A stretch of 64,000 bases of DNA from Arthrobacter sp. 131MFCol6.1 (GTDB taxonomy: Bacteria > Actinomycetota > Actinomycetes > Actinomycetales > Micrococcaceae), in assembly GCF_000374925.1 (NCBI RefSeq), contig NZ_KB895541.1, positions 1,056,122-1,120,121 on the forward strand. Reading direction: 5' to 3'. The notes under the pieces are model-generated. The model had not been told where the DNA came from, made no database searches, and saw nothing but the letters and a program-made list of their open reading frames with translations. Below, piece after piece: positions 1-64,000 of this stretch; the first letter of the stretch is position 1, and each line of letters begins with the position of its first letter. The translations under genes and the position numbers were made by a program.

Positions 1-227
1 TCCTCATGACCACCCTGGCCACCGGGCTGGCCCTGGTACCCCTGGTGGTCATGGGCAACATCCCGGGCCATGAAATTGAACACCCCATGGCCGTCGTCAT
101 CCTGGGCGGCCTGGTCACCTCCACGCTGCTCAATCTGTTCATCGTGCCCTCGCTCTATCTCCGCTTCGCCAAGTCCAGGAAGACCACGGAGAGGGAACGC
201 GCTGCCGCCGGGCCGGCGACCGTCTGA
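1..227 (+). CDS. RND-family efflux transporter, C-terminal fragment
   Basis: This is the last 75 or so codons of a gene that begins upstream of the window. The residues form two hydrophobic segments separated by a short loop (GHEIEHP), then an arginine- and lysine-rich cytoplasmic tail. The pattern of a glycine-rich helix ending in [16 protein letters not shown] matches the last transmembrane helices of AcrB/CzcA-type RND pumps, where a proline precedes the final cytoplasmic segment. The likely role is proton-driven export of metals or drugs. The substrate cannot be told from this fragment. Confidence 0.75.
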
Positions 228-239
228 CGGCGGCCAGAC

Positions 240-1325
240 TCAGAACAACGCGGCGGTCACAGTCCGGGTGAGCTGCTGAATGATCTGGGTGCGGGGGCCC
301 ATATCGGAGTAATTCTTGCCCCGGGTGTACACGACGAACACGAAGGCCCGGCCGTCCTTGTCCAGGACGGCCGCGTCATGCAGGTTTCCGAACAGCAGTC
401 CGTACTTATGGTGAACCCCTACCCCGGGCGGAACCGCCGGCGGGATCAGTGTCTCAAAGTTGGTGTTCTGCATATAGGAAAGGAGCTGGGCGGTGTTGCG
501 GGCATTGAGCAGCTGTCCCGTGTAGAGCAGTTGGAGGGTCCTGGCCATTTCTGCGGGCGTCAGCAGGTTGACCGTGCGGTCGTAGGTGATCCCGATCGAC
601 GCGGCGTATTCCGTGATGCCCCGCTGGCCGACCGCCCGCAGGATCAGCGCCCACGACTCGTTGTTGCTCTGCTGGACCATCTGGCGGATCTGGGCGCCGG
701 CCGTCGAGGCGCCCATCCGGGCGGTCAGCGAGGCGCGGCCGGTTTCCACGAGATGGTAATACGCCGACGCGGCCAGGATCTTCGCCGTGCTGGCGGCCAC
801 AAACTTGCCCTGGGCCCCATAGCCGTGGACCACGCCGTCGGAGACATCGATCAAGGACACCCCCAGCGCGTAGGCGCTGTTGGCCGCGATGATCCCGTTG
901 ATCTGGCTCTCCAGTTCCGGGTCAATGGCCGGGACCGCGACGGCAGGCACGGCGGGGAGCTCAGCCGGTTTCCCGGCGGCCGCCGAGACGGTTCCCGCCA
1001 CGGGCGAAGGAGTGGCGGGCAGGTCAGATGCCGGCGGAACGGTCCGGCCGGCATCGGTGACCGGCGCCGTCGCCGCAGCGGCCGGCGGGTCAGAAGGCAG
1101 CCCTGCCTGGACGCCCGCATAGACGCCGCCGGCGGCTACAAGGGCCAGTGCGACGGCGGCCGCCGTCGCATACTGTCGCCGGATCCTCCCCTCGCGCCGG
1201 GCGAGGGCCCGCGGGCCGGGCTGGGACCCGTCGCTTGCCCGGTGCCCGCCGGAGCGGTAGTGGCGCGGCGTCGGCTCAGGCATCCGGACCGGCCCCGTGC
1301 TGTTGTTCGAATCGTTCGCAGGCAT
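240..1325 (-). CDS. Membrane-anchored serine hydrolase of the class A beta-lactamase fold
   Basis: The 361-residue product has a basic N-terminus, one membrane segment (about residues 51-74), an Ala/Pro linker to about 135, then a beta-lactamase-like domain. The SxxK nucleophile motif is STAK at 179-182, an SNN triad matching SDN lies at 220-222, and KYG at 307-309 stands where KTG is expected. This set is typical of the Beta-lactamase2 family, which includes beta-lactamases and cell-wall peptidase-like proteins. The reading frame stays open to position 1592, but I chose the ATG at 1325 because a GGGGAAG ribosome site precedes it and the upstream part lacks family features. KYG in place of K(T/S)G makes a true penicillinase less certain; peptidoglycan hydrolysis or binding is equally possible. 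Confidence 0.8.
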   Translation of the reverse strand: MPANDSNNSTGPVRMPEPTPRHYRSGGHRASDGSQPGPRALARREGRIRRQYATAAAVALALVAAGGVYAGVQAGLPSDPPAAAATAPVTDAGRTVPPASDLPATPSPVAGTVSAAAGKPAELPAVPAVAVPAIDPELESQINGIIAANSAYALGVSLIDVSDGVVHGYGAQGKFVAASTAKILAASAYYHLVETGRASLTARMGASTAGAQIRQMVQQSNNESWALILRAVGQRGITEYAASIGITYDRTVNLLTPAEMARTLQLLYTGQLLNARNTAQLLSYMQNTNFETLIPPAVPPGVGVHHKYGLLFGNLHDAAVLDKDGRAFVFVVYTRGKNYSDMGPRTQIIQQLTRTVTAALF

Positions 1326-1478
1326 CGTACTTCCCCGAAGGTGACTGACCGCGGTGGGGCCATAGACTTCCAGCATTCTTCCCGCTTGCGGTATCCCGCG
1401 CAAGGGCACGTCTCCGGGGAAAAGTGGTTCTGCCATCCAAAGCCGCGGCGTACTGTGGAGAAAACGTGAGGAGCGGAG

Positions 1479-2036
1479 ATGCGAAAAATCGTCCTGGCCA
1501 TGCAGGTGTCCCTCGACGGATTCTTCGAGGGCCCGGACCGCGACATCAGCTGGCACATGGTCGACGACGAGCTGCACCGCCATTTCAACCAACAGTTGAG
1601 CACCATGGGCGCCTTCCTTGACGGCCGCGTCACGTACGAGCTGATGGAAGGGTTCTGGCCCACCGCAGACAAGGACCCAGCCGGCGGCCCAGTGATCGCC
1701 GAGTTCGCCCGGATCTGGCGGGACATGCCCAAGCTCGTCTACTCCCGGACGCTGACATCAGCCGCCTGGAACACTACCGTGGTCCGGGATGTAGTGGCGG
1801 AAGAAGTGCTGGCCCTGAAGGCGCAGCCGGGCGGGGACTTGGCCCTCGGCGGGGCAGAACTGGCCGATACCTTCCGGCGGCTCAGGCTGATCGACGAATA
1901 CTGGCTGTACGTCCATCCGGTACTGATTGGCCGGGGCAGACCGCTGTTCAAGGCTGCGGACAGCAGAGCCCAGCTCCGGCTGCTGGAGACACGGGCTTTC
2001 AGCAACGGAGTGGCGCTGCTGCGCTATGCCGCGTAG
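1479..2036 (+). CDS. Dihydrofolate reductase family protein (RibD C-terminal domain)
   Basis: The 185-residue protein opens with a beta strand and the SLDGFFEGPD segment typical of the RibD_C/DHFR-like family, followed by the nucleotide-binding LALGGAELADTF region and the HPVLIGRGRPLF strand near the C-terminus. These single-domain proteins are NADPH-dependent reductases of unknown substrate that are common in actinobacteria. They are not the housekeeping FolA. A purine-rich GAGCGGAG lies just upstream of the ATG. The gene is divergent from the serine hydrolase, with about 150 bases between them. Confidence 0.85.
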   Translation: MRKIVLAMQVSLDGFFEGPDRDISWHMVDDELHRHFNQQLSTMGAFLDGRVTYELMEGFWPTADKDPAGGPVIAEFARIWRDMPKLVYSRTLTSAAWNTTVVRDVVAEEVLALKAQPGGDLALGGAELADTFRRLRLIDEYWLYVHPVLIGRGRPLFKAADSRAQLRLLETRAFSNGVALLRYAA

Positions 2037-2073
2037 CCGGCGCGGCGGCCCCCTGTGGCCATCGCTGCTGCAC

Positions 2074-2092
2074 TTTCTTAAGCATTTCTTAA
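2074..2092 (+). promoter_or_regulatory. Direct repeat TTTCTTAA with 11-bp period, likely response-regulator site
   Basis: TTTCTTAA occurs at 2074-2081 and again at 2085-2092, so the period is exactly 11 bp, one DNA turn. OmpR/PhoB-type regulators bind such head-to-tail repeats. The site lies 66 bp before the PAP2 gene that begins an operon encoding its own OmpR-type regulator, so autoregulation is the simplest reading. That link is inference. Confidence 0.55.
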
Positions 2093-2157
2093 ACGGCTGA
2101 CGGAAGAGTGGAAGTTGTCGCCTGTCCGGGCGCCCTTGTCCCGAGCCGGAGGATCCC

Positions 2158-2967
2158 ATGACTGGACCTGCCCCTGTTAAGCGCGATACGCCGCCGGGCG
2201 GTGATGGAGCACTGAGCCGCAGTGGGGTACTGCGCCGTCCCGACGCCGTGCCTCCCACCGCGGGGCCCCGGCTGTGGGCCCTCCCCCGGGTCCGCCATTG
2301 GCTGGTGCTGGGCATTCTGCTGTCCGCCGCCGTCGTGGCGCTGGGCGTGGCGGCGCAGCTGACCCCCGGCTTTAGCGCCACCGAGCTCGGGATCGATCAG
2401 GATCTAAGCCGGCACCACGCCGCCGCCCTGACCGCCGTCGCGATGGCCCTGAACGTCGTGTTTGGCCCGGTGGCGGGCCTCGCGCTGATCGGCGCCACGG
2501 CGCTGTCCATCTGGCTGTTCCGCGGCGGCCTGCCCAAGGCGGTTGCTTTCGGCCTCGTGGCATCATCCGGCTGGGTGGCGAGTGAAATCTTCAAGCTCAT
2601 CGTGGCCCGCCAGCGGCCCAACCCTGCCCTGCTGTTCGATCCCCTGGCGCCGGAAACGGGTTCCAACAGCTTTCCAAGCGGCCACGTGTCCTTTGCGGTG
2701 GCACTGGGATTCGCAGTGTACTTCCTGGCCCGCGGAACCCGCTGGGCCAAGGTCACGGCCGCCGGGGCGGCGGCGGTGGCCCTGATCGTAGCCTGGTCAC
2801 GGCTGTATATCGGCGTCCACTTCCCCACCGACGTCGCGGCGTCGTTCCTGGCCGCGAGCGCAGCCGTGGTCTTGCTCGCGGGACTGTGGAACCGTGTCGC
2901 GCCGCGGATGGCGGATTGGCGTCGGGTGACGTCCGGCAGCCGGCCGCTGGGCGCTGAGGGGAAATGA
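2158..2967 (+). CDS. PAP2-family membrane phosphatase
   Basis: The 269-residue protein has an approximately 45-residue polar N-terminus and about six membrane helices. The three phosphatase motifs are complete: KxxxxxxRP at about 146-154, PSGH at 173-176 and SRxxxGxHFPTD at about 214-225, giving the catalytic histidines at 176 and 221. Family members hydrolyse lipid phosphates, including undecaprenyl pyrophosphate (UppP/BacA-independent recycling) and phosphatidic acid. The start has a GGAGGA site five bases upstream. Its stop overlaps the start of the DedA gene (ATGA), and a two-component pair follows, which suggests a stress-regulated lipid-carrier function at the membrane. Confidence 0.9.
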   Translation: MTGPAPVKRDTPPGGDGALSRSGVLRRPDAVPPTAGPRLWALPRVRHWLVLGILLSAAVVALGVAAQLTPGFSATELGIDQDLSRHHAAALTAVAMALNVVFGPVAGLALIGATALSIWLFRGGLPKAVAFGLVASSGWVASEIFKLIVARQRPNPALLFDPLAPETGSNSFPSGHVSFAVALGFAVYFLARGTRWAKVTAAGAAAVALIVAWSRLYIGVHFPTDVAASFLAASAAVVLLAGLWNRVAPRMADWRRVTSGSRPLGAEGK

Positions 2968-3713
2968 TAATGCCCGCCCTAAACGTTCTTGCCGTCCTTC
3001 CGGCCGCCCACGCCGCCGGAACACCGTCCCTGCTGGACCCGGCAAGCCTGCTCGCCGGGTTGGGTCCGGCCGCCTTGGGTGTGATCGCGGCCATGGTCTT
3101 CATCGAATCGGGCGTGCTCTTTCCCTTCCTGCCCGGCGACTCCCTGCTGTTCACCGCAGGCCTTCTGCACCAGCAGCTGCAACTGACGTTGCCCGTGCTG
3201 ATCGGCGTCGTCACCGCGGCCGCGGTCGCCGGGGACCAGGTCGGCTACATGCTCGGACGGAAATTTGGCCGGCGCTGGTTCAAGGACGACGCCCGGATCC
3301 TGAAGACAGCGCACCTGACCACCACGGAGGACTTCTTCCGCCGCCACGGCGGGGCCGCCGTCGTGCTGGCGCGCTTCGTCCCCATGGTCCGGACGTTTGC
3401 TCCCCTGACCGCCGGAATCGCGCGCTATGACTACAAATCCTTCACCCTGTGGAATATCACCGGCGCCGCGGCATGGGCGGCCTCCGTGACGATGCTTGGC
3501 ACCTGGCTGGGGCACTTTGACATCATCGCCAGGAACATCGACGCCATCGTCGTGGCCATGGTGCTCGTCTCCGTCGTGCCGGGGGTGGTGCAGCTCCTCA
3601 AACGCCGCCGCAACTCCCGCGGCGCAGCCGCATCCGCAGCCAACGCCGCCGGCGACACGGCGGAGGAACCCGGGGGCGGACGGCGGACTGAGGAAATGGC
3701 CGCGGAAGAATAG
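2964..3713 (+). CDS. DedA-family (SNARE-associated/VTT domain) membrane protein
   Basis: The 249-residue product has the DedA signature order: an amphipathic re-entrant FIESGVLFPFLPGDSLLF segment, a GxxxGYMLGRKFG motif, then RFVPMVRTFAPLTAG in the second half, and a charged tail from about residue 215. DedA proteins are proton-coupled lipid transporters; some (UptA type) return undecaprenyl phosphate to the inner leaflet. The start overlaps the stop of the PAP2 gene by four bases, implying translational coupling. A second in-frame ATG lies two codons downstream. The pairing of a phosphatase and a flippase suggests C55 carrier recycling, which is inference. Confidence 0.9.
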   Translation: MIMPALNVLAVLPAAHAAGTPSLLDPASLLAGLGPAALGVIAAMVFIESGVLFPFLPGDSLLFTAGLLHQQLQLTLPVLIGVVTAAAVAGDQVGYMLGRKFGRRWFKDDARILKTAHLTTTEDFFRRHGGAAVVLARFVPMVRTFAPLTAGIARYDYKSFTLWNITGAAAWAASVTMLGTWLGHFDIIARNIDAIVVAMVLVSVVPGVVQLLKRRRNSRGAAASAANAAGDTAEEPGGGRRTEEMAAEE

Positions 3714-3718
3714 CTGAC

Positions 3719-4396
3719 ATGACTTCCGCTGAGCTTCCCTCCCTGCTGCTCGTCGAGGACGACGCCGTCCTGGGACCGCTCATCGCCGAGCTCCTGGACC
3801 CCGACTACCGGGTCCAGTTGGTCACCAACGGCCGCGATGGCCTCCACCAGGGGCTGACCGGGAGCTGGGACGTCATGATCGTCGACCGCGGGCTGCCCGC
3901 CATGGACGGCATCGCCCTCATCACGGCTTTGCGGTCGAAAGGCATTGCCACGCCCATCCTGATCCTGACCGCGCTGGGCGATCCCGACGAAAAGGTCAGG
4001 GGACTGGACGCCGGCGCCAACGATTACGTGACCAAGCCGTTCGACGCCGGCGAACTGGCAGCACGCCTGCGCGCACTGACGCGCTCCTTCCCTCCCCCGG
4101 CCCCGGCACCGGTGGCGATCGGGGACTGGGAACTGGACCCGACGCAGCGCTCCGTCCGTTCCGTCTACGGGCAAACGGTGCCGCTGACCGCGAAGGAAGG
4201 CCAACTGCTGGCAGCCCTGGCCGCGGAACCGGACCGCGTCTTCACCCGGGACGAGCTCCTCGCGGCGTGCTTCCACGCCTCGGAGCAGCCCGGCGTGATC
4301 GATACCTATGTCCATCACCTGCGCCGGAAGATCTCCAAAGCCGTGATCCGCACGGTGCACGGCCTCGGATACCAGATCGGCGATGCTCATGAGTGA
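3719..4396 (+). CDS. OmpR-family response regulator
   Basis: This 225-residue regulator has an N-terminal receiver domain (residues about 8-120) with the acidic pair EDD, a phospho-acceptor aspartate in the MIVDRGLPAMDG segment, the conserved T/S in LILTALG and the lysine in VTKPFDAGEL. The C-terminal winged-helix domain (about 135-225) contains the LTAKEGQLLAALA and YVHHLRRKI elements. It begins five bases after the DedA stop and overlaps the kinase gene by 14 bases. It probably controls its own operon through the TTTCTTAA repeat at 2074-2092. Confidence 0.93.
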   Translation: MTSAELPSLLLVEDDAVLGPLIAELLDPDYRVQLVTNGRDGLHQGLTGSWDVMIVDRGLPAMDGIALITALRSKGIATPILILTALGDPDEKVRGLDAGANDYVTKPFDAGELAARLRALTRSFPPPAPAPVAIGDWELDPTQRSVRSVYGQTVPLTAKEGQLLAALAAEPDRVFTRDELLAACFHASEQPGVIDTYVHHLRRKISKAVIRTVHGLGYQIGDAHE

Positions 4397-5396
4397 CGGC
4401 CGGCCGGCACGCGGAAATCCGGACCACTCCGTCCTGCGCAAGGCCTCCCTCAAGGTCGCGCTGCGGATCAGCGCCGCGTGCGCGGTCATGGTTCTCGGGC
4501 TGCTCGCCGCCACGGCGCTGTACCTCACGAACCAACTGGCCCATCCTGAAGTGCCGGGTTCGGCGGCGGCCGGGGCGGCCTACACATACCTGGATTCCAA
4601 GGATGTCCTCGAAGCCATGATCATCGCCGGGGTGGCGGGAATCCTGCTGGCCGGCATCGTCGGGTGGCTCAGCGCGCGCAGCGCCATCCGACCCCTCAGT
4701 GAGGCCCTGGCCAGGGAGCGGCGTTTCGTCCAGGACGCGAGCCACGAATTGCGCACCCCATTGACCATCCTGGACACCAGGATCCAGCTGGCCCAGCGCA
4801 ACACTGTGCCCGGCTCCAGGCAAAGCCAGGACCTGGCCCGGATCCGGGAGGACGCCGCGACGCTGACCGGGATTGTCACCGAACTGCTCCTCGCGGCTAC
4901 CGCGGAGGCCCCGGCCCACTCCGCACCCCCTGCCGACCTGGCCGATGCTGCCGCCAGCGTCGCCGTCAGCCTCCAGCCGGTGGCAGAGCAGCGGAAGGTG
5001 CGCCTGGAATTCTCTGCCGATGCCCGGCCGCTGGCCCGGATCGAGAAGAACTCGCTGCGCCGTGCCGTGCTGGCCCTGGCGGACAACGCCCTGGCCCACA
5101 CGCCTCCGGGCGGCCGCGTGTCCATCACGACCTCAATCGAGCAGAAGCGCGCCGTGATCACCGTGGCGGACTCGGGGACCGGAATTACCGGCGTCGATCA
5201 GGCCCGGATCTTTGACCGGTTCGTGCGGACCGCCAGCACCGGCAGCTCACAGGGACAGCGGAGCTTTGGGATCGGGCTGGCCTTGGTCCGGGAGATTGCC
5301 GTCGCTGCGGGGGGCACTGTCGAAGTGGCCGCGACCGGGGACGAGGGAACGGTCATGAAGTTGACGCTTCCGCTCAGTGCGAGCGGGAATCCCTGA
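4383..5396 (+). CDS. Sensor histidine kinase
   Basis: This 337-residue kinase has two membrane helices (about residues 27-50 and 77-99) enclosing only about 27 extracytoplasmic residues. The sensor is therefore intramembrane or very small, as in kinases that respond to envelope stress. The HisKA box is FVQDASHELRTPLTIL with its phospho-histidine. The catalytic domain shows the N box (ADNALAHTPPGG), the G1 box (VADSGTGI) and the G2 box (FGIGLALVREIA). It is translationally coupled to the regulator gene; a second ATG lies two codons in. It is the last gene of the operon, before a strong hairpin. Confidence 0.93.
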   Translation: MLMSDGRPARGNPDHSVLRKASLKVALRISAACAVMVLGLLAATALYLTNQLAHPEVPGSAAAGAAYTYLDSKDVLEAMIIAGVAGILLAGIVGWLSARSAIRPLSEALARERRFVQDASHELRTPLTILDTRIQLAQRNTVPGSRQSQDLARIREDAATLTGIVTELLLAATAEAPAHSAPPADLADAAASVAVSLQPVAEQRKVRLEFSADARPLARIEKNSLRRAVLALADNALAHTPPGGRVSITTSIEQKRAVITVADSGTGITGVDQARIFDRFVRTASTGSSQGQRSFGIGLALVREIAVAAGGTVEVAATGDEGTVMKLTLPLSASGNP

Positions 5397-5457
5397 GGAT
5401 CCTGTGCTGGAGAAAGGCGGTGCCGCCGGGAGCCCGGACCCCCAAAATGCAGAGACA

Positions 5458-5510
5458 GGAAAGACCGGCGATCGATTTGCCCCCAAGGGAAATCGATCGC
5501 CGGTCTTTCC
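5458..5510. terminator. Perfect 21-bp inverted repeat, bidirectional terminator
   Basis: Bases 5458-5478 and 5490-5510 are exact reverse complements, with an 11-base loop. The hairpin lies between the convergent kinase and NlpC/P60 genes. The stem ends in a run of T on each strand (CTTTCC on the top, the same by symmetry on the bottom), as expected of a two-way factor-independent terminator. Confidence 0.85.
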
Positions 5511-5542
5511 GGACTGTCTGGCCCCGCTCGGGGCCATGCGGC

Positions 5543-6238
5543 TTAGGCGCGGACGAAGGTCACGCCGCCGGTCGCGGTGAGCCAGGACAGCGGGTGCACC
5601 ATCGTCTGGTTCGAGCCGTTCATGCCGCCGCTGACCACCTGGCCGTTGCCGGCGTAGATGCCCACGTGGCCGGACTGGACCACCATGTCACCGGGCTGCG
5701 GCGTGGCAACAACGGCTCCAAGGCCAAGGAACGCGCGGGGACCGATGTCGCCAACGGGCTTGCCCGCGGCGCCAAGGGCCTTCTCCACCATGGCGGTGCA
5801 GTCCTGGGTGATGCCCACCTGGCTGTAGGCGGCAGAGAGCATGATGGCGTTGCGTCCGCCGGCAGCGGGCGCCGCGGCCGGCGCTGCTGCCGGAGCGGCC
5901 TGCACCTGGACGGTCGCCTTGGGCGCTGCCACCGGGGCTGCCGCGGGCGCTGCAGCGGGCGCTGCAGCGGGAGCCAGAGCTGGAGCCGGAGCAACGGGCT
6001 GCTCGATGACCGGCGCGGCAACAGAATCCACTGCGGGGCGCTCGAAGCTGATCTTGACGCTTGAATCGGCGCTGACGGGGGCGCTGACCTGTCCGGTGAC
6101 GTCGATGTTCGACGCCGGAGCGGAGTCACGCTGCACGGGGGCGGTGGCGGCGTTGGCAGCCATTCCGCTGGTCAGGACCAGGCCGGATGCGGCGGCGAGG
6201 ACGGCGGCATGGCGCGCAAAAGTATTGACTGAAGTCAT
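5543..6238 (-). CDS. Secreted NlpC/P60 cell-wall peptidase
   Basis: The 231-residue product has a signal peptide (about residues 1-30, ending near AANAA), an Ala/Pro-rich linker in the middle and an NlpC/P60-type domain in the last 110 residues. The likely catalytic cysteine is in TQDCTAMV and the histidine in SGHVGIYAGNG. Such enzymes cleave peptidoglycan stem peptides. The domain lacks the usual WGG-like stretch, so it is a divergent member. I chose the ATG at 6238 because GGGAGAGG precedes it and a signal peptide follows. A c-di-AMP riboswitch occupies the leader, and a possible MtrA site lies further upstream, so expression is tied to wall and osmotic signals. Confidence 0.85.
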   Translation of the reverse strand: MTSVNTFARHAAVLAAASGLVLTSGMAANAATAPVQRDSAPASNIDVTGQVSAPVSADSSVKISFERPAVDSVAAPVIEQPVAPAPALAPAAAPAAAPAAAPVAAPKATVQVQAAPAAAPAAAPAAGGRNAIMLSAAYSQVGITQDCTAMVEKALGAAGKPVGDIGPRAFLGLGAVVATPQPGDMVVQSGHVGIYAGNGQVVSGGMNGSNQTMVHPLSWLTATGGVTFVRA

Positions 6239-6254
6239 GAATGTAGCCTCTCCC

Positions 6255-6437
6255 AATGCCTGCGAGGTGAGCTGTCGGATTCGGATGGGAGGCACCCGGC
6301 CGCACTCCCGGGCCCGTCGTGGCGGGCACTGTGCGGCTTCACCCCAAGACCTGCATATCAGCAGGTCAAAAGTGGTTTCCCCGTCTCTGCCGGACGTTGA
6401 TGCGAGTTACCCCCGGGCCGCGGCAGAGTTAGGCAAT
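6255..6437 (-). promoter_or_regulatory. c-di-AMP riboswitch (ydaO-yuaA class)
   Basis: Read on the minus strand, the leader contains the conserved blocks of the class in order: GGGGAAACC (6382-6374), a hairpin GACCTGC/GCAGGTC, TTGGGGTGAAG (6347-6337), and the 3' block CCGAATCCGACAGCTC followed by ACCTCGCAGGC (6284-6258). A P1-like pairing GCCT/AGGC joins 6434-6431 to 6261-6258, and a stem CTCTGCC/GGCAGAG fits the next helix. In actinobacteria this class controls secreted wall hydrolases, usually lowering expression when c-di-AMP is high. The ribosome site is 3' of the aptamer and I saw no clear terminator hairpin, so the mode of control is unclear. Confidence 0.88.
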
Positions 6438-6504
6438 CGGCTGGGGAGCGCCCGTATCGGAGACAACAGGCACTCATCAACCGTAGCGCGAACCGCACCC
6501 GAAA

Positions 6505-6521
6505 GTCACATTCAGGTAACG
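6505..6521. promoter_or_regulatory. Possible MtrA box upstream of the NlpC/P60 riboswitch
   Basis: GTCACA at 6505-6510 and GTAACG at 6516-6521 form a direct repeat with 11-bp period. MtrA of actinobacteria binds GTAAC-type tandem repeats of this spacing near wall-hydrolase genes. One half-site is imperfect. Confidence 0.4.
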
Positions 6522-6616
6522 GAGGCGGTGAGGGCGTCCCGCAATTTGCCCATAGGGCGGCGCCGTTTCCGAACATAGGATGATGCCATCAGCACCACCG
6601 GAAGCGGAGGCCCGAA

Positions 6617-6895
6617 ATGAACAGCCATTGTGTCGCCATCTGCCAGTTGAGCACTCAGCCCCAAGAGGATTTCGACGTCAACACCGAGCTGCTGATCCTG
6701 GACGGCGGGGACGTCCACGTAAGCACATGGGACGCGGAACCGCGCGACGGCGGCTTCGACGAGCACGTCCTGAATGACCGGGTGGACGCGCTCGGGTACA
6801 TGGTTGTCAACGACTGGGCCTTCCTGGACGGGAAGGCCTACGCAGTAGTGGAACGGCGGTCGGGAACGGTGCCGGCGGGCCGCGGCGAACCGTGA
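6617..6895 (+). CDS. Small hypothetical protein upstream of the antiporter
   Basis: This 92-residue soluble, acidic protein has no signal peptide or membrane segment and belongs to no family I recognise. The N-terminus resembles a small beta-rich domain (LLILDGGDVHVSTW), and VNDWAFLDGKAYAVVER near the C-terminus suggests another strand pair. The ribosome site GGAGG is well placed. Its stop overlaps the GTG start of the antiporter (GTGA), so the two are translated together and it may modulate the transporter; that role is inference. Confidence 0.7.
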   Translation: MNSHCVAICQLSTQPQEDFDVNTELLILDGGDVHVSTWDAEPRDGGFDEHVLNDRVDALGYMVVNDWAFLDGKAYAVVERRSGTVPAGRGEP

Positions 6896-8097
6896 CCTTC
6901 CTGTCCCTGGCGCTGATCGCCATCATCGCCCTGGCTGGCCCCCTGCTGGCCCTGCCCGTGCGCTGGCACTTGCCTGTCATGCTGGGTGAGCTGCTGGCCG
7001 GCATCGCGATCGGGCGCTCAGGCCTGGCCCTTGTGGACCCCGCGGACCCGACATTCACCCTGCTGGCCAATATCGGCTTTGCGCTGATGATGTTCGTGGC
7101 AGGCACCCACGTTCCCGTGCGGGATCCGCACATCCGTGGCGCCCTCGGGAAGGGCTCGCGCCGGGCGATTGTGGCCGCAGCGGCAGCGGTGGTGGTCGGA
7201 ACCGGCATCGGGCTGCTGTTCGGGACTGGACATGCTCCCCTCTACGTCGTGCTGCTGGCGTCTTCGTCGGCCGCCCTGGTGCTTCCAATCGTCGATTCCC
7301 TGCGCCTCGGCGGGCCAGATGTCGTGGACATGACAGCGCAGGTGGCAATAGCCGACACAGCCTGCATTGTGGCGTTGCCGCTCCTGGTGGATCCGCCCCA
7401 CGCAGTCCAGGCGGCGCTGGGCGTCCTCGTGGTGACCGGGTGCGCGGTGGTGCTCTTTGTCGGCTTGCGCTGGCTGGAGCGCCGGGGAATCCGCCGGCGC
7501 GTGCACCGGCTCTCGGAAAGCCGCAAGTTTGCCCTGGAGCTGCGAATCCAGCTGGCCGTACTCTTCACCCTGGCCGGTGTCGCAACGTGGAGCAATGTTT
7601 CTGTGATGATGGCAGGCTTTTCCTTCGGCCTGGTGATGGCTGCCGTCGGCGAACCGCGGCGGCTGGCCCGGCAACTGTTCGCGCTCAGCGACGGCTTCCT
7701 GGGTCCGCTCTTCTTCGTCTGGCTGGGTGCCTCGCTGACGCTCAGGGACCTGGCCGGACACCCTGACATGATTGCCCTCGGCCTGGCACTGGGGGGCGGG
7801 GCCCTGCTGGCGCATGCCGACCTGGCTTTCCTGGGACTCCCGCTGCCCCTCGGGGTGTTGTCGGCGGCCCAGCTTGGCGTACCGGTGGCCGCGGCGAGCA
7901 TCGGCACGCAGCTCCAGGTCCTGCTCCCGGGCGAGGCCGCGGCCCTGCTGGTGGGAGCGCTGGTCACCATAGCCGCGGGCGCCGTCGCCGGGTCACGGGC
8001 GGCGAGGACTTTCGCGCTGCCGGCAGGTGCCGGCGGCAAGTCCGGGGATTCCGGCAGCACCGTCGGGCAGGGCGATCCGGGAGATCCGAAGGGCTGA
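6892..8097 (+). CDS. Cation:proton antiporter (CPA2, KefB-like)
   Basis: The 401-residue protein has about 12 hydrophobic segments with the CPA2 Na+/H+ exchanger pattern: LPVMLGELLAGIAIGRSGL near the N-terminus, an unwound helix region with VDMTAQVAIADTACIVALPLL, and a C-terminal half with a GPLFFVWLGASLTL segment. There is no TrkA-N or other regulatory domain at the C-terminus, which ends in a short Gly/Ser/Asp-rich tail. It probably exchanges K+ or Na+ for protons across the membrane. The GTG start overlaps the stop of the preceding small gene. Confidence 0.88.
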   Translation: MTFLSLALIAIIALAGPLLALPVRWHLPVMLGELLAGIAIGRSGLALVDPADPTFTLLANIGFALMMFVAGTHVPVRDPHIRGALGKGSRRAIVAAAAAVVVGTGIGLLFGTGHAPLYVVLLASSSAALVLPIVDSLRLGGPDVVDMTAQVAIADTACIVALPLLVDPPHAVQAALGVLVVTGCAVVLFVGLRWLERRGIRRRVHRLSESRKFALELRIQLAVLFTLAGVATWSNVSVMMAGFSFGLVMAAVGEPRRLARQLFALSDGFLGPLFFVWLGASLTLRDLAGHPDMIALGLALGGGALLAHADLAFLGLPLPLGVLSAAQLGVPVAAASIGTQLQVLLPGEAAALLVGALVTIAAGAVAGSRAARTFALPAGAGGKSGDSGSTVGQGDPGDPKG

Positions 8098-8105
8098 CAG
8101 TCCGG

Positions 8106-8137
8106 ATGTCTGAATGTCCGACATGTCTGAATGTCCG
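8106..8137. repeat. Two tandem 15-base repeats after the antiporter gene
   Basis: ATGTCTGAATGTCCG occurs at 8106-8120 and 8123-8137, a period of 17. It lies in the short gap between two convergent genes. No clear hairpin forms and the function is unknown. Confidence 0.6.
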
Positions 8138-8151
8138 AACCAGCCGGATCG

Positions 8152-8871
8152 TCATGCCCCAACGGACGTGAATTGCAGTTCCGGCCTCCGCTTTGCCATC
8201 TCCGCCAGGACCCGGGAGACCGCGTCCCGGACAGCCATGCCGTCGGCGTCGAACTTCCCGCCAGGCTCGCCGAGCACCGCGTTGGCGTGCCGGACAAACC
8301 TGTCCCAGTCCCCCGCGCCCGCGCGCAGCGCCAGCAACGGCGAGAGCAGCGCGGCCCGGCGCAGCCAGGCATCCGGCTCGCGCACCCATCGGTCCAGCAC
8401 GCTGTCGGCCCGCACCCTGGCCAGGACATCGAGTCCGTCCACCAGGGGCCCGACGACGTCGACGGCGAGCGGATCCACAAGGTCCGGCACCCGCGCCTGC
8501 CGGATGAACCCCTCCAGCCGGGTGAGGTCGGCGTTGGTCAGCAGCTTCACGTTGTTCTGCAGCAGGACCACGGCGGCCAGCCGGCGCTCGAAAACCGGCG
8601 CTGCCCGCAGATCCGAGCCCGCCAGATCGGAGCGCTCCAGTTCCGAGCCCCACAGTTCGGAACTCAGCGCAGCGACCTCATCACGGGAGAGTCCGGGATA
8701 GCGGCGGCCGGCATCGCGGACCGTGCCACGTACGGCACCCACGGAGGTGCCGTAGAACCGAAGGCCGCTGCCCGCTGGCTCCGTTTCCAGCCGCGCCTGC
8801 AGCTGCTCAGCGCGGCGCCAGGAAGCTTCCCGCTGCAGGGAGAGGTCGATGAACTCGCCGGCTTCACTCAC
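8152..8871 (-). CDS. DNA alkylation repair family protein (AlkD-like, HEAT repeats)
   Basis: The 239-residue product is mostly helical and matches the DNA alkylation repair fold: an N-terminal FYGTSVGAVRGTVRD segment (the usual F-G-V-x-x-x-x-R element), then repeated amphipathic helices with WVREPDAWLRRAALLSPLLALRAG, which resembles the WxxSxxxWxRRxA core of the family. AlkD-type glycosylases remove N3- and N7-alkylpurines. The start codon is GTG with a weak ribosome site, so the N-terminus is less sure than the domain. Confidence 0.78.
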   Translation of the reverse strand: MSEAGEFIDLSLQREASWRRAEQLQARLETEPAGSGLRFYGTSVGAVRGTVRDAGRRYPGLSRDEVAALSSELWGSELERSDLAGSDLRAAPVFERRLAAVVLLQNNVKLLTNADLTRLEGFIRQARVPDLVDPLAVDVVGPLVDGLDVLARVRADSVLDRWVREPDAWLRRAALLSPLLALRAGAGDWDRFVRHANAVLGEPGGKFDADGMAVRDAVSRVLAEMAKRRPELQFTSVGA

Positions 8872-9216
8872 GGGTCCATTCTTTCCCCTCCCAGCTCACG
8901 GTGGAAACGCGGTGCCAAGCCGTCCTGAGCGGCGGGCGTGGACCGTCCAGATCCCCCGCCGGCCCTGCTTGGCAGGTCACCCTTATCTTCGCGGGAGGCT
9001 TGCGGGCTGAGGTAACGGTCCGGTAACGTTGGCCGCTGGCCGTGAGGCCCGGCCCGAATGCAGGGCCCCGGACCGCCCCTTCGCAGGGCCCCGTTGCGCC
9101 GTTCGGCGTCTGCTCGCCCATGCCTTGCGGCAGGGGCCGGATGAGACTTTCCGCACTATCCGCCGCCCTGGCAGCGTCGGTTGTGTGTGCCAGCCACGAA
9201 AGCCCGGAGGGGTCCG
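8872..9216. other. Gene-free 345-base stretch between divergent genes
   Basis: No credible ORF is visible. The stretch must hold the promoters of the AlkD-like gene (minus) and of the GH16 lipoprotein (plus). The only distinct motif I found is the GTAACG direct repeat at 9012-9028. Confidence 0.6.
9012..9028. promoter_or_regulatory. Probable MtrA box upstream of GH16 lipoprotein
   Basis: Two exact GTAACG hexamers at 9012-9017 and 9023-9028 form a head-to-tail repeat with 11-bp period, the pattern bound by the actinobacterial response regulator MtrA. It lies about 190 bp before the GH16 gene. The family rule is known; binding here is inferred. Confidence 0.5.
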
Positions 9217-10356
9217 TTGTTCAAGAAACCGCTGTTCAGTAAATCAACGTTCAATACATCAACGTTCAAGGATGCACGGCCGAAGGCACGCCTCTCGGCA
9301 CCACAGCTGAACAAGGTAGCGATTGCGCTGAGCCTGGGCGCACTGTCCCTGACCGGCTGCAGCGCTGGTCCCACCTCCGGCGCCGCAGCCGTTTCCCCGG
9401 CCACCGAGGCCGCGTATTCTGCTGCGGACTCCACGTCCTCGGCGGCAACCCAGGCCTCGCATCCTGCCGCGAAGGCCACGGCCTCGGCGGCCGCAACGCC
9501 GAAGCCGGCGGCCCCCTCGGCCCCCAAACCTGTCTCCGGCACGGCCGCTGCACATCCGGCCCCCGGAGCCGGTGCGGCACCTGCACCGGCTGCCGCGGCA
9601 GCCGCCCCGGCAGCTGGCGCACAAGCGGCAGCCGCTCCGGCGCCGGCACCGGTAACGGCGGCCGCCGCGCCCGTCGCGGCCCAGGCCGCCGTCGCCGCGA
9701 CCGGCGACGGGTCCCAGGCCGCCACGGCCCGGGGCTGGGGTGCGGTTGTTGCGGGTGACGAGTTCTCCAAGGCCGGCGCCCCCGACTCCACCAAGTGGAG
9801 CGTCTTCAAGGGATCCGGACATGCCGGCAAGGGTGTCAGGAGCCCGCAGGCGTGGTCAGTCGCCAACGGCGTGGCCACCGTCAGCGGTGACTCGGCCGGC
9901 ACCACGGGCGGCATGTCGGCCAAATTTGCGCAGCAGAAATACGGCAAATGGGAGACGCGCATGCGGACCAACGCCCGGGACCCCGAGTACCACCCCGTGC
10001 TGATCCTGTGGCCCAACAACAACACCTCGCCCAACTGCGCCGAGATTGACTACGCCGAGGGCAGCACCAACACCACGCAGATCAAGTTCTTCCTGCACTA
10101 CGCCTGCGGCGGCTCGAACTTCCAGACCACGGCGGCCAAGACGATCGACACCACCCAGTGGCACAACTACGCAGTGGAGTGGACTCCTGCCGGCATCACC
10201 GGTTACATCGACGGCGTGAAGACCTTCTCCGACACGAACCCCGCGCACCTGCCCTCCGTGGGCATGCATCAGACGTTGCAGCTGGACTGGTTCCCCGACG
10301 GATCGGCCACCAAGCCTTCACAGATGCAGGTTGACTGGGTCCGCGTCTACAAATAG
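9217..10356 (+). CDS. Glycoside hydrolase family 16 lipoprotein
   Basis: The 379-residue product has a long basic n-region, a signal helix and the lipobox LTGC (cysteine 48), then an Ala/Pro linker of about 110 residues and a GH16 beta-sandwich domain. The catalytic motif ExDxxE appears as EIDYAE, and conserved strands such as YGKWETRMR and WHNYAVEWTPAGITGYIDG are present. GH16 enzymes act on beta-1,3 or mixed-link glucans, agars and galactans; the substrate here is unknown. I chose the TTG at 9217 because GGAGGGG lies just upstream; the frame also opens at 9181. The n-region has the near-repeat KSTFNTSTFK, encoded by two copies of ATCAACGTTCAA. A close paralogue lies at 11749-12522. Confidence 0.85.
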   Translation: MFKKPLFSKSTFNTSTFKDARPKARLSAPQLNKVAIALSLGALSLTGCSAGPTSGAAAVSPATEAAYSAADSTSSAATQASHPAAKATASAAATPKPAAPSAPKPVSGTAAAHPAPGAGAAPAPAAAAAAPAAGAQAAAAPAPAPVTAAAAPVAAQAAVAATGDGSQAATARGWGAVVAGDEFSKAGAPDSTKWSVFKGSGHAGKGVRSPQAWSVANGVATVSGDSAGTTGGMSAKFAQQKYGKWETRMRTNARDPEYHPVLILWPNNNTSPNCAEIDYAEGSTNTTQIKFFLHYACGGSNFQTTAAKTIDTTQWHNYAVEWTPAGITGYIDGVKTFSDTNPAHLPSVGMHQTLQLDWFPDGSATKPSQMQVDWVRVYK

Positions 10357-10367
10357 GACCGACACCA

Positions 10368-10402
10368 GGCAGCCCCGCGCCCTGTTGCGGCGCGGGGCTG
10401 CC
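10368..10402. terminator. 14-bp GC-rich hairpin between convergent genes
   Basis: GGCAGCCCCGCGCC at 10368-10381 pairs perfectly with 10389-10402 around a 7-base loop. It follows the GH16 stop by 11 bases and faces the end of the racemase gene. There is no long T tract. Confidence 0.75.
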
Positions 10403-10442
10403 GTGGCGTTGGACCCTGGTTCGCCGTCACAGGCGGCCGGAC

Positions 10443-11096
10443 TCAAACCTCCTGAAGTTCCCGGGCGAGAACTGCTGAGACGAGCATCGAACCGGCCGCC
10501 GTCACGGCGTCGATCACCGGAACCCCGAGCCGGCGGCGGAGCACGTCCGCCATGCCGATGCTGCTCAGGCCCGTGCTGGCCTGGACGATCACGTCGGCAC
10601 CGGCGTCAACCAGCATGTGGGCCGCAGCGAGGGCGTCGAAGATCCCGGCAGGCATGAGGAACGCGTCGGGTGTCTCGACCCGCCCCTGCCCGTCAATGAG
10701 CAGCATACGGTCGCCCAGTGCATCCGAGATCGGGCCCGGTACGTGTGCGCCGAGTCCCAAAACTCCAATCCGGCCGCCGAAGGTCAGAGCCGCGGCCGCG
10801 GCTGCGGAGCCCGCCCCGATGACCGGGATATCCACGGCTGCCCGTGCGGCGGCCAGCCCGGGGTCGGACGCGCAGCTGATAATCAGGGCGTCGGCGTCCC
10901 CCGCCATGTCCCGCGCCAGCTGGACAACTTTGGGTGCCGCAGACTCGAGCGACGCCTGGTCGTAAACGCCGGACGGCTGGTCCGGAATACAGCGCGAGGT
11001 GACGGTAAATCCGAATGCTTCCCGGAGGAGTTTCCCGTGGGCGTGAAGCAGGCGTCGGTCCGACGTCGTCATCACCCGGATCAGTCCAACACGCAT
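10443..11096 (-). CDS. Asp/Glu/hydantoin racemase superfamily protein
   Basis: The 217-residue protein has the two-domain racemase fold. The first half carries the expected cysteine in ALIISCASDPGLAAAR and the GVYDQASLE substrate loop. In the second half the position where the partner cysteine usually sits reads VIVQASTGLSSIG, without cysteine. True racemases need both cysteines; related maleate isomerases and decarboxylases use other arrangements. A one-base mechanism such as decarboxylation or isomerisation is therefore as likely as racemisation. It begins with ATG at 11096 and stands alone. Confidence 0.72.
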   Translation of the reverse strand: MRVGLIRVMTTSDRRLLHAHGKLLREAFGFTVTSRCIPDQPSGVYDQASLESAAPKVVQLARDMAGDADALIISCASDPGLAAARAAVDIPVIGAGSAAAAAALTFGGRIGVLGLGAHVPGPISDALGDRMLLIDGQGRVETPDAFLMPAGIFDALAAAHMLVDAGADVIVQASTGLSSIGMADVLRRRLGVPVIDAVTAAGSMLVSAVLARELQEV

Positions 11097-11418
11097 GGCG
11101 TACTACCTTTCGAACGGAGTGCTTGGTGCGAGGCTACCCGGCGAGTATTTCCGCGTCTTTTCGGGCAGATGACCAACACAAGCGCTGCAGCGGATACGCC
11201 CCGTGGCGCCAGCGGCCGTTAGCATTCCGCGGGCAGCGGCGACGTGACTTGTGCATGAAACTTGGCGAAAACTTCGCTCCCGTGTGGGGTTGGTGGCCCG
11301 GCGTCGTTGTAGGTTTGTCACGGTGGCCCGTCTTAGGACCCGGGTGCAGTACCCGGGATTGGGGGAAGGCGGCAGGCCGGTTCCGGACTCAGCCGGAACG
11401 TTGACCAAAGGAATAGCC
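11097..11418. other. 322-base gene-free region with a structured leader
   Basis: No convincing ORF is present, although the frame of the downstream gene stays open back to 11251. The region carries the racemase promoter on the minus strand and, on the plus strand, a leader described separately at 11305-11399. A further hairpin CCCGGGT/ACCCGGG lies at 11339-11357. Confidence 0.6.
11305..11399 (+). promoter_or_regulatory. Conserved leader with hairpin before small-protein gene
   Basis: The leader starts with CGTTGTA (11305-11311), which contains a possible -10 element TAGGTT (11310-11315), and ends with the hairpin GTTCCGG-6-CCGGAAC (11380-11399), 19 bases before the start codon. The same elements in the same order, at nearly the same distance (114 against 113 bases from CGTTGTA to the start codon), precede the paralogous gene at 49998-50462. 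This suggests a shared post-transcriptional or attenuation signal. Confidence 0.55.
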
Positions 11419-11739
11419 ATGTCGGTGGAGCCGTCGTCCACTCCAGGACGCCTCGAAGAACAGAATCCCGAGAACCTGGTATCCGGTGCGGAACATGCCG
11501 CATCTGCCGCCGGAATCCGACATCAGGCCGCCAGGATCATTGACGCCGTCCTGGACGACACTGCCCCGGAACAAACCCGCGCACGGGAACTGCTGCGCCA
11601 GCAGTTGGCTGCGCATCCCGGACATCCGGAACGGGCCCTGTTGGAGCACCTTGCGGCGTTGAAGGCTTTTGACGGGCACCGCGAAGGGACGTCGGAGGCT
11701 GGCGGCCCGTTCCGGCCGGAATTTGCCTCCGGCGAGTAA
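11419..11739 (+). CDS. Small helical protein, paralogue of the 49998-50462 product
   Basis: This 106-residue hypothetical protein has a polar N-terminus and a helical core of about 55 residues (IRHQAARIIDAVLDDTAPEQ onward) rich in Ala, Arg and Leu. The core aligns without gaps to the other small protein in this window (RLQAAEIIAEVLSDSSPGQ). The first residues, MSVE against MSIE, the ribosome site AAAGGAAT and an upstream hairpin are also shared. There is no signal peptide or membrane segment. I chose the ATG at 11419 rather than earlier in-frame codons because of that conserved ribosome site. Function unknown. Confidence 0.72.
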   Translation: MSVEPSSTPGRLEEQNPENLVSGAEHAASAAGIRHQAARIIDAVLDDTAPEQTRARELLRQQLAAHPGHPERALLEHLAALKAFDGHREGTSEAGGPFRPEFASGE

Positions 11740-11748
11740 GCGCAACAC

Positions 11749-12522
11749 TTACTTGTAAACGCGGATCCAGTCGACCTGCATCTGGCTGGGTTTGGTGGGC
11801 GTGCCGTTGGGAAACCAGTCCAGCTGCACTGTTTGGTGCATGCCCACCGTGGGCTGGTGCGCCGGGTTCGTGTCCGCAAACCACAATGACCCATCGAGGT
11901 ATCCGGTAATTCCGGCGGGGGTCCACTCGACTGCATAGTTGTGCCATTGCGTCGTGTCGAGCGGCCGGGCTGCCCGGGTCTGGAAGCCCGGTCCGCTGCA
12001 GGCGTGGTGCAGGTTGAACCTGATCAGAGTGGTGTCCGCAGTGCCTTCCGCATAGTCGATCTCGGCACAGGTGGGTGAACTGTTGTTGTTCGGCCACAGG
12101 ATCAGGACCGGATGGTATTGCAAATCCCGCGCACTCGTTTTCATCCTGGCCTCCCAGCGGCCGTACCGCTGATTGGCAAACCTGGCGGACATTCCTCCCG
12201 TGGTGCCTGCCCCGTCGCCGCTGAGGGTCACGACGCCGCAGCCCACTGCAAGGGCATTCGGACTTCGGATCCCCTTGCCCGCGTGCCCCGGGCCCTTGTA
12301 GACCTTCCATTTCGCCGGGTCAGGCGGCCCTGCATAACTAAACTCATCCCCGGCCACCACCGGTCCCCAGCCGCGGACGACGGCGGCCTGGGTCCCGTCG
12401 GAGGCGAGCGTCACGGCCGTGGCGACTTCGGCGGGCCGGTCCATGCCCGGCGCGGCGCCATACCCGCCAAGAGTCAACGCGCCCGCCGCGGCCAGGGCCG
12501 CCGTCGTTCGTCCTACGGTCAT
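11749..12522 (-). CDS. Secreted glycoside hydrolase family 16 protein
   Basis: The 257-residue product has a short signal peptide (about residues 1-30) and a GH16 domain with the catalytic EIDYAE motif. It is a close paralogue of the lipoprotein at 9217-10356: the RGWG(A/P)VVAGDEFS start, HPVLILWPNNN and QMQVDW(V/I)RVYK segments are almost identical. It lacks the long Ala/Pro linker, and no lipobox is evident, so it is probably released rather than anchored. GAGGCACG precedes the ATG. It follows the dienelactone-hydrolase lipoprotein gene by 42 bases on the same strand and may share its transcript. Confidence 0.85.
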   Translation of the reverse strand: MTVGRTTAALAAAGALTLGGYGAAPGMDRPAEVATAVTLASDGTQAAVVRGWGPVVAGDEFSYAGPPDPAKWKVYKGPGHAGKGIRSPNALAVGCGVVTLSGDGAGTTGGMSARFANQRYGRWEARMKTSARDLQYHPVLILWPNNNSSPTCAEIDYAEGTADTTLIRFNLHHACSGPGFQTRAARPLDTTQWHNYAVEWTPAGITGYLDGSLWFADTNPAHQPTVGMHQTVQLDWFPNGTPTKPSQMQVDWIRVYK

Positions 12523-12564
12523 CGTGCCTCTATCCGGTCGGGAGGTATCTCCGGGCCCTGTCGC

Positions 12565-13536
12565 TCATACGTATTTGCCGAACCAGGCGAGCGTGTCGTT
12601 CCATGCGGCCGTGGCCTGCTCCTGGTTGTAGCGCGGCCCGGTGTCATTGTGGAAGGCGTGGTCCACGCCGGGATAGATCTTGAGCTCGTTCCGGACGTCG
12701 GTTTTGGCCAAGGCATCCCGGAGCGCCGGCATGGCGCCGGTGATCCGCTGGTCCAGTTCGGCGTAGACGCCGAAGACAGCCGCCTTGATGGCGGTGACCT
12801 TGTCCAGGTCAGGCGCGGGTCCATAGAATGCTGAGGTCGCTTTCAGTCCCGGGATCGCGGTCGCCGACTGCCACGTGATGCCGCCACCGAAGCAGAAGCC
12901 GTTCATGGCGATGCGACCCTGATCAACGAAGTCCTGGGCGTTCAGGTAGTCAAAGCCCGCTGTGAAGTCGGAAACGTGACGCTGCGCCCCGGCCTGGGTC
13001 AGCGCGCCCGGGACAGCGTCCGGGTCCATACCCGCGGTCCCGCCCTCCCGGCTGAGCAGGTCCAGGGCCAGTGCGGCGTATCCGGCTTTGGCGAAGCGGC
13101 GTGCCACATCCTGGATATGGGGTGTCAGCCCGCGGTTCTCGTGGCAGATCAGCACGGCCGGCCCGGCGGCCCCCTGTGCAGGCCGTGCGAGATAGCCACT
13201 GATATCGGTGCCGCCCGAGGCGAATTGCACGGTCGCCGTTGTTAGTCCGGCCGCTCCCTCCGGGACCGACAGCGGGCTCTTGGCCCCCGGCACCGCACCC
13301 GCGGACGCGGCGCCGGACCCCGGAGCGGACAGTGTCGGCGTCGGCATCGGATCGGTACTGCGGGGAACCTCGTCGGGCGTGCAGCCCACCAGGAGCATCG
13401 CCGCCGAGGCCGCTGCCATGCTGCCCATGATGAACGCCACACGGCGCGTGAACGTGTGCTGGCTCATGGCGCCGGCGCGGTAGTCGTCGAAGAATTCCTC
13501 GATCAGATACTTTTCAAACTTGCCGAGCTGGGTCAT
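12565..13536 (-). CDS. Dienelactone hydrolase family lipoprotein
   Basis: This 323-residue alpha/beta hydrolase starts with a cytoplasmic FDDYRAGAMSQHTFTRR segment, a twin arginine (31-32) and a hydrophobic stretch ending in the lipobox LVGC (cysteine 52). It is thus likely a Tat-exported lipoprotein. The catalytic cysteine is in GFCFGG, the aspartate in AELDQR and the histidine in GVDHAFHND. The HENRGL segment is typical of dienelactone hydrolases. Substrates are probably lactones or esters outside the membrane. The GH16 gene follows 42 bases downstream. Confidence 0.88.
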   Translation of the reverse strand: MTQLGKFEKYLIEEFFDDYRAGAMSQHTFTRRVAFIMGSMAAASAAMLLVGCTPDEVPRSTDPMPTPTLSAPGSGAASAGAVPGAKSPLSVPEGAAGLTTATVQFASGGTDISGYLARPAQGAAGPAVLICHENRGLTPHIQDVARRFAKAGYAALALDLLSREGGTAGMDPDAVPGALTQAGAQRHVSDFTAGFDYLNAQDFVDQGRIAMNGFCFGGGITWQSATAIPGLKATSAFYGPAPDLDKVTAIKAAVFGVYAELDQRITGAMPALRDALAKTDVRNELKIYPGVDHAFHNDTGPRYNQEQATAAWNDTLAWFGKYV

Positions 13537-13775
13537 GACGGGCCTCTTCCAGTGTGCCGATCATCCTCCTCCGAAGTCAGAATTCCGGCAAGGGTCCTGC
13601 ACGCAGAGCCACCGCGGCCGGGCGCCCGGCTACTACCCAACTTCCCAACAACGACGACGACGGCGGCGGCCCAACCCGGCGCCGGCTCGGTAGCGGCAGG
13701 CTCCCGTCACCGGCACCACGCCAAATCGCTCAGACGCGCGCGTAGCCTTCCTTCAGCCGCCTGGGGCCCGCCGCC

Positions 13776-14207
13776 TCAGTCCCCGCGACCACCCGTGGGC
13801 CGGTCCGGCCGGCGGCCCGTTAGCGTATGGACTGCCTCTGCAATGCCCACGTCCCCCCGTTCAAGCTCTTGCATGTAGAGTCTTCCGCTCGTAATGAGGC
13901 CGTCCTTGATCTCGAAGATCGTTACGCCGCGCATGTCGAAGGACCGTCCATCGGTGCGGGTGCCGAGCCAGGTCCATTCGCTCCATGTGCTGTTACCGTC
14001 GTCCACGGAGCGGAGCAATTCTGCGTGAAAATCGGGAACGCCAGCGAATATCGCTGCCCAGTTCGCGTGCATCTGCGCCCGTCCCACAAATGCCCTGGCC
14101 GGGTGCACCGGCTGCACGCTTTGGTACGACTCATGGAACAACGCGGCCGCTGCCTCAAGGTCGTGGTCGTTGAACGCAGCAAGCAGGCGCTGGATAAGTT
14201 GGCTCAT
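13776..14207 (-). CDS. SnoaL-like / NTF2-fold polyketide cyclase-type protein
   Basis: The 143-residue product begins MSQLIQRLLAAFNDHDLEAAAALF, the helix-loop typical of SnoaL-like proteins. Conserved AIFAGVPDFHAELLRSV and VTIFEIKDGLITSGRLYM strands form the cone-shaped fold. It may be a small hydrolase or isomerase, or a ligand-binding protein; the family does not tell. The 239 bases upstream and the 230 bases on its other flank contain nothing I could identify. Confidence 0.8.
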   Translation of the reverse strand: MSQLIQRLLAAFNDHDLEAAAALFHESYQSVQPVHPARAFVGRAQMHANWAAIFAGVPDFHAELLRSVDDGNSTWSEWTWLGTRTDGRSFDMRGVTIFEIKDGLITSGRLYMQELERGDVGIAEAVHTLTGRRPDRPTGGRGD

Positions 14208-14437
14208 GTGATCACTCCTCAGCTTGGCGGGCTCCTCCTCGGTTTCAATCTGCAGGCTCGTTGGCGGCCCGCGCCACTGCCGGAAACCGGTCGGCCCGGA
14301 TCTTCAATTTACGCCGCAGCCGTCGCCCGCTTCCAGACCACTCAGGTCGGACGGTACAGATCCGGACCGACCGGCGTTCGGACCGATAAGGTCCAGACGC
14401 CAATCGGTCCGGGAGGATCTGACGTGACGTGCCCCCG

Positions 14438-17400
14438 CTATCCGGTGACCTTCTTCAGTGTTGCGTTCCATGTCAGCCGCCCATATTGGAAATCCGTCGC
14501 CCGACCGACGGATACCGTGTATGAGTCGCTCGTGGGATATCCCAGCCGGCTCGTCTCCCAGCCCAGTGACGCCCACTTAGACCGGATCGCACCGGTCACC
14601 GGGTGCGCCAGGGTCCTCGGCGTCCAGTAGATCGACGCCGAACCGGAGAAGTGGTTGTAGCGCCCCACTTTATCGGGGGTGCCCTTCTCGTCCGTGATCG
14701 GGTAGCGCAGCGGGCCGGTCTCCCAGCCAAGTGCCGCCCATTTGGACCGGATGGCACCTAAGACAAAGTGCGCCCCCGTCGTCGGCGACCAGAAGATCGA
14801 GTTTCCACTTCCACCTGAGAAGTGGTTGTACCGTCCCACCCCGTCCGCCGACGCCGTAGTGTCGGACGTCGGATAGCCAAGTCCGGTCTCCCAGCCCAGC
14901 GACGCCCACTTGGCGCGGACGGCCCCTGTCACCGAATGGGCCTTGGTTGTCGGTGTCCAGTAGATCGACGCCCCACCCGCACCGGAGAAATCGTTGTACC
15001 GTCCCACCCCGTCCGGGGCCCGTTTCTCGTCGGTGATTGGATAGCCGAGCGGTCCTGTCTCCGCGCCGAGTGCCCTCCATTTGGACCGGATCGCACCGGT
15101 GACCGAGTGCGCTCCAGTGGCCAGTGAATAGTAGATCGAGGTCCCGCCCGCACCAGAGAAGTCGCTGTACCGCCCCACCGTGTCTGGCGACACCTGCTCG
15201 TCCGAGGTCGGGAAGCCGAAGCGGCCTCCGGCGCCGCCTTCGGCCTTGTAGCGCTTGTAGATTTCATTGAGGACTGCATGGGCCCCGGTCTTCGGTGACC
15301 AGCAGATCACCCCTCTGGTGTAGTCCTGGCATTTGCCCACGCCCACGGCGTACTCCGCGGTCAGTGACCGGCCGAGGCTCGACCCGGGGCGGCCGGCATT
15401 AATCTTCCATGCGTAGGCAGCGATGGGGTCATCGGTACCGTTCCCGGTGAGCATGACCTTCTGGGCAGCTTGGCCGTCGTTCGCCGTGATCAGGTAGTAA
15501 GTTTCGGAAGTTCCGGCCTGCCCGACGGCCGTGGGTGCGAAGGTTACGGTCTGGTACGCGGTTTCACCGGCGGGAATTTTCAAGCCCTCGGAGATGGGAT
15601 TCGTAGTGGAGAAGACGCCCTGCGGCGCTTTCGCCTTCGTGATGGTCATTGGAATGTTGCCGGTGTTCTTGATCTCGAAAGCCCGCGTAACCGACGTCCC
15701 GGCGGGGACGTCACCGAAGTCCAAAGAGCGCGGCAACTCCAGGTGCGCTGCGCCCGAGACTGCGGTCGCGGCCACCTTGACGGTCACCTTCCCTCGGTTA
15801 CTGGCGACTACGAGCGTATCGGTCACCGGACTCGCCGAGGTGGGACTGAACGTCATGGACACCGCCACCGACGCGAGGGGCTGGATGCTCTGCCCGACGC
15901 CCGGCACCGTGGCGGCGTCAACGCGGAGCTGTGCGTTGGCCGGCAGAGTGACGCCGGTGATCTTGGCGACGGTGGTGCCCGTGTTGACGATGTTGACGGT
16001 CTGCCGGCTGACAGTGTTTGTCGGGACGTCGGTGAACTGGACCGTGGCCGGAGTCGCGCCCAGGCCCTCCTTCGTGCCGACGCCGTGGACGCCGAGGAGG
16101 ACGGTCTCGCCGTCGGCTGTCTTGACCCTCAGGGTGCCATCCGCCTGACCCGGAACGGCCGGCGAGAAGGCCACAGGTACCGTCATGCTTCCGCCCTTGG
16201 CCAAGGTCCGGGGCAGGGTGAGCGTGGTTCCGATCCTGAACGGGGTGCTTGTTGTGATGGAGCTCACCGTTACCGCCCGCGACGCGGTGATCGTCACGTT
16301 GCCGGTCACGGTCTTCCCCACCGCGACGGTGCCGAGGTCGGTGTTCTTCGCCCCTACCGCTGATGTTGTCGGGGCGCCGAAACCCAGGACGTGCCCGTCC
16401 CGGGTGCCCACGTAGACGCGGCCTTTGTCCGTGGCCACCGAGGAGAACTTGGCCCCTATACCCAGTGGTGCGCTAAACACTTCCTTGAGGTTCCCGGTAC
16501 TGTCCGGAATTGCACGGTAGGCGCGCAGTTCGGCCCCGGCCCCGGTGCCTCCGCTGACATAGACCACCCAGACCAGGGCGGAGGACCCGTCCGTGCCGGA
16601 GGACGTCACCACCGGCGAACCGGAGCTGAACCCGAACGTGCCCGCAGAGGTCCCGACGGCGGCGAGGCTGACCCCGCCATTGGCGCCAGGCACGAGCTTG
16701 AAGGCGCGAAGGTACCCGTTGCTTTCGACGACGTAAAGGTAGCCACCGTTGCTGGTCCCGAGAAACGCGGGCTTTCCCCACACTCCGCTGTACGGACCGG
16801 CCTTGTCCAGGACGGCGTCGGTGCCGCCGGCCCCCTGCGCCATGCCCCCCAGGTTGTCCCGGTCCAGGAGATACATGGTGCCGTCTTTACCGATTTGGGC
16901 CAACAGGTGGGGGTGTGCAGCAGTGCCATAGCCATCCGGGATCGCGACGGGAGCGCCGGAGCCCAGATCGGCGTCGTTCCGGTTAAGTTTTGCGTTGTCG
17001 GCCGGGCTGAAGAAGTCGGTGGCTTTCAGATTGCCGTCACTGCCGACCCGGAGCCGGACCACCGCCTCCGCCAGTGTGGTTGGGGGATTCGATCCCGGGC
17101 CGGGCTTCGGGGAAATGCCGTTCCCTGTGGTGAGCAGGATGTTGGCGGGACCGTCGGACACCAGTCCTCCGCCGGATTGCCAGATTCCGCCCTCCGCGTT
17201 GGCGTTGCCTGATTCGGTGGCCCACATCGTCGTCTGCCGGCCGGCGGTCGATACGCCGACGACGTAGCCGACGAAGGGGGTGTAGTCGCAGTGGCTGGCA
17301 AATCCTGCATATACGACCCCGTTCAAGAGCAGCAGCCCTGGGCGCTGCATCGCCGTCATCGGGTTGAACGGGCGGGCCGGGTCATTGGTCGGGGCGCCTT

Positions 17401-18067
17401 GGATCTTGACGGGGAAGCCGGGTTTCTCCGCGCCGGTCGCCACATCCAGGGCGTGCATGTACCAGTGCGGGAACAGCTTACTTGCCCCGTCATTCGTCTT
17501 GGCCAGCAGGTAGACGCTTTTCGTCGCCGGGTCGTAGACCGGAGTGGACGTGATTCCGATGTTGGGAGTGAGGTCACCGCAGCTCACCGTCGACGCCGGC
17601 CACGCCGGCCCGAGTTTGCGCGTCCACTTTGCCGCGCCCGTGGCGCTGTCCAGCCCGTAGACGGCATTGTTTTCCGTGGCGGCAATCACGGTGGTGCCGA
17701 CTACGAGCGGCTGGGCGTAGACCTGCCCGTCCACGGTTGCGGAGAACAGTTTGCCGAAGTTTGATGATGCGACCGCCGACGGCGAGAGCCCGGGCTCGTC
17801 GCGGTCCCATCCGGTCCGCAGGGAATCGTGGGCGATGGTCCCCACGTCCGCGACGGCGGTCCCGCCGACCGACAGCCCGGCGAGGGCGAGCGTGGCCGAC
17901 AGCAGCGACGCCCACGCGCCCCGGGACCACCCGCGGTGTCGGGGCGACGTTGCGTGGATTGCGGCCGCCCGGTGCTTCCGGGGATGCGGTGGCCCACCCG
18001 TCCGTTTACTGCGCAGACGGCCCTGAAAATGGCCGGACGACACTCGAGATTCTGTTTGATCATGCAT
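14438..18067 (-). CDS. Giant secreted protein: beta-propeller, ASH domains and LGFP repeats
   Basis: The 1,209-residue product has a long basic leader and a signal helix (about residues 50-73, cleavage near AVA). Residues about 80-570 form a quinoprotein-like beta-propeller (repeated D-x-A-T-G-A-x-x-W blades such as YGLDSATGAAKW). From about 575 to 865 lie three choice-of-anchor D/ASH beta-sandwich domains (repeated LDFGDVPAGTSVTRAFEIKN-type patterns). The last 320 residues hold about five LGFP repeats (LGYPITDEK, VGRYNDFSG, SIYW), which bind the actinobacterial cell wall. No catalytic site is evident. It may be a wall-bound enzyme or adhesin. The start codon is tentative because the ribosome site is weak. 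Confidence 0.82.
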   Translation of the reverse strand: MHDQTESRVSSGHFQGRLRSKRTGGPPHPRKHRAAAIHATSPRHRGWSRGAWASLLSATLALAGLSVGGTAVADVGTIAHDSLRTGWDRDEPGLSPSAVASSNFGKLFSATVDGQVYAQPLVVGTTVIAATENNAVYGLDSATGAAKWTRKLGPAWPASTVSCGDLTPNIGITSTPVYDPATKSVYLLAKTNDGASKLFPHWYMHALDVATGAEKPGFPVKIQGAPTNDPARPFNPMTAMQRPGLLLLNGVVYAGFASHCDYTPFVGYVVGVSTAGRQTTMWATESGNANAEGGIWQSGGGLVSDGPANILLTTGNGISPKPGPGSNPPTTLAEAVVRLRVGSDGNLKATDFFSPADNAKLNRNDADLGSGAPVAIPDGYGTAAHPHLLAQIGKDGTMYLLDRDNLGGMAQGAGGTDAVLDKAGPYSGVWGKPAFLGTSNGGYLYVVESNGYLRAFKLVPGANGGVSLAAVGTSAGTFGFSSGSPVVTSSGTDGSSALVWVVYVSGGTGAGAELRAYRAIPDSTGNLKEVFSAPLGIGAKFSSVATDKGRVYVGTRDGHVLGFGAPTTSAVGAKNTDLGTVAVGKTVTGNVTITASRAVTVSSITTSTPFRIGTTLTLPRTLAKGGSMTVPVAFSPAVPGQADGTLRVKTADGETVLLGVHGVGTKEGLGATPATVQFTDVPTNTVSRQTVNIVNTGTTVAKITGVTLPANAQLRVDAATVPGVGQSIQPLASVAVSMTFSPTSASPVTDTLVVASNRGKVTVKVAATAVSGAAHLELPRSLDFGDVPAGTSVTRAFEIKNTGNIPMTITKAKAPQGVFSTTNPISEGLKIPAGETAYQTVTFAPTAVGQAGTSETYYLITANDGQAAQKVMLTGNGTDDPIAAYAWKINAGRPGSSLGRSLTAEYAVGVGKCQDYTRGVICWSPKTGAHAVLNEIYKRYKAEGGAGGRFGFPTSDEQVSPDTVGRYSDFSGAGGTSIYYSLATGAHSVTGAIRSKWRALGAETGPLGYPITDEKRAPDGVGRYNDFSGAGGASIYWTPTTKAHSVTGAVRAKWASLGWETGLGYPTSDTTASADGVGRYNHFSGGSGNSIFWSPTTGAHFVLGAIRSKWAALGWETGPLRYPITDEKGTPDKVGRYNHFSGSASIYWTPRTLAHPVTGAIRSKWASLGWETSRLGYPTSDSYTVSVGRATDFQYGRLTWNATLKKVTG

Positions 18068-18318
18068 GGCTGAGACCCGATCCTGACCATTACATTGACT
18101 TTATTAACCCAGTGCTTTGGAGCCTAGAAGCGGGGGTTGGTGAGCGCGCGAGTGGAGGGTACTCGACTTTTCGCGTGCGATTCCCGTATTCTTCCGGCTG
18201 CTACTGGCCTTGTACTTGGGCGGACACGATTGCCTACTTGCCGGGCGTGCGGAAACGCCTCAGCGCTCCGCGCCCGCCCGGGCCGCTGACTGCCCCGGCG
18301 TCGCGTTAGGCTCCTCTC

Positions 18319-19014
18319 ATGTCGCCCGATCGATTCCTGGCCGAGCTGGCCAGCTCCCTGGACCACCTCGGCACGCTCGCCCGGCAGCCGCGGGACACGC
18401 TTGCCCGCAACGTTCCCGCGTGCCCCGGCTGGTCGCTCGAGCAACTCTTCGGGCATCTCGGCTCAATCGAGCAGTGGGCAGCAGCTGTGGTTCGGACAGG
18501 CACCTTTGCCCCGGAACCTGCACCGCTGGCTGAGGGCGCCACAGCCTGGTTCCTGGCGGGCACCGCCCCCTTCCTCGAGACGATGACGGGCCTGGATCCC
18601 GAGAAAGAATGCTGGAACTTTGGCCCGCGGCCCCGCACCGCCCGGTTCTGGCTTCGGCGACAGGCCCACGAACACGCCATCCACCTCGTCGACGCCTGCC
18701 AGGCACTTGGCCTGGAGATCCCCGCGCTGGCGGATGACTTCATGCTCGACGGTGTCGACGAGGTGCTGGCAATGTTCGCGCCGCGGCAGCTGCGCCTGGA
18801 CCGGATGCCGCACCCGGACAAAGCCGTGACCTTCCAGGTGCCGGGGGCCACCAGCTGGACGCTGGGCCCTGGTCCCGCCGTGGCATCGATTTCCGCCCCG
18901 TTGCCGATGATGTATCTGGGTCTTTGGGGTCGATCCAACCTGGCAGACAGCGCCCTCATTGAAGGTGACGCCGCCGCGGCCCTGCGCGTGCTTCGGGGTC
19001 CGCTCACACCGTGA
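18319..19014 (+). CDS. Maleylpyruvate isomerase family, mycothiol-dependent enzyme (DinB fold)
   Basis: The 231-residue protein has the family N-terminal motif VPACPGWSLEQLFGHLG, whose histidine binds metal, and the second metal site in WLRRQAHEHAIHLVDA. A C-terminal domain carries the substrate pocket. Members use mycothiol to conjugate or isomerise metabolites and electrophiles, consistent with an actinobacterium. A TAGGCT sequence seven bases before the ATG (18307-18312) could be a -10 element giving a leaderless message. The 250 bases between this gene and the divergent giant gene hold no other gene. Confidence 0.87.
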   Translation: MSPDRFLAELASSLDHLGTLARQPRDTLARNVPACPGWSLEQLFGHLGSIEQWAAAVVRTGTFAPEPAPLAEGATAWFLAGTAPFLETMTGLDPEKECWNFGPRPRTARFWLRRQAHEHAIHLVDACQALGLEIPALADDFMLDGVDEVLAMFAPRQLRLDRMPHPDKAVTFQVPGATSWTLGPGPAVASISAPLPMMYLGLWGRSNLADSALIEGDAAAALRVLRGPLTP

Positions 19015-19120
19015 GTCCCGGTTTTCGGGCTTAGGATACGAACACGTCCCGGGAAGCCGTGGACACTCCACGAGCCGCCCGATGCTTTCGTGACCGCATG
19101 TTCGAAGGGAACCCAAACGC

Positions 19121-20161
19121 ATGTCAGAGCACGCCACAACCGGCACCGCAGATCTCTCCACGCCCGTGGCCAGATGGGGAATTCTTGGCACCGGGTTCAT
19201 CGCCGGGCTCCAGACGCCGGACCTGATCGACAACGGCTCAGTGGTCCAGGCCGTGGGCTCCCGGACCCTGGCATCCGCGACCGAGTTCGCCGCCCGGTTT
19301 CAGATCCCCACGTCCCATGGAAGCTACGAGGACCTCGTGGCCGACCCGGACGTCAATGTTGTCTACATTTCGACGCCGCACCCGTTCCACCACGAGAATG
19401 CGCTGTTGGCCCTGGACGCCGGTAAACACGTGCTGATTGAAAAACCCTTCGCCATGAATGCCTGGCAGGCCCGGGAGATTGTGGAGCTCGCCGAGGCGAA
19501 GGGACTGATCGCCCTTGAGGCCATGTGGACCCGCTACCTTCCGCACATGGTCCGTATCCGTGAGCTGATTCGGTCCGGTGCCCTGGGCGAGGTCCGGACA
19601 GTGATCGCGGACCACAACCAGAATCTGCCCAGAGACCCGGCGCACCGCCTCAACGACCCGGCGCTGGGCGGCGGAGCGCTCCTGGACCTGGGCATCTACC
19701 CCGTGTCCTTCGCCTTCGACGTCTTCGGGGCGCCGACCGGCATCCGCGCTACGGCCAGCATGACTGAAACCGGTGTGGACCGGCAGACCGCGATGATCTT
19801 CGAATACGGTGACGGGCAGCAGGCCGTGCTGCAATGCGCGCTGGACACGGCAGGACCAAACCAGGCCGCGATCATCGGAACCGGAGGCCGGATCGAGATC
19901 CCGTCAGTCTGGTACACGCCGTCGGCCTTCACCAGGTACGACGCCGACGGAAACGTCATCGAGCGCTTCGATGAACCAGTCGCCGGCCGCGGCATGCAAT
20001 ACCAGGCGCGGGAAATGGAGCGGCTCATTGCGGCCCCCGCCATTGCCAACGACATCCTGCCGCCCCGGCAGAGCGTTCAGGTCATGGAGGCCATGGATGA
20101 AGTCAGGCGCCAGATCGGCCTCGCCTACGCCAGCGACGCCAAGGACCACGGGCGCGCCTAG
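19121..20161 (+). CDS. Gfo/Idh/MocA family NAD(P)-dependent oxidoreductase
   Basis: The 346-residue product has an N-terminal Rossmann fold with WGILGTGFIAGL, the VYISTPHPFHHENALLALDAGKHVLIEKPF segment with the catalytic EKP lysine, and the C-terminal GGALLDLGIYPVSFAFDVFG motif. Family members oxidise or reduce sugars, inositols and related polyols; this one resembles trans-1,2-dihydrobenzenediol/scyllo-inositol-type dehydrogenases. A GAAGGG ribosome site precedes the ATG. The gene stands alone, so the substrate is not indicated. Confidence 0.88.
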   Translation: MSEHATTGTADLSTPVARWGILGTGFIAGLQTPDLIDNGSVVQAVGSRTLASATEFAARFQIPTSHGSYEDLVADPDVNVVYISTPHPFHHENALLALDAGKHVLIEKPFAMNAWQAREIVELAEAKGLIALEAMWTRYLPHMVRIRELIRSGALGEVRTVIADHNQNLPRDPAHRLNDPALGGGALLDLGIYPVSFAFDVFGAPTGIRATASMTETGVDRQTAMIFEYGDGQQAVLQCALDTAGPNQAAIIGTGGRIEIPSVWYTPSAFTRYDADGNVIERFDEPVAGRGMQYQAREMERLIAAPAIANDILPPRQSVQVMEAMDEVRRQIGLAYASDAKDHGRA

Positions 20162-20213
20162 TTCCGGTGCTCCGGCAGCCCCGGTGTCCAGGGGAGGCAC
20201 GGCCCGCCGCCGC

Positions 20214-21359
20214 TCAGCCGCGCCCGATCAGCCCGGCCACGCGATCGAGTTCTTCTTCCAGATTGTAGAAATGTACCGCCAGCCGGATCCTGCCCTCGCG
20301 GACGGATGCCACGACGTTGGCCTGGCGGAACCGCGCCAGGACCGCCTCGGCGTCTGTCACGGGCACGGAGAAGATCGTGGAACGGTGCTGCTCGGCGAAC
20401 GGCCGGAACGCGGAGCCCTGCGCCACCAGGGCCTCCTCCAGGCGAAGGGCGAGCCGGGCGTTGCGATCGAGCAGGGCCGTGATGCCGAACCGGGTGAAGA
20501 TGCCAAGCGCCGCCTGCTCGGCCAGGGCGGGAAACCACGCCAAGGAGGCATCGAGCTTCGAAGCCGTGGGTGAGAGGTCCATAGCCGGTCCGTAGAAGCT
20601 CTCGGCCGGGTTGCGAGCGGCCTTCCAGCCGGGACCGACGGGCTGGATCCGGTCAAGCAACCCGCTGCGGACATAGAGGTAGCCCATGCCCCTGGAGCCG
20701 AGCAGGAACTTGTGGCTCGCGGCGGCCAGGAAATCCACGCCGTCGCGCACCACATCCAGCGGCACCGCGCCCGCGGCCTGGCAGGCGTCGACGAAGAACC
20801 AAGCGCCGGAGCGGGCCGCGACCCGGCTGAGCGCGGCCAGGTCGGCCCGGTAGCCGTTGGCCGAATGAACGGCGCTCACGGCGATCAGGCGGGTGCCGCC
20901 GTCGGCCGCCTGGCCAAAGGCCTCGGCCGTCACGCCGTCGCCGCCCGGTGCCACGGCCCGGACCTCGTAACCGCGGTTCCGGAGCAGGAGCCAGGGGTAA
21001 TAGTTCGAGGCGAATTCGTTCCCGGCGACCACGACGTTCTCCCCGCGCTTCGCAGGCGGCAGGTTGGCGGCCACTATTCCGGCGGCGGAGCTCACGGCCG
21101 GGACGATCGCGATCTCCCCCGCCGTCGCCCCGACGACCTCCGCGAACATGCTGCGGGCCTCCTCCCCTGCCCGCTCGGCATCCATCCAGTCGAACGTGCC
21201 GGCGGACCAGCGCTCGACGGCCAGCTCGTAGGCCTCGCGGGCGGGGGCGCAGCCGACGTTCATGGAGGCGGTGTTGAGATAGATGGTGTCCTGTAGCCCC
21301 GGGAAGAGCCCGCGAATATCGGCCGCCTGCATGGCCGGGACCGCCCTAGCCGTGCCCAT
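20214..21359 (-). CDS. Class V aminotransferase (PLP-dependent)
   Basis: The 381-residue enzyme has the fold-type I signature with YLNTASMN near the N-terminus, FFVDACQAAGAVPLDV as the aspartate motif that contacts the PLP ring, and AASHKFLLGSRGMGYLYV carrying the Schiff-base lysine. It belongs to the cysteine-desulfurase/isopenicillin-N-epimerase-like group; no clear catalytic cysteine loop is visible, so a desulfurase role is doubtful. The start overlaps the end of the DinB gene by 14 bases, so the two are probably one operon; a second ATG with its own ribosome site lies nine codons in. Confidence 0.85.
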   Translation of the reverse strand: MGTARAVPAMQAADIRGLFPGLQDTIYLNTASMNVGCAPAREAYELAVERWSAGTFDWMDAERAGEEARSMFAEVVGATAGEIAIVPAVSSAAGIVAANLPPAKRGENVVVAGNEFASNYYPWLLLRNRGYEVRAVAPGGDGVTAEAFGQAADGGTRLIAVSAVHSANGYRADLAALSRVAARSGAWFFVDACQAAGAVPLDVVRDGVDFLAAASHKFLLGSRGMGYLYVRSGLLDRIQPVGPGWKAARNPAESFYGPAMDLSPTASKLDASLAWFPALAEQAALGIFTRFGITALLDRNARLALRLEEALVAQGSAFRPFAEQHRSTIFSVPVTDAEAVLARFRQANVVASVREGRIRLAVHFYNLEEELDRVAGLIGRG

Positions 21360-21861
21360 GCACGGAGTTCAGGCCCTTGGCGTAGGCCGCCTGCCCCACA
21401 TGCTGGAGGCAATCGGCAATCGTGCTCACCAGCCGCACCCCGAGGGTGACGGGCGGGTCCCAGCGGGTATCGACGATGCGGTCGAAGTCGTCGTCGCCGA
21501 GGTTCGCCAGGAAATTCGAGGTCTGCCGGTGGACGGCGTCGTAGTATTCGAGCAACAGTTCCGGCGGTGCCTGCACCGCGTCCACCTGGGCGCTCGTATG
21601 GCCGTAGCCGGTGTCCCGCTTGGAGAGCGGCAGGCCGAAGCGGGCGGCAAACCCCTCCGAGGTCCAGACCTGGTCCAGGCCCGCGGCGGAGGCGACTTGG
21701 GCGTCCTCGACCCTGCTGAGGTGCCAGATGAGCCAGGCCATTGAATTCCCGTTGCCTCCGGGCCGTCGGAGCAGGGCGGCCTCATCGACCCCGGCCAGGG
21801 CCGCGGCCACCGTCTCACGGATCCGGCCGAAGGCATCCAGCAGCAGTTCATTGGATTTCAT
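21346..21861 (-). CDS. DinB family protein (DUF664)
   Basis: The 171-residue four-helix-bundle protein has metal-binding histidines in LIWHLSRVEDAQ and in CLQHVGQAAYAKG and fits the DUF664 branch of the DinB superfamily of thiol-dependent enzymes. I set the start at 21861 because GAGGGGAC lies seven bases upstream; the longer reading to 21963 adds unrelated sequence. The aminotransferase gene overlaps its 3' end. Confidence 0.85.
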   Translation of the reverse strand: MKSNELLLDAFGRIRETVAAALAGVDEAALLRRPGGNGNSMAWLIWHLSRVEDAQVASAAGLDQVWTSEGFAARFGLPLSKRDTGYGHTSAQVDAVQAPPELLLEYYDAVHRQTSNFLANLGDDDFDRIVDTRWDPPVTLGVRLVSTIADCLQHVGQAAYAKGLNSVHGHG

Positions 21862-22019
21862 CGAGTCCCCTCGCTGTGCGTGATCGAAGTGCTGTGCATG
21901 ATCGGTGATCCCCATGCTTGCATGGAGGCCGCACCGGCGGATAGGGCCGCGCGTCAGGCGCAAGCGGACACCCTCGCGGCGTCAACACTGTCGCGCGCAG
22001 TTCCGCAGCCCGCGAGGTC

Positions 22020-22049
22020 TTGGCAGCGGCGACCCCCCGCGCCTACCCT
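22020..22049 (+). promoter_or_regulatory. Candidate promoter giving a leaderless nickel/cobalt permease mRNA
   Basis: TTGGCA (22020-22025) and TACCCT (22044-22049) are separated by 18 bases. Transcription would begin about at the ATG at 22058, and no ribosome site is seen before that codon. No riboswitch was recognised in the 196-base gap. Confidence 0.4.
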
Positions 22050-22057
22050 TACGGATT

Positions 22058-23167
22058 ATGAGCAACTTGTTGCCTGTAGCGCAGCCGGTGCGGGCGACGT
22101 CCAGTCGCTGGGAACGCCGGGACAAGTTCCATCTCGCCGGCATCACCGGCTTCGTCCTCCTGCTCAACGTCGTCGGCTGGAGTGTGTTGACCCTGGCCGT
22201 GGCTCCACAGAACTTCACGCTGGGCCGCTCCGGTGTGTACGGGGTAGGGCTGGGCGTCACCGCCTTTCTGCTGGGAGTGCGGCACGCGTTCGACGCCGAC
22301 CACATCGCCGTCATCGACAACACCACCCGCAAGCTGGTCGGCGAGGGAAAGGCCGCGCTGGGGGTGGGCTTCTGGTTCTCGCTGGGCCACTCGACCGTGG
22401 TGTTCGGCGCGGCGCTGCTCCTGGCCCTCGGCGCGAGGGCCATGGCCGGCACCGTGCAGGACGGGGACTCGGCCCTGATGCAGACGCTGGGACTGGTGGG
22501 AAGCGTCGTGGCTGGAACGTTCCTGATCCTGATAGGTCTGATGAACCTCGCCTCGGTGATCGGCATCGCCCGGGTGTTCCGCGGGATGCGGACCGGGGAA
22601 CTGGACGAGGCCGAGCTTGAGCACCAGCTCAACAACCGGGGCTTCCTGGCGCGGCTCCTCGGCGGAACCATCCGGCGGATCACCAAGCCATGGCACATCT
22701 ATCCCGTCGGCCTGCTGATGGGCCTGGGATTCGACACCGCGTCCCAGGTGGCCCTGCTCGTGCTCGCGGCCGGTTCCGCGGCCTTCTCCCTGCCTTGGTA
22801 CGCCATCCTGGTCCTGCCGGTGCTGTTCGCCGCCGGAATGAGCATTTTCGACACCGCCGACGGCGTGTTCATGTCCCGGGCTTACGGGTGGGCGTTCCTG
22901 AAGCCGGTCCGCAAGGTCTTTTACAACCTCACAGTCACGGTGCTCTCGGTGATTGTGGCCCTGGTGGTCGGGGTTACCGTGCTGCTCGGGGTCGTGGCGG
23001 ACAAGCTGGGACTCGAATCCGGTCCGGCTTCCGCCATTGGTTCGCTGGACCTCGGAAACGTCGGGTACATCATTGTCGGACTGTTTGTCATCATCTGGCT
23101 GATCGCGCTCGCCGTCTGGAAATTTGGCCGGATCGAGCAACGCTGGAGCCAAGCCGGCACCAGCTGA
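22058..23167 (+). CDS. Nickel/cobalt transporter (NiCoT, HoxN/NixA family)
   Basis: The 369-residue membrane protein has about eight helices and the family signature RHAFDADHIAVIDNTTR in the second helix, with its metal-binding HAxDADH. LGHSTVV, LGFDTASQ and IFDTADGVFMSRAYGWAF also match. It imports Ni2+ or Co2+ driven by membrane potential. An upstream open frame to 21905 was rejected because it is arginine-rich and unlike the family. No urease, hydrogenase or cobalamin gene is nearby to indicate the user of the metal. Confidence 0.93.
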   Translation: MSNLLPVAQPVRATSSRWERRDKFHLAGITGFVLLLNVVGWSVLTLAVAPQNFTLGRSGVYGVGLGVTAFLLGVRHAFDADHIAVIDNTTRKLVGEGKAALGVGFWFSLGHSTVVFGAALLLALGARAMAGTVQDGDSALMQTLGLVGSVVAGTFLILIGLMNLASVIGIARVFRGMRTGELDEAELEHQLNNRGFLARLLGGTIRRITKPWHIYPVGLLMGLGFDTASQVALLVLAAGSAAFSLPWYAILVLPVLFAAGMSIFDTADGVFMSRAYGWAFLKPVRKVFYNLTVTVLSVIVALVVGVTVLLGVVADKLGLESGPASAIGSLDLGNVGYIIVGLFVIIWLIALAVWKFGRIEQRWSQAGTS

Positions 23168-23189
23168 GCCGCTTCCGGCGCAAGATGGG

Positions 23190-24512
23190 TCAGCAGTTGG
23201 GCGAGTCGAACTCGTAGGCCCCCGAATCGGCAGCGGCCGTTCCGTTGCAGTCCCCGTCCTGGGGCACCGCACTTCCGGCAAGGTCGACGGCGGACAGGCT
23301 CGTTCCAGCGCGGTCGATGGCCGGGCTGGTGCCGGTCAGGTGGAGATCGGCCGGTGCGTTCACGAAGCGGGCCGACGCGGTGGTGGACGTGCTGTTCGGG
23401 ACAAAGTTGACCGGGCCGTTGAGGACGTTCTGCTTCTCGGTCCAGCCCGAGCCGTTGATCCACAAGGAGTTCTTGACGCCCGTCAGGATGTTGCCACGGA
23501 TCACGGTCGATGCCGGGCAGCCCGCATGGCAGACGACGGCCTGGGATTGCGGCCCGTTCAGATACACGGTGTTGAACTCGAACACGGTGCCGTTCGTCGG
23601 CCCGAAGGACGTCCCTGCACCGCGGGCGATCAAGCCCTTGGCCTGGGCACAGTTGGCACCACAGGTCGACCGGACCAGGTTGTAACGGTAGGTGTTGCCG
23701 TCCGCAGTTCCGGAGGACCGGCCGATCTCCGAGAAGTTGTTGTTGTCCAGGGACACATTGTGATGGATGTAGTTCCGGCTGCCGTTGTAGATTTCGAAAG
23801 AACCGCCGTCGCGAGTGTAATCGTAGGAAAACGCGGTGGAGCCGCTGACCGTGTTGCTGGAGAGTTCGTTGTCATTGCCGTTGATCAGCACACCGGAAGC
23901 GCCAGAATCGTCACTGCAGTTCACCGCCTGGGGTGTCCCGCAATTCGTGCCCTGTGTCAGGACGTTCATGATGTTGTTGTTGGTCAGCACATTGCCGGTG
24001 TATTTCCCGAAGTCAGACCCGGTCCCTGCTTTGATGCCGACGGCATTGTTGGAGGCGCTGGAATTGCGGACCGTATTGCGGTCGCCGGTGACGCTGATGC
24101 CCGCGTAGCCGCAGGAGACGCCCCGAAGCCCGTCAACGGTGGTGAAGTTGCCGTTGATCCTGATGCAGTTTCCTGACTTTCCGCCGGTAATGATCGGAGC
24201 GTTGCCGGGCCCGTAGCCGATCAAGGTGATGGGCGCTGCCTCGGTCCCGCTCTGGGTGGTCACGACACCTCCGGTCCAGGTGTCGCCCCTGCGGAAACTG
24301 ACGGTGTCGCCGGGCTTGAGGACGATCGAGTTGACCTTCGACAATGACTTCCAAGGCGCAGCGCTTGACGTTCCCGAATTCGTATCGCTCCCGGCCGCAC
24401 TGACGAAGTACGTGGTGCCCGCGGCCTGGGCCGGCGCCGGGAGGCCCACCGCCAACCAGCCGGCCGTCAGGAGCAGGGTGGTCAAGGCTGTGAAGGCGGA
24501 ATTGATTCTCAT
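23190..24512 (-). CDS. Secreted right-handed parallel beta-helix protein
   Basis: The 440-residue product has a signal peptide (about residues 1-31, ending PAPAQA). A FVSAAGSDTNSGTSSAAPWKS segment follows, typical of secreted polysaccharide lyase-like or choice-of-anchor Q proteins. Then come many Asn-rich beta-helix rungs (NRNTVRNSSASNNA type). Six or more cysteines suggest disulfides. No catalytic Asp/Arg pattern is certain, so it may be a lyase, hydrolase or adhesin. The ATG at 24512 has GCGAGG upstream; an alternative start lies two codons earlier. Confidence 0.82.
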   Translation of the reverse strand: MRINSAFTALTTLLLTAGWLAVGLPAPAQAAGTTYFVSAAGSDTNSGTSSAAPWKSLSKVNSIVLKPGDTVSFRRGDTWTGGVVTTQSGTEAAPITLIGYGPGNAPIITGGKSGNCIRINGNFTTVDGLRGVSCGYAGISVTGDRNTVRNSSASNNAVGIKAGTGSDFGKYTGNVLTNNNIMNVLTQGTNCGTPQAVNCSDDSGASGVLINGNDNELSSNTVSGSTAFSYDYTRDGGSFEIYNGSRNYIHHNVSLDNNNFSEIGRSSGTADGNTYRYNLVRSTCGANCAQAKGLIARGAGTSFGPTNGTVFEFNTVYLNGPQSQAVVCHAGCPASTVIRGNILTGVKNSLWINGSGWTEKQNVLNGPVNFVPNSTSTTASARFVNAPADLHLTGTSPAIDRAGTSLSAVDLAGSAVPQDGDCNGTAAADSGAYEFDSPNC

Positions 24513-24750
24513 GGCCATCCTCGCGGGTTTGTGGGTGAACGGAGGAGAGCTCCGCGACCTTGAGTGTGTCCGCTCCGGCGCTTCGACCATAAGTCGAGAC
24601 AGGTCATCCGCCGAACCTAGTGGGCCGGGGTTGTAAAAAGCTGGGGACGGGTCCGGGCATAGCCTCATTCCAGGCCGTTCTTCAGAGTGGCCCGCGGACC
24701 ATCCGGTTCGGGTGAGGCGGCGGCCGGAGGAGCGGTCCTATGGTCAGGGA

Positions 24751-25257
24751 ATGGGACTACTGCGGCACCGGCCTGACGAACCCGTGGGCGAGCGGTTTCA
24801 GATGCGCGAGAAGCTGCTGTCGATCGGGGATGACTTCTGGATCGAAGACAGCCAGGGCAGACGCGCCTACAAGGTCAATGGCAAGGCGTTGCGGATGCGG
24901 GACACTTTGGTTCTGGAGGACGACTCCGGCAACGAGGTGGCGCGCATCCAGGAGCGCAAGCTCTCGATCCGGGACAAGGTCGCCGTCGAGCGCGGCGAAG
25001 ACACCGCCGCAACGGTCCACAAGGCGTTGATAGGGCTCCGTGACCGCTTCTCGATCGACGTAAAAGGCGGCCCCGATATGATGGCGCACGGCAACATCGT
25101 CGACCACGAGTACGAGATCGAACGCGACGGCCATACGGTCGCCACGATCTCCAAGAAATGGTTCCGTGTGCGCGAGTCCTACGGCGTCGAAATCGCGGCG
25201 GGCGAGGACGTTCCGCTCCTCCTGGCGATCACCGTCGCCATCGACTCGTTGACCTAG
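24751..25257 (+). CDS. LURP-one-related (LOR) family protein
   Basis: The protein (168 residues from this start) has the tubby-like LOR fold: MREKLLSIGDDFWIEDSQG, then KVNGKALRMRDTLVLED and repeated short strands such as RKLSIRDKVAV and KKWFRVRESYGVEI. Such proteins resemble phospholipid scramblases and bind membranes or ligands without known enzymatic activity. The true start may be the ATG at 24802, where family similarity begins; 24751 is preceded by CAGGGA. The PBP gene follows 14 bases later, probably in the same transcript. Confidence 0.8.
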   Translation: MGLLRHRPDEPVGERFQMREKLLSIGDDFWIEDSQGRRAYKVNGKALRMRDTLVLEDDSGNEVARIQERKLSIRDKVAVERGEDTAATVHKALIGLRDRFSIDVKGGPDMMAHGNIVDHEYEIERDGHTVATISKKWFRVRESYGVEIAAGEDVPLLLAITVAIDSLT

Positions 25258-25271
25258 CCTGGCCAGGCACC

Positions 25272-27494
25272 ATGGCGCCCAGGAAACGCACCCGATCCCG
25301 GCTAGCCGTGACCCTGTGGGGGCTTTTCGGCTTCTTCACAGCGAGCGCGGTCTGCGGCGTCCTGGCCGCCAGCCTCCTGGTCCCGACCGTGGCCGCCGCC
25401 GGCGTCGCCGTCAAGGAATCGATCGTCCTGTTCAACAGCCTTCCCTCGGAACTGACCGTTGATCCGCCGTCGGAGTCGACCAGGGTGCTCAGCGCCGACG
25501 GGAAACCGATCGCCACCTTCTACGCGGAAAACCGCGTGAAGGTCCGCCTCGACCAGATGTCCCGGTACATCAAGGACGCGATCGTCGCGATCGAGGACCG
25601 CCGCTTTTACGAACATGCCGGCATCGACCCCCAGGGGATTCTCCGGGCCCTGGTGTCCAACCTGACCAGCGGCGGCAGGCAGGGCGCCTCCACCCTGACC
25701 CAGCAGTACGTCACCAACGTGCTCAACGACTCCCTCGTGTCGGCGGATCGGGGCGATCAAATTGTCCTCAACGGGCAAAAGAGCATGGCCGACAAGATTC
25801 GCGAGATGAGGCTCGCCGTCGAACTGGAGAAGAAGTACACCAAGGACCAAATCCTCGAGGGGTACCTGAACATCGTGTTCTTCGCCCGGGACGCCTACGG
25901 CATCGAAGCCGCGTCCCGCTATTTCTTCAACACCACGGCCAAGGACCTCACCCTGCCGCAAGCTGCCCTGCTGGCCGGCCTCGTGAACAGCCCCAGTTTC
26001 TACAATCCTGACGTCCATCCGGAGAACGCCGTCCAGCGCCGCAACCAGGTTCTCGCCAGGATGCTCAGCTACGGCGCCATCACGCAAGTGCAACACGATG
26101 CGGCCGTCGCCGCCCCGGTGGATCTCAAGATCACCCCCGGCAGGCAGGGGTGCGCGGGCGCGGAAATGGCACCGTACTTCTGCGACTACGTGTCCCACCT
26201 CATCCTCAACAATCCGGCCTACGGCGCGGACATGGCCGAGCGGGAACGGAAGCTGTTCCGCGGCGGCCTGACTATCACCACCACCCTGGACAGCCGGCTC
26301 CAACTGGCCGCCCAGGCGCAGGTCGATGCCACGGCCGGGGCCAACCCGGACAAATGGGGCGCGGCGATGGTCTCCATCGCACCCGGTACCGGCAAGATCC
26401 TGGCGATGGCGCAAAACACCGTCTTCCTCCCGGCGCCCGGGAAATTCGATACGCAACTGAACTTCAACGTCGATTCCAAGGATGCCAACGGCAACGACCT
26501 CAACGGCGCCGGCGGGTTCCAGCCCGGCTCCACCATGAAGCCGTTCACGTTCGCGGAATGGCTCAACGAGGGCAAGTCCCTGGCCGCTATAGTCGACGCG
26601 TCCCGGCGCTCCTATCCGCTCGGGTTCCGCTGGAGATCAAGCTGCGGCAGGGTGCTCGGGGCCTACAGCACCAGCCAGAAGAGCCTCGGCGCGGCGGACG
26701 ACCTCCAGAACAACGACGCCGGGTACTACCGCCGCATGCGCGTGGACTACGGGCTGTATAACTCCATCAACACCGCCACCTTCGCCGAGGCCGCGCAACT
26801 CGATTTCTGCGGCATCCAGAAGATGGTCGATGCCGCCGGGCTCCACAGCGGCGTGGACAACGCCCAAATCAACATGCACCAGCTGGGCAATCTGCTGGGC
26901 GCCATCGGGGTGGCGCCGCTCCATCTGGCCAACGCGTTTGCCACGTTCGCCAACGACGGCAAGTACTGCGCACCGATCGCCATAATGTCCGTCACTGATG
27001 CGGGGCGACGTAAGCTTCCGGCCGAGACCAGCGCCTGCCGTGATGCGTTCAAGCCCGAGGTCGCCCGGGGCGTGAACGCCGTGCTGCAGGACGTGTTGAA
27101 ACGCGGGTCCGGCGTTTACATCAAGCCCAAGGTCCAGGAGCGGTTCCCGGTTGCGGCCAAGACCGGCACGTCCAATACCAACGGCGCCACCTGGGTGGTG
27201 GGCTACACGAGCGGCCTCGCGACGGCTTCCTTCTTCGGCGACGCCCTGGAGGGCCAGAAGCGGCCAGGACAAAACATCACCGTCAACGGCAAGTTCTATA
27301 AGGCCATTGACGGGTACATGCTCGCCGGCCCGCAGTGGGCGAACTACATGCTTCAGGTCGCCCGGTATTACCCCACCGCCCCCTTCCCGGCGCCGCCTGA
27401 GTCCATGACCCGGTCGCCCTTCGCGAGCCGGACTCCCCCTACGACCCGCACGCCGTGCTTCCCCGGTGTTAATGGTGCGTTGTTGTGTCGCTGA
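25272..27494 (+). CDS. Class A penicillin-binding protein (transglycosylase/transpeptidase)
   Basis: The 740-residue bifunctional enzyme has a short cytoplasmic tail, one membrane helix (about 12-40), a GT51 domain (about 80-270) with EDRRFYEHAGIDP, GASTLTQQYVTN and YFFNTTAKDL, and a transpeptidase domain (about 360-680) with STMK (nucleophile serine), SIN and KTGTS. It polymerises and cross-links peptidoglycan. The tail beyond about 700 is Pro/Thr-rich. I set the start at 25272 where the basic pre-membrane segment begins; upstream codons are arginine-rich and overlap the LOR gene. Confidence 0.94.
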   Translation: MAPRKRTRSRLAVTLWGLFGFFTASAVCGVLAASLLVPTVAAAGVAVKESIVLFNSLPSELTVDPPSESTRVLSADGKPIATFYAENRVKVRLDQMSRYIKDAIVAIEDRRFYEHAGIDPQGILRALVSNLTSGGRQGASTLTQQYVTNVLNDSLVSADRGDQIVLNGQKSMADKIREMRLAVELEKKYTKDQILEGYLNIVFFARDAYGIEAASRYFFNTTAKDLTLPQAALLAGLVNSPSFYNPDVHPENAVQRRNQVLARMLSYGAITQVQHDAAVAAPVDLKITPGRQGCAGAEMAPYFCDYVSHLILNNPAYGADMAERERKLFRGGLTITTTLDSRLQLAAQAQVDATAGANPDKWGAAMVSIAPGTGKILAMAQNTVFLPAPGKFDTQLNFNVDSKDANGNDLNGAGGFQPGSTMKPFTFAEWLNEGKSLAAIVDASRRSYPLGFRWRSSCGRVLGAYSTSQKSLGAADDLQNNDAGYYRRMRVDYGLYNSINTATFAEAAQLDFCGIQKMVDAAGLHSGVDNAQINMHQLGNLLGAIGVAPLHLANAFATFANDGKYCAPIAIMSVTDAGRRKLPAETSACRDAFKPEVARGVNAVLQDVLKRGSGVYIKPKVQERFPVAAKTGTSNTNGATWVVGYTSGLATASFFGDALEGQKRPGQNITVNGKFYKAIDGYMLAGPQWANYMLQVARYYPTAPFPAPPESMTRSPFASRTPPTTRTPCFPGVNGALLCR

Positions 27495-27625
27495 CACTGG
27501 CCCGAAATGCTCTGGATCCAAAAGCGCACTCTATGCCTTCAGGCCTGGAGCCTCTATCCTCTTGCCATGGGAGACGGGGCCAAATTTCCGGCGAGGGGAA
27601 CCGCGCCACCGCGCGCAGGTGGCTC

Positions 27626-28183
27626 ATGAATCCCGATAACGCCCAGCCCCACGACAATTACGACGCGTTCCTGTCGAGGCTTGACGCCGCCACAACCAGC
27701 CTGAGCACCCGGGCCGCGTCGCTGGACAAAGCACTGGCAGCCGTTTCCCTCCTCTTGGGACCATCTGAGTCCGCCGTCCGGAAATGGGAACGACGGCGCC
27801 ATTACGTCAGTGAGCAGCTCGCCGTGCACTCCGGGTCCCCGCAGTCCTACACCGCGCTGTGCGAGCTCCACGTCGTGGCAGGAAAAATGGAATCGATGCT
27901 CCGCGGCCGTGTCCAGCGTGTCACCGAGAAGCTGGCAGTCATGCAAGGGCGTCGAGAGGCCATCGACAAGTCACTGCTGGAGCTTGAGCTGAGCAGAATT
28001 AAGCTGACTTCGTCCCGGATGCTGTCACAAGACCGCGAAAAGTTGAGCAGCATCTTTTCCGAAATCGCCGGCTCCACCGTGGCCACAGGAGCCATTCCCG
28101 ATATGGGGTTGCTGAGCGATCTCAAGGAAGCACGCCAGGCAATCATCCTGGCCGAAGCGCTCATGGAAGTGAAGGGGTACTAA
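27626..28183 (+). CDS. Coiled-coil hypothetical protein
   Basis: The 185-residue protein is predicted to be nearly all helix, with heptad-like Leu, Ala and Arg spacing from about residue 15 to 180. It has no signal peptide or membrane segment. I do not recognise the family. The ATG at 27626 has CAGGTGG five bases upstream. It ends two bases before a small membrane-protein gene, so the pair are almost certainly co-transcribed and may form a complex. Confidence 0.65.
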   Translation: MNPDNAQPHDNYDAFLSRLDAATTSLSTRAASLDKALAAVSLLLGPSESAVRKWERRRHYVSEQLAVHSGSPQSYTALCELHVVAGKMESMLRGRVQRVTEKLAVMQGRREAIDKSLLELELSRIKLTSSRMLSQDREKLSSIFSEIAGSTVATGAIPDMGLLSDLKEARQAIILAEALMEVKGY

Positions 28184-28185
28184 TC

Positions 28186-28734
28186 ATGGATATTTCACGG
28201 CGCGATCAGCCCCGAAAGGACATCGTCGCCCTCGTTCGCTGGTCAAAGAAACCGGGCGAAAACCCCGTTTTCAAATTCATCATGTCGAGTATTTTGGGAT
28301 TGATTCTCTGCCTGTTCCTGATGATCTTTCTGCCCTTCCTCAGAAGCTTCGGTGCCCTGGTGTTGTTCACCCTCTTCTTCGCCGCGCTTCTGACGGTGCG
28401 CACCGTCATGGCCCAGCAGCGCTTCATGCGGGGGCTGACCAAGAGGATCAATGACACCCTCGCCGAGGTCACGAACAGCCCGGGCGACCAACTGTCGGTC
28501 AGGCAATTCCGGCACATGACCAAGACCGGGGAGCAGCTTCCGCTCCTTGTCAGCGGCGTACCCGGGCTGAACCTGCATGTGGCCCGGGCGTCAACGCTGG
28601 AGAGACATGCCCCCGAGAAGTGGGTTGCGGTCTTCACGGTTGTGCCTCCGGAGAACGGGACCGCCAGCTTCGACCGCCTGGTGGCGGCGGCCATCAACGC
28701 CGGCCCCGGTACCACCAGCGCGAAGGCCTCCTAG
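28186..28734 (+). CDS. Two-helix membrane hypothetical protein
   Basis: The 182-residue product has a basic N-terminus, two adjacent membrane helices at about 30-75 (SSILGLILCLFLMIFLPF and FGALVLFTLFFAALLTV), and a cytoplasmic domain of about 100 residues ending in a Val-rich strand pattern. No family is evident. Its pairing with the coiled-coil gene suggests a membrane-attached partner. Confidence 0.65.
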   Translation: MDISRRDQPRKDIVALVRWSKKPGENPVFKFIMSSILGLILCLFLMIFLPFLRSFGALVLFTLFFAALLTVRTVMAQQRFMRGLTKRINDTLAEVTNSPGDQLSVRQFRHMTKTGEQLPLLVSGVPGLNLHVARASTLERHAPEKWVAVFTVVPPENGTASFDRLVAAAINAGPGTTSAKAS

Positions 28735-28977
28735 CGGCGGGAGCTGGCCGCCGTCGTCACTCCACATTTTTCGGCGCCGCTGGCGGCTGGCTCCTCGGCT
28801 ATGCAGAGCGGGCAAGTGGGACGTTCTGCCCTAGCGTCTAAGCCATATAGGCCCAACAGTGAGGACATGACGACCAAGTCGGGTCGCAGGCTGTCTCTGC
28901 TCAGCAACTTGTGGGTCGCTGTTTTCTTCCCTCCAAGGAGTACAGAGAATTCAAAGATCTGGTTCCGGGGACCGAAA

Positions 28978-30303
28978 ATGACGCCAAGACAACATGTTGA
29001 CCGGGTGAGTGCCGAGGACATGATGTCCCTGGACGCCGATATCGGCTCAGCACCAATGCAAGTCGGGGCCATCCTCATGCTCAGCGAGGAAGGCGGCGAA
29101 GGTCCGGCACCCCTCCTGGATGCACTGGCGCGTCGGCTCGGCGCTGTCCCCCGGCTGCGTCAACGGCTGGTCTCTGTCCCCTTCGGCTGCGGGCGGCCCA
29201 TTTGGGCGGAAGATTCCGGCTTTGATCCGGCACAGCACGTGGGCGTGATCGCCTGTCCGGCCGGCGGCGAGGAAGCCGTGCTCAACATTGCAGCCGAAAT
29301 GCTCGCCACGCCGCTGTCCCACGACCGTCCTCTCTGGTCAGCCAAGCTCATTACCGGCGTGAGCCAGGACCTGTCAGCGCTTGTTGTCGTTTTTCATCAT
29401 GTCCTCACGGATGGAATTGGAGGTCTTGCCGTCCTGGAGGCCCTGGCCGCCGCGGAAGAGGGATGGCATGGCCGCCGGGAGCCAGAGATTCCATACTCGG
29501 CGCTGCAGCTGGCCATTGATGCTGCGAGAAGCCGATTCAACGCACTGGCCCGGCTGCCGGCCGCACTTCGGACCGCAGCCGCCGGAGCCTCCGAGTTGCG
29601 AGAGACGGGCAAACCCCGGGCTGCCCGCACCTCACTCAACCGCCCGACGGGTCCGCAACGGACGCTTGCTGTCCTCCGCTGCGACGTGGAGGCCGTCAGA
29701 ACCGCCGCACACGTGCAGGGAGCGACGATCAACGATCTGATCCTCACCGCCGTCGCGACGGCCTTGCACCGCGTGCTGCTGGCGCGGGGCGAATATGTCG
29801 AAGAGTTCGTCATCTCCGTGCTGTTTTCGGCACGCCGCCACACAACAGTCACCTACTTGGGGAACCGGAGCGGCATCATCCCGGTGACCGTTCCCGCGGT
29901 CGGTCCGACCAACAGACGGCTGGCAAAAGTGGCCGCAACAATGATGAGTGTCAAGCAGCGGCCTCCCGGCGCCTCCACTGCAATCATCGGCCCCGTATCC
30001 CGGATCGCAGCGCACCTTGGCGCCTACCGCTTCGTCATAGACCACCAACACCTTGTCCATACATTCGTCACGAACCTGCGGGGGCCCGAACGTGCCCTGG
30101 AGATCGCGGGCAGGCCGGTAACCGGGATCATTCCGCTCGGAGCGATCAGCGGTAACGTAACGGTTGCATTTGCTGTCCTCTCCTATGCCGGCACGCTGAC
30201 CATCACCACAATCGCCGATCCCGAGACATGCCCGGACCTGACACGACTTCGTGACGAACTTTCCAGCGCACTTGAGGCTCTGATGGAGACTGGGCCCGCA
30301 TGA
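28978..30303 (+). CDS. Wax ester synthase/diacylglycerol acyltransferase (WS/DGAT)
   Basis: The 441-residue enzyme carries the condensation-type active site HHVLTDG (FHHVLTDGIGG), the INDLILT motif and the C-terminal NVTVAFAVLSYAG region of the family. It esterifies diacylglycerol or fatty alcohols to make storage lipid. The ATG at 28978 has GGGGA upstream; an in-frame ATG at 28867 is possible but would leave an odd N-terminus. The gene appears monocistronic. Confidence 0.88.
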   Translation: MTPRQHVDRVSAEDMMSLDADIGSAPMQVGAILMLSEEGGEGPAPLLDALARRLGAVPRLRQRLVSVPFGCGRPIWAEDSGFDPAQHVGVIACPAGGEEAVLNIAAEMLATPLSHDRPLWSAKLITGVSQDLSALVVVFHHVLTDGIGGLAVLEALAAAEEGWHGRREPEIPYSALQLAIDAARSRFNALARLPAALRTAAAGASELRETGKPRAARTSLNRPTGPQRTLAVLRCDVEAVRTAAHVQGATINDLILTAVATALHRVLLARGEYVEEFVISVLFSARRHTTVTYLGNRSGIIPVTVPAVGPTNRRLAKVAATMMSVKQRPPGASTAIIGPVSRIAAHLGAYRFVIDHQHLVHTFVTNLRGPERALEIAGRPVTGIIPLGAISGNVTVAFAVLSYAGTLTITTIADPETCPDLTRLRDELSSALEALMETGPA

Positions 30304-30388
30304 GCTTCGACCCGGGAATGTCCGGACATGGAGGGCATCCGGCCGGGCGCATTCTGCGCGGGTGGGAACCTAACTGACCTGGCGCTGG

Positions 30389-30913
30389 CTAACGCCGTTT
30401 ATCCAAGCGTTCACGGACCTTTGTCCAGAAGCCCGGACCGGCGCCGTCGTGATTCATCCGCCCGGTCCAGTGGCTCTTCGGGGTGTCCCTCCGGTAGACA
30501 TGACTGTGAACGGTTGGGTCCGTACTCAGCAGCCAGTCCACGACGCCCCAGAATTGGGCCAGCAAGTCCTGCTGGAGCGCTTCCTCGCGTGAGAGTTTGT
30601 GGCCCCAAAGGGGTGAGTCAGGATACGGCTGGGCTGCGTCCACCACAGTCGCCGCCGGTTCTGCGGCTCCCGCTATGGGACCGACTCTGCAGCCGAAGCT
30701 CACTCGCCCGCCGGTGGAGTCGTCCCCGAATGGGCCGAATATGACATCGATCCACGCCTCATGTTCGTCGCCATGGTGATGAAGTGCTGACTTCGCAATG
30801 GCATGGGTGCGGCCATCCATCAGGATGAAGTGATCCACAACGACAAAGGTCGCCCCGCAACAGGAGCATTCCTGCTCACGAATGTCCGGCGCGCCGTCCA
30901 AGCTCAAGGTCAT
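30389..30913 (-). CDS. Hypothetical protein with N-terminal CxCC motif
   Basis: The 174-residue soluble protein begins with a REQECSCCGATFVVVDHFILMDG segment; the cysteines might bind zinc or a cluster. The middle region (AWIDVIFGPFGDD) is beta-rich and the C-terminus is basic. I do not recognise a family. A GGTCGGGGC stretch precedes the ATG. Confidence 0.6.
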   Translation of the reverse strand: MTLSLDGAPDIREQECSCCGATFVVVDHFILMDGRTHAIAKSALHHHGDEHEAWIDVIFGPFGDDSTGGRVSFGCRVGPIAGAAEPAATVVDAAQPYPDSPLWGHKLSREEALQQDLLAQFWGVVDWLLSTDPTVHSHVYRRDTPKSHWTGRMNHDGAGPGFWTKVRERLDKRR

Positions 30914-31033
30914 GCCCCGACCCTAAGCGATGGACGGGGTATCCTGCCGGCAACCGGGGCAAACTTGGGCATTTGGACCGCGCCCTCGACCCCGACAGCT
31001 AGTGCTCTGACACCTTAGGTAGCCACCTCGCCG

Positions 31034-31354
31034 TCAGGCGGTGAAGATTTCCCTGGCGACCGTGATGGCGGACATCGCTTTGGGCCAGCCGGCGTAGAAG
31101 GCCAGGTGGATGATGGCCTCTTTGAGTTCGGTCTCGGTCAGGCCGTTGGCCTTTGCGCGTGCGAGGTGTCCGCGGAGCTGGTCGGTGCTGCCGCTGGTGA
31201 CCAGGCTGGCGACCGTGATGAGGCTGCGGTCCCTTGGGGAGAGTTCGCTCCGCTCCCAGACGTCGCCGAAGAGCACGCTGTCGGTGAGGTCGACGAGCTT
31301 GGGGGCGAAGTCGCCGATGAGTTGCTGGGCCCGGGTCTGGTGTGAATTGCTCAT
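31034..31354 (-). CDS. Carboxymuconolactone decarboxylase (CMD) family protein
   Basis: The 106-residue protein matches the CMD core, with SELSPRDRSLITVASLVTSGST, the LRGHLARAKANGLTETEL helix and the HLAFYAGWPKAMSAI motif. The CxxC pair of peroxidase-type (AhpD) members is absent, so it belongs to the gamma-carboxymuconolactone branch or acts as an uncharacterised isomerase. It ends an operon with flavodoxin, aldo-keto reductase and MFS genes, a set that suggests aldehyde or quinone processing. Confidence 0.88.
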   Translation of the reverse strand: MSNSHQTRAQQLIGDFAPKLVDLTDSVLFGDVWERSELSPRDRSLITVASLVTSGSTDQLRGHLARAKANGLTETELKEAIIHLAFYAGWPKAMSAITVAREIFTA

Positions 31355-31408
31355 GCTGGAGTCCTGTCGGGAAGTGTGTGCAGTGGATGGGGATTGGCTG
31401 CGGGCAGC

Positions 31409-32137
31409 TCACCCCGCGGGGCTTGAACGGTCCTGGAGCAGTCCGGTGCGGCGCAGCCAGGCCTCGGCAGCCGGCCCGGCGTCCCGGACGTCCTCGCCCC
31501 GCACCGCGAGCCCTTCGCCGATGGTCGCCCCCGGGCAGGAGCGGGCGTAGTCCCGTTCGGTGGTGCCGAGACCGCTCATGGCGTGGGTGGTGACGGCGTG
31601 GATGGTTTTGCCGGTGAAGTCGTAGCTTTCGGCGAATGTCGTCATGATCATCGGCGCCCGGACGTTCCAGATCCCGCTGGCCAGCAGTACGGTGTCGTAC
31701 TCCTCGATCGAGGCAAGCGGGGAGGCCATGGCCGGGCGTGCGTTGCCGTCCTGCTCGCGGACGTTGCGCGCGACGGTCGCGTCGTAGCCGTCCGGGTAGG
31801 GGTCGGCGGCCTCGATGCGGTGTACGTCGCAGGCGATGAGATTGCCGATCGTGCTGGCCAGTACTTCGGTGTTGCCGACGTCGAGGTTGGTGCGCCCGCC
31901 GTAGTAGTAGTTTTCCCCGGCGCGGGAGAAGTAGGCGAGCAGGACCCGCCGGCGTTCCCGCGCTCCCGGGGTGATTTGTGCGGAGGGAGACGTGGCTGGC
32001 TCTTGTAGGGGCATGGGGGCGTCCTGTTCTCGCGGGCCGCAACCCGAGATTCCGGCCGTGATCATGGCGGCGCCCAGACCGCTGACGGCCGAACGCAGGA
32101 CTGCGCGCCGGGCAAGGGGCTCCAGGCTGGTGTTCAT
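31409..32137 (-). CDS. Tat/lipoprotein flavodoxin
   Basis: The 242-residue product starts with RRAVLRSAVSGLGAAMITAG and the lipobox ISGC, so it is probably a Tat-exported, membrane-anchored lipoprotein. The mature part is a flavodoxin: the phosphate-binding VLLAYFSRAGENYYYGGRTNLDVGNTEV loop and the IWNVRAPMIMTTFAESYDFTGKTIHAVTTHAMSGLG region that packs on FMN. It may transfer electrons outside the cytoplasm. It lies 107 bases downstream of the aldo-keto reductase gene, with a hairpin between. Confidence 0.87.
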   Translation of the reverse strand: MNTSLEPLARRAVLRSAVSGLGAAMITAGISGCGPREQDAPMPLQEPATSPSAQITPGARERRRVLLAYFSRAGENYYYGGRTNLDVGNTEVLASTIGNLIACDVHRIEAADPYPDGYDATVARNVREQDGNARPAMASPLASIEEYDTVLLASGIWNVRAPMIMTTFAESYDFTGKTIHAVTTHAMSGLGTTERDYARSCPGATIGEGLAVRGEDVRDAGPAAEAWLRRTGLLQDRSSPAG

Positions 32138-32198
32138 CACGGGTCTCTCTGGTCGTGTTTGCCGCCCCGGGGCCGGCGGTGGCCCGGGGCAATGGGGT

Positions 32199-32231
32199 CC
32201 GTCCGGGTGCCGGGTCGGGTCACCCGGACGG
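32199..32231. terminator. 11-bp hairpin between aldo-keto reductase and flavodoxin genes
   Basis: CCGTCCGGGTG (32199-32209) and CACCCGGACGG (32221-32231) are perfect reverse complements around an 11-base loop. Inside an operon it may cause partial termination or protect mRNA. Confidence 0.5.
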
Positions 32232-32244
32232 AAGGCGGGGGTGG

Positions 32245-33102
32245 TTAGTCGATCCGGCGTCCGCCGAGCCAGCTGACCATGGCGGGGTCGCGGTGGTCGA
32301 AGAAGAGGCTCGCACCGGTGTCCAGGGTGGCGATCCGGCTCATCTGCTCGTCGGTGAGCTCGAAGTCGAAAACATCGAGGTTCTGGGCCATCCGCTCGGG
32401 CCGGACTGATTTGGGGATGACGACGACCTCGCGCTGGATGAGCCAGCGGAGGACGACCTGGGCCACGGACTTGCCGTGCGCCTCGGCGATGGCGCTGAGG
32501 AGCGGATCGGTGAACAGGTTGTTCTTTCCCTCGGCGAAGGGTCCCCAGGACTCGATCTGGACGCCGCGTTCGCGCATCAGTTCCTGGTCGGTGGCGCGCT
32601 GGTGGAAGGGGTGGGTCTCGATCTGGTTGACGGCCGGGACGATCTTGTTGTGGTCGATGAGGTCGACCAGGCGGTCGGGGTGGAAGTTGGACACGCCGAT
32701 GGCGCGGGCCAGGCCTTCTTTGTTGATTTCCTGCATGGCCCGCCACTCGCTGTAGTAGTCCCCGAGCGGCTGGTGGATCAGGTACAGGTCGAGGTAGTCC
32801 AGTCCGAGCCGGTCCAGGGACTTTCCGAAGGCGCGCCTGGTGTCGTCCTGGACGTTGCCGGTGGGTGCGTGCTGGATCCAGAGCTTGGTGGTGATGAAGA
32901 GTTCGTCGCGGGCGATTCCGCTGGCCTTGATCGCGGCGCCGACGGCCTCTTCGTTGCCGTAGGAGGCGGCCGTGTCCAGGTGGCGGTAACCGGCCGCGAG
33001 GGCGGCTTCGACGGCGGCCTGGGTTTCGTCGTCGGGGATCTGGAAGACACCGAAGCCGAGGATCGGCATCTGGACGCCGTTGTTGAGGGTCACGTTATTC
33101 AT
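32245..33102 (-). CDS. Aldo/keto reductase
   Basis: The 285-residue (alpha/beta)8-barrel protein has the NADPH-dependent aldo-keto reductase motifs: [18 protein letters not shown] (catalytic Asp and Tyr), LFITTKLW (catalytic Lys), YLIHQPL (catalytic His) and the [15 protein letters not shown] cofactor segment. It reduces aldehydes, ketones or 2,5-diketo-D-gluconate-like compounds. AAAGGAAAT precedes the ATG. It sits between the MFS and flavodoxin genes. Confidence 0.92.
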
Positions 33103-33167
33103 GGGATTTCCTTTGTGCGGGGTATCGGTTGGTTGCGGACGGGGCCGTGGCGGGGCCCGTGGCTCTG

Positions 33168-34160
33168 TCACGTTTGGGGCCGGGGTGCTTCCGCATGCCG
33201 TAGTCGCAGCGACGCGGCGATGAGGACGACGAGGACGACGGCGGTGGTGCCGAGGCCCAGGCGGAGGCCGGCCATGAAGTCGTGCCCGGCGAGCAGGGCG
33301 CCATAGATGGCGACGCCGAGGGAGCCGCCGACCTGCCGGGCGGTGTTGATGACTCCGCTGGCGGTCCCTGCGTTCTGTGCCGGCACGTGGTCCATGACGA
33401 GGGCGATGATCGGGGGAACGGTGAAGGATCCGCCGACGCCGACGGGGACCATGACGAGCGCCACGAGCAGGGCCGGCGCGTCGGCGGGGAGCACCCACAG
33501 TCCGGCCAGGCCCAGCGCCATGAGCAGTTGGCCGGCGGCGATCATGGCCACGTTGCCGAACCGGGCCATCAGCCGGGCCGCGAGGGGGTTGAGGATGGCG
33601 ACGAGGCCGGTCATGGGCAGGAACAGCAGGTTGACGAAGAAGATCAGCCGCCAGTCGATCTCGGTGAGCACGCCGCCGAGCACCGGACCTGCCGCCGCAG
33701 CGACGGAGCCTCCCAGACCCCAGTACACGATGGCCCGGCCGCGACTGGCTGCATCCTGGTAGGCCTCCCGGATGAGGGCCAGGGAGCTGGGGGTGATCAT
33801 CGCCGCGCCGATGCCCTGCAGGATGCGGCCGGCAATGAGGACCGGCAGGCTCGGGCTGAACCCGCACGCCAGGGACGCAACGGTGAACAGGATCATGCCG
33901 AGGCCATAGGCGCGGCCTGCCCCCGCCCGGTCGGAGAAGGTCCCCGAGAAAAGCTGCAGGGCGGAAAACATCAGGGTATAGCCGGTGACGATCCACTGCA
34001 GTCCGGACAGGCCGCCTCCGAGGTCGTTGCGGATCTCTGGCAGGGCGACGTTGACGATCTGGGCATCCAGGGCAACGGCGAAGAACCCGAGCATGGCTAC
34101 CGCCAGCGACGCGCGCGGCCGGGCCACCGTTCTCGAGGGGCTGAGCGTGGATAAAGACAT
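33168..34160 (-). CDS. Short MFS transporter (DHA2 family), apparently internally deleted
   Basis: The 330-residue protein has the N-terminal six-helix half of DHA2 pumps: [35 protein letters not shown]-type [20 protein letters not shown] and the antiporter motif C region [10 protein letters not shown]. After WRLIFFVN the sequence passes straight to [13 protein letters not shown], a segment normally found about 140 residues later, so about four helices are missing and roughly ten remain. The frame is intact, so it may be an in-frame deletion product; function is uncertain. It leads the operon and is divergent from the XRE gene. Confidence 0.75.
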
Positions 34161-34291
34161 GGTGTCCTTGCAGGATGGGGAGACTGGACTCATTCAAGAA
34201 AACCAGCCGTTTCCTGAGCGCGGGAGTACCTGCCGTGCGGTGTACTGCCAGTTCCTGTTAGGCCGGACCGGGAGGTCGTAGCGTAGGGGCC

Positions 34292-35206
34292 ATGGAGAAC
34301 AGCCAAGACGTCCGCGAGTTCCTCATGAGCCGGCGCTCGCGCATCACTCCCGCCCAGGCCGGGCTGCCCGCCTACGGCGGGACGAGGCGGGTGGCCGGCC
34401 TCAAACGCGAGGAAGTGGCCATGCTGACCGGCGTCAGCACCGAATACTATGCCCGGCTCGAGCGTGGAAACCTGCGGGGAGTATCCGAGAGCGTCCTCGA
34501 ATCCCTCGCCGCGGCCCTCCAGCTCGACGAGGCCGAACGGGCCCACCTGCTCGATCTGGCCAGGGCCGCCGCCCCATCGCGGGAACCGGGGAAGCGACGG
34601 GTCCGGGCCGAAGTCCGGCCCAGCATAGAGCGGATATTGTCCGGAATGACCGGCACGCCCGCCTATGTCCGCACTACCCGCATGGACATCGTGGCTGCCA
34701 ACAGCCTCTGCTTCGCCCTCTACGGCGGCATTCTCAGCCCCGAGACCCTGCCGCTGAACCTCGCACGGTTCATGTTCCTGGACCCGCGTTCCCGGGACTT
34801 CTTTCTCGAATGGAACACCGTGGCAGATGACCTCGCCGCCGCGCTCCGCACCGAAGCAGGCCGCAGCCCCCACGACAGAGCCTTGAACAACCTCATTGGT
34901 GACCTTGCCACCGGAAGCACGGAATTCTCGACACGCTGGGCACGGCACAACGTCCGCTTCCACCGCTCGGCCCGCAAGACACTGCACAACCCGCTCATCG
35001 GAGACATCGAACTCACCGGCGATTCACTCGAAATCCCCGGAGAGGGCCTGACCCTCATCGCCTACACCGCCGAACCTGGAAGCCATGCCGAGGAACAACT
35101 CGACTTCCTCACCAGCTGGAGTGCCGCCGGAAAACGTCCCGCCGAACCGGCTGCAGCCACCGCAGCGACCATGCCACCCGAAAGCGACTCGCAGGACCGA
35201 CCCTGA
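34292..35206 (+). CDS. XRE-family regulator with MmyB-like ligand-binding domain
   Basis: The 304-residue protein has an N-terminal helix-turn-helix (LKREEVAMLTGVSTEYYARLERG) preceded by the conserved TPAQAGLPAYGGTRRVAGL, then a PAS-like MmyB domain (about 110-270) that binds fatty acids or other ligands, and an Ala/Pro tail. Such regulators lie divergent from oxidoreductase operons, as here (MFS, aldo-keto reductase, flavodoxin, CMD), and usually repress them. A TAGCGT sequence seven bases before the ATG could be a -10 element, giving a leaderless transcript. Confidence 0.9.
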   Translation: MENSQDVREFLMSRRSRITPAQAGLPAYGGTRRVAGLKREEVAMLTGVSTEYYARLERGNLRGVSESVLESLAAALQLDEAERAHLLDLARAAAPSREPGKRRVRAEVRPSIERILSGMTGTPAYVRTTRMDIVAANSLCFALYGGILSPETLPLNLARFMFLDPRSRDFFLEWNTVADDLAAALRTEAGRSPHDRALNNLIGDLATGSTEFSTRWARHNVRFHRSARKTLHNPLIGDIELTGDSLEIPGEGLTLIAYTAEPGSHAEEQLDFLTSWSAAGKRPAEPAAATAATMPPESDSQDRP

Positions 35207-35232
35207 GCATCAAATAGCGCCGCGAAAAGCAA

Positions 35233-35266
35233 ACGGGCCGGACCCCGCCTAGGGGGTCCGGCCCGT
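35233..35266. terminator. 14-bp GC-rich hairpin between XRE and UspA genes
   Basis: ACGGGCCGGACCCC (35233-35246) pairs perfectly with 35253-35266 around a 6-base loop. It lies between convergent genes and probably ends both transcripts. Confidence 0.85.
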
Positions 35267-35293
35267 CCGCCGTTTGGGAGCCGCGGGCGCTTT

Positions 35294-35698
35294 CTAGGAG
35301 AGGGCTCCGTCCGCCTTCACGGCAAGGACAGGCCGATCGGCCTGCATGAGGATGCGCTGGGCGTGGCTGCCCAGGATGAATTTTCCGACCTGTGAGCGGT
35401 GCCGCAGGCCAATGACGATGAGGGAGGCGTTGACCTCTCGGGCGACGTCAAGGAATTCATCGGCGAGGTCCTCACGGTACGGCGGTTGGATCACCGTGGC
35501 CCTGATGCCGGCCTCCGTGGCCCGGCGGCCGGCCTGCTCCAGGATGTCGGAGGCGGCAACCGACTTGTCCACCAGTGCGCCCTCGCGGGCGGAGTTGACG
35601 ATGACCAGGTCTTCCTTCCGGAGCACGGCTTCGGCGATGCCGGCGGTCAGCGCGGCTTCCCCTGCCGGGGTGGGGACGAAACCGACGATGATGCTCAT
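35294..35698 (-). CDS. Universal stress protein (UspA family)
   Basis: The 134-residue single-domain protein has the ATP-binding pattern G-2x-G-9x-G(S/T) in GLRHRSQVGKFILGSHAQRIL, plus a conserved N-terminal IIVGFVPTPAGEAAL strand. Its ATG overlaps the TctA stop (ATGA), so it is translated with the transporter. UspA in a tripartite tricarboxylate transporter operon suggests a regulatory or ATP-sensing role for uptake, which is inference. Confidence 0.9.
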   Translation of the reverse strand: MSIIVGFVPTPAGEAALTAGIAEAVLRKEDLVIVNSAREGALVDKSVAASDILEQAGRRATEAGIRATVIQPPYREDLADEFLDVAREVNASLIVIGLRHRSQVGKFILGSHAQRILMQADRPVLAVKADGALS

Positions 35699-37227
35699 AC
35701 CTTCTCCTTGATTTTCGTGGTGACGGGTTGTCCGACTGGCACTGTCTTGCGTTTGGCGAGCACGGTCCGGATGCCCGGGAGCACCGCCACCAGGACGAAC
35801 ACGAGGAGCAGCGTCGCGGAGATGGGACGGGTGAGGAAACCAGTGGGATCGCCGCCGAACACGAGAAGTGAACGGCGCAGCGAGCTCTCCAGCAGGGATC
35901 CGAGGACGAACGCCAGGACCAGCGGCCCGGGTTCAAAGCCGAACTTCTTCATCAGGTATCCGACGATCCCAAACACCACGACAAGCGTCACATCGAACAT
36001 GCTGTTGTTGATGGTGTAAGCGCCGAGCAACGTGATGAGAGCGGTGACCGGGGCCAGGATCGCGGCCCGGACGCGGAGGATCTTTACGAAGATTCCCACG
36101 AGCGGCAGGCTCATGATCAGCAGGAGGATGTTCCCGATGTACATGGAGTTGACGACGCCCCAGAACAGCTCGGGGTCCTGCTCCACCAGTTGCGGCCCCG
36201 GTGTCACGCCCTGGATCAGCAGGGCACCGAACATCAGGGCCATGGTGGCGTTGGCCGGGATTCCAAGGGTCAGCAGCGGAATGAACGACGACGTTGCCGC
36301 CGCGTTGTTTGCCGTTTCCGGCCCAGCGACGCCTTCGGGCGCGCCCTTGCCGAATCGTTCCGGCTGCTTTGCGCGCTTCTTCTCCATCGCATAGGAGGCC
36401 ATCGACGCGATCGTGGCGCCCCCGCCGGGCAGAATCCCGAGGAAGAACCCCAGGACCGAACCGCGGGCGATCGCGCCTGAGGCCTGCTTGAGATCCGTGC
36501 GTGAAGGCCAGACGTTCGTGACCTTGGACGGCGCCTTGGCCGCCCGGTGACGCTCCTCGAGGTTGTAGAGGATTTCGCCCAGGCCGAAGACGCCCATGGC
36601 GATCGGCACAAAATCGATTCCGTCGGCCAACTCCAGGTTGCCGAACGTGAAGCGGCTTTCGCCGGTGAAGATGTCCCGGCCGACCGTTGCCAGCAGCAGT
36701 CCGACGGCGGCGGCGATGAGTGCCTTGGTCTTGGCACCGTTGCTGATGGTGGCCACCAACAGGATCCCGAGCAGTGCGAGGGCGGAATATTCTGCCGGGC
36801 CGAAGTCGAGGGCAAAGCTCGCCACGATGGGGGCCAGGAAGGTCAGGCCGATGATCGCGGCGGTTCCGCCGATGAACGAACCGATGGACGCCAGGCCGAG
36901 TGCGGTGCCGGCCTTGCCCTGTTTGGCCATCTGGTAGCCGTCGAAGACCGTCACCACTGAGGATGCTTCGCCGGGAAGCCGGAGGAGCACGGAGGTGATG
37001 GTGCCGCCGTACTGTGCCCCGTAGAAGATTCCCGCGAGCATGATGATGGCGGTGACGGGTTCGACGTTGTAGGTCAGCGGCAGCAGGATGGCGATGGTTG
37101 CCGCCGGCCCCAGGCCGGGCAGGACACCGATCAACATGCCGATGACGACGCCGATCAGGCAGTACAGGAGGTTGCTCGGCTCCAGGACAACGGCGAATCC
37201 GTTGATCACGGGATTTAGAAAATCCAC
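35695..37227 (-). CDS. tctA: Tripartite tricarboxylate transporter, large permease TctA
   Basis: The 510-residue protein has about twelve membrane helices and the TctA signature with GVLPGLGPAATIAILLP near the N-terminus and GGGATIASMASYAMEKK and TLGIPANATMALMFGALL in the middle. It forms the main channel of a TTT-type secondary importer with TctB and the periplasmic-type receptor TctC. The start is GTG with an AGGAG ribosome site. It follows TctB by nine bases, and UspA overlaps its end. Confidence 0.93.
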   Translation of the reverse strand: MDFLNPVINGFAVVLEPSNLLYCLIGVVIGMLIGVLPGLGPAATIAILLPLTYNVEPVTAIIMLAGIFYGAQYGGTITSVLLRLPGEASSVVTVFDGYQMAKQGKAGTALGLASIGSFIGGTAAIIGLTFLAPIVASFALDFGPAEYSALALLGILLVATISNGAKTKALIAAAVGLLLATVGRDIFTGESRFTFGNLELADGIDFVPIAMGVFGLGEILYNLEERHRAAKAPSKVTNVWPSRTDLKQASGAIARGSVLGFFLGILPGGGATIASMASYAMEKKRAKQPERFGKGAPEGVAGPETANNAAATSSFIPLLTLGIPANATMALMFGALLIQGVTPGPQLVEQDPELFWGVVNSMYIGNILLLIMSLPLVGIFVKILRVRAAILAPVTALITLLGAYTINNSMFDVTLVVVFGIVGYLMKKFGFEPGPLVLAFVLGSLLESSLRRSLLVFGGDPTGFLTRPISATLLLVFVLVAVLPGIRTVLAKRKTVPVGQPVTTKIKEKV

Positions 37228-37236
37228 GGGGTTCTC

Positions 37237-37833
37237 CTAGAAGAGGTGGGGAATGGAGGTGTTGAGCGCCAGGACGAAGATCGCATAGAACGCGGCCACG
37301 ACGATCGCGCTCACCAGCACGGTGGAGCGCCACGTTTCGCCGCCCAAAAAGCGCATCCAGATGACGCATAGGACCAGGGCGGGCAGTTCAAAACCGATCA
37401 CGGGCATGAGCGCCACCATGGCGGCGAGGGTGACGAGCCCTGTGAGGGGTGCCAGGGACATGCGGGTGAACTTCTCCGCGTCCCGGTTGTGCCGTCCGAT
37501 GATCAACTGGAAGAGTCCCAGGACCACCATGACGCAGCTGATCATGAACGGCCACAGCCCGGGCTGCGGGGCCGCCGGAGTCCCCAGGCCCATCACAACG
37601 GACAGGACCAGGGCGCCGGTGCCGACGCCGACGACCACCAGGGAAGATGCCGCATTGGCGAGCGCCCCGGCGGCGGGAGGCTTTTCGTCCTCCCACTGCG
37701 CGGCGAGCTGCTCCGGCGTCAGGTCCTCCAGACGGTCGTCGGCAGGCGTGTCGGGGGCGTCCCCGCCGGAGGGGGCGGCCGGGTGGCGTCCCCCTCCGGC
37801 GGGCACTGCAGGTGTTGCCGTCACTTGGATCAC
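37237..37833 (-). CDS. tctB: Tripartite tricarboxylate transporter, small permease TctB
   Basis: The product (198 residues) has a long acidic N-terminal extension, Pro/Ala-rich, then four membrane helices with the family's GLWPFMISCVMVVLGLFQLI segment. The start is uncertain: GTG at 37833 overlaps the TctC stop (GTGA), and another GTG lies nine bases downstream. TctB partners TctA in the membrane. The cytoplasmic extension (PEQLAAQWEDEKPP) is longer than in most homologues. Confidence 0.85.
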   Translation of the reverse strand: MIQVTATPAVPAGGGRHPAAPSGGDAPDTPADDRLEDLTPEQLAAQWEDEKPPAAGALANAASSLVVVGVGTGALVLSVVMGLGTPAAPQPGLWPFMISCVMVVLGLFQLIIGRHNRDAEKFTRMSLAPLTGLVTLAAMVALMPVIGFELPALVLCVIWMRFLGGETWRSTVLVSAIVVAAFYAIFVLALNTSIPHLF

Positions 37834-38831
37834 TTCGTCCCGCTGAGGCTGATGTCGTACTTCTCCACCAGCGACTTGTACTTGGCGGCGTATTCCTTCC
37901 ACTGGGTGACGACTTCCTCGCCGGAGATTTCTTTCGGCGTCAGCATGTTCTTCTTGTTGAATTCCTTGTACGAATCGGACTTGAAGGTCTCCTGGATGGC
38001 AGCGAGCAGCTTGTCCTTTACGTCCTTGGGGGTCCCCTTGGGAGCGGCGACAGCGCGATACTGAGCCACAGGAACGTCGTAACCGGATTCCTTGGCCGTG
38101 GGCACGTCCGGAAGGAAGGAGTTCCGCTCTTCCGAGAAGACCAGCAGCGGTGCTACCTTCCCGGCCTGGATCTGCGGCATGGCTTCACCAAGCTGGATGG
38201 TGGACACTTCGACCTGATTGCCAAGGACGGCGGTGAGGGCAGGCTTGCCGCTGTCGAACGGAACATCGGTGCCCTTGACGCCGGCCTGCTTGAAGAGGAC
38301 GGTCTGCGCCAGCTGGCTGCCGGTACCCACGCCGGTGGTGCCGAAGGTGATGTTGCGTCCGGCTCCGGTCAGGTCCTTGATGCTGTTGAAGCCGGAGGCC
38401 TTGCTGGCGACCAGCACGTAGTCGTCCTGGGACAGGCCGGCGATGATGTCGAGGTCGTCGATGTTGACGGCCTCATCCGCGGTGACCGCCAGCGGGGTGA
38501 TCGTGACAAGGGACGCGGTGACCAGCAGGAGGTTCTGGCCGTCGGCAGGTTTGCCGGCCACTTCCTTGGTCGCCAGGGCCCCGTTCGCGCCCGGCTTGTT
38601 CACCACAGGCATCGGGGCGCCGAGGGATTTGGACGCGCCCTCGGAGATGGCGCGGGCAATCAGGTCGGTGCTTCCGCCGGCGGCCTGGCCTACGGTGAGG
38701 TTTACGGGCCCGTTCGGATATTTTGAAGAATCGGAACTGCCGCCGGCAACATTGCCGCAGGCCGTCAGCGCCAAGAGCGTGACGGCGGATGCCGCTCCAA
38801 GTACGGTGCGGCGCGAAGGGAAGTGCATCAT
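37830..38831 (-). CDS. tctC: Tripartite tricarboxylate transporter, substrate receptor TctC (Bug family)
   Basis: This 333-residue lipoprotein has the lipobox LTAC near residue 25 and a mature domain with the Bug-type pattern: NLTVGQAAGGSTDLIARAISEG in the first loop, GANGALATKEVAGKPADGQ, and the GTTGVGTGSQLAQTV segment. It binds the carboxylate ligand and delivers it to TctAB. GAGGAG precedes the tandem ATGs. The operon promoter shares its architecture with those of the hexarate catabolic genes, so the ligand may be glucarate, galactarate or a related diacid rather than citrate. Confidence 0.92.
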   Translation of the reverse strand: MMHFPSRRTVLGAASAVTLLALTACGNVAGGSSDSSKYPNGPVNLTVGQAAGGSTDLIARAISEGASKSLGAPMPVVNKPGANGALATKEVAGKPADGQNLLLVTASLVTITPLAVTADEAVNIDDLDIIAGLSQDDYVLVASKASGFNSIKDLTGAGRNITFGTTGVGTGSQLAQTVLFKQAGVKGTDVPFDSGKPALTAVLGNQVEVSTIQLGEAMPQIQAGKVAPLLVFSEERNSFLPDVPTAKESGYDVPVAQYRAVAAPKGTPKDVKDKLLAAIQETFKSDSYKEFNKKNMLTPKEISGEEVVTQWKEYAAKYKSLVEKYDISLSGTK

Positions 38832-38906
38832 TGAAACTCCTCATTGATGGTCAGGGCCAGCGCCCCGGAAGCATGTGAACCGCGTCACTGCCGGTTCGCT
38901 GTGTCG

Positions 38907-38962
38907 AGTGTAGGGAGCGGCTATGATGCATGTCTAAGCCCAAATATGCATCGAGTGATACC
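38907..38962 (-). promoter_or_regulatory. tctCBA promoter with LysR-type operator
   Basis: On the minus strand GGTATC (38962-38957) is followed by 19 bases, TTAGAC (38937-38932), 19 bases, then TACACT (38912-38907). The operator core is GGTATC-N4-GATGCA, an imperfect inverted repeat. Two other promoters in the cluster have the same layout. Confidence 0.7.
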
Positions 38963-38973
38963 GGGAAGGCATC

Positions 38974-39858
38974 ATGTTTACCTTTGACCAGCTGGCCGGA
39001 TTCATCGCGGTGGCAGAAGAACTCCACTTTGGCCGCGCAGCGGAACGCCTAAACATGACCCAGCCTCCGCTGAGCCGGCAGATCCAGAAGCTGGAGAAGA
39101 CCGTTGGCGCCGAACTGCTCGAACGGGACAACCGGAGGGTCCAGCTGACCCCGGCAGGAACCGCGTTCCTCGACGAAGCCAGGCGCCTGCTGGCCCTCGC
39201 GGAACGGGCGCCGGTCACCGCCCGCCGGATCGCTTCGGGCCGCTCCGGCCTGCTGCGAATCGGCTTCACCGCCGCCAGCGGGTTCAGCATCCTGGGACCG
39301 CTGCTGGAGGAGATTTCGGCGATTCTCCCCGACGTCGACGTCGACCTGCAGGAACTGGTGACCGGCGAACAGATCCAGGCCCTGGAAACGGGAGAACTGG
39401 ACCTGGGGCTGGCACGACCGCCGTTCGACAAGGACGTTTTCGATTCGCGGCTTCTGTACCGCGAATCCATGATGGTGGCGGTCCCGGCCGGCCACCGCCT
39501 GGCCCGCCGCGGCGGAATGGTTGGGAACGAGGACCTCAAGGACGAGGCCCTCATCATGCATTCGCCGCTGCAGGCCCGGTACTTCTACGACCTCGTAATC
39601 CGCATGCTGCCAGTGCAGCACGGGAACGTGGTCCACACCGTCAGCCAGATCCTGACCATGGTCTCGCTGGTGGCCGCCAAACGCGGCGTCGCCTTTGTGC
39701 CCCGCTCCGCCACGGCACTCGGCATCCAGGGGGTCGAATTCCTCCCGCTGGCCAGCAGCCATGGCGAGCCCGTGGAGCTTCATGCCATCTGGAGCCGGAA
39801 AGTGAGCAATCCCGCCCTGTCGCGGCTTCTCGGCAGCCTGGACTTCCAGCTGGACTGA
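38974..39858 (+). CDS. LysR-family transcriptional regulator of the hexarate cluster
   Basis: The 294-residue protein has an N-terminal winged helix-turn-helix (FIAVAEELHFGRAAERLNMTQPPLSRQIQKLE) and a periplasmic-binding-like effector domain from about residue 90. It is divergent from tctCBA-uspA, with the shared operator only 12 bases from its start, so it probably controls itself and the transporter. The same site precedes kdgD and the gudP-like gene. The likely effector is a hexarate or downstream acid. GGGAAGG precedes the ATG. Confidence 0.9.
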   Translation: MFTFDQLAGFIAVAEELHFGRAAERLNMTQPPLSRQIQKLEKTVGAELLERDNRRVQLTPAGTAFLDEARRLLALAERAPVTARRIASGRSGLLRIGFTAASGFSILGPLLEEISAILPDVDVDLQELVTGEQIQALETGELDLGLARPPFDKDVFDSRLLYRESMMVAVPAGHRLARRGGMVGNEDLKDEALIMHSPLQARYFYDLVIRMLPVQHGNVVHTVSQILTMVSLVAAKRGVAFVPRSATALGIQGVEFLPLASSHGEPVELHAIWSRKVSNPALSRLLGSLDFQLD

Positions 39859-39878
39859 AGCCGCGACCATGCACTGAA

Positions 39879-39934
39879 GGTATCAATGCATTCAATAATG
39901 CACTTGGACAGGCATGAGGCGCCAAACCTAGGGT
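39879..39934 (+). promoter_or_regulatory. kdgD operon promoter with LysR-type operator
   Basis: GGTATC (39879-39884), 19 bases, TTGGAC (39904-39909), 19 bases, TAGGGT (39929-39934). The interval also holds the perfect palindrome TGCATT-CAAT-AATGCA (39887-39902). The element half-site CATTCA differs from GATGCA at two positions. The expected transcription start is near 39941, giving a leader of about 47 bases. Confidence 0.7.
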
Positions 39935-39987
39935 GAAGGGGAACCGCACTTCCCCGCCGACTCGGCGCATATCCGGAGGACCATACC

Positions 39988-40902
39988 GTGGCAAAATACA
40001 CACCCCAGGAACTGGCGAACGTCCTCAAGGACGGCCTGCTCTCCTTCCCCGTCACCTCGTTCGATGCTGAGCTCCAGTTCGACGAAGAGAACTACCGCAA
40101 GCACCTCGCCTGGCAGGCCAGCTTCCCGGTCGCCGGACTCTTCGCCGCGGGTGGCACCGGGGAGGGCTTCTCGCTGACCCCGACCGAGTCCGGGCGCGTT
40201 GTCCGCGCCGCCGTCGGGGAAGTCGGCAGCATCGTCCCGGTCCTGGCCTCCGCCGGCGGCTCCACCGCCCAGGCCATCGAAAACGCTCGCGCCGCCGAGG
40301 AAGCCGGCGCCGACGGCATCCTGCTGCTCCCGCCGTACCTGACCGAAGCAGACCAGGGCGGCCTGATCGACCACGTCAGCGCCATCTGCCGGTCCACCTC
40401 CCTCGGCGTCATCATCTACAACCGTGCGAACGCGATTTACAAGGACACCACGGTCGCCACGCTGGCCGACCGCCACCAGAACCTGATCGGTTTCAAGGAC
40501 GGCGTCGGCGATCTCGAACACGACGCCCGGGTCTACGCCAAGCTCGGTGACCGCCTGTTCTACCTCGGCGGCCTCCCCACTGCCGAGACGTTCGCGCTCC
40601 CGCTGCTGCAGCTGGGCATGAGTACCTATTCGTCCGCCATGTACAACTTCGTGCCCCAGTTTGCCCTGGACTTCTACCAGGATGTCCGCAACCACGACCG
40701 GGTCGCCGTCAACCGGAAGCTGAACGAGTTCGTGATCCCCTACCTGGACATCCGCGACCGCGTGAAGGGCTACTCCGTCTCGATCGTCAAGGCAGGACTC
40801 GACGCGATTGGCCGCTCCGCCGGCGGGGTCCGCCCACCGCTGCAGAACCTGGCGCCCCAGGACCTCGCAGACCTCAAGTCCCTTATCGCCACCGTTTCCT
40901 AG
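39988..40902 (+). CDS. kdgD: 5-dehydro-4-deoxyglucarate dehydratase
   Basis: This 304-residue class I aldolase-type (beta/alpha)8 barrel has the family motif [16 protein letters not shown], the YNRANA catalytic tyrosine region and the Schiff-base lysine in GFKDGVGD. It converts 5-dehydro-4-deoxy-D-glucarate to 2,5-dioxopentanoate with loss of water and CO2, the step after glucarate or galactarate dehydration. The start is GTG with GGAGGA upstream. The dehydrogenase gene follows 11 bases later. Confidence 0.93.
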
Positions 40903-40913
40903 GAGGACGCACC

Positions 40914-42545
40914 GTGACACTCACCGGACGCTCACTCATTGCCGGCCAGGCCGTCGCCGGGGACGGCACGACGGCGTACGCCTTCAATCCCGCCACAAAC
41001 GAACGGCTCGAACCCGGCTACACGCTGCTCACCGAGGAACAGCTGAAGGACGCCACCGCAGCGGCCGCCGCGGCCTATCCCTCCTTCAGCACGCTCGACC
41101 CGGAAACCCATGCCCGGTTCCTCGAGGCCATTGCCGGGAACATCGAGGCGATCGGCGAGGAACTCATCACCCGCGCGGGCCTCGAAACCGGGCTGCCGGC
41201 CGCCAGGCTCCAGGGTGAGCGGGCGCGCACCACCGGCCAGCTCCGGCTCTTCGCCGGCGTCGTACGCCAGGGGGATTTCCGCGGGGTCCGGATCGACCCG
41301 GCGCTGCCGGACCGCGCTCCGCTGCCGCGGGCGGACATCCGGCAGCGGCAGATCCCGCTGGGTCCCGTCGCCGTTTTTGGTGCGAGCAACTTCCCGCTGG
41401 CCTTCTCGACGGCGGGCGGCGACACCGCCTCCGCCCTCGCCGCCGGCTGCCCCGTGGTTTTCAAGGCCCACAATGCGCACCCGGGCACCGGCGAACTCGT
41501 CGGCCAGGCCATCACCAAGGCCGTCCGCGACACCGGGCTGCACCCGGGCGTGTTCTCGCTGATCTACGGTCCGGGCAGCAGCATCGGCCAGGCGCTCGTC
41601 GCCGATCCGGCCATCAAGGCCGTCGGCTTCACCGGGTCGCAGTCCGCCGGCATCGCGCTGATGCGCACCGCGGCCGCCCGGCCAGAACCCATTCCTGTCT
41701 ATGCGGAGATGTCCTCGCTCAACCCGGTGTTCGTCTTCCCCGGCGCTCTCGACGGCGACGCCGAAGAAATCAGCGCGCTCGCCCGGCAGTACGTTGCCGC
41801 CGTCACCGGCAGCTCCGGGCAGCTGTGCACCTCCCCCGGCCTCCTGTTCGCCCCCGCCGGTGCGGCCGGCGACGCCTTTGCCGCCGCCGTCGGCCGGGCC
41901 GTGTCCTCCTGCGCCGGGCAGACCATGCTGACCGAAGGCATCGCCGGGTCCTGGCACGCCGGAGCCGATGCCCTGGCTTCCGCCGGGAACGTCGGCGTCG
42001 TCGGGCAGGGCGCCGACGGCGCGACGATGAACGCCCCGGCTCCGGCCATCTTCGGCACGTCCGTCGCCGAATTCGTGGCCAACCCCGTCCTGCACCAAGA
42101 AATCTTCGGCGCCGCCAGCCTGGTGATCCGGTACTCCACCACCGGGGAGCTCGTCGACGCCGCCCACCGGCTCGAAGGCCAGCTCACGGCCTCCCTGCAG
42201 CTCACCGAATCGGACTACCGCGCCGCTGCCCCCCTCATCCCGGTACTGGAGCAGAAGGTCGGCCGGATCATCGTCAACGGCTGGCCGACCGGCGTCGAAG
42301 TAGGCCACGCCATGGTGCACGGCGGCCCGTTCCCCGCCACATCCGACACCCGGACAACGTCCGTGGGTACATTGGCAATCAACCGGTTCCTGCGCCCCGT
42401 CGCCTACCAGAACCTGCCACAGGAACTGCTCCCGGCGCCGCTGCAGGACCCCAACCCGTGGCGGCTGAACCGCCGGATCGACGGCGTCGTTCAAGCCCCG
42501 GCGGCAGAACAGACTGCAACAGAGAAAGCAGAGGCCAACGCGTGA
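40914..42545 (+). CDS. 2,5-dioxovalerate (alpha-ketoglutarate semialdehyde) dehydrogenase
   Basis: The 543-residue aldehyde dehydrogenase has the NADP-binding FTGSQSAG segment, a catalytic glutamate in the [11 protein letters not shown] region and the catalytic cysteine in [10 protein letters not shown]. Its length and [26 protein letters not shown] match the family that oxidises 2,5-dioxopentanoate to 2-oxoglutarate, feeding hexarates into the TCA cycle. It starts with GTG after GGAGGAC. Its stop overlaps the start of glucarate dehydratase (GTGA). Confidence 0.92.
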
Positions 42546-43870
42546 GCACGCAGCCCACCATTGCCCACGTTGAAGTGGTCCCCGTTGCCGGGCACGACAG
42601 CATGCTGATGAACCTCAGCGGCGCGCACGGCCCGTTCTTCACCCGCAACATCGTTCTCATCACCGATTCGAATGGCCGCACCGGACTCGGCGAAGTGCCG
42701 GGCGGGGAAAAGATCCGCGCCACCATCGAGGAGGCCGGCGCCTTCCTGGCCGGCCAGCCGGTGGCCCGCTACCGCTCCCTGCTCCGGGACGTCGCGGCGA
42801 AGTTCGCCGACCGCGACGCCGGCGGCCGCGGCCTGCAGACCTTTGACCTGCGCACCACCGTCCATGCCGTCACCGCGATCGAATCCGCACTCCTTGACCT
42901 GCACGGTCAGTTCCTCGGCGTCCCCGTCGCGGAACTGCTCGGCGACGGCCAGCAGCGCAGCTCGGTGCCCATGCTCGGTTATCTATTCTTCATCGGCGAC
43001 CCCGGCCGAACGGATTTGCCGTACCTGGTGGAGGACGCGCCGGCGGACCGGTGGGAAGAGCTCCGCCGGCGGGAGGCCATGACACCGGACGCCGTGGTGG
43101 CCCTGGCCGAGGCCGCCCAGGAACGCTACGGCTTCAGCGACTTCAAGCTCAAGGGCGGCGTGCTCTCCGGCGACGCCGAGGTGGATGTGGTGACGGCCCT
43201 GGCCGGGCGTTTCCCGGAAGCCCGGATCACCCTTGATCCCAACGGTGCCTGGCTCCTGGAGGAAGCCATCCGGCTGGGCAAACGCATGCAGGGCGTTGTG
43301 GCCTACGCCGAGGACCCCTGCGGCGCGGAGGGCCGTTTCTCCGGACGCGAGGTCATGGCCGAATTCCGCCGTGCCACCGGGCTTAGGACCGCGACGAACA
43401 TGATCGCGACGGACTGGCGCGAAATGTCCCATGCCATCCGCAGCAACGCCGTGGACATCCCCCTCGCGGACCCGCATTTCTGGACCATGCACGGCTCCGT
43501 CCGGGTGGCACAGATGTGCGCCGAATTCGGCCTGACCTGGGGATCGCACTCGAACAACCACTTCGATATCTCGCTCGCCATGTTCACCCACACCGGGGCG
43601 GCCGCCCCCGGCGAGATCACGGCGCTGGACACGCACTGGATCTGGCAGGACGGCCAGGGGCTCACCAAGGACCCCCTGCAGATCAAGGACGGTGCGATCA
43701 GGGTTCCGGACGCTCCGGGCCTCGGAATCGAACTGGACCGCGACGCCCTGGACAAGGCACACCAGCTGTATCTGGAACACGGTCTCGACGCCCGCGACGA
43801 CAGCATCGGCATGCAGTACTACGTTGACGGCTGGTCCTTTGATCCCAAGCGGCCCTGCCTCGTGCGCTAG
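42542..43870 (+). CDS. gudD: D-glucarate dehydratase
   Basis: The 442-residue enolase-superfamily enzyme has the catalytic KxK in FKLKGG, metal ligands in [16 protein letters not shown] and the [14 protein letters not shown] segment, and the histidine in [10 protein letters not shown]. It removes water from D-glucarate or L-idarate to give 5-dehydro-4-deoxyglucarate, the substrate of KdgD. The GTG start at 42542 overlaps the dehydrogenase stop by four bases; the same frame is open much further upstream, but there it is an out-of-frame shadow of the dehydrogenase. Confidence 0.93.
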
Positions 43871-43886
43871 AAAGCAACCATTCCTT

Positions 43887-43931
43887 CTGCACGGCCGGGC
43901 ATCCTCCACACCAAGAGGCCCGGCCGTGCAG
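43887..43931. terminator. 14-bp hairpin after the kdgD operon
   Basis: CTGCACGGCCGGGC (43887-43900) pairs perfectly with 43918-43931 around a 17-base loop. It separates the kdgD-ALDH-gudD operon from the AEC transporter gene. Confidence 0.7.
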
Positions 43932-43977
43932 AGCCACGCGTACTTAGCGCGTACACAGATTATTAGAAGGACCAATC

Positions 43978-44898
43978 TTGGGCGGCGTTCTCACCGGCAT
44001 ACTGATCGTCGCCTCCGTCATCGCCGTCGGCTATCTCTCAGCCCGGCTGCGGATCCTCGGACCGGAGGTCCAGGGCGCCCTGACCCGCACCGCGTATTAC
44101 ATCACCAACCCGGCACTGCTGTTCACAGTGGTGGCCGGCAGCGATATCCGGGCCGCGCTCGGAACTGATGCCCCGCTGGCGCTGCTCTCCGCGGCGGCCG
44201 TGGGGCTGCTCTATGCACTGCTGAGTTTCCTGTTCTTCCGCCGGCCGGTGGCAGAGACAGCCGTCGGCGCGATGGCCAGCAGCTACGCGAACGCCAACAA
44301 CATCGGGATCCCCGTCTCCCTCTACGCCGTGGGAACTGCCCAGCACGTGGCTCCCGTCCTGTTGGCCCAGATCCTCGTCCTGGCGCCGGTCTATTTGACC
44401 CTCCTGGGGCTCGCGTCGGGGTCCAGGATCTCCTGGCGGAAACTGCTGCTTCAGCCCTTAGCCAACCCCATGATTATTGCTTCCGGCCTGGGTGCGGCGG
44501 TCGCACTGACCGGCTGGACCGTTCCGGACCTGCTGCTGAAACCTGTCGACATGCTCGCCGGCGGCGCCGTCCCCATGGTGCTGCTGGCCTTCGGACTGTC
44601 CCTGGCCGGCAAGGCCCCGCTGCAAAAGGGCGACGGGCGCACTGAATCGCTCGTCGCCACCTTCCTGAAGATCGCAGGCATGCCGGTGATCGTCTGGGCG
44701 CTGGGACGCTTCGTCTTCGGCCTCGAGGGGCAGCACCTGCTGGCCATCGTGATCATGGGGGCGCTGCCCACGGCCCAGAATGTCTTCCTCTTCGCCTCCC
44801 CGTACCAGCGCGGCGTGATCGTTGCCCGGGACGTCATCCTGTGCACCACCCTGCTCTGCGCCGGCTCCCTGCTGGTCATCGCCTGGGTGCTTGGCTGA
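43978..44898 (+). CDS. AEC-family (auxin efflux carrier/malate permease) transporter
   Basis: The 306-residue membrane protein has ten helices and the family motif SYANANNIGIPVSLY, plus QPLANPMIIASGLGA and GALPTAQNVFLFASPY in the C-terminal half. Members export or import dicarboxylates. The start is TTG at 43978 with AAGGACC upstream. It lies inside the hexarate cluster and could exchange a pathway acid. Its direction of transport is not known. Confidence 0.85.
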   Translation: MGGVLTGILIVASVIAVGYLSARLRILGPEVQGALTRTAYYITNPALLFTVVAGSDIRAALGTDAPLALLSAAAVGLLYALLSFLFFRRPVAETAVGAMASSYANANNIGIPVSLYAVGTAQHVAPVLLAQILVLAPVYLTLLGLASGSRISWRKLLLQPLANPMIIASGLGAAVALTGWTVPDLLLKPVDMLAGGAVPMVLLAFGLSLAGKAPLQKGDGRTESLVATFLKIAGMPVIVWALGRFVFGLEGQHLLAIVIMGALPTAQNVFLFASPYQRGVIVARDVILCTTLLCAGSLLVIAWVLG

Positions 44899-44919
44899 CT
44901 GCGGCGCAACACTGTTCCG

Positions 44920-44947
44920 ATACTTGTTATACAAGTATATAACTTGT
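44920..44947. promoter_or_regulatory. Inverted repeats, likely GntR-family operator
   Basis: ATACTTGT (44920-44927) and ACAAGTAT (44931-44938) form a perfect 8-bp repeat around TAT. A third half-site ACTTGT follows at 44942-44947, pairing with ACAAGT. The shape resembles FadR/UxuR-type GntR sites (CTTGTNNNACAAG). It lies about 50-80 bases before the talarate/galactarate dehydratase start, in the presumed promoter, and the adjacent GntR gene is the likely regulator. Confidence 0.65.
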
Positions 44948-44998
44948 AACCTAAGTTGAGCGAGGCGGAGTTGCCCCGCAGGAACTTCAGGGAGAACC

Positions 44999-46126
44999 AT
45001 GACCAGCGTTGATCTCATCCGCCACGTAAAGCTGTCCACGGCCAGGCTTCCACTCGCCGTTCCGATCAGTGACGCGAAAGTGTTCACCGGACGCCAGAAG
45101 CCGATGACCGAGGTGGTGTTCCTCTTCGCCGAAATCACCACCGAACAGGGCCACAGCGGAATCGGCTTCAGCTACTCCAAGCGCGCCGGCGGGCCGGCCC
45201 AGTACGCCCACGCTAGGGAAGTCGCCGAAGGCATCATCGGCGAGGACCCGAACGACATCGGCCGGCTCTACACCAAACTTCTCTGGGCCGGGGCGTCCGT
45301 GGGCCGCTCCGGCGTGGCCACCCAGGCGCTGGCCGCAATTGACATCGCGCTCTACGACCTCAAGGCCAAGCGCGCCGGCCTGCCGCTGGCCAAGTTCCTG
45401 GGCGCCTACCGGGACTCCGTGCAGACCTACAACACGTCGGGCGGTTTCCTCCATGCCTCCCTGGCCGAGGTCAAGGCCCGCGCCACCGTCCTGCTGGACG
45501 AAGGCATCGGCGGCATCAAGATCAAGGTCGGCCTTCCGGACACCGCCGAGGACCTGCGCCGCGTCGCCGGCATCCGCGAGCACATTGGCTGGGACGTGCC
45601 CCTCATGGTCGACGCCAACCAGCAGTGGGACCGCGCCACCGCACTGCGGATGGGCCGCCGGCTGGAAGAATTCAACCTCGTCTGGATTGAGGAACCGCTT
45701 GACGCGTACGACTTCGAAGGCCACGCGGACCTCGCCCGCGCCCTGGACACCCCCATCGCCACGGGCGAGATGCTGGCCTCGGTCGCGGAGCACAAGGGCC
45801 TGATCAGCGCCAACGGCTGTGACATCATCCAGCCTGATGCCCCGCGCGTCGGCGGCATCACCCAATTCCTGCGCCTCGCCGCCCTGGCCGACGAGCGCGG
45901 ACTCGGCCTGGCCCCGCACTTCGCCATGGAAATCCACCTCCATCTCGCCGCCGCCTACCCGCGCGAGCCCTGGGTGGAGCACTTCGACTGGCTCGATCCG
46001 CTGTTCAACGAGCGCCTCGAAACCAAGAACGGCCGCATGCTGGTCCCGGACCGCCCCGGGCTGGGCATCTCCCTCAGCGAGCAGGCGCGCGCCTGGACCA
46101 CAGAATCTGTGGAATTCGGCAAGTAA
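44999..46126 (+). CDS. L-talarate/galactarate dehydratase
   Basis: The 375-residue mandelate-racemase-type enolase has the catalytic lysine pair in GGIKIKVG, metal ligands in MVDANQQWD, WIEEPLDAYD and TGEML, and the histidine in LAPHFAMEIHLHLAAAYPREPW. The NTSGGFLHASL, VDANQQWDR and SEQARAWT segments correspond closely to the characterised L-talarate/galactarate dehydratases. It yields 5-dehydro-4-deoxyglucarate-type products for KdgD. GAGAACC lies upstream of the ATG. The GntR gene follows ten bases after the stop. Confidence 0.88.
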   Translation: MTSVDLIRHVKLSTARLPLAVPISDAKVFTGRQKPMTEVVFLFAEITTEQGHSGIGFSYSKRAGGPAQYAHAREVAEGIIGEDPNDIGRLYTKLLWAGASVGRSGVATQALAAIDIALYDLKAKRAGLPLAKFLGAYRDSVQTYNTSGGFLHASLAEVKARATVLLDEGIGGIKIKVGLPDTAEDLRRVAGIREHIGWDVPLMVDANQQWDRATALRMGRRLEEFNLVWIEEPLDAYDFEGHADLARALDTPIATGEMLASVAEHKGLISANGCDIIQPDAPRVGGITQFLRLAALADERGLGLAPHFAMEIHLHLAAAYPREPWVEHFDWLDPLFNERLETKNGRMLVPDRPGLGISLSEQARAWTTESVEFGK

Positions 46127-46136
46127 CCTTGAATCC

Positions 46137-46841
46137 ATGAGCCGGAACCTGACCGCGGACCTCGCAAGCGATCTCCGCCGCCGCATCGTCGACGGCGTCA
46201 TTGTGCCTGGCGCGAAGCTGCCCAGCGAAAACACCCTGATCAGCGAATTCGGCGTCAGCCGGACCGTGGTCCGTTCGGCCCTGACCCGGCTGCAGGCGGA
46301 GGGGCTCGTGGAAACCGAACGCGGGCGGGGCAGCTTTGCGCTGACCCCGCCGCCGGACGGCCCGCAGCACTCGGCCGGCAGCCGCCCCGTGGCCAGCCTG
46401 GAAGACCGCCTGTGGCAGTTGGAGTTCCGCATCGCGGTGGAGTCCGAGGCAGCCGCCCTCGCCGCCCGGAACCACACAGCCCGGCAGCTGAACGCTGTCC
46501 GGAAGGCTTTTGAAGAGTTCATGGACAGCGCGGCCCACCCGGCTCACGCCATGAAAGCCGACTACGAATTCCACCAGGCCATTGCCGCAGCCTCCGGGAA
46601 CCCCTTCTACTCCGACTGCCTCGCATCCCTGGGGCCGACCATGATCGCGATGCCCCGCGCCCGGCTCGTGGGCGGCGGTGAGCCTGATGCGCGCGAGCAT
46701 TTCGACCAGGTGGTGCAGGAACACGAATCAATCGTCGCCGCCATCGCGGAAGGCGACGGACCGTCGTCGTCGGCGGCGATGCGGAGCCATCTGGCAAATT
46801 CCCGACGGCGGCTGCGCGCCGCCGCTCCCGGCAACGGCTGA
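46137..46841 (+). CDS. GntR-family (FadR/FCD) transcriptional regulator
   Basis: The 234-residue regulator has an N-terminal winged helix (LPSENTLISEFGVSRTVVRSALTRLQAEGLV) and an FCD effector domain (about 90-220) with DYEFHQAIAAASGNP and the metal-binding HE/DxxxH pattern near VVQEHESI. It is in an operon with the talarate/galactarate dehydratase and probably represses it through the ATACTTGT repeats. Its effector is probably a hexarate or pathway intermediate. Confidence 0.92.
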   Translation: MSRNLTADLASDLRRRIVDGVIVPGAKLPSENTLISEFGVSRTVVRSALTRLQAEGLVETERGRGSFALTPPPDGPQHSAGSRPVASLEDRLWQLEFRIAVESEAAALAARNHTARQLNAVRKAFEEFMDSAAHPAHAMKADYEFHQAIAAASGNPFYSDCLASLGPTMIAMPRARLVGGGEPDAREHFDQVVQEHESIVAAIAEGDGPSSSAAMRSHLANSRRRLRAAAPGNG

Positions 46842-46882
46842 CCCCAGGGCCCGGGCGTCGGCGGAGACCTCCAGTCCCTCAA

Positions 46883-46938
46883 GGTATCCATCGATGCAAT
46901 TAATGTGTTGGACGGGCATTACCGCCGCCGAATAAAGT
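46883..46938 (+). promoter_or_regulatory. gudP-like permease promoter with LysR-type operator
   Basis: GGTATC (46883-46888), 19 bases, TTGGAC (46908-46913), 19 bases, TAAAGT (46933-46938). The operator is GGTATC-N4-GATGCA. The layout is the same as at the tctC and kdgD promoters. The 5' leader before the ATG at 47016 would be about 70 bases. Confidence 0.7.
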
Positions 46939-47015
46939 GAAGAATCGCTGTGGCGCGGGCCACAATCAACTGCCCGCCCCGGCCGACCAGCTTCGCCAAT
47001 TCAAAGGAAATCTCC

Positions 47016-48380
47016 ATGCAGTCTGTCGACAACGCTGTCACGGACGTGGCCTTGGCCACGAAGAAGTTCTTCAAGCGGGTGCTGCCCATCATGCTCGTCA
47101 TGCTGGTCTGCAACCAGCTCAACCGTTCCAACATCGGCTATGCCCAGGAGCATCTGCACGCGGATGTCGGCATCGGCGCTGCCGCCTACGGGTTCGGGGC
47201 CGGGCTGTTCTTCATCGCCTACGCAATCTTCGAACTGCCCAGCAACGTGATGATGGAGAAGTACGGCGCCAAGGTCTGGCTGGCCAGGATCATGATCAGC
47301 TGGGGCATCGTCTCATTTCTGATGGTGTTCGTGCAGAACGAGACCATGTTCTATGCCCTGCGGTTCCTCCTCGGCGCAGCGGAAGCCGGCTTCTTCCCCG
47401 CCGTCATCTTCTACTTCGCCCGCTGGGTTCCGGCCGGGCAACGGGGCAAAGCAACAGCGATCTTCATCGCCGGCTCCTCGGTCGCCGCGGCACTCTCCGG
47501 CCCGATCGCCGGAATGCTGCTCAGCCTCCACGACGTCCTGGGATTTCGCGGCTGGCAGTGGCTGTTCGGCTTCGAGGGGTTGCTTTCCGTGGTTGTCGGC
47601 ATCGCGGTGTTCTTCGTCCTGGACGCCAAGATCGCGGACGCCACATGGCTGACAGCGGGCGAGAAGTTTGCCCTCACCGCGGCGATTGCGGACGAGGACG
47701 CCCAGCACGCCGACGCCTCAGGCGGAAATCCCAGCGGGAAGGTCAACCGCTGGAAGATGCTCCTGAACCCGCAGATTCTCCTCCTCTGCGGCATCTACTT
47801 CTCCGTGCAGCTCTCCATCTACGCCAACACGTTCTGGCTGCCCAGCATCGTCAAGCAGATCCCGGGGACCACGGACCTGAGCGTCGGATTCCTCTCCGCC
47901 ATCCCCTGGGTCTGCGCCGTGATTGCCATGTACTTCGCCGCCAAGTGGCAGGACAAGGCCAAGTCCAAACGGCCCCTCCTCGTCGCTGCTCTCCTGGTCG
48001 CCGCCGTCGGAACGCTGGCAGCCGCCGTCGCGTCCCCGGTCCTGGCCCTCGTGTTCCTGGCCATCGCCGCCATGGGATTCAAGAGCGCGTCACCGTTGTT
48101 CTGGACCATCCCCCAGTCAGGCCTGCACCCCCTCATCCTCGCGCCGGCGATTGCCATCATCAACTCGCTGGGCAACCTCGGTGGCTTCGTGGCCCCGCTT
48201 GGTTTCGGCATCATCAAGGAGCAGACCGGCAGCGTCATCCCGGGGCTCTTCGCCCTCGCAGCGGCATCGACAATCGCCGCCGCGCTCGTGTACTTCCTCA
48301 AGGAGCGCCAGACCGAAGCCGCGGCAGGGCCCACGGCTGCGCCCGAGGAGTCGTCGCCGTTAGCAGTGGCCGCCAAATAG
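47016..48380 (+). CDS. MFS anion:cation symporter, glucarate/galactarate permease-like
   Basis: The 454-residue protein has twelve helices and the ACS family patterns: LCNQLNRSNIGYA-type VCNQLNRSNIGYAQEHL, FFIAYAIFELPSNVMMEKYGAKVWLARIMISWG and RFLLGAAEAGFFPAVIFYFARWVP. Such carriers import hexarates, hexonates or similar acids with protons. Tied by its promoter to the tctC and kdgD operons. AAAGGAAA is well placed before the ATG. Confidence 0.88.
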   Translation: MQSVDNAVTDVALATKKFFKRVLPIMLVMLVCNQLNRSNIGYAQEHLHADVGIGAAAYGFGAGLFFIAYAIFELPSNVMMEKYGAKVWLARIMISWGIVSFLMVFVQNETMFYALRFLLGAAEAGFFPAVIFYFARWVPAGQRGKATAIFIAGSSVAAALSGPIAGMLLSLHDVLGFRGWQWLFGFEGLLSVVVGIAVFFVLDAKIADATWLTAGEKFALTAAIADEDAQHADASGGNPSGKVNRWKMLLNPQILLLCGIYFSVQLSIYANTFWLPSIVKQIPGTTDLSVGFLSAIPWVCAVIAMYFAAKWQDKAKSKRPLLVAALLVAAVGTLAAAVASPVLALVFLAIAAMGFKSASPLFWTIPQSGLHPLILAPAIAIINSLGNLGGFVAPLGFGIIKEQTGSVIPGLFALAAASTIAAALVYFLKERQTEAAAGPTAAPEESSPLAVAAK

Positions 48381-48395
48381 ACGGACGCAGAAAGG

Positions 48396-48427
48396 AAAGG
48401 CAGGCGCCCCTTCGGGCGCCTGCCTTT
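48396..48427 (+). terminator. 14-bp hairpin with T tail after the permease
   Basis: AAAGGCAGGCGCCC (48396-48409) pairs perfectly with 48414-48427 around CTTC and continues to TTTTCC, a classic factor-independent terminator. Confidence 0.9.
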
Positions 48428-48446
48428 TCCGTCGCCTATGCCGCGC

Positions 48447-48635
48447 TCAGTGGCTCTTGCGTGCGTCCTGCAGGTGCCGGTCGAGCTTTTCTTCGGCTTC
48501 GCGGCGCCGCTGACCGATGATGCGCAGCTGCTGCGTGATCGGATTTCCGTAGCCATCAACGTCGCGGTGATGCGTGCCCTTCAGGCGCTCGGGGCCGGAG
48601 GGCAGGGTCAACCGCGGTTCAGTATTTTCGCCCAT
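48447..48635 (-). CDS. Small charged hypothetical protein
   Basis: The 62-residue product is highly charged, with a C-terminal helix rich in Arg, Gln and Glu (QRRREAEEKLDRHLQDARK). No family is recognised. It has a weak ribosome site; GTG at 48653 would extend it by six residues. The hydrophilic composition suggests a small regulator or a nucleic acid-associated protein, which is a guess. Confidence 0.5.
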   Translation of the reverse strand: MGENTEPRLTLPSGPERLKGTHHRDVDGYGNPITQQLRIIGQRRREAEEKLDRHLQDARKSH

Positions 48636-48710
48636 ACCGGGATGATCCCACACTGCCCGCCGGCTGAAAAGGGACTGTTTTAGCCTCGAAAATTGGCCGG
48701 CACGCCTGGT

Positions 48711-49181
48711 TCACTCCCGGCTCGTGTCCCGATGCAGGTCCGTGTCGAGGGCATGGCCGCTGGCCAGCCTGGCCAGCAGGAGCCCCAGCTGCGCAGACTG
48801 TTCGTTGGTGAGCGGGGCCAGGAGTTCGGCCTCGTGCCGTTCGGCGATTCCGCGCAGTGCTCCGAGCACCTTCGTGCCCTCGGCTGTCAGCCGGAGCTCG
48901 TAGTTCCGCCGGTCGGCGCTGCTGCGCACGCGCGCCACGAGGCCCCGCGTTTCCAGCGAGTCGATGAGGGGAACAACGCGGCTCGGCACCGCTCCCAGGC
49001 GGTCGGCCAGGGACCGCTGGCTCAGCCCGGGGGTGCGGCCGAGCAGGCGGAGGACGCCCGCGTCGCTTGGGGTCAGGCCGAGCTCGCGGGTGCGTTCGGC
49101 GAAGCGTGCCGATGCCAGCGCCCCGAGCTGGGACAGCAGGAAAGCGGTTCGCTTCGGCCGCGGCGGATCCGGTGAGTCCAT
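48711..49181 (-). CDS. MarR-family transcriptional regulator
   Basis: The 156-residue protein has the winged helix-turn-helix (LTPSDAGVLRLLGRTPGLSQRSLADRLGAVPSRVVPLIDSLETRGLVAR) with the conserved RSSADRRNYELRLTAEG wing. It is divergent from a membrane-protein gene, and the short intergenic region contains the direct repeat GAATCATT. It probably regulates that gene and itself. Confidence 0.92.
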   Translation of the reverse strand: MDSPDPPRPKRTAFLLSQLGALASARFAERTRELGLTPSDAGVLRLLGRTPGLSQRSLADRLGAVPSRVVPLIDSLETRGLVARVRSSADRRNYELRLTAEGTKVLGALRGIAERHEAELLAPLTNEQSAQLGLLLARLASGHALDTDLHRDTSRE

Positions 49182-49204
49182 GCTCCAATATTACGCCATT
49201 GACA

Positions 49205-49228
49205 GAATCATTCAACAGGTGAATCATT
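49205..49228. repeat. Direct repeat GAATCATT in the MarR intergenic region
   Basis: GAATCATT occurs at 49205-49212 and 49221-49228, with an inverted ATTCA-5-TGAAT element overlapping. This AT-rich patch between divergent genes is a plausible MarR binding site. Confidence 0.5.
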
Positions 49229-49262
49229 TTAATTGTGACGTAATTATCGGAAAGAAGCGATC

Positions 49263-49973
49263 ATGACCGACCTGTCCTCCCACCACACCGTTCCCTCGAC
49301 GCAGTCCGGCGGTCCCAACCCGGGCATCCTGGCGGCCGTGAGTCTGGGACTCACAATCGGAGCCCTGCTCAGCAGCACGATGCTCACCAACGGGCAGACC
49401 TACGTCTCGCCCTTCTCCCCCGCCGGCCAAGTCGCGGCATATTTCCATGGAAACCCCGACGCCGTGCGGCTCGCCAGCCTGTTCCAATTCGGTTCAGCGG
49501 TACCGCTCGGCATCTTTGCGGCCACCGTTTACGCCCGGCAGCTACGGCTTGGCGTGCGCGTCCCCGGGCCCGCAATCGGCTTCTTTGGCGGCATCACCGC
49601 CTCGGTGTTCCTCATGGCCTCGGCCGCCGTGGGGTGGGTCCTGAGCCGCCCGGAAATCACCACCGACGTGACGCTGACCCACGCACTGTCGTTTCTCGCG
49701 TTCATCACCGGCGGCGTCGCCTATGTCGTCGGCCTGGGTCTCCTCGTCGCCGGAATCGCCGTCCCCGCCCTCATCCTGCGCTTCGTGCCGCGCTGGCTGG
49801 CCTGGGCTGGTCTGGTGATCGCCGCCCTGTCCGAGCTGAGCTTCCTCTCCATGGTGATCGAGCCGCTCCAGTTCCTGCTGCCCGTCGGGCGGTTCGGCGG
49901 ACTCCTCTGGCTCGTTGCGGTCGGATTCCTGTTGCCGCGGAGCCGGGCTGCCGCGAATCGACGGGAACCCTGA
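49263..49973 (+). CDS. DUF4386-like integral membrane protein
   Basis: The 236-residue protein has six or seven membrane helices with the pattern of DUF4386-type proteins (ALLSSTMLTNG, SLFQFGSAVPLGIFAATVYARQL, WLSYLVL-type VGRFGGLLWLVAVGFLLP). No enzymatic motif is visible. It is controlled presumably by the divergent MarR gene. Function unknown. Confidence 0.7.
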   Translation: MTDLSSHHTVPSTQSGGPNPGILAAVSLGLTIGALLSSTMLTNGQTYVSPFSPAGQVAAYFHGNPDAVRLASLFQFGSAVPLGIFAATVYARQLRLGVRVPGPAIGFFGGITASVFLMASAAVGWVLSRPEITTDVTLTHALSFLAFITGGVAYVVGLGLLVAGIAVPALILRFVPRWLAWAGLVIAALSELSFLSMVIEPLQFLLPVGRFGGLLWLVAVGFLLPRSRAAANRREP

Positions 49974-49997
49974 GCCTCTCGAACTGGCTTGCCCGGC

Positions 49998-50462
49998 CTA
50001 GGCACCCTCCCCGGAGACGCCGCCGAGCACGCCTCCGTCCGTGCGGCCATATCGCACGCGCTCAGTGGGACGATGATGCAGGAGGGGTTGGCGGGCGGCC
50101 GAACGGCGACCTGGCGACCGTCCGGCGCCTGGCCTCGATGGCTGCGCGGGCGTTTCCGCCGCCGCTTCATCCGTGACGAGTGTCAGGTCGGTTCGCCGGC
50201 CCTGGGCAGCTTCTTCCCGGAGCGCGATCAGGTGTTCCGCCAGCGCAACTTCCGGCCGGCCCGGGTTGGCCTGCAGCAAACGGCACAGCTGATCCCGGGC
50301 ACGGGCCTGCCCCGGCGAAGAATCAGACAACACTTCGGCGATGATCTCGGCGGCCTGCAGGCGTATCCCCCGCGCCCGGCTGTCCTCCGGCTCGTTGACC
50401 AACGCGTCCGTGGGTGTGTGTCCGTGTGAGGGTTCCGCACGGGACGACAACTCAATGGACAT
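49998..50462 (-). CDS. Small helical protein with arginine-rich tail, paralogue of the 11419-11739 product
   Basis: The 154-residue protein has a core of about 60 residues that aligns to the product at 11419-11739 and a C-terminal extension of about 60 residues rich in Arg, Gly and Pro, without clear structure. MSIE, the ribosome site AAAGGAAT and the upstream hairpin are also shared with the paralogue. The extension may be real or may come from drift past an ancestral stop. No signal peptide. Function unknown. Confidence 0.65.
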   Translation of the reverse strand: MSIELSSRAEPSHGHTPTDALVNEPEDSRARGIRLQAAEIIAEVLSDSSPGQARARDQLCRLLQANPGRPEVALAEHLIALREEAAQGRRTDLTLVTDEAAAETPAQPSRPGAGRSPGRRSAARQPLLHHRPTERVRYGRTDGGVLGGVSGEGA

Positions 50463-50480
50463 TGGCATTCCTTTGTTCCC

Positions 50481-50575
50481 GTTCCGGCAGAGCCCGGAAC
50501 CGGCCACGATCCCGAGAGCCCTGCGTACATTCCTGGAGCCGGCGGGGCGGAAGACCGTGAAGACACTTTACAACG
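50481..50575 (-). promoter_or_regulatory. Conserved leader with hairpin, copy 2
   Basis: On the minus strand CGTTGTA begins at 50575 and the hairpin GTTCCGG-6-CCGGAAC ends at 50481, 18 bases before the start codon. TAAAGT inside the first element is a possible -10 sequence. It matches the leader at 11305-11399 in both ends and spacing. Confidence 0.55.
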
Positions 50576-50640
50576 GGAAAGACCGGTCTGTCTCGGGTCG
50601 GGGGCGGATTTGATGGCGGCGCCGGGCCTTGTGGCAATGC

Positions 50641-51021
50641 TTAATCGCGGCTCTGGATGACTTCCTGCAGCCATGCGATTGCGTCGGTCCTGGATGTAAA
50701 GAACTCGTGCGGGTACTTGGTCTCCCGGCTCGTGGCGGAAGCGATGACCCTGTCGACTGTGCTGGATCCGAGGACCGCGATGGCCACCACGCCCCTGCTC
50801 TGTGCGAACTGGTATCTGGCCGCCGCGCTGAACTCCACGTCGGTCATCTCGGAGAGCATTGGCATCGGCGTCCCGCCACTGATCCGGTCCACGGCAAGCA
50901 TGGCGTCCCGGGCGTCGTCGGCGTCCACAAAGGAACCCGGGCGCCAGAGGCTCTTGAGTATCCCTGCATCGACGCTGAGCGAGTTCTTCCCGTCAGCGGC
51001 GTCGATTGGTCCCTGCATCAT
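50641..51021 (-). CDS. STAS/SpoIIAA-like small protein
   Basis: The 126-residue product has an alternating strand-helix pattern (ILKSLWRPGSFVDADDARDAMLAVDRI, RYQFAQSRGVVAIAVLGSS, TKYPHEFFTSRTDAIAWLQ) typical of the SpoIIAA/STAS-like domain seen in actinobacterial proteins of unknown function. No catalytic residue is clear. I set the start at 51021 because AGGA lies upstream and the earlier codons are arginine-rich; the next codon is also ATG. Confidence 0.65.
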   Translation of the reverse strand: MMQGPIDAADGKNSLSVDAGILKSLWRPGSFVDADDARDAMLAVDRISGGTPMPMLSEMTDVEFSAAARYQFAQSRGVVAIAVLGSSTVDRVIASATSRETKYPHEFFTSRTDAIAWLQEVIQSRD

Positions 51022-51185
51022 TCCGTTGATCCTAGGCCCGAACTGCGGCGGCGCCCCGCACCGCGCCCATGGGATGGCCGGCGAACGCCGCACGGCGTGG
51101 ATTCTGCCCCCGACTGTGGAACAACCGCGGGGTGCCGTACGTTGCACTTAGCCTAGTTAAGACTCGAGAAACGAGAACAAGCCAA

Positions 51186-51488
51186 GTGGCAACCGATTAC
51201 GACGAAGTCCGCTCGGACGTCAAGGAAACCCAGGAAAACTCCCTGGAAGCACTGCAGTCCGCCAACGCGCCGGACGCCCGCAGCGTCGTCCAGGAACTCG
51301 ACGAGGCCGACGGGCTGGATGGGGCCGGAGTCCCCGGCGGCGAGTTCATTGCAGAAGAGCTGATTGTCCAGGTCATCCCGCAGGCTAACGACGAGTTCAC
51401 CTGCAGCTCCTGCTTCCTGGTCCGGCACCGTTCCCAGATCGCCCGGCAGTCTGGCAACGATATCTACTGCACGGACTGCGAGGGCTAA
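51186..51488 (+). CDS. DUF4193 domain protein
   Basis: The 100-residue protein matches the conserved actinobacterial DUF4193: MATDYDEVR at the start, an acidic middle, and the C-terminal ADEFTCSSCFLVRHRSQ-like motif with a C-x-C-C zinc-binding cluster and CTDC. It is small and soluble and may bind zinc. The start is GTG; the frame is open upstream, but family members begin here. Function is unknown. Confidence 0.85.
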   Translation: MATDYDEVRSDVKETQENSLEALQSANAPDARSVVQELDEADGLDGAGVPGGEFIAEELIVQVIPQANDEFTCSSCFLVRHRSQIARQSGNDIYCTDCEG

Positions 51489-51674
51489 GAGACAGACTGC
51501 CCTGGCCGAGGCCGCCGGCGCGAGAGCGTGGTCCCCCGCTGACGCGTTGTTTCGGACAGATCATCGGCAGGCTTTCGCCGGCCTCCTGCCATTCCCTCGG
51601 ACAGGTACCAAGGTTTTCCAAAGTTGCTGTGGGGATCATGGGCGACATTCCACAACGGCATTGGGGGCGCGGTC

Positions 51675-53225
51675 ATGAGGCAGCACTTCAGAAGGCTCCT
51701 GCGCCGTGCAGCGGTCATCGTCGTGCTGGCCGTGGCCAGCGCCGGCGCAATCAGCGGGACTGCGCAGGCCGCCCCCAGTCACGACAGCCCCCGTTACACG
51801 GCGGGCGCTCCCGGCAGCGGCGACGAGTACTTCCCGTTCGCCGGCAACGGCGGCTACGACGTCCTGAACTACGACCTCGCGCTCCGCTATGCGCCACCGA
51901 CCAATCCCGCGGTGCTCGCAGGCCGCCTCAGCGGGGTCGCGACTGTCACCGTCCGTGCAAAGCAGAACCTGGAGTCGCTCAACTTCGACCTGCGCGGCCT
52001 CGGCGTCACCTCGGTCCAGATCGACGGCAAAACCGCCAAGTGGTCCCAAGTGCAAAACGACGCGAACCGGACCTGGGAACTCACCATCGGGCTGCGGCCG
52101 AAGCTGAAGGCCGGACAGACGACGTCGATCGTGATCGAGTACGGCGGAATCACCGGCCGGCCGCTCGACACGACCGGGGCGCTCTACGGTTGGGTCACCA
52201 CCGCTGACGGCGCCATGGTCGTCAACGAGCCCGAGGGTGCGGCGACCTGGTACCCCGTGAATGACGACCCTGAAGACAAGGCGACCTACACGTTCCGCAT
52301 CACGGTGCCGGCGGGGAAGACGGCTGTGGCGAACGGCCTGCCTGTCGGCAGGCCGGCGACGAAGGCCGGATGGACCACATGGACGTGGAAGGCCTCGGAC
52401 CCGATGGCCAGCTACTTGTCGACGGCGAACATCGGCGACTTTGCCCTGTCCTACGACGTCGGTCCGCACGGGCTGCCCATCATCAACGCGATCGACGCGG
52501 ACGTGACGGGCGCGGCACTGGCCGAGACGAAGGCGTCGCTTGCGTTGCAGCCCAAGATGATCGCATTCCTTGAGGGCCAGTTCGGTCGGTACCCGTTCGA
52601 GGCCTTCGGCGCGATCGTCGACGACGACACGGTCGACTATGCGCTGGAGACGCAGACGCGGCCGGTCTACTCGGAGGTCGCGGACGAATACACGGTGGTG
52701 CACGAACTCGGGCACCAGTGGTTCGGAAACGCGGTGAGCCCGTCCGACTGGCAAGACATCTGGCTGAACGAGGGCTGGGCGACGTACATCGAGTGGCTGT
52801 GGGCCGAGCACCAAGGCACGGCCACGATGCCGGAACAGTTCGGGGACGCGGTGACATACCTCGACGCGAACAACCGCTGGGCGCTCAACATCGCAGACCC
52901 GGGCCGCGACAACTTGTTCGCGGGCCAGGTCTACCTCCGCGGGGCGGCTGCCCTCTACGCGCTGCGCGCTGAGATCGGCGACGCGGCATTCCTCCGCGGC
53001 ACCCGGATGTGGTTGAGCCGCTACAACGACTCGACGGCGACGACGGAAGACTTCGAAGCCGTGATGGAAAAGACCTCGGGCCAGCCGCTCGACGCGTTCT
53101 TTGACGACTGGCTGCGCCAAGGCGACCGCCCGGCGATGCCACAGCAAGCGGTAGCGAAAACTCACGTGATTCCAGGACCGGCCCCGACGCATTCCCACAA
53201 CACGCCAAGGACCACACTCCGGTAG
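51675..53225 (+). CDS. Secreted M1 family metallopeptidase (aminopeptidase N type)
   Basis: The 516-residue product has a signal peptide (about residues 1-32, ending AQA), an N-terminal beta-saddle domain and a thermolysin-like catalytic domain. The zinc motif is HELGH (343-347) with the downstream glutamate at 366 in NEGWATYIEW. The GAMEN exopeptidase motif expected just before is replaced by DYALET (321-326), so substrate recognition may differ. The C-terminal helical domain of full-length enzymes is short or absent. The ATG at 51675 was chosen because the signal peptide starts there. Confidence 0.87.
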   Translation: MRQHFRRLLRRAAVIVVLAVASAGAISGTAQAAPSHDSPRYTAGAPGSGDEYFPFAGNGGYDVLNYDLALRYAPPTNPAVLAGRLSGVATVTVRAKQNLESLNFDLRGLGVTSVQIDGKTAKWSQVQNDANRTWELTIGLRPKLKAGQTTSIVIEYGGITGRPLDTTGALYGWVTTADGAMVVNEPEGAATWYPVNDDPEDKATYTFRITVPAGKTAVANGLPVGRPATKAGWTTWTWKASDPMASYLSTANIGDFALSYDVGPHGLPIINAIDADVTGAALAETKASLALQPKMIAFLEGQFGRYPFEAFGAIVDDDTVDYALETQTRPVYSEVADEYTVVHELGHQWFGNAVSPSDWQDIWLNEGWATYIEWLWAEHQGTATMPEQFGDAVTYLDANNRWALNIADPGRDNLFAGQVYLRGAAALYALRAEIGDAAFLRGTRMWLSRYNDSTATTEDFEAVMEKTSGQPLDAFFDDWLRQGDRPAMPQQAVAKTHVIPGPAPTHSHNTPRTTLR

Positions 53226-53300
53226 CGGAGGGCTCCTGGACGGCCGTGGACACCAGGTGTACCAACCGGAACCCTCGACACCTTGCTGGCTGGTGGAGCC

Positions 53301-54035
53301 TCAGGCGCGCGGGCGCATGAGCGGTGGGTTGAGCACGGCCCGTACTGGCTGACCTGCTGCCTGGCGGGCTGCTTCAGCGAGCCGGAAGAGCGCGGCAGGG
53401 CGGCCGGCGTCCCCTGTCGTCATCCGCCCGGTGTCTTCCAGGAAACCAGGCGTTCCCGTGGCCTTGCGGTGGAAGTTCCGGGGGTCCAGCCGCGTGCCCC
53501 AGACGGCCTCGTACACGGCCCGGAGCTGGGCAATGGTGAACTCGTCTCCGCAGAAGGCCGCCCCCAACGGCGAATATTCGAGCTTTGATTTCGCCCGCTC
53601 CAAGGCGTCGACGAGGATCCGCTCGTGGTCGAACGCGAGCTGCAATTCGCCGTCCAGCACCTGGCTGACCGGGTACCAGGCAGCGTGCTCGGCGTCGCTC
53701 CCGGCGGACAGGACGGGGAAGTTTGGCGCGAGCAGCAGGTGCGCCACCGTGAGTACATCCCCCCGTGGGTCGCGGCCCTTCGGGCCGTAGCTCCCCAGTT
53801 GTTCCAGATGGCCAGGAACCCCCACGACGCCGGTTTCCTCGGTCAGCTCACGGCCCGCCGCCGTCGCCAGGTCCTCCCCCGCCAGCACGAAACCGCCGGG
53901 CAGGGCGAGCCTGCCGCGGAAGGGCTCAATGAGGCGGGTGATGAGCAGGACCTTCAGGACGTCGTCGGTCACGGTGAGGGCGACGACGTCGACGGTCACC
54001 GGGAAGCGCGCGGGCGCCGGGTGGGATTCAGGCAT
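53301..54035 (-). CDS. NrtR-type Nudix transcriptional regulator
   Basis: The 244-residue protein has an N-terminal Nudix domain with an intact Nudix box (GGFVLAGEDLATAAGRELTEETG) and a C-terminal winged-helix domain (LGAAFCGDEFTIAQLRAVYEAVWG, NFHRKATGT). This is the NrtR layout, where ADP-ribose or NAD-derived ligands relieve repression. It is divergent from an SPFH gene and an NAD-kinase-like gene. I start at 54035; an ATG at 54062 would put the start inside the operator. Confidence 0.87.
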   Translation of the reverse strand: MPESHPAPARFPVTVDVVALTVTDDVLKVLLITRLIEPFRGRLALPGGFVLAGEDLATAAGRELTEETGVVGVPGHLEQLGSYGPKGRDPRGDVLTVAHLLLAPNFPVLSAGSDAEHAAWYPVSQVLDGELQLAFDHERILVDALERAKSKLEYSPLGAAFCGDEFTIAQLRAVYEAVWGTRLDPRNFHRKATGTPGFLEDTGRMTTGDAGRPAALFRLAEAARQAAGQPVRAVLNPPLMRPRA

Positions 54036-54052
54036 GAACCCATCGTAGATAT

Positions 54053-54118
54053 TTATCGTCATATTGACAATAAATCGGGCAAGGCCCTACAGTTCAGTTA
54101 TCGTCAAATTGACGAGAA
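54053..54118. promoter_or_regulatory. Two palindromic operators overlapping the SPFH promoter
   Basis: A near palindrome at 54053-54073 (core TCGTCATATTGACAA) and a better one at 54098-54118 (core TCGTCAAATTGACGA, a perfect 7+7 repeat) are centred 45 bp apart. The promoter TTGACA (54064-54069), 18 bases, TACAGT (54088-54093) has its -35 in the first and its start near the second. The divergent NrtR-like gene is the obvious regulator. Confidence 0.7.
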
Positions 54119-54142
54119 CACTGAATGGTTTAGGAGAATCCC

Positions 54143-55204
54143 ATGGCCAGCATCAAGCGCTACCCCTGGATCAGCCACTTCCTGGGCAGCCCCACCGGCT
54201 ATGTCGTCCACCTGCAGAAGGGCGAGGTCAGGCACCAGGGAGTCGGCCAGGCCTTCTGGTTCCGGCCGGCTAACTCAGTGCTCAGCGAGGTTCCCGTGGA
54301 TGATCAGGAACTGCCCACCCTCTTCCACGCCATCACCCGTGACCACCAAGACGTCAGCGTCCAGGCCAACGTGACCTACCGCTTCATCGACCCGGTGGCC
54401 GTCTCCAACCGGCTGGACTTCGGCCTCCAGCCGGCCGGCGCGGCGCCGGCGACCGGGAAGGAGCAGGTGGCCACGATTATCGGCCAGCTGTGCCAGAGCC
54501 ACGCCATTGACCAGATCGCCACCACGACGCTGGCCGAGGCGCTGGAACGCGGAGTCAGCCAGCTCCGCAACGTCCTCACCGAGGCCCTGCGCGCTGACAC
54601 CCGGCTCCTGTCCACCGGCATCGAGATCCTTGGGGTGCAGGTCCTGGCGGTCCGGCCGGAGTCCGACGTCGAACGGGCCCTGCAGACGCCGGTCCGTGAA
54701 CAGCTCCAGGCCGAAGCAGACCGCGCCGTCTACGAACGCCGGGCAGTCGCCGTCGAGCGCGAACGGACCATCTCCGAGAACGAGATGGCGAGCCAGATCG
54801 AACTGGCCACCAGGCGCGAACACCTGGTCGCCCAGGAAGGCGCCAACGCTCGGCGCCAGGCCGAGGAAAAGGCCGCAGCGGGACTCATCGAGGCGGAGGC
54901 TTCGGCCGAACGCAAAGGCATCGGCGCCTCCGCCGAAGCGAACCAGATCCGGCTCGTAGGCCAGGCGGCAGCGGCGCGTGAGGCCGCCACCATGGAGGTC
55001 TACAGCGGCATGGAACAGGCCACTCTGCTGGCTCTGGCCCTGCGCGACGCAGCCGGATCACTGCCCAACATCGGCAACCTCACCATCACGCCAGACCTGC
55101 TCAGCGGGGCACTTGCCGGGCTGTTCAGGGAGCCCGCGGGCGGCGCGGTTCCGGCTGCTGCCGCCGGCGCGGTGGCAAGCACCGCCGGCAGCTTCGAGAA
55201 CTAG
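54143..55204 (+). CDS. SPFH/band 7 domain protein
   Basis: The 353-residue protein has an SPFH domain (about residues 1-190, with VSVQANVTYRFIDPVAV and TGIEILGVQVLAVRPESDV), a long coiled coil (about 190-290, rich in Ala, Arg and Glu) and a Gly/Ala tail. There is no N-terminal membrane helix, unlike flotillins. It may scaffold a complex. GGAGAA precedes the ATG. The NAD-kinase-like gene follows nine bases after the stop, in the same operon and under the same operators. Confidence 0.87.
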   Translation: MASIKRYPWISHFLGSPTGYVVHLQKGEVRHQGVGQAFWFRPANSVLSEVPVDDQELPTLFHAITRDHQDVSVQANVTYRFIDPVAVSNRLDFGLQPAGAAPATGKEQVATIIGQLCQSHAIDQIATTTLAEALERGVSQLRNVLTEALRADTRLLSTGIEILGVQVLAVRPESDVERALQTPVREQLQAEADRAVYERRAVAVERERTISENEMASQIELATRREHLVAQEGANARRQAEEKAAAGLIEAEASAERKGIGASAEANQIRLVGQAAAAREAATMEVYSGMEQATLLALALRDAAGSLPNIGNLTITPDLLSGALAGLFREPAGGAVPAAAAGAVASTAGSFEN

Positions 55205-55213
55205 GCTCCTGAC

Positions 55214-56113
55214 ATGGCAAACCCCCGCCTCGTCATCGTCCACCGGCGGACCGAACTCCAGGAACTCCTGGACCGGCACGCCACCCGCGGCCAGGCCGAA
55301 TTCTTCCTCCGCACCCGCGGCCGCACCCTCCAAGACGTGCAGGAGCGCCACGACCGGCTCAACGCAGCACTGGCGACAGTCCGCGCCGCAGTTCCGGCCG
55401 AATGGCGGCACGCAGAAGTGGAACGCGCGGACCTCAGCAGGTTCCTGCTCACACCGGAGGACGTCATCGCCGTTGTCGGTCAGGACGGGCTTGTGGCCAA
55501 CACGGCGAAGTACCTCAACTCCCAGCCCGTCATCGGGGTCGACCCGGAACCGGAAGCAAACCCAGGCGTCCTGGTTCGACACACACCCAAGGCGGCAGCC
55601 AGGCTCCTGCACGAGGCCGCTGCGGCCGGGACTGCGGAGCGGCTGCAGTGCCAGGAACTCGCGACTGTGACGGCACGGCTCGACGACGGGCAGGAACTCT
55701 CGGGGCTCAACGAGGTTTTCATCGGGCACGCCTCCCACCAGTCGGCCCGGTACCGGCTCACGACCCCGGCGGGCCGGGCCGAGCGCCACTCTTCGTCGGG
55801 ACTGATCGTCTCGACGGGCACGGGCGCCACGGGCTGGTGCGCATCCATCGCCCTCGACCGCGGCGGACGCCCCCTGCCGGCGCCAACAGACCCCCGACTG
55901 GCATGGTTCGTCCGGGAGGCATGGCCCTCCCCCATCACCGGAACCTCCTTGACCGAGGGGGTCCTGGAGGCAGGCGAAACACTCCGAGTCACTGTTGCAT
56001 CCGACCAGCTCGTGGTGTTCGGTGACGGGATGGAAGATGACCGCCTCACCGCATCCTGGGGACAGGAAATCACGGTCCAGTTGGGCGCACGGCCGCTCCG
56101 GCTGGTGGGGTAA
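55214..56113 (+). CDS. NAD kinase-like protein
   Basis: The 299-residue protein has a GGDG-like motif (VVGQDGLVANTAKYL, GQDG in place of GGDG), the LNEVFIG motif and SSGLIVSTGTGATGW (usual STPTGSTAY), all at the expected spacing for NAD kinases (NadK), in a diacylglycerol-kinase-type fold. The glycine-to-glutamine change suggests altered or weaker activity. It is probably not the housekeeping NAD kinase. Together with an NrtR-like regulator and an SPFH gene it forms an NAD-linked module; the substrate may be NAD or another nucleotide. Confidence 0.78.
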   Translation: MANPRLVIVHRRTELQELLDRHATRGQAEFFLRTRGRTLQDVQERHDRLNAALATVRAAVPAEWRHAEVERADLSRFLLTPEDVIAVVGQDGLVANTAKYLNSQPVIGVDPEPEANPGVLVRHTPKAAARLLHEAAAAGTAERLQCQELATVTARLDDGQELSGLNEVFIGHASHQSARYRLTTPAGRAERHSSSGLIVSTGTGATGWCASIALDRGGRPLPAPTDPRLAWFVREAWPSPITGTSLTEGVLEAGETLRVTVASDQLVVFGDGMEDDRLTASWGQEITVQLGARPLRLVG

Positions 56114-56158
56114 GAGCCCCGCTGACGCCCCTTCCCCGACTTCCCCAAGCTGCGCTGC

Positions 56159-57985
56159 CTACCTCCGCGACGCCTTAAGGGCCATCGCGGATCCGCCGCC
56201 GCGCCGCACGGGCTCGGCGGCTGCGACCATGCCGCCATCGGGCAGGAACTCGATGGCGGTCGCGGCGCCGATCTCCGCTGCCGAGGTGAACGCATCCCCC
56301 GACGGCGTGAACTGATGGCCAAAGGGTGCCAACTGGCTGCCGTACTTGGCGATGAACTCCGGCTCGGCCGTGACCTTGGCCGCGTTCCGTTGCGAGGCCC
56401 GCGGTGCCGCGATCGCCTCGGAGATGGTCATGCCCAGGTCCACCCGGTTCAGGATGGTCTGCAGGACGGTGGTGATGATGGTCGATCCGCCGGGCGAGCC
56501 GAGGGCGAGGAACGGTTTGCCCTCCTTGAGGATGATGGTCGGCGACATGGACGAGCGCGGGCGCTTTCCCGGCTCGATCCGGTTCGGGTCGGCCGGGTCG
56601 TAGACGGTCGAGAAGTCGGTCAGCTCGTTGTTGAGCAGGAAGCCGCGGCCGGGGACCACCATGCCGGACCCGCCGGTCTGCTCGATCGTGAGCGTGTAGT
56701 CCACCACGTTCCCCCACTTGTCCGCGACCGTCAGGTTGGTCGTCGAGATGTTCTCCGTGTCCTTCTCGACCGCAGGCGCGACGGCGGCGGCCGGGCACGC
56801 GCCGTCGTACGCGGACACGTCCCCCGGCGCAACAGGCTTCGCTGCCGCGTGCAGCGGGTCGATCCGGCAGGCGCGCTCCTTGCCGAACAGAGGGTCAGTG
56901 AGCGCGGCGGTGGGGACGCCTACAAACGCGGGGTCACCCACGTACTTGCCACGGTCCGCGAAGGCAAGCGCGCTGGCCTCGAGGTAGTGATGTAGGGCGC
57001 CCGGAGTGGACATCCCGGACAGGTTGGAGGGGTCCAGGATGTTCAGCGCCTCGCCCACCGTGGTGCCGCCGCTGCTGGAGGGCGCCATGCCGTAGACGTC
57101 CAGGTCGCGGTAGTCCACGTGCGTGGGCGCCTGGTCAAGGGCGCGGTATGCGGCGAGATCCGCGGTCGTCAGGTGGCCTGCCGGAACGGGCAGTTTTGTT
57201 TTAGAAGTCTTAGGTGGAGCCTGCACCGTGGCCGCGATCTCGGCGGCAAGCGGTCCGCTGTAGAAGCCGCTGGTGCCCTTTTTCGCGAGGAGCCGGTATG
57301 TCTCGGCGAGGTCGTGGTTTTGGAAGACACTGCCGACGGCGGGGGCGTCGCCGCCCGGGAGGTAGAGGCTGCTGGTCGAGGTAAAGGCCTCGAACCGGGC
57401 CTTGTTGTCGAGGGTCTGCTGGCGGAACGTCTTGTCGACCACGAACCCGCGGGTCGCCACGTTGATGGCAGGTTTCAGGGCCTCGCCGAGACTCAACGTG
57501 CCCCACCGGTCCAGGGCACGCGCCCACGTGGCCGGGGTGCCCGGGACGCCAACGGAGACGCCGCTTGTGACGAGCTCGGGAGTGAAGTTGTACGGCTTGC
57601 CGGTCGCCGGGTCGATGAACGCGTCGTGCGGCATGCCTGCCGGCGCGGTCTCGCGGCCATCGATCGTGCCTACCTTGCCGGTCTTCGCGTCGTAGAACAC
57701 GAAGTAGCCCCCGCCGCCGATTCCGGCACTGTAGGGCTCAGTCACACCAAGGGTCGCGGCTGCGGCGACGGCGGCGTCCGCCGCGTTGCCGCCCTTGCGG
57801 AGGACCTCGATCGCCGCAGCGGACGCCTCCGGGTCCACGGTGCTCACCGCACCGCCGTACCCAGTGGCGGTTGACGTCTTTGCGATTTCCCGCGGATCGG
57901 CCTGCGCAGGGGCGAGGACGCCGCCCGTCACGCTCAATGCCAGGGCCGCCGTGACAGCCACCAGCCCTCGTGTCATATGTGCCAT
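56159..57985 (-). CDS. ggt: Gamma-glutamyltransferase
   Basis: The 608-residue secreted proenzyme has a signal peptide (about residues 1-29), a large subunit, and the autocleavage site T in ENISTTNLTVADKWGN that forms the small subunit with its N-terminal threonine nucleophile. GGSGMVVPGRGFLLNN and RPRSSMSPTIIL and SPGGSTI are present. It transfers or hydrolyses gamma-glutamyl groups outside the cytoplasm. The ATG at 57985 is chosen from GGGAGC five bases upstream; another ATG lies three codons downstream. Confidence 0.93.
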   Translation of the reverse strand: MAHMTRGLVAVTAALALSVTGGVLAPAQADPREIAKTSTATGYGGAVSTVDPEASAAAIEVLRKGGNAADAAVAAAATLGVTEPYSAGIGGGGYFVFYDAKTGKVGTIDGRETAPAGMPHDAFIDPATGKPYNFTPELVTSGVSVGVPGTPATWARALDRWGTLSLGEALKPAINVATRGFVVDKTFRQQTLDNKARFEAFTSTSSLYLPGGDAPAVGSVFQNHDLAETYRLLAKKGTSGFYSGPLAAEIAATVQAPPKTSKTKLPVPAGHLTTADLAAYRALDQAPTHVDYRDLDVYGMAPSSSGGTTVGEALNILDPSNLSGMSTPGALHHYLEASALAFADRGKYVGDPAFVGVPTAALTDPLFGKERACRIDPLHAAAKPVAPGDVSAYDGACPAAAVAPAVEKDTENISTTNLTVADKWGNVVDYTLTIEQTGGSGMVVPGRGFLLNNELTDFSTVYDPADPNRIEPGKRPRSSMSPTIILKEGKPFLALGSPGGSTIITTVLQTILNRVDLGMTISEAIAAPRASQRNAAKVTAEPEFIAKYGSQLAPFGHQFTPSGDAFTSAAEIGAATAIEFLPDGGMVAAAEPVRRGGGSAMALKASRR

Positions 57986-58322
57986 GATCGCTCCCGAGTC
58001 CGTGTTACGCCTGTTGACAGTTCCTGTCACGCTACTACGCGGGCGTGCGACACTCAACACTCGTGGACGGCATCCTCTGCCCTTTCGCAGCCGTCAGAAG
58101 TGGCTGCCGGGTGCTCGGTGGCGTCGGCGGGGTCCGGGGCGCGGCGTGCACTCCCGGTCAACCCCGCGCCCGGCATTTCCAGCCGCTCCCGGCACTCCGC
58201 CCGCGTTGGTCGTTGGCGGCTTGCCGCAACTGAAATCCGCGGACGTAAGTCAGCGCCTTAGGCATGTGGCTGGAAGACCGGTCTCATCAAAAATTGTCGG
58301 TGCCTCGTGATTTGCTTGGGGT
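57986..58322. other. 337-base gene-free stretch between ggt and the HNH gene
   Basis: No ORF with coding character was found. Apart from the ggt promoter and inverted repeat at 58002-58030 nothing else stands out. Confidence 0.6.
58002..58030 (-). promoter_or_regulatory. Candidate ggt promoter with an inverted repeat
   Basis: On the minus strand GTGACA (58030-58025) and TAACAC (58007-58002) are 17 bases apart. The -35 overlaps a perfect repeat TGACAG-3-CTGTCA at 58015-58029, a possible operator. Confidence 0.4.
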
Positions 58323-60071
58323 ATGGATCGCGGGACAGCGCGGGGTGCGGAGATGTGGAGTGCGGAGATGTGGAGTGCGGAGAGCGGTGCGGCCGTGGAG
58401 GCCGTCGCCGAGTCCGCTGCCGTGCTTGCTGCCTTGGCCGGAGCGGCCGCTGACGACGCCGATCCGCCTGCCGACCCGCTGGAAGCCGCCGATCCGTTGC
58501 GGCGGCTGGCGGACGGGTGCCTCGACGGGCTCGCCGAGGTGGCCCGGCTGGAGGCCCGGACCGCGGCACTGAAGGTCCAGCTGGCCGCCGACTACGCGCA
58601 GGCGGCCAGGTTTTTGGCGCCGCCGGCGCCGTCCGCGCGGGACCGTGCCGTTCAGGAGATGGCCCTGGTGGCCGAGGTCGCGTGTGTCCTGACCGTCAGC
58701 GAACGCAGCGCCGGCGCCCTGCTGGCTGAGTCCCGGGCCCTGACGTCGGCGCTGCCGCTGACCCTGGCCGCGCTGCGGGCCGGCACGATCTCCTGGGCCC
58801 ACGCCCGGATCCTTGTGGAGGAAACCGCCGGCCTGGACCGGGCCGGCGCGGCCGGGCTCGAAGCGCATTTCCTGGACCCCGCCGCACCGAACGCGGCCCG
58901 CGGCTGCCCGGCCGGGGACCTCGTTCCGGCCCGGTTCCGGGCCAAGGCACGCACCTGGCGCGAACGTCACCACCCGGCCAGCATCGAGACACGGCACGCC
59001 ACGAGCGCCGCGGACCGGCGGGTCGAGTTCGTCCCGGACCGGGACGGCATGGCCTGGCTCTCGGCGCACCTTCCGGCCGACACCGCCGCCGGGATCTGGG
59101 AACGGACCACCGCCGCGGCCCGCGCCCTGCAGGGCCCGGACGAGGCCCGGACCCTGGCCCAGCTCCGTGCCGACATCACCGCCACCTGGCTCCTCACCAC
59201 CGGCACCCAAAGCACCGGAATTGACGGCGGAACGGCCAACCGCGGCACCGGGACCGGGACCACCGGCGGCATGGCTGCGGGGGCGGGAGCGGGTGCGGGC
59301 TTGGCAGGGGGTGGTGTTCCGTCGCCGCGGGCGCAGGTCCTGGTCACCGTCCCGGTCCTGTCCCTGCTGGGCGCCACGGACGAACCGGCCGTGCTGGACG
59401 GGTACGGTCCGATCCCGCCGTCGATGGCCCGCCGCCTCCTCATAGACGGCGGCGGCTCCTTCCACCGGGTCCTGACCGACCCCCGGGACGGTGCCCCGCT
59501 GGAAATCGGCCGGACCAGCTACCGCCTCACGACAGCCCAGCGCCAGTGGCTCCGGCTCCGCGACGGCAGGTGCCCCTTCCCCGGCTGCGGCAACCACTCC
59601 CTGGACAACGAAGCAGACCATATTCTGGCCTGGGCCGACGGCGGCACCACCGGCATCACCAACCTCGGCCAGCCCTGCCCCAAACACCACCGCCTCAAAC
59701 ACGCCTCCGCCTGGACACCGGCCGGGGCCAGCAAGGACCACCCGCCGGGCTGGACCTCCCCGGCCGGGCGGCACTACCCCAGCGAACACCAGGACTGGGA
59801 ACCACCCCGCTGGCCCGAGGACTGGCTGCCCCACATCCCAGCCACGGACACACACCCGAAACCAGGCCACGACCCGGACCTGCCCGAGGATCCGTACCCG
59901 GCCCCGCCCGAGGATCCGGAGCCAGGCCTGCTCGAGGATGCGGACCCGGGCCTGCCGGAGGATGCGGATTCGGACCTGCCCCCGGACCCCTTCCCGGACT
60001 GGCACCTATTCACCGCCGGGCACCCACTGCCCGATCCAGTGCCGGAATACCGCTTGCTCCAATCCATCTGA
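58323..60071 (+). CDS. DUF222 / HNH endonuclease family protein (13E12-repeat type)
   Basis: The 582-residue protein has a DUF222 domain (about 55-250) and a C-terminal HNH motif with zinc-type cysteines (DGRCPFPGCGNHSLDNEADHILAWADGGTTGITNL, then PCPKHHRLKH). A Pro/Asp/Glu-rich tail has degenerate P-x-D repeats (PPEDPEPGLLEDADPGLPED). The N-terminus contains AEMWSAEMWSAE, encoded by a short tandem repeat near 58350. Such genes are common in actinobacteria and behave as dispersed repeats; the biological role is unclear. The ATG has only a weak ribosome site. Confidence 0.85.
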   Translation: MDRGTARGAEMWSAEMWSAESGAAVEAVAESAAVLAALAGAAADDADPPADPLEAADPLRRLADGCLDGLAEVARLEARTAALKVQLAADYAQAARFLAPPAPSARDRAVQEMALVAEVACVLTVSERSAGALLAESRALTSALPLTLAALRAGTISWAHARILVEETAGLDRAGAAGLEAHFLDPAAPNAARGCPAGDLVPARFRAKARTWRERHHPASIETRHATSAADRRVEFVPDRDGMAWLSAHLPADTAAGIWERTTAAARALQGPDEARTLAQLRADITATWLLTTGTQSTGIDGGTANRGTGTGTTGGMAAGAGAGAGLAGGGVPSPRAQVLVTVPVLSLLGATDEPAVLDGYGPIPPSMARRLLIDGGGSFHRVLTDPRDGAPLEIGRTSYRLTTAQRQWLRLRDGRCPFPGCGNHSLDNEADHILAWADGGTTGITNLGQPCPKHHRLKHASAWTPAGASKDHPPGWTSPAGRHYPSEHQDWEPPRWPEDWLPHIPATDTHPKPGHDPDLPEDPYPAPPEDPEPGLLEDADPGLPEDADSDLPPDPFPDWHLFTAGHPLPDPVPEYRLLQSI

Positions 60072-60147
60072 ACGGCCAACTGTCAATGTCCGGTCCATCA
60101 GTCTGCCCTCTGCAGGCCCTGTCCGCCACACCCGCGCCGGACTACGA

Positions 60148-60276
60148 TTTTGCCTGTTGACCAAGTACCCGTGACCAGCACAGGCGGGGCAAACGCAGAG
60201 CGAGGAAGACGCTGTGACCGGAACGACGATGATGAGTGGACCGCACTGGCGGCGAGTAGTGGCAGCCCTCGCTAAC
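60148..60276 (+). repeat. Repeat copy 1: leader and 5' end of the DUF2087 gene
   Basis: This stretch matches 63244-63376. The first 63 bases from the GTG start (60214-60276) differ at only two positions from the copy 3,100 bases downstream (61 of 63). The non-coding part is somewhat less conserved and has two small gaps. Confidence 0.85.
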
Positions 60277-60738
60277 ACGGACGCTCGGACCGCCTACGCG
60301 CAAATAGTGCTCGGCGCCAAGCTCCCCGACGTGCTAGCTGACCTGAACGACCACCGACGAAACCGAGCCACCACTGCCCTCCTTGAGTCGGGACTCGTCG
60401 AACGGAATGCTGCCAACGAACTGGTGGCGCCCGAGGCGATCTTCCGCGACCTTCTCACACAGCAGCCCCGGCGACAGCCGCAAACCGGATTGGCCCGCTT
60501 TATGCGCTTGGGGAGGATCGAGAGGTATCCAGCCAACATGACGGATCGGCGGGAGCTCCTGGCTTGGATCGTCAGCGAAGCCATCGAGCCGGGCGAACAC
60601 CTAACGGAAAAGCAGGTAAATGAACGGCTCCTCAACTACACCGATGACGTCGTGATGCTGCGCCGCTACATGATCGACTTCGGACTACTGGACCGGACGC
60701 CCTCCGGCTCCTCCTACTCCCGGCACGACGAAGCCTAG
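60214..60738 (+). CDS. DUF2087 domain protein (likely DNA-binding)
   Basis: The 174-residue protein has an N-terminal segment (about 1-85) that resembles a winged-helix-like region of unknown specificity, and a DUF2087 domain (about 100-170: DRRELLAWIVSEAIEPGEHLTEKQVNERLLNYTDDVVMLRRYMIDFGLLDR). DUF2087 occurs with ArsR- or MarR-like regulators. The start is GTG after GAGGAAGACGCT. Its leader and first 21 codons recur as a remnant at 63314-63376. Confidence 0.8.
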   Translation: MTGTTMMSGPHWRRVVAALANTDARTAYAQIVLGAKLPDVLADLNDHRRNRATTALLESGLVERNAANELVAPEAIFRDLLTQQPRRQPQTGLARFMRLGRIERYPANMTDRRELLAWIVSEAIEPGEHLTEKQVNERLLNYTDDVVMLRRYMIDFGLLDRTPSGSSYSRHDEA

Positions 60739-60834
60739 GCCTGGAACCTGGCATTCTGACAGCCTCAAAACCTGTCCGAGCGCCAACTCAGCGCAGACGG
60801 GACGCAGTAGTCTCTTTTGCCACCGGGTATAGAA

Positions 60835-60851
60835 GGGCAGCTTTGCTGCCC
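60835..60851. terminator. Short hairpin after the DUF2087 gene
   Basis: GGGCAGC (60835-60841) pairs with GCTGCCC (60845-60851) around TTT. It lies in a 200-base gap with no gene; the T tract is weak. Confidence 0.45.
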
Positions 60852-60939
60852 GCCCAAAAGAAGAATGAGAGATGTAGGTCTATTTGGAAGATTGTCCAAC
60901 AGTTGACCGGGACATGTTGCGCGGTAGGGGACGGGGATG

Positions 60940-61908
60940 TCAGCGCCAGTCGTCGATCACGTAGGCGTCGGGGTGACTGTAGCCGGGCTCGTTGGGCCGG
61001 TGCATGGTCACGCCCTGCATTCCGGTACGGAAACCCCGGGCGACCATGCGCTGATAGGCATCCGGGCGGCCAAGGTTCATCCCGGCCTCGAGCTGACCCA
61101 GTCCGCGCTCGGCGGCCAGTTGCTCGCAGGCGTCGAGTAGTCGTTCGAATCTGTCACCGGCCTGCCGGCCGGGGCGTACGGCGCCGAACTTGACGAAGCA
61201 CACATCCGCGCCGGCCTCCGTGCCCGGTCCGCAGTGACACACGGCCAGCCCGTCGAGTCCCGACTTGCCCGGCAGCAGCACGGTGTCGCCGGGTCCCTGC
61301 GCGTGCGTGGCCACGATCTCGCGTTCCAGGTCCAGCCCCTCGTACACGGCGTCGGTCAGGGCACGACAGGCGTTGAGGTAGTCGGGCCGCTCGGCGGCGG
61401 GCAGTTCGGCATACGTCACCCGGCCTGGCACCGCGCCGCGGGCTTCGACCGGTTTACGCATGACGGCGGTCAGGAATCGGGGCCAGAAGCCGTACCGGCG
61501 GTAGAGCTCGAGGTGTTTGGGACTGTGCGCGAAGGTGAACAGGCCGAGGTGGCTATTTCCCCAGGTCTCGAAGCAACCCATGATCGGCTCCATCAGGCTT
61601 TTCCCGACGCCGTGGTCCCACAGGTCCGGACGCACGGTCAGCGGCCCGAAGAACCCGACGCTGCCCCAGTTGGCGGCGAAGTTCGATCCGGCGAGCTCGC
61701 CGTCGACCGTCGCGGCGAAGGCGGCGTGCGGATCGGCGGCAAAGCGAGTACGGACATAGTCGGCGGTCCCGAACGGATCGGGGATCCCGAGGAACGTCCC
61801 GAACGCCGCCCTGCAGATCTCGTCGGCGCGATCGAGGTCCGTTTCGCGCAGCGGGCGGACCGACACCGGGCCCCCGATACTCTTTCGCCCGGTTTCCTGT
61901 GCGGTCAT
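60940..61908 (-). CDS. GNAT-family N-acetyltransferase
   Basis: The 322-residue product has an N-terminal GNAT fold with the acetyl-CoA-binding LWDHGVGKSLMEPI (R/Q-x-x-G-x-G/A variant, here DHGVGKSLM) and a GLFTFAHSPKHLELYRRYGFWPRF strand-helix segment, then a second, partly GNAT-like half (VSAVCHCGPGTEAGAD...DACEQLAAERGLGQLEAGMNLGRPDAYQRMVARGF). This double-GNAT layout is found in actinobacterial proteins of unknown substrate. GGAGGGAGAG precedes the ATG. Confidence 0.85.
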   Translation of the reverse strand: MTAQETGRKSIGGPVSVRPLRETDLDRADEICRAAFGTFLGIPDPFGTADYVRTRFAADPHAAFAATVDGELAGSNFAANWGSVGFFGPLTVRPDLWDHGVGKSLMEPIMGCFETWGNSHLGLFTFAHSPKHLELYRRYGFWPRFLTAVMRKPVEARGAVPGRVTYAELPAAERPDYLNACRALTDAVYEGLDLEREIVATHAQGPGDTVLLPGKSGLDGLAVCHCGPGTEAGADVCFVKFGAVRPGRQAGDRFERLLDACEQLAAERGLGQLEAGMNLGRPDAYQRMVARGFRTGMQGVTMHRPNEPGYSHPDAYVIDDWR

Positions 61909-62027
61909 GACTCTCTCCCTCCACGACGTCTTCCTGCCTCCAACCCGTGAGTTGGGTGGCCTCCTCCAGCACCCGCGCTTGCTCATCAAGATCCCCGCGC
62001 AGCCCCGAACCCTTGAGCTGACGGAAG

Positions 62028-63128
62028 CTATGCCTCAGTGGTCTGATAATGCTTTGCCCGTTCGTCGAGAACGGCAGTGGCCATGGCTAGGCGCCCGGGG
62101 AGCGGAACCAATGCCTCCCGGAGCCAGATGGTGTCCGAGTAGGCATGGAACCGGTCCGGATTTACATGCAGTTCCTGGGCTACTGCCAACACCTGATTGT
62201 GAGCCGTAAGGTAACGTGCCGACGACAAGTCGTTCCGTCGCCGGTGTAGCTCCAAGCGCACATCCATCTTGGCCAGATCGCGGGCCGCCTCTGCTTGGGC
62301 TCCTTCGTCAAAATCCAGCAATCCGAGCGGGGACCGATCGTCGACTACGATGATCTGCTTGCTGTGCAGGTCTCCGTGGGACCACACCAGCGGATCCGGG
62401 GCCGTCCGAAGCAAATTCTTCGTCACATCCTCCGCTGCGGCCCGCAAGGCACTGACTTGAGGCGACATTTCCGGCACGTTTTCGAAGTGACGCAGCCAGC
62501 GGTTCACGCATCGCCACAGATACGCCGCTTCCACCTCTGCTGAGCGGAGCGGCAGACTGTTCAGAACGCTGCGTGCGGCGTTGCCGGGCGGGACGCTCAG
62601 CAGAGCGACCCACGAGCGCGCCCATTTCTCCCATGCCCGTGCGAACGATTCATCGCTGGTCGTGTAGTCATCCTCACTCAGCTCGTTCAGGGTCGGTCCC
62701 GGGACGGTGCTGAAAGCGATGACGTCCTCGGAGCTGCGGAGGATCCTGGGGGTCGTGAAGGTGCCGCCGGCGTCCAGGAGAATGGTCACGCGAGCGCAGC
62801 GTTCGGCGGACGCGATGGCCTGCCCTGGCCGGAAAATCTTAATGTAACGGCCCTCCGCCCGGACCACCGCACGCCTGTGGGGCCGATACGTAATAAGTTC
62901 GCCTTCCTGGGCTTCCGCCCGCAAGGCGGGCAGTTCGGGATCGTCCAGCGGCACGAGTTCAAAGCGCCCCTGACGCAGATAGGCTCCACGGAGAGCGCGG
63001 GTCCGGCCCTGGCTCACGACCTCCAGCACGTAGTTTCCTGGCTTCTTGTCGAACCAGGCCCGGCTGACGCGCCAAGTTGTGCCCGTAGCTTCGTCGGCAT
63101 ATTGCGGGACGGGCAGGTACCAGCTCAT
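62028..63128 (-). CDS. Aminoglycoside phosphotransferase-like kinase (APH family)
   Basis: The 366-residue protein has the kinase-like fold with catalytic HGDLH in SHGDLHSKQIIVVDD and the metal-binding LLDFDEGAQAEAARDLAKMD motif. The N-terminal lobe (about 1-130) is unusual for the family and might bind a substrate. Its role is unknown, and a resistance function should not be assumed. I set the start at 63128, where GGAG lies 8 bases upstream; a longer frame runs to 63170. Confidence 0.75.
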   Translation of the reverse strand: MSWYLPVPQYADEATGTTWRVSRAWFDKKPGNYVLEVVSQGRTRALRGAYLRQGRFELVPLDDPELPALRAEAQEGELITYRPHRRAVVRAEGRYIKIFRPGQAIASAERCARVTILLDAGGTFTTPRILRSSEDVIAFSTVPGPTLNELSEDDYTTSDESFARAWEKWARSWVALLSVPPGNAARSVLNSLPLRSAEVEAAYLWRCVNRWLRHFENVPEMSPQVSALRAAAEDVTKNLLRTAPDPLVWSHGDLHSKQIIVVDDRSPLGLLDFDEGAQAEAARDLAKMDVRLELHRRRNDLSSARYLTAHNQVLAVAQELHVNPDRFHAYSDTIWLREALVPLPGRLAMATAVLDERAKHYQTTEA

Positions 63129-63243
63129 CGGATCAGCTCCAAGTGCCGCTTCAGATTGTGTGACCAGCATGAACGAAGAGCATGAGGTCCAGATGAAGTG
63201 CGCATTAAGGAACCCTCATGAATGGACCGCCGTCGGATCGCTC

Positions 63244-63376
63244 ATTTTGCCTGGTGACCAGGCACGCGGTGACCATCACAGGCGGGTGCAGACGCAGAGT
63301 GAGGAAAACGCTGTGACCGGAACGACGATGATGAGTGGACCGCACTGGCGGCGTGTAGTGGCAGCCCTCGCCAACA
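63244..63376 (+). pseudogene. Repeat copy 2: truncated 5' end of a DUF2087-type gene
   Basis: The leader and first 21 codons (63314-63376) repeat those of the gene at 60214. The reading frame then leaves the homology at about 63377 and runs into the 3' end of an unrelated minus-strand gene. It is thus a broken partial duplicate, 3,100 bases from the intact copy. Confidence 0.75.
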
Positions 63377-63380
63377 GCGG

Positions 63381-63686
63381 TCAGCCCGCGCCCTGGCCCT
63401 CGCGGGCCACCTCTTCCAGAATCCTGGCTGTCGGCGCTGCCGTCATCAGCTGCCCTATCACCTCCGGCTTGTCCCACACCTGGCTGCGCAACTTTTCCAG
63501 AAAGCCGGTCGCGGCGTCGCTGGTGTCGAAGTCAAGGAGCACGGCCACGCTGTTCTGGTCCTCGGTATCCCGGAACAAGCGGACAGACCGGGCGCCTGAG
63601 GCGGCGCGGCCTGCGGGATCACTGTCGAAGACGTTCTTGAAAGCCTCATAGTCCCGGACCGGATAGCTAATCTGCAGGGTGAACAT
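63381..63686 (-). CDS. Small dimeric alpha/beta-barrel-type protein (ABM-like)
   Basis: The 101-residue product has a ferredoxin-like strand-helix pattern (MFTLQISYPVRDYEAFKNVFDSD, SVAVLLDFDTSDAATGFLEKLRS). This resembles antibiotic-biosynthesis-monooxygenase-like or cyclase proteins. Its stop lies only a few bases from the end of the DUF2087 remnant, so the recombination break falls at its 3' edge. Function unknown. Confidence 0.6.
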   Translation of the reverse strand: MFTLQISYPVRDYEAFKNVFDSDPAGRAASGARSVRLFRDTEDQNSVAVLLDFDTSDAATGFLEKLRSQVWDKPEVIGQLMTAAPTARILEEVAREGQGAG

Positions 63687-63854
63687 CGTCGTTCCTTTCC
63701 CTCGGGCTGTGTCAGGAACACGATAGGCCGACCAGCGCCATCCCGGTAGGGCCAGAGTGCGGCTTTGATCCGGTCGGTGACATTAGGCAGCACAGTCGCT
63801 ACGTTGAACATCGGACACTAGTGGCCTGGGTTCGGGCGCCGAAAGAAGGACTGA

Positions 63855-64000
63855 GTGGACAGTGATGCTGGTACGTGGTTTCTGAGCCGCGCTGAGCGGG
63901 GGAATTTGGCCACAGACGTGCACGCGGGCGGTGCCGGATCGCCGCCGTGGTCGGAGGGCAATCTAGTGCGGCCCCTGATTCATGGTGCGACCTACTTCGC
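63855..64000 (+). CDS. N-terminal fragment of a phospholipase D-like protein (runs off the window)
   Basis: A GTG at 63855, preceded by AAGGA, opens a frame that stays free of stops for 48 codons to the window edge. The product begins MDSDAGTWFLSRAERGNLAT and continues with PPWSEGNLVRPLIHGATYF, a pattern I associate with actinobacterial phospholipase D-like proteins. The catalytic HKD motifs lie beyond the window, so this identification is tentative. Confidence 0.5.
   Translation, partial: MDSDAGTWFLSRAERGNLATDVHAGGAGSPPWSEGNLVRPLIHGATYF

What the first reader, a model, noticed from the sequence alone, without database searches (positions are those of the whole stretch)
53301..56113. NrtR-like regulator, SPFH protein and degenerate NAD-kinase-like protein as a compact NAD-linked module
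Seen: a Nudix-winged-helix gene divergent from two genes with nine bases between them, SPFH without a membrane helix, and an NAD-kinase-like protein with GQDG in place of GGDG. Two palindromes (54053-54073 and 54098-54118) straddle a promoter TTGACA-N18-TACAGT. Known: NrtR regulates NAD metabolism and senses ADP-ribose-type ligands. Inference: a dedicated nucleotide-sensing system, possibly a stress or defence module in which the SPFH coiled coil scaffolds a kinase acting on NAD or a related nucleotide. I know of no description of this set.
Basis: partly seen in the sequence, partly recalled or inferred. Interest (0 to 1): 0.8.

Follow-up and report, generated by a model that had tools for sequence, protein, structure and literature searches.

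The report
Scaffold-plus-NAD-kinase operon under NAD-type regulator
Three neighbouring genes (a regulator of the kind that senses NAD breakdown, a soluble protein of the ring- and cage-forming SPFH type, and an unusual relative of NAD kinase) form a compact unit that recurs in at least two bacterial phyla; it appears to be an undescribed system for handling NAD or a related molecule.

Summary
SPFH lies upstream of the kinase-like gene in 80 of 80 loci kept from a genome scan (79 titled Actinomycetota), with a divergent NrtR in 63. The full set also occurs in Rhizobium, Methylomonas, Cupriavidus, Providencia, Proteus and Moraxella records. The palindromes are a phylum-wide operator (TTATCGTCA-N3-TGACGATAA), two copies in 59 of 63 intergenic regions. 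In seven streptomycete-like genomes where NrtR is unlinked, the operator remains at the SPFH operon and also sits at the distant nrtR. The kinase-like protein is not degenerate: GQDGLVAN is a conserved signature, the catalytic aspartate is invariant, and the fold is nearest human mitochondrial NAD kinase 2. The SPFH protein has no predicted membrane helix. Best reading: an auto-regulated module, derepressed by an NAD-breakdown signal, in which a soluble SPFH oligomer carries a kinase acting on NAD(H) or a close relative. Ligand, substrate and complex are inferred, not shown. A defence role is not supported, though only weakly tested. I found no description in the papers searched.

The parts
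53301..54035 (-). NrtR-type regulator (Nudix domain + winged helix), probable start M10; intact Nudix box GGFVLAGEDLATAAGRELTEETGV
   Evidence: Pfam PF21906 and PF00293; Nudix-box Glu, Arg-Glu and Glu-Glu invariant in 64 of 64 aligned; start inferred from operator overlap and in-frame stops in relatives
54053..54073 (.). operator 1, TTATCGTCATATTGACAATAA; overlaps the -35 element of the SPFH promoter
   Evidence: the upstream operator carries TTGAC in 60 of 60 loci with two or more sites
54065..54094 (+). sigma-70-like promoter TTGACA-N18-TACAGT of the SPFH-kinase operon
   Evidence: read in the sequence
54098..54118 (.). operator 2, TTATCGTCAAATTGACGAGAA, just downstream of the -10 element
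54143..55204 (+). soluble SPFH (Band 7) protein: SPFH domain about 1-173, single long helix 174-289, conserved C-terminal TPDL peptide at residues 316-319
   Evidence: Pfam, AlphaFold model pLDDT 84.8, fold matches, no transmembrane helix by hydropathy, [TS]PD peptide in 84 of 84 relatives
55214..56113 (+). NADK2-like kinase-fold protein with GQDGLVAN signature
   Evidence: AlphaFold model pLDDT 94.5; VIA Z 24.9 to human NADK2; motif conservation

Best explanation
An auto-regulated NAD-metabolite module. NrtR binds two helically phased operators that cover the region of the shared promoters and represses both itself and the SPFH-kinase operon. A small molecule that signals NAD turnover (ADP-ribose is the reported ligand of another NrtR) releases it. 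In the actinobacterial branch NrtR keeps an intact Nudix box and so may also hydrolyse its own signal, resetting the switch. The SPFH protein, which has no membrane anchor, assembles into a soluble ring or cage and holds the co-translated NADK2-like kinase, perhaps through its conserved C-terminal peptide. The kinase phosphorylates NAD(H) or a closely related adenine dinucleotide, giving a local or conditional NADP(H) supply distinct from the housekeeping NadK. Shown here by comparative sequence analysis and prediction: gene linkage, operator architecture, predicted fold, residue conservation, absence of a predicted membrane helix. Inferred: repression, ligand, hydrolysis, assembly, complex, substrate.
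For: SPFH beside the kinase gene in 80 of 80 loci, NrtR in 63 of 80; gap below 80 bases in 78 of 80 and a 4-base overlap in 44 of 80, by a rule-of-thumb choice of starts. In a profile search not seeded on the signature motif, 13 of 13 strong matches have SPFH beside them, while the 17 fetched of 26 weaker matches, read as ordinary NAD kinases, show neither SPFH nor NrtR within about 1.5 kb. Full set in Methylomonas, R. etli, Providencia, Moraxella (annotation), Cupriavidus and Proteus (tblastn). Two operators in 59 of 63 intergenics; after shuffling only 0.13 of 63 hold even one. Spacing 33-34 or 44-45 bp in 58 of 60, about one helical turn apart. Unlinked nrtR with its own operator and intact Nudix box in 7 of 7 streptomycete-like genomes. 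The own genome has a second NrtR, with a degenerate Nudix box, heading nadA, a nadB-like gene and nadC. Kinase fold Z 24.9 to NADK2; Asp91, Asn166, Thr206 and Trp208 invariant in 86 of 86, residue 167 Glu or Asp; the matching positions of M. tuberculosis Ppnk (Asp85, Asn159, Glu160, Thr200, Tyr202) are reported as vital (PMC8553519, passages; mapping by my reading). Pairwise distances of the three proteins correlate at r 0.93-0.94 over 67 sets.
Against: GGDG, described as present in all NAD kinases (PMC8553519, passages), is changed to GQDGL, so substrate or donor may differ. No PF01513 match. The distance correlation falls to 0.80-0.88 in the 63 actinobacterial sets, and shared ancestry alone could give it. 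No SPFH-kinase fusion seen (longest SPFH frame 398 aa). Four Pseudomonadota NrtRs of the set have a degenerate Nudix box, so hydrolysis cannot be a general step. Five of 16 testable NrtR-less loci, and L104, have no operator. The operator core was not recognised in Methylomonas, Rhizobium or Cupriavidus.
Confidence: 0.5

Rival explanations
1. The kinase has a different substrate: the conserved GQDGLVAN loop adapts it to 2'-phosphorylate ADP-ribose or another NAD-derived nucleotide, so that the module marks or detoxifies NAD breakdown products rather than making NADP.
For: The second glycine of GGDG is Gln in 84 of 86 (Pro in the other 2) and the residue after the motif is always Leu; a housekeeping NadK is present in the own genome, so plain NADP supply is already covered; the regulator is of a type reported to respond to ADP-ribose (PMC6800001, passages).
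Against: The rest of the NADK2-like site is retained; the residue after GGDG varies among NAD kinases, GGDGL included (PMC8553519, passages); no ligand-bound structure is available.
Confidence: 0.2
2. The NADK-like protein is a non-catalytic nucleotide sensor that controls SPFH assembly or SPFH-bound clients.
For: Altered glycine-rich motif; tight pairing with SPFH.
Against: Catalytic Asp invariant in 86 of 86 and the Asn, Glu/Asp, Thr and aromatic positions kept, which a pseudo-enzyme would not need.
Confidence: 0.13
3. It is an anti-phage defence module.
For: Patchy distribution (11 of 149 genomes of the family, one of the 11 a remnant); 64 plasmid-collection records; variable neighbours. 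In the neighbour scan 82 PADLOC models matched in the near sample against 9 in the distant one.
Against: Best PADLOC E for the three proteins 0.0075. In the near sample no model matches more than 2 of 138 proteins, and most of the 25 models shown of the 82 are repeated versions of two systems' proteins (PD-T4-6, GajB) that match one protein each; in the distant sample up to 4 of 145 match one model. No relatives found in phage records or by the IMG/VR pattern scan. Regulator and kinase point to metabolism.
Confidence: 0.07
4. An envelope- or membrane-stress module in which SPFH organises membranes and the kinase is incidental.
For: SPFH proteins are usually membrane organisers (recalled; also PMC13086221, listing); Band-7 proteins occur in PSP operons (PMC11237479, passages).
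Against: No membrane helix by hydropathy in 78 proteins tested; kinase present at every locus fetched; an NAD-type regulator.
Confidence: 0.05

Closest known systems
NrtR regulons of NAD metabolism (for example MsNrtR of M. smegmatis, PMC6800001, passages)
   Same: Nudix plus winged-helix regulator, divergent, palindromic operators between regulator and operon
   Different: Target is an SPFH-kinase operon, not nadABC; operator TTATCGTCA-N3-TGACGATAA instead of GTTTTCGA-N7-TCGAAAAC; intact Nudix box, whereas that paper reports a less conserved motif and no detected hydrolase activity for MsNrtR
Human mitochondrial NAD kinase 2 (NADK2, 7r4l/7r4j/7n29)
   Same: Closest solved fold (7r4l: Z 24.9, rmsd 3.0, 280 aligned); aligned SSG and TGTG-x-x-x-W motifs
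   Different: GQDGL instead of GGDGT; about 21% identity; bacterial, in operon with SPFH
SPFH proteins (prohibitin, erlin, HflK/C, stomatin, flotillin)
   Same: SPFH domain followed by a long helix; Z about 12-14
   Different: No membrane anchor; C-terminal [TS]PD peptide (the pattern [TS]PD[LMFT] is absent from the three other SPFH proteins of the own genome); partner is a kinase-fold protein
Major vault protein cage
   Same: Soluble SPFH-containing cage (Z 11-12.5); vault shoulder reported to bind NAD+, ADP and ADP-ribose (PMC13174449, passages)
   Different: Much larger protein; no sequence relation shown; vault matches rank below membrane SPFH proteins

Membership tests
NrtR family | Nudix-like domain fused to the NrtR winged helix | tested here: met
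   PF21906 57.2 bits, PF00293 57.5 bits
NrtR family | Score above the curated cut-off of the NCBIfam equivalog for the ADPR-responsive repressor (NF050029) | tested here: not met
   111.9 bits against cut-off 400; the nad-linked paralogue also fails (117.7 bits). So it is filed as an NrtR-type protein, not as that equivalog
NrtR family | Palindromic operator at its own promoter | tested here: met
   two sites in 59 of 63 intergenics; 7 of 7 unlinked nrtR genes have one
NrtR family | Binding released by ADP-ribose | not testable with these tools
   needs protein
NAD kinase (PF01513) | NAD-kinase fold | tested here: met
   model pLDDT 94.5, Z 24.9 to NADK2
NAD kinase (PF01513) | GGDG motif | tested here: not met
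   GQDG in 84 of 86, GPDG in 2
NAD kinase (PF01513) | NE/D motif and conserved region II Thr and aromatic | tested here: met
   Asn166, Glu/Asp167, Thr206, Trp208
NAD kinase (PF01513) | Match to the Pfam model | tested here: not met
   no PF01513 match at E <= 1
NAD kinase (PF01513) | Phosphorylates NAD(H) | not testable with these tools
   needs assay
SPFH (Band 7) superfamily | Band 7 domain | tested here: met
   PF01145 57.7 bits, cut-off 23.6
Membrane SPFH subfamilies (HflK/C, stomatin, prohibitin, flotillin) | Membrane anchor | tested here: not met
   highest 19-residue hydropathy 1.65 among 78, against 2.57-3.87 in three other SPFH frames of the genome; short membrane-touching segments not excluded
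Known anti-phage systems (PADLOC) | Match to a defence model | tested here: not met
   best E 0.0075

The most novel reading that the evidence does not exclude
A prokaryotic soluble SPFH particle dedicated to NAD: a vault-like cage or ring that houses an NADK2-type kinase and is switched on by NAD breakdown, so that NAD breakdown products and NADP synthesis are handled in a protein compartment. This would give the eukaryotic vault, whose shoulder is reported to bind ADP-ribose and which contains NAD-consuming enzymes (PMC13174449, passages; that the shoulder is SPFH-like is recalled), a functional bacterial counterpart.
Probability: 0.15. Interest if true: 0.92.

Novelty: new variant of a known kind. 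Interest (0 to 1): 0.68.

Why it matters
It is a self-contained unit found in Actinomycetota and Pseudomonadota (with the SPFH-kinase pair also in a spirochaete), annotated piecemeal as NUDIX protein, SPFH protein, and 'sugar kinase', hypothetical protein or, in a few records, PpnK-type ATP-NAD kinase. If correct, it shows that bacteria pair an SPFH scaffold with a nucleotide kinase under NAD-type control. It also offers a small, genetically tractable system for asking what soluble SPFH assemblies and NADK2-like enzymes do, a question still open for the eukaryotic vault.

Tried and rejected
Rejected: 'degenerate kinase'. Rejected as a general claim: Nudix hydrolysis as part of the mechanism in all carriers (degenerate box in the four Pseudomonadota NrtRs read). 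Looked for a fourth gene: with crude ORF calling no neighbour cluster spans more than 13 of 80 loci, and that one has mixed strands; only clusters of at most 5 loci from related genera keep position and strand (clusters were not named). A von Willebrand-factor-A gene upstream of the pair on one Streptomyces plasmid is not found in the 25 other loci tested. Defence islands: 138 of 284 near ORFs and 145 of 208 distant ORFs were scanned. The near sample matched 82 models, the distant one 9, but in the 25 near models shown none matches more than 2 proteins and most are versions of PD-T4-6 and GajB; the scan does not give the number of distinct proteins, so this is a weak test either way. E. coli: no DNA-level match to the Providencia pair, which does not exclude divergent copies. 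Rfam: none in 53000-56400. Bias to note: the 80 loci were fetched through the peptides GQDGLVAN and TGWCASIA, so the conservation of these is partly by selection; the tblastn plasmid relatives read and the profile search are free of this and agree (of 13: GQDGLVAN in 11, GPDGLVAN in one, none readable in the broken copy L113). Likewise the operator search asks for TGAC, so in the TTGAC count only the first T is free of selection. Papers: no text linking NrtR, SPFH and NAD kinase in searches; the library lacks most subscription journals, and a 2008 NrtR regulon paper that I looked for is not held, so an earlier mention cannot be excluded. PMC6675116 (passages) describes a nadK1/nadK2 duplication in Actinobacteria; I did not establish whether either is this family.
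Full report
Observation. The three genes, the nine-base gap, the GQDG motif, the two palindromes and the promoter are all present. The regulator's likely start is M10 (54035): the longer start lies inside palindrome 1, and several relatives have an in-frame stop before M10.

Not chance. Within the family of the host genome the kinase-like gene occurs in 11 of 149 genomes, one of them (G050) a broken remnant without SPFH or NrtR in the 3.2-3.4 kb fetched. In the nine other relatives, SPFH and NrtR lie in the same arrangement. A profile search of 396 genomes of the phylum gave 39 matches. Thirteen are strong (12 at E <= 1e-109, including the own genome, and one divergent broken copy at 1.9e-28), and all 13 have SPFH beside them; five of the 13 also show NrtR within the short flank. 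Seventeen of the 26 other matches, at E about 1e-7 or weaker, were fetched and show neither; I read them as ordinary NAD kinases.

Named genomes. SPFH lies upstream of the kinase gene in 80 of 80 (in L021 interrupted by a stop, in L062 cut by the contig end), and NrtR is divergent in 63 of 80. The gap is below 80 bases in 78 of 80, and the genes overlap by four bases in 44 of 80. Genera run from Arthrobacter relatives through Actinoplanes, Glycomyces, Kribbella, Mycolicibacterium and Streptomyces to Acidimicrobiia bins.

Beyond Actinomycetota. The plasmid collection gives 64 records with tblastn matches. NUDIX-SPFH-kinase is annotated in Methylomonas, Rhizobium etli, Providencia and Moraxella; the NrtR winged helix was confirmed in three of these (the Moraxella protein was not scanned). 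Cupriavidus and Proteus have the set by tblastn. Roseomonas and Treponema have the SPFH-kinase pair; no NrtR was detected beside the Roseomonas pair, and a NUDIX gene, not tested further, lies about 4 kb upstream in Treponema. No relative was found in phage records or by the IMG/VR pattern scan.

Regulation. Of 63 intergenic regions, 59 hold two, 3 hold one and 1 holds three matches (at least 13 of 18) to TTATCGTCA-N3-TGACGATAA; after shuffling 0.13 regions hold one or more. In the 60 with two or more, spacings are 34 (41), 33 (6), 45 (8), 44 (3), 36 and 51 bp, and the upstream site carries TTGAC in 60 of 60 (only the first T is not asked for by the search). The two spacing classes differ by about one helical turn, as expected for dimers on one face of DNA (inference). 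The own genome has only these two sites within one mismatch. A second NrtR on contig 13 has a related palindrome at its 5' end, a degenerate Nudix box, and precedes nadA, a gene with L-aspartate-oxidase domains, nadC and an aminotransferase-V gene. So the genome appears to keep control of NAD synthesis apart from control of this module (inference). Of 17 NrtR-less loci, 16 could be tested and 11 keep the operator upstream of SPFH; L047, L063, L070, L081 and L098 do not. In seven of seven genomes of one genus (g39; streptomycete-like because their proteins are 76-83% identical to those of a Streptomyces locus for the kinase) the operator is at SPFH and an unlinked nrtR with intact Nudix box carries its own operator. 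These seven were chosen because they have the kinase gene; at least one genome of that genus (G318) lacks it. In Providencia, Moraxella and Proteus the same GTC-N5-GAC core occurs three times in the intergenic region, the first two sites 33-35 bp apart; it was not found in Methylomonas, Rhizobium or Cupriavidus.

Regulator chemistry. The Nudix consensus residues (Glu, Arg-Glu, Glu-Glu) are invariant in 64 of 64 NrtRs aligned from the 80-locus set and the window. In the four Pseudomonadota members read, the box is degenerate (RKLKEK and similar). MsNrtR is reported to have a less conserved Nudix motif and no detected hydrolase activity, and to be released from DNA by ADP-ribose (PMC6800001, passages). 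Hydrolysis of the ligand by this NrtR is therefore a testable, branch-specific prediction.

Kinase-like protein. The AlphaFold model (pLDDT 94.5) matches human NADK2 best (Z 24.9, rmsd 3.0, 280 aligned), then other NAD kinases at Z about 20-22.5. Across 86 sequences (80 loci, the window and five from plasmids) Gly89, Asp91 to Asn96, Asn166, Ser195, Gly204, Thr206 to Trp208, Arg234-Glu235, Asp271-Gly272 and Asp276 are invariant. Residues reported as vital in M. tuberculosis Ppnk (PMC8553519, passages) map to Asp91, Asn166, Glu167, Thr206 and Trp208 by my reading of the alignments. Ser in place of the region II Asp, and Trp in place of Tyr, are shared with NADK2. Because GGDG is changed and PF01513 does not match, I do not file it as an NAD kinase, but it most likely works like one.

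SPFH protein. The model has an SPFH domain followed by one long helix (pLDDT 84.8). Prohibitin, erlin, HflK/C, stomatin and flotillin score Z about 12-14 and the vault 11-12.5; the ranking is gradual and the long helix inflates rmsd, so I do not name one as the nearest. No membrane helix is predicted by hydropathy in 78 proteins. A C-terminal [TS]PD peptide occurs in 84 of 84 (78 loci and six plasmid records; 57 followed by L, M, F or T, the other 27 by V, I or A, read from the printed tails). It is kept in the distant Pseudomonadota and Treponema proteins and lies in a lower-confidence region of the model, as a partner-binding tail might (inference).

Mobility and role. Neighbours vary. Among eight genomes of the genus, SPFH is present exactly in the three that have the kinase gene. 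A flanking gamma-glutamyltransferase gene is kept in four of five non-carriers (78-85% identity; the fifth has only a distant match). The neighbour scan for defence families was unclear (82 models near, 9 distant, mostly repeats on single proteins). I read the set as a mobile metabolic or stress module. Expression, ligand, substrate and complex formation remain to be shown.

Noticed in passing
L138:7383-13423 (G000:C13): Second NrtR of the genome, with degenerate Nudix box, heads nadA, a nadB-like gene, nadC and an aminotransferase-V gene. A palindrome TTATAGTCA-N3-TGACTAGAA, written on the other strand as found, lies within the first codons of the ORF as listed, upstream of a later ATG; it differs from the operator consensus in three positions.
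   Followed up: partly
L146:4094-8841 and L147:4130-8828: The three-gene set lies beside tet(H)/tetR(H) on a Moraxella plasmid and beside tet(J) in a Proteus record; matches to part of the kinase gene occur on small Pasteurellaceae plasmids.
   Followed up: no
L216:4268, L217:4211, L218:4187: In three of seven streptomycete-like genomes an operator-like site (ATATCGTC-N4-TGACGATAT or close) lies beside a gene for a 250-260 aa protein without Pfam match; two are 64% identical, the third distantly related. Possible further regulon member.
   Followed up: partly
L019/L020, L021, L113: Decayed copies: a kinase-like remnant without SPFH (G050), an SPFH gene with an in-frame stop plus a second partial kinase match (Pseudarthrobacter albicanus, L021), and a divergent broken copy (G406).
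   Followed up: no
L030: A record titled Sporosarcina (Bacillota) holds a set 75-81% identical to the window's, with the same operators; a mislabelled or contaminated assembly seems more likely than transfer.
   Followed up: no
L139:8133-9197: Methylomonas plasmid: a 354-aa protein annotated as NUDIX hydrolase follows the set; no Pfam match here.
   Followed up: no
window 58323-60071: DUF222 gene with a weak, sub-threshold HNH match near the set.
   Followed up: no
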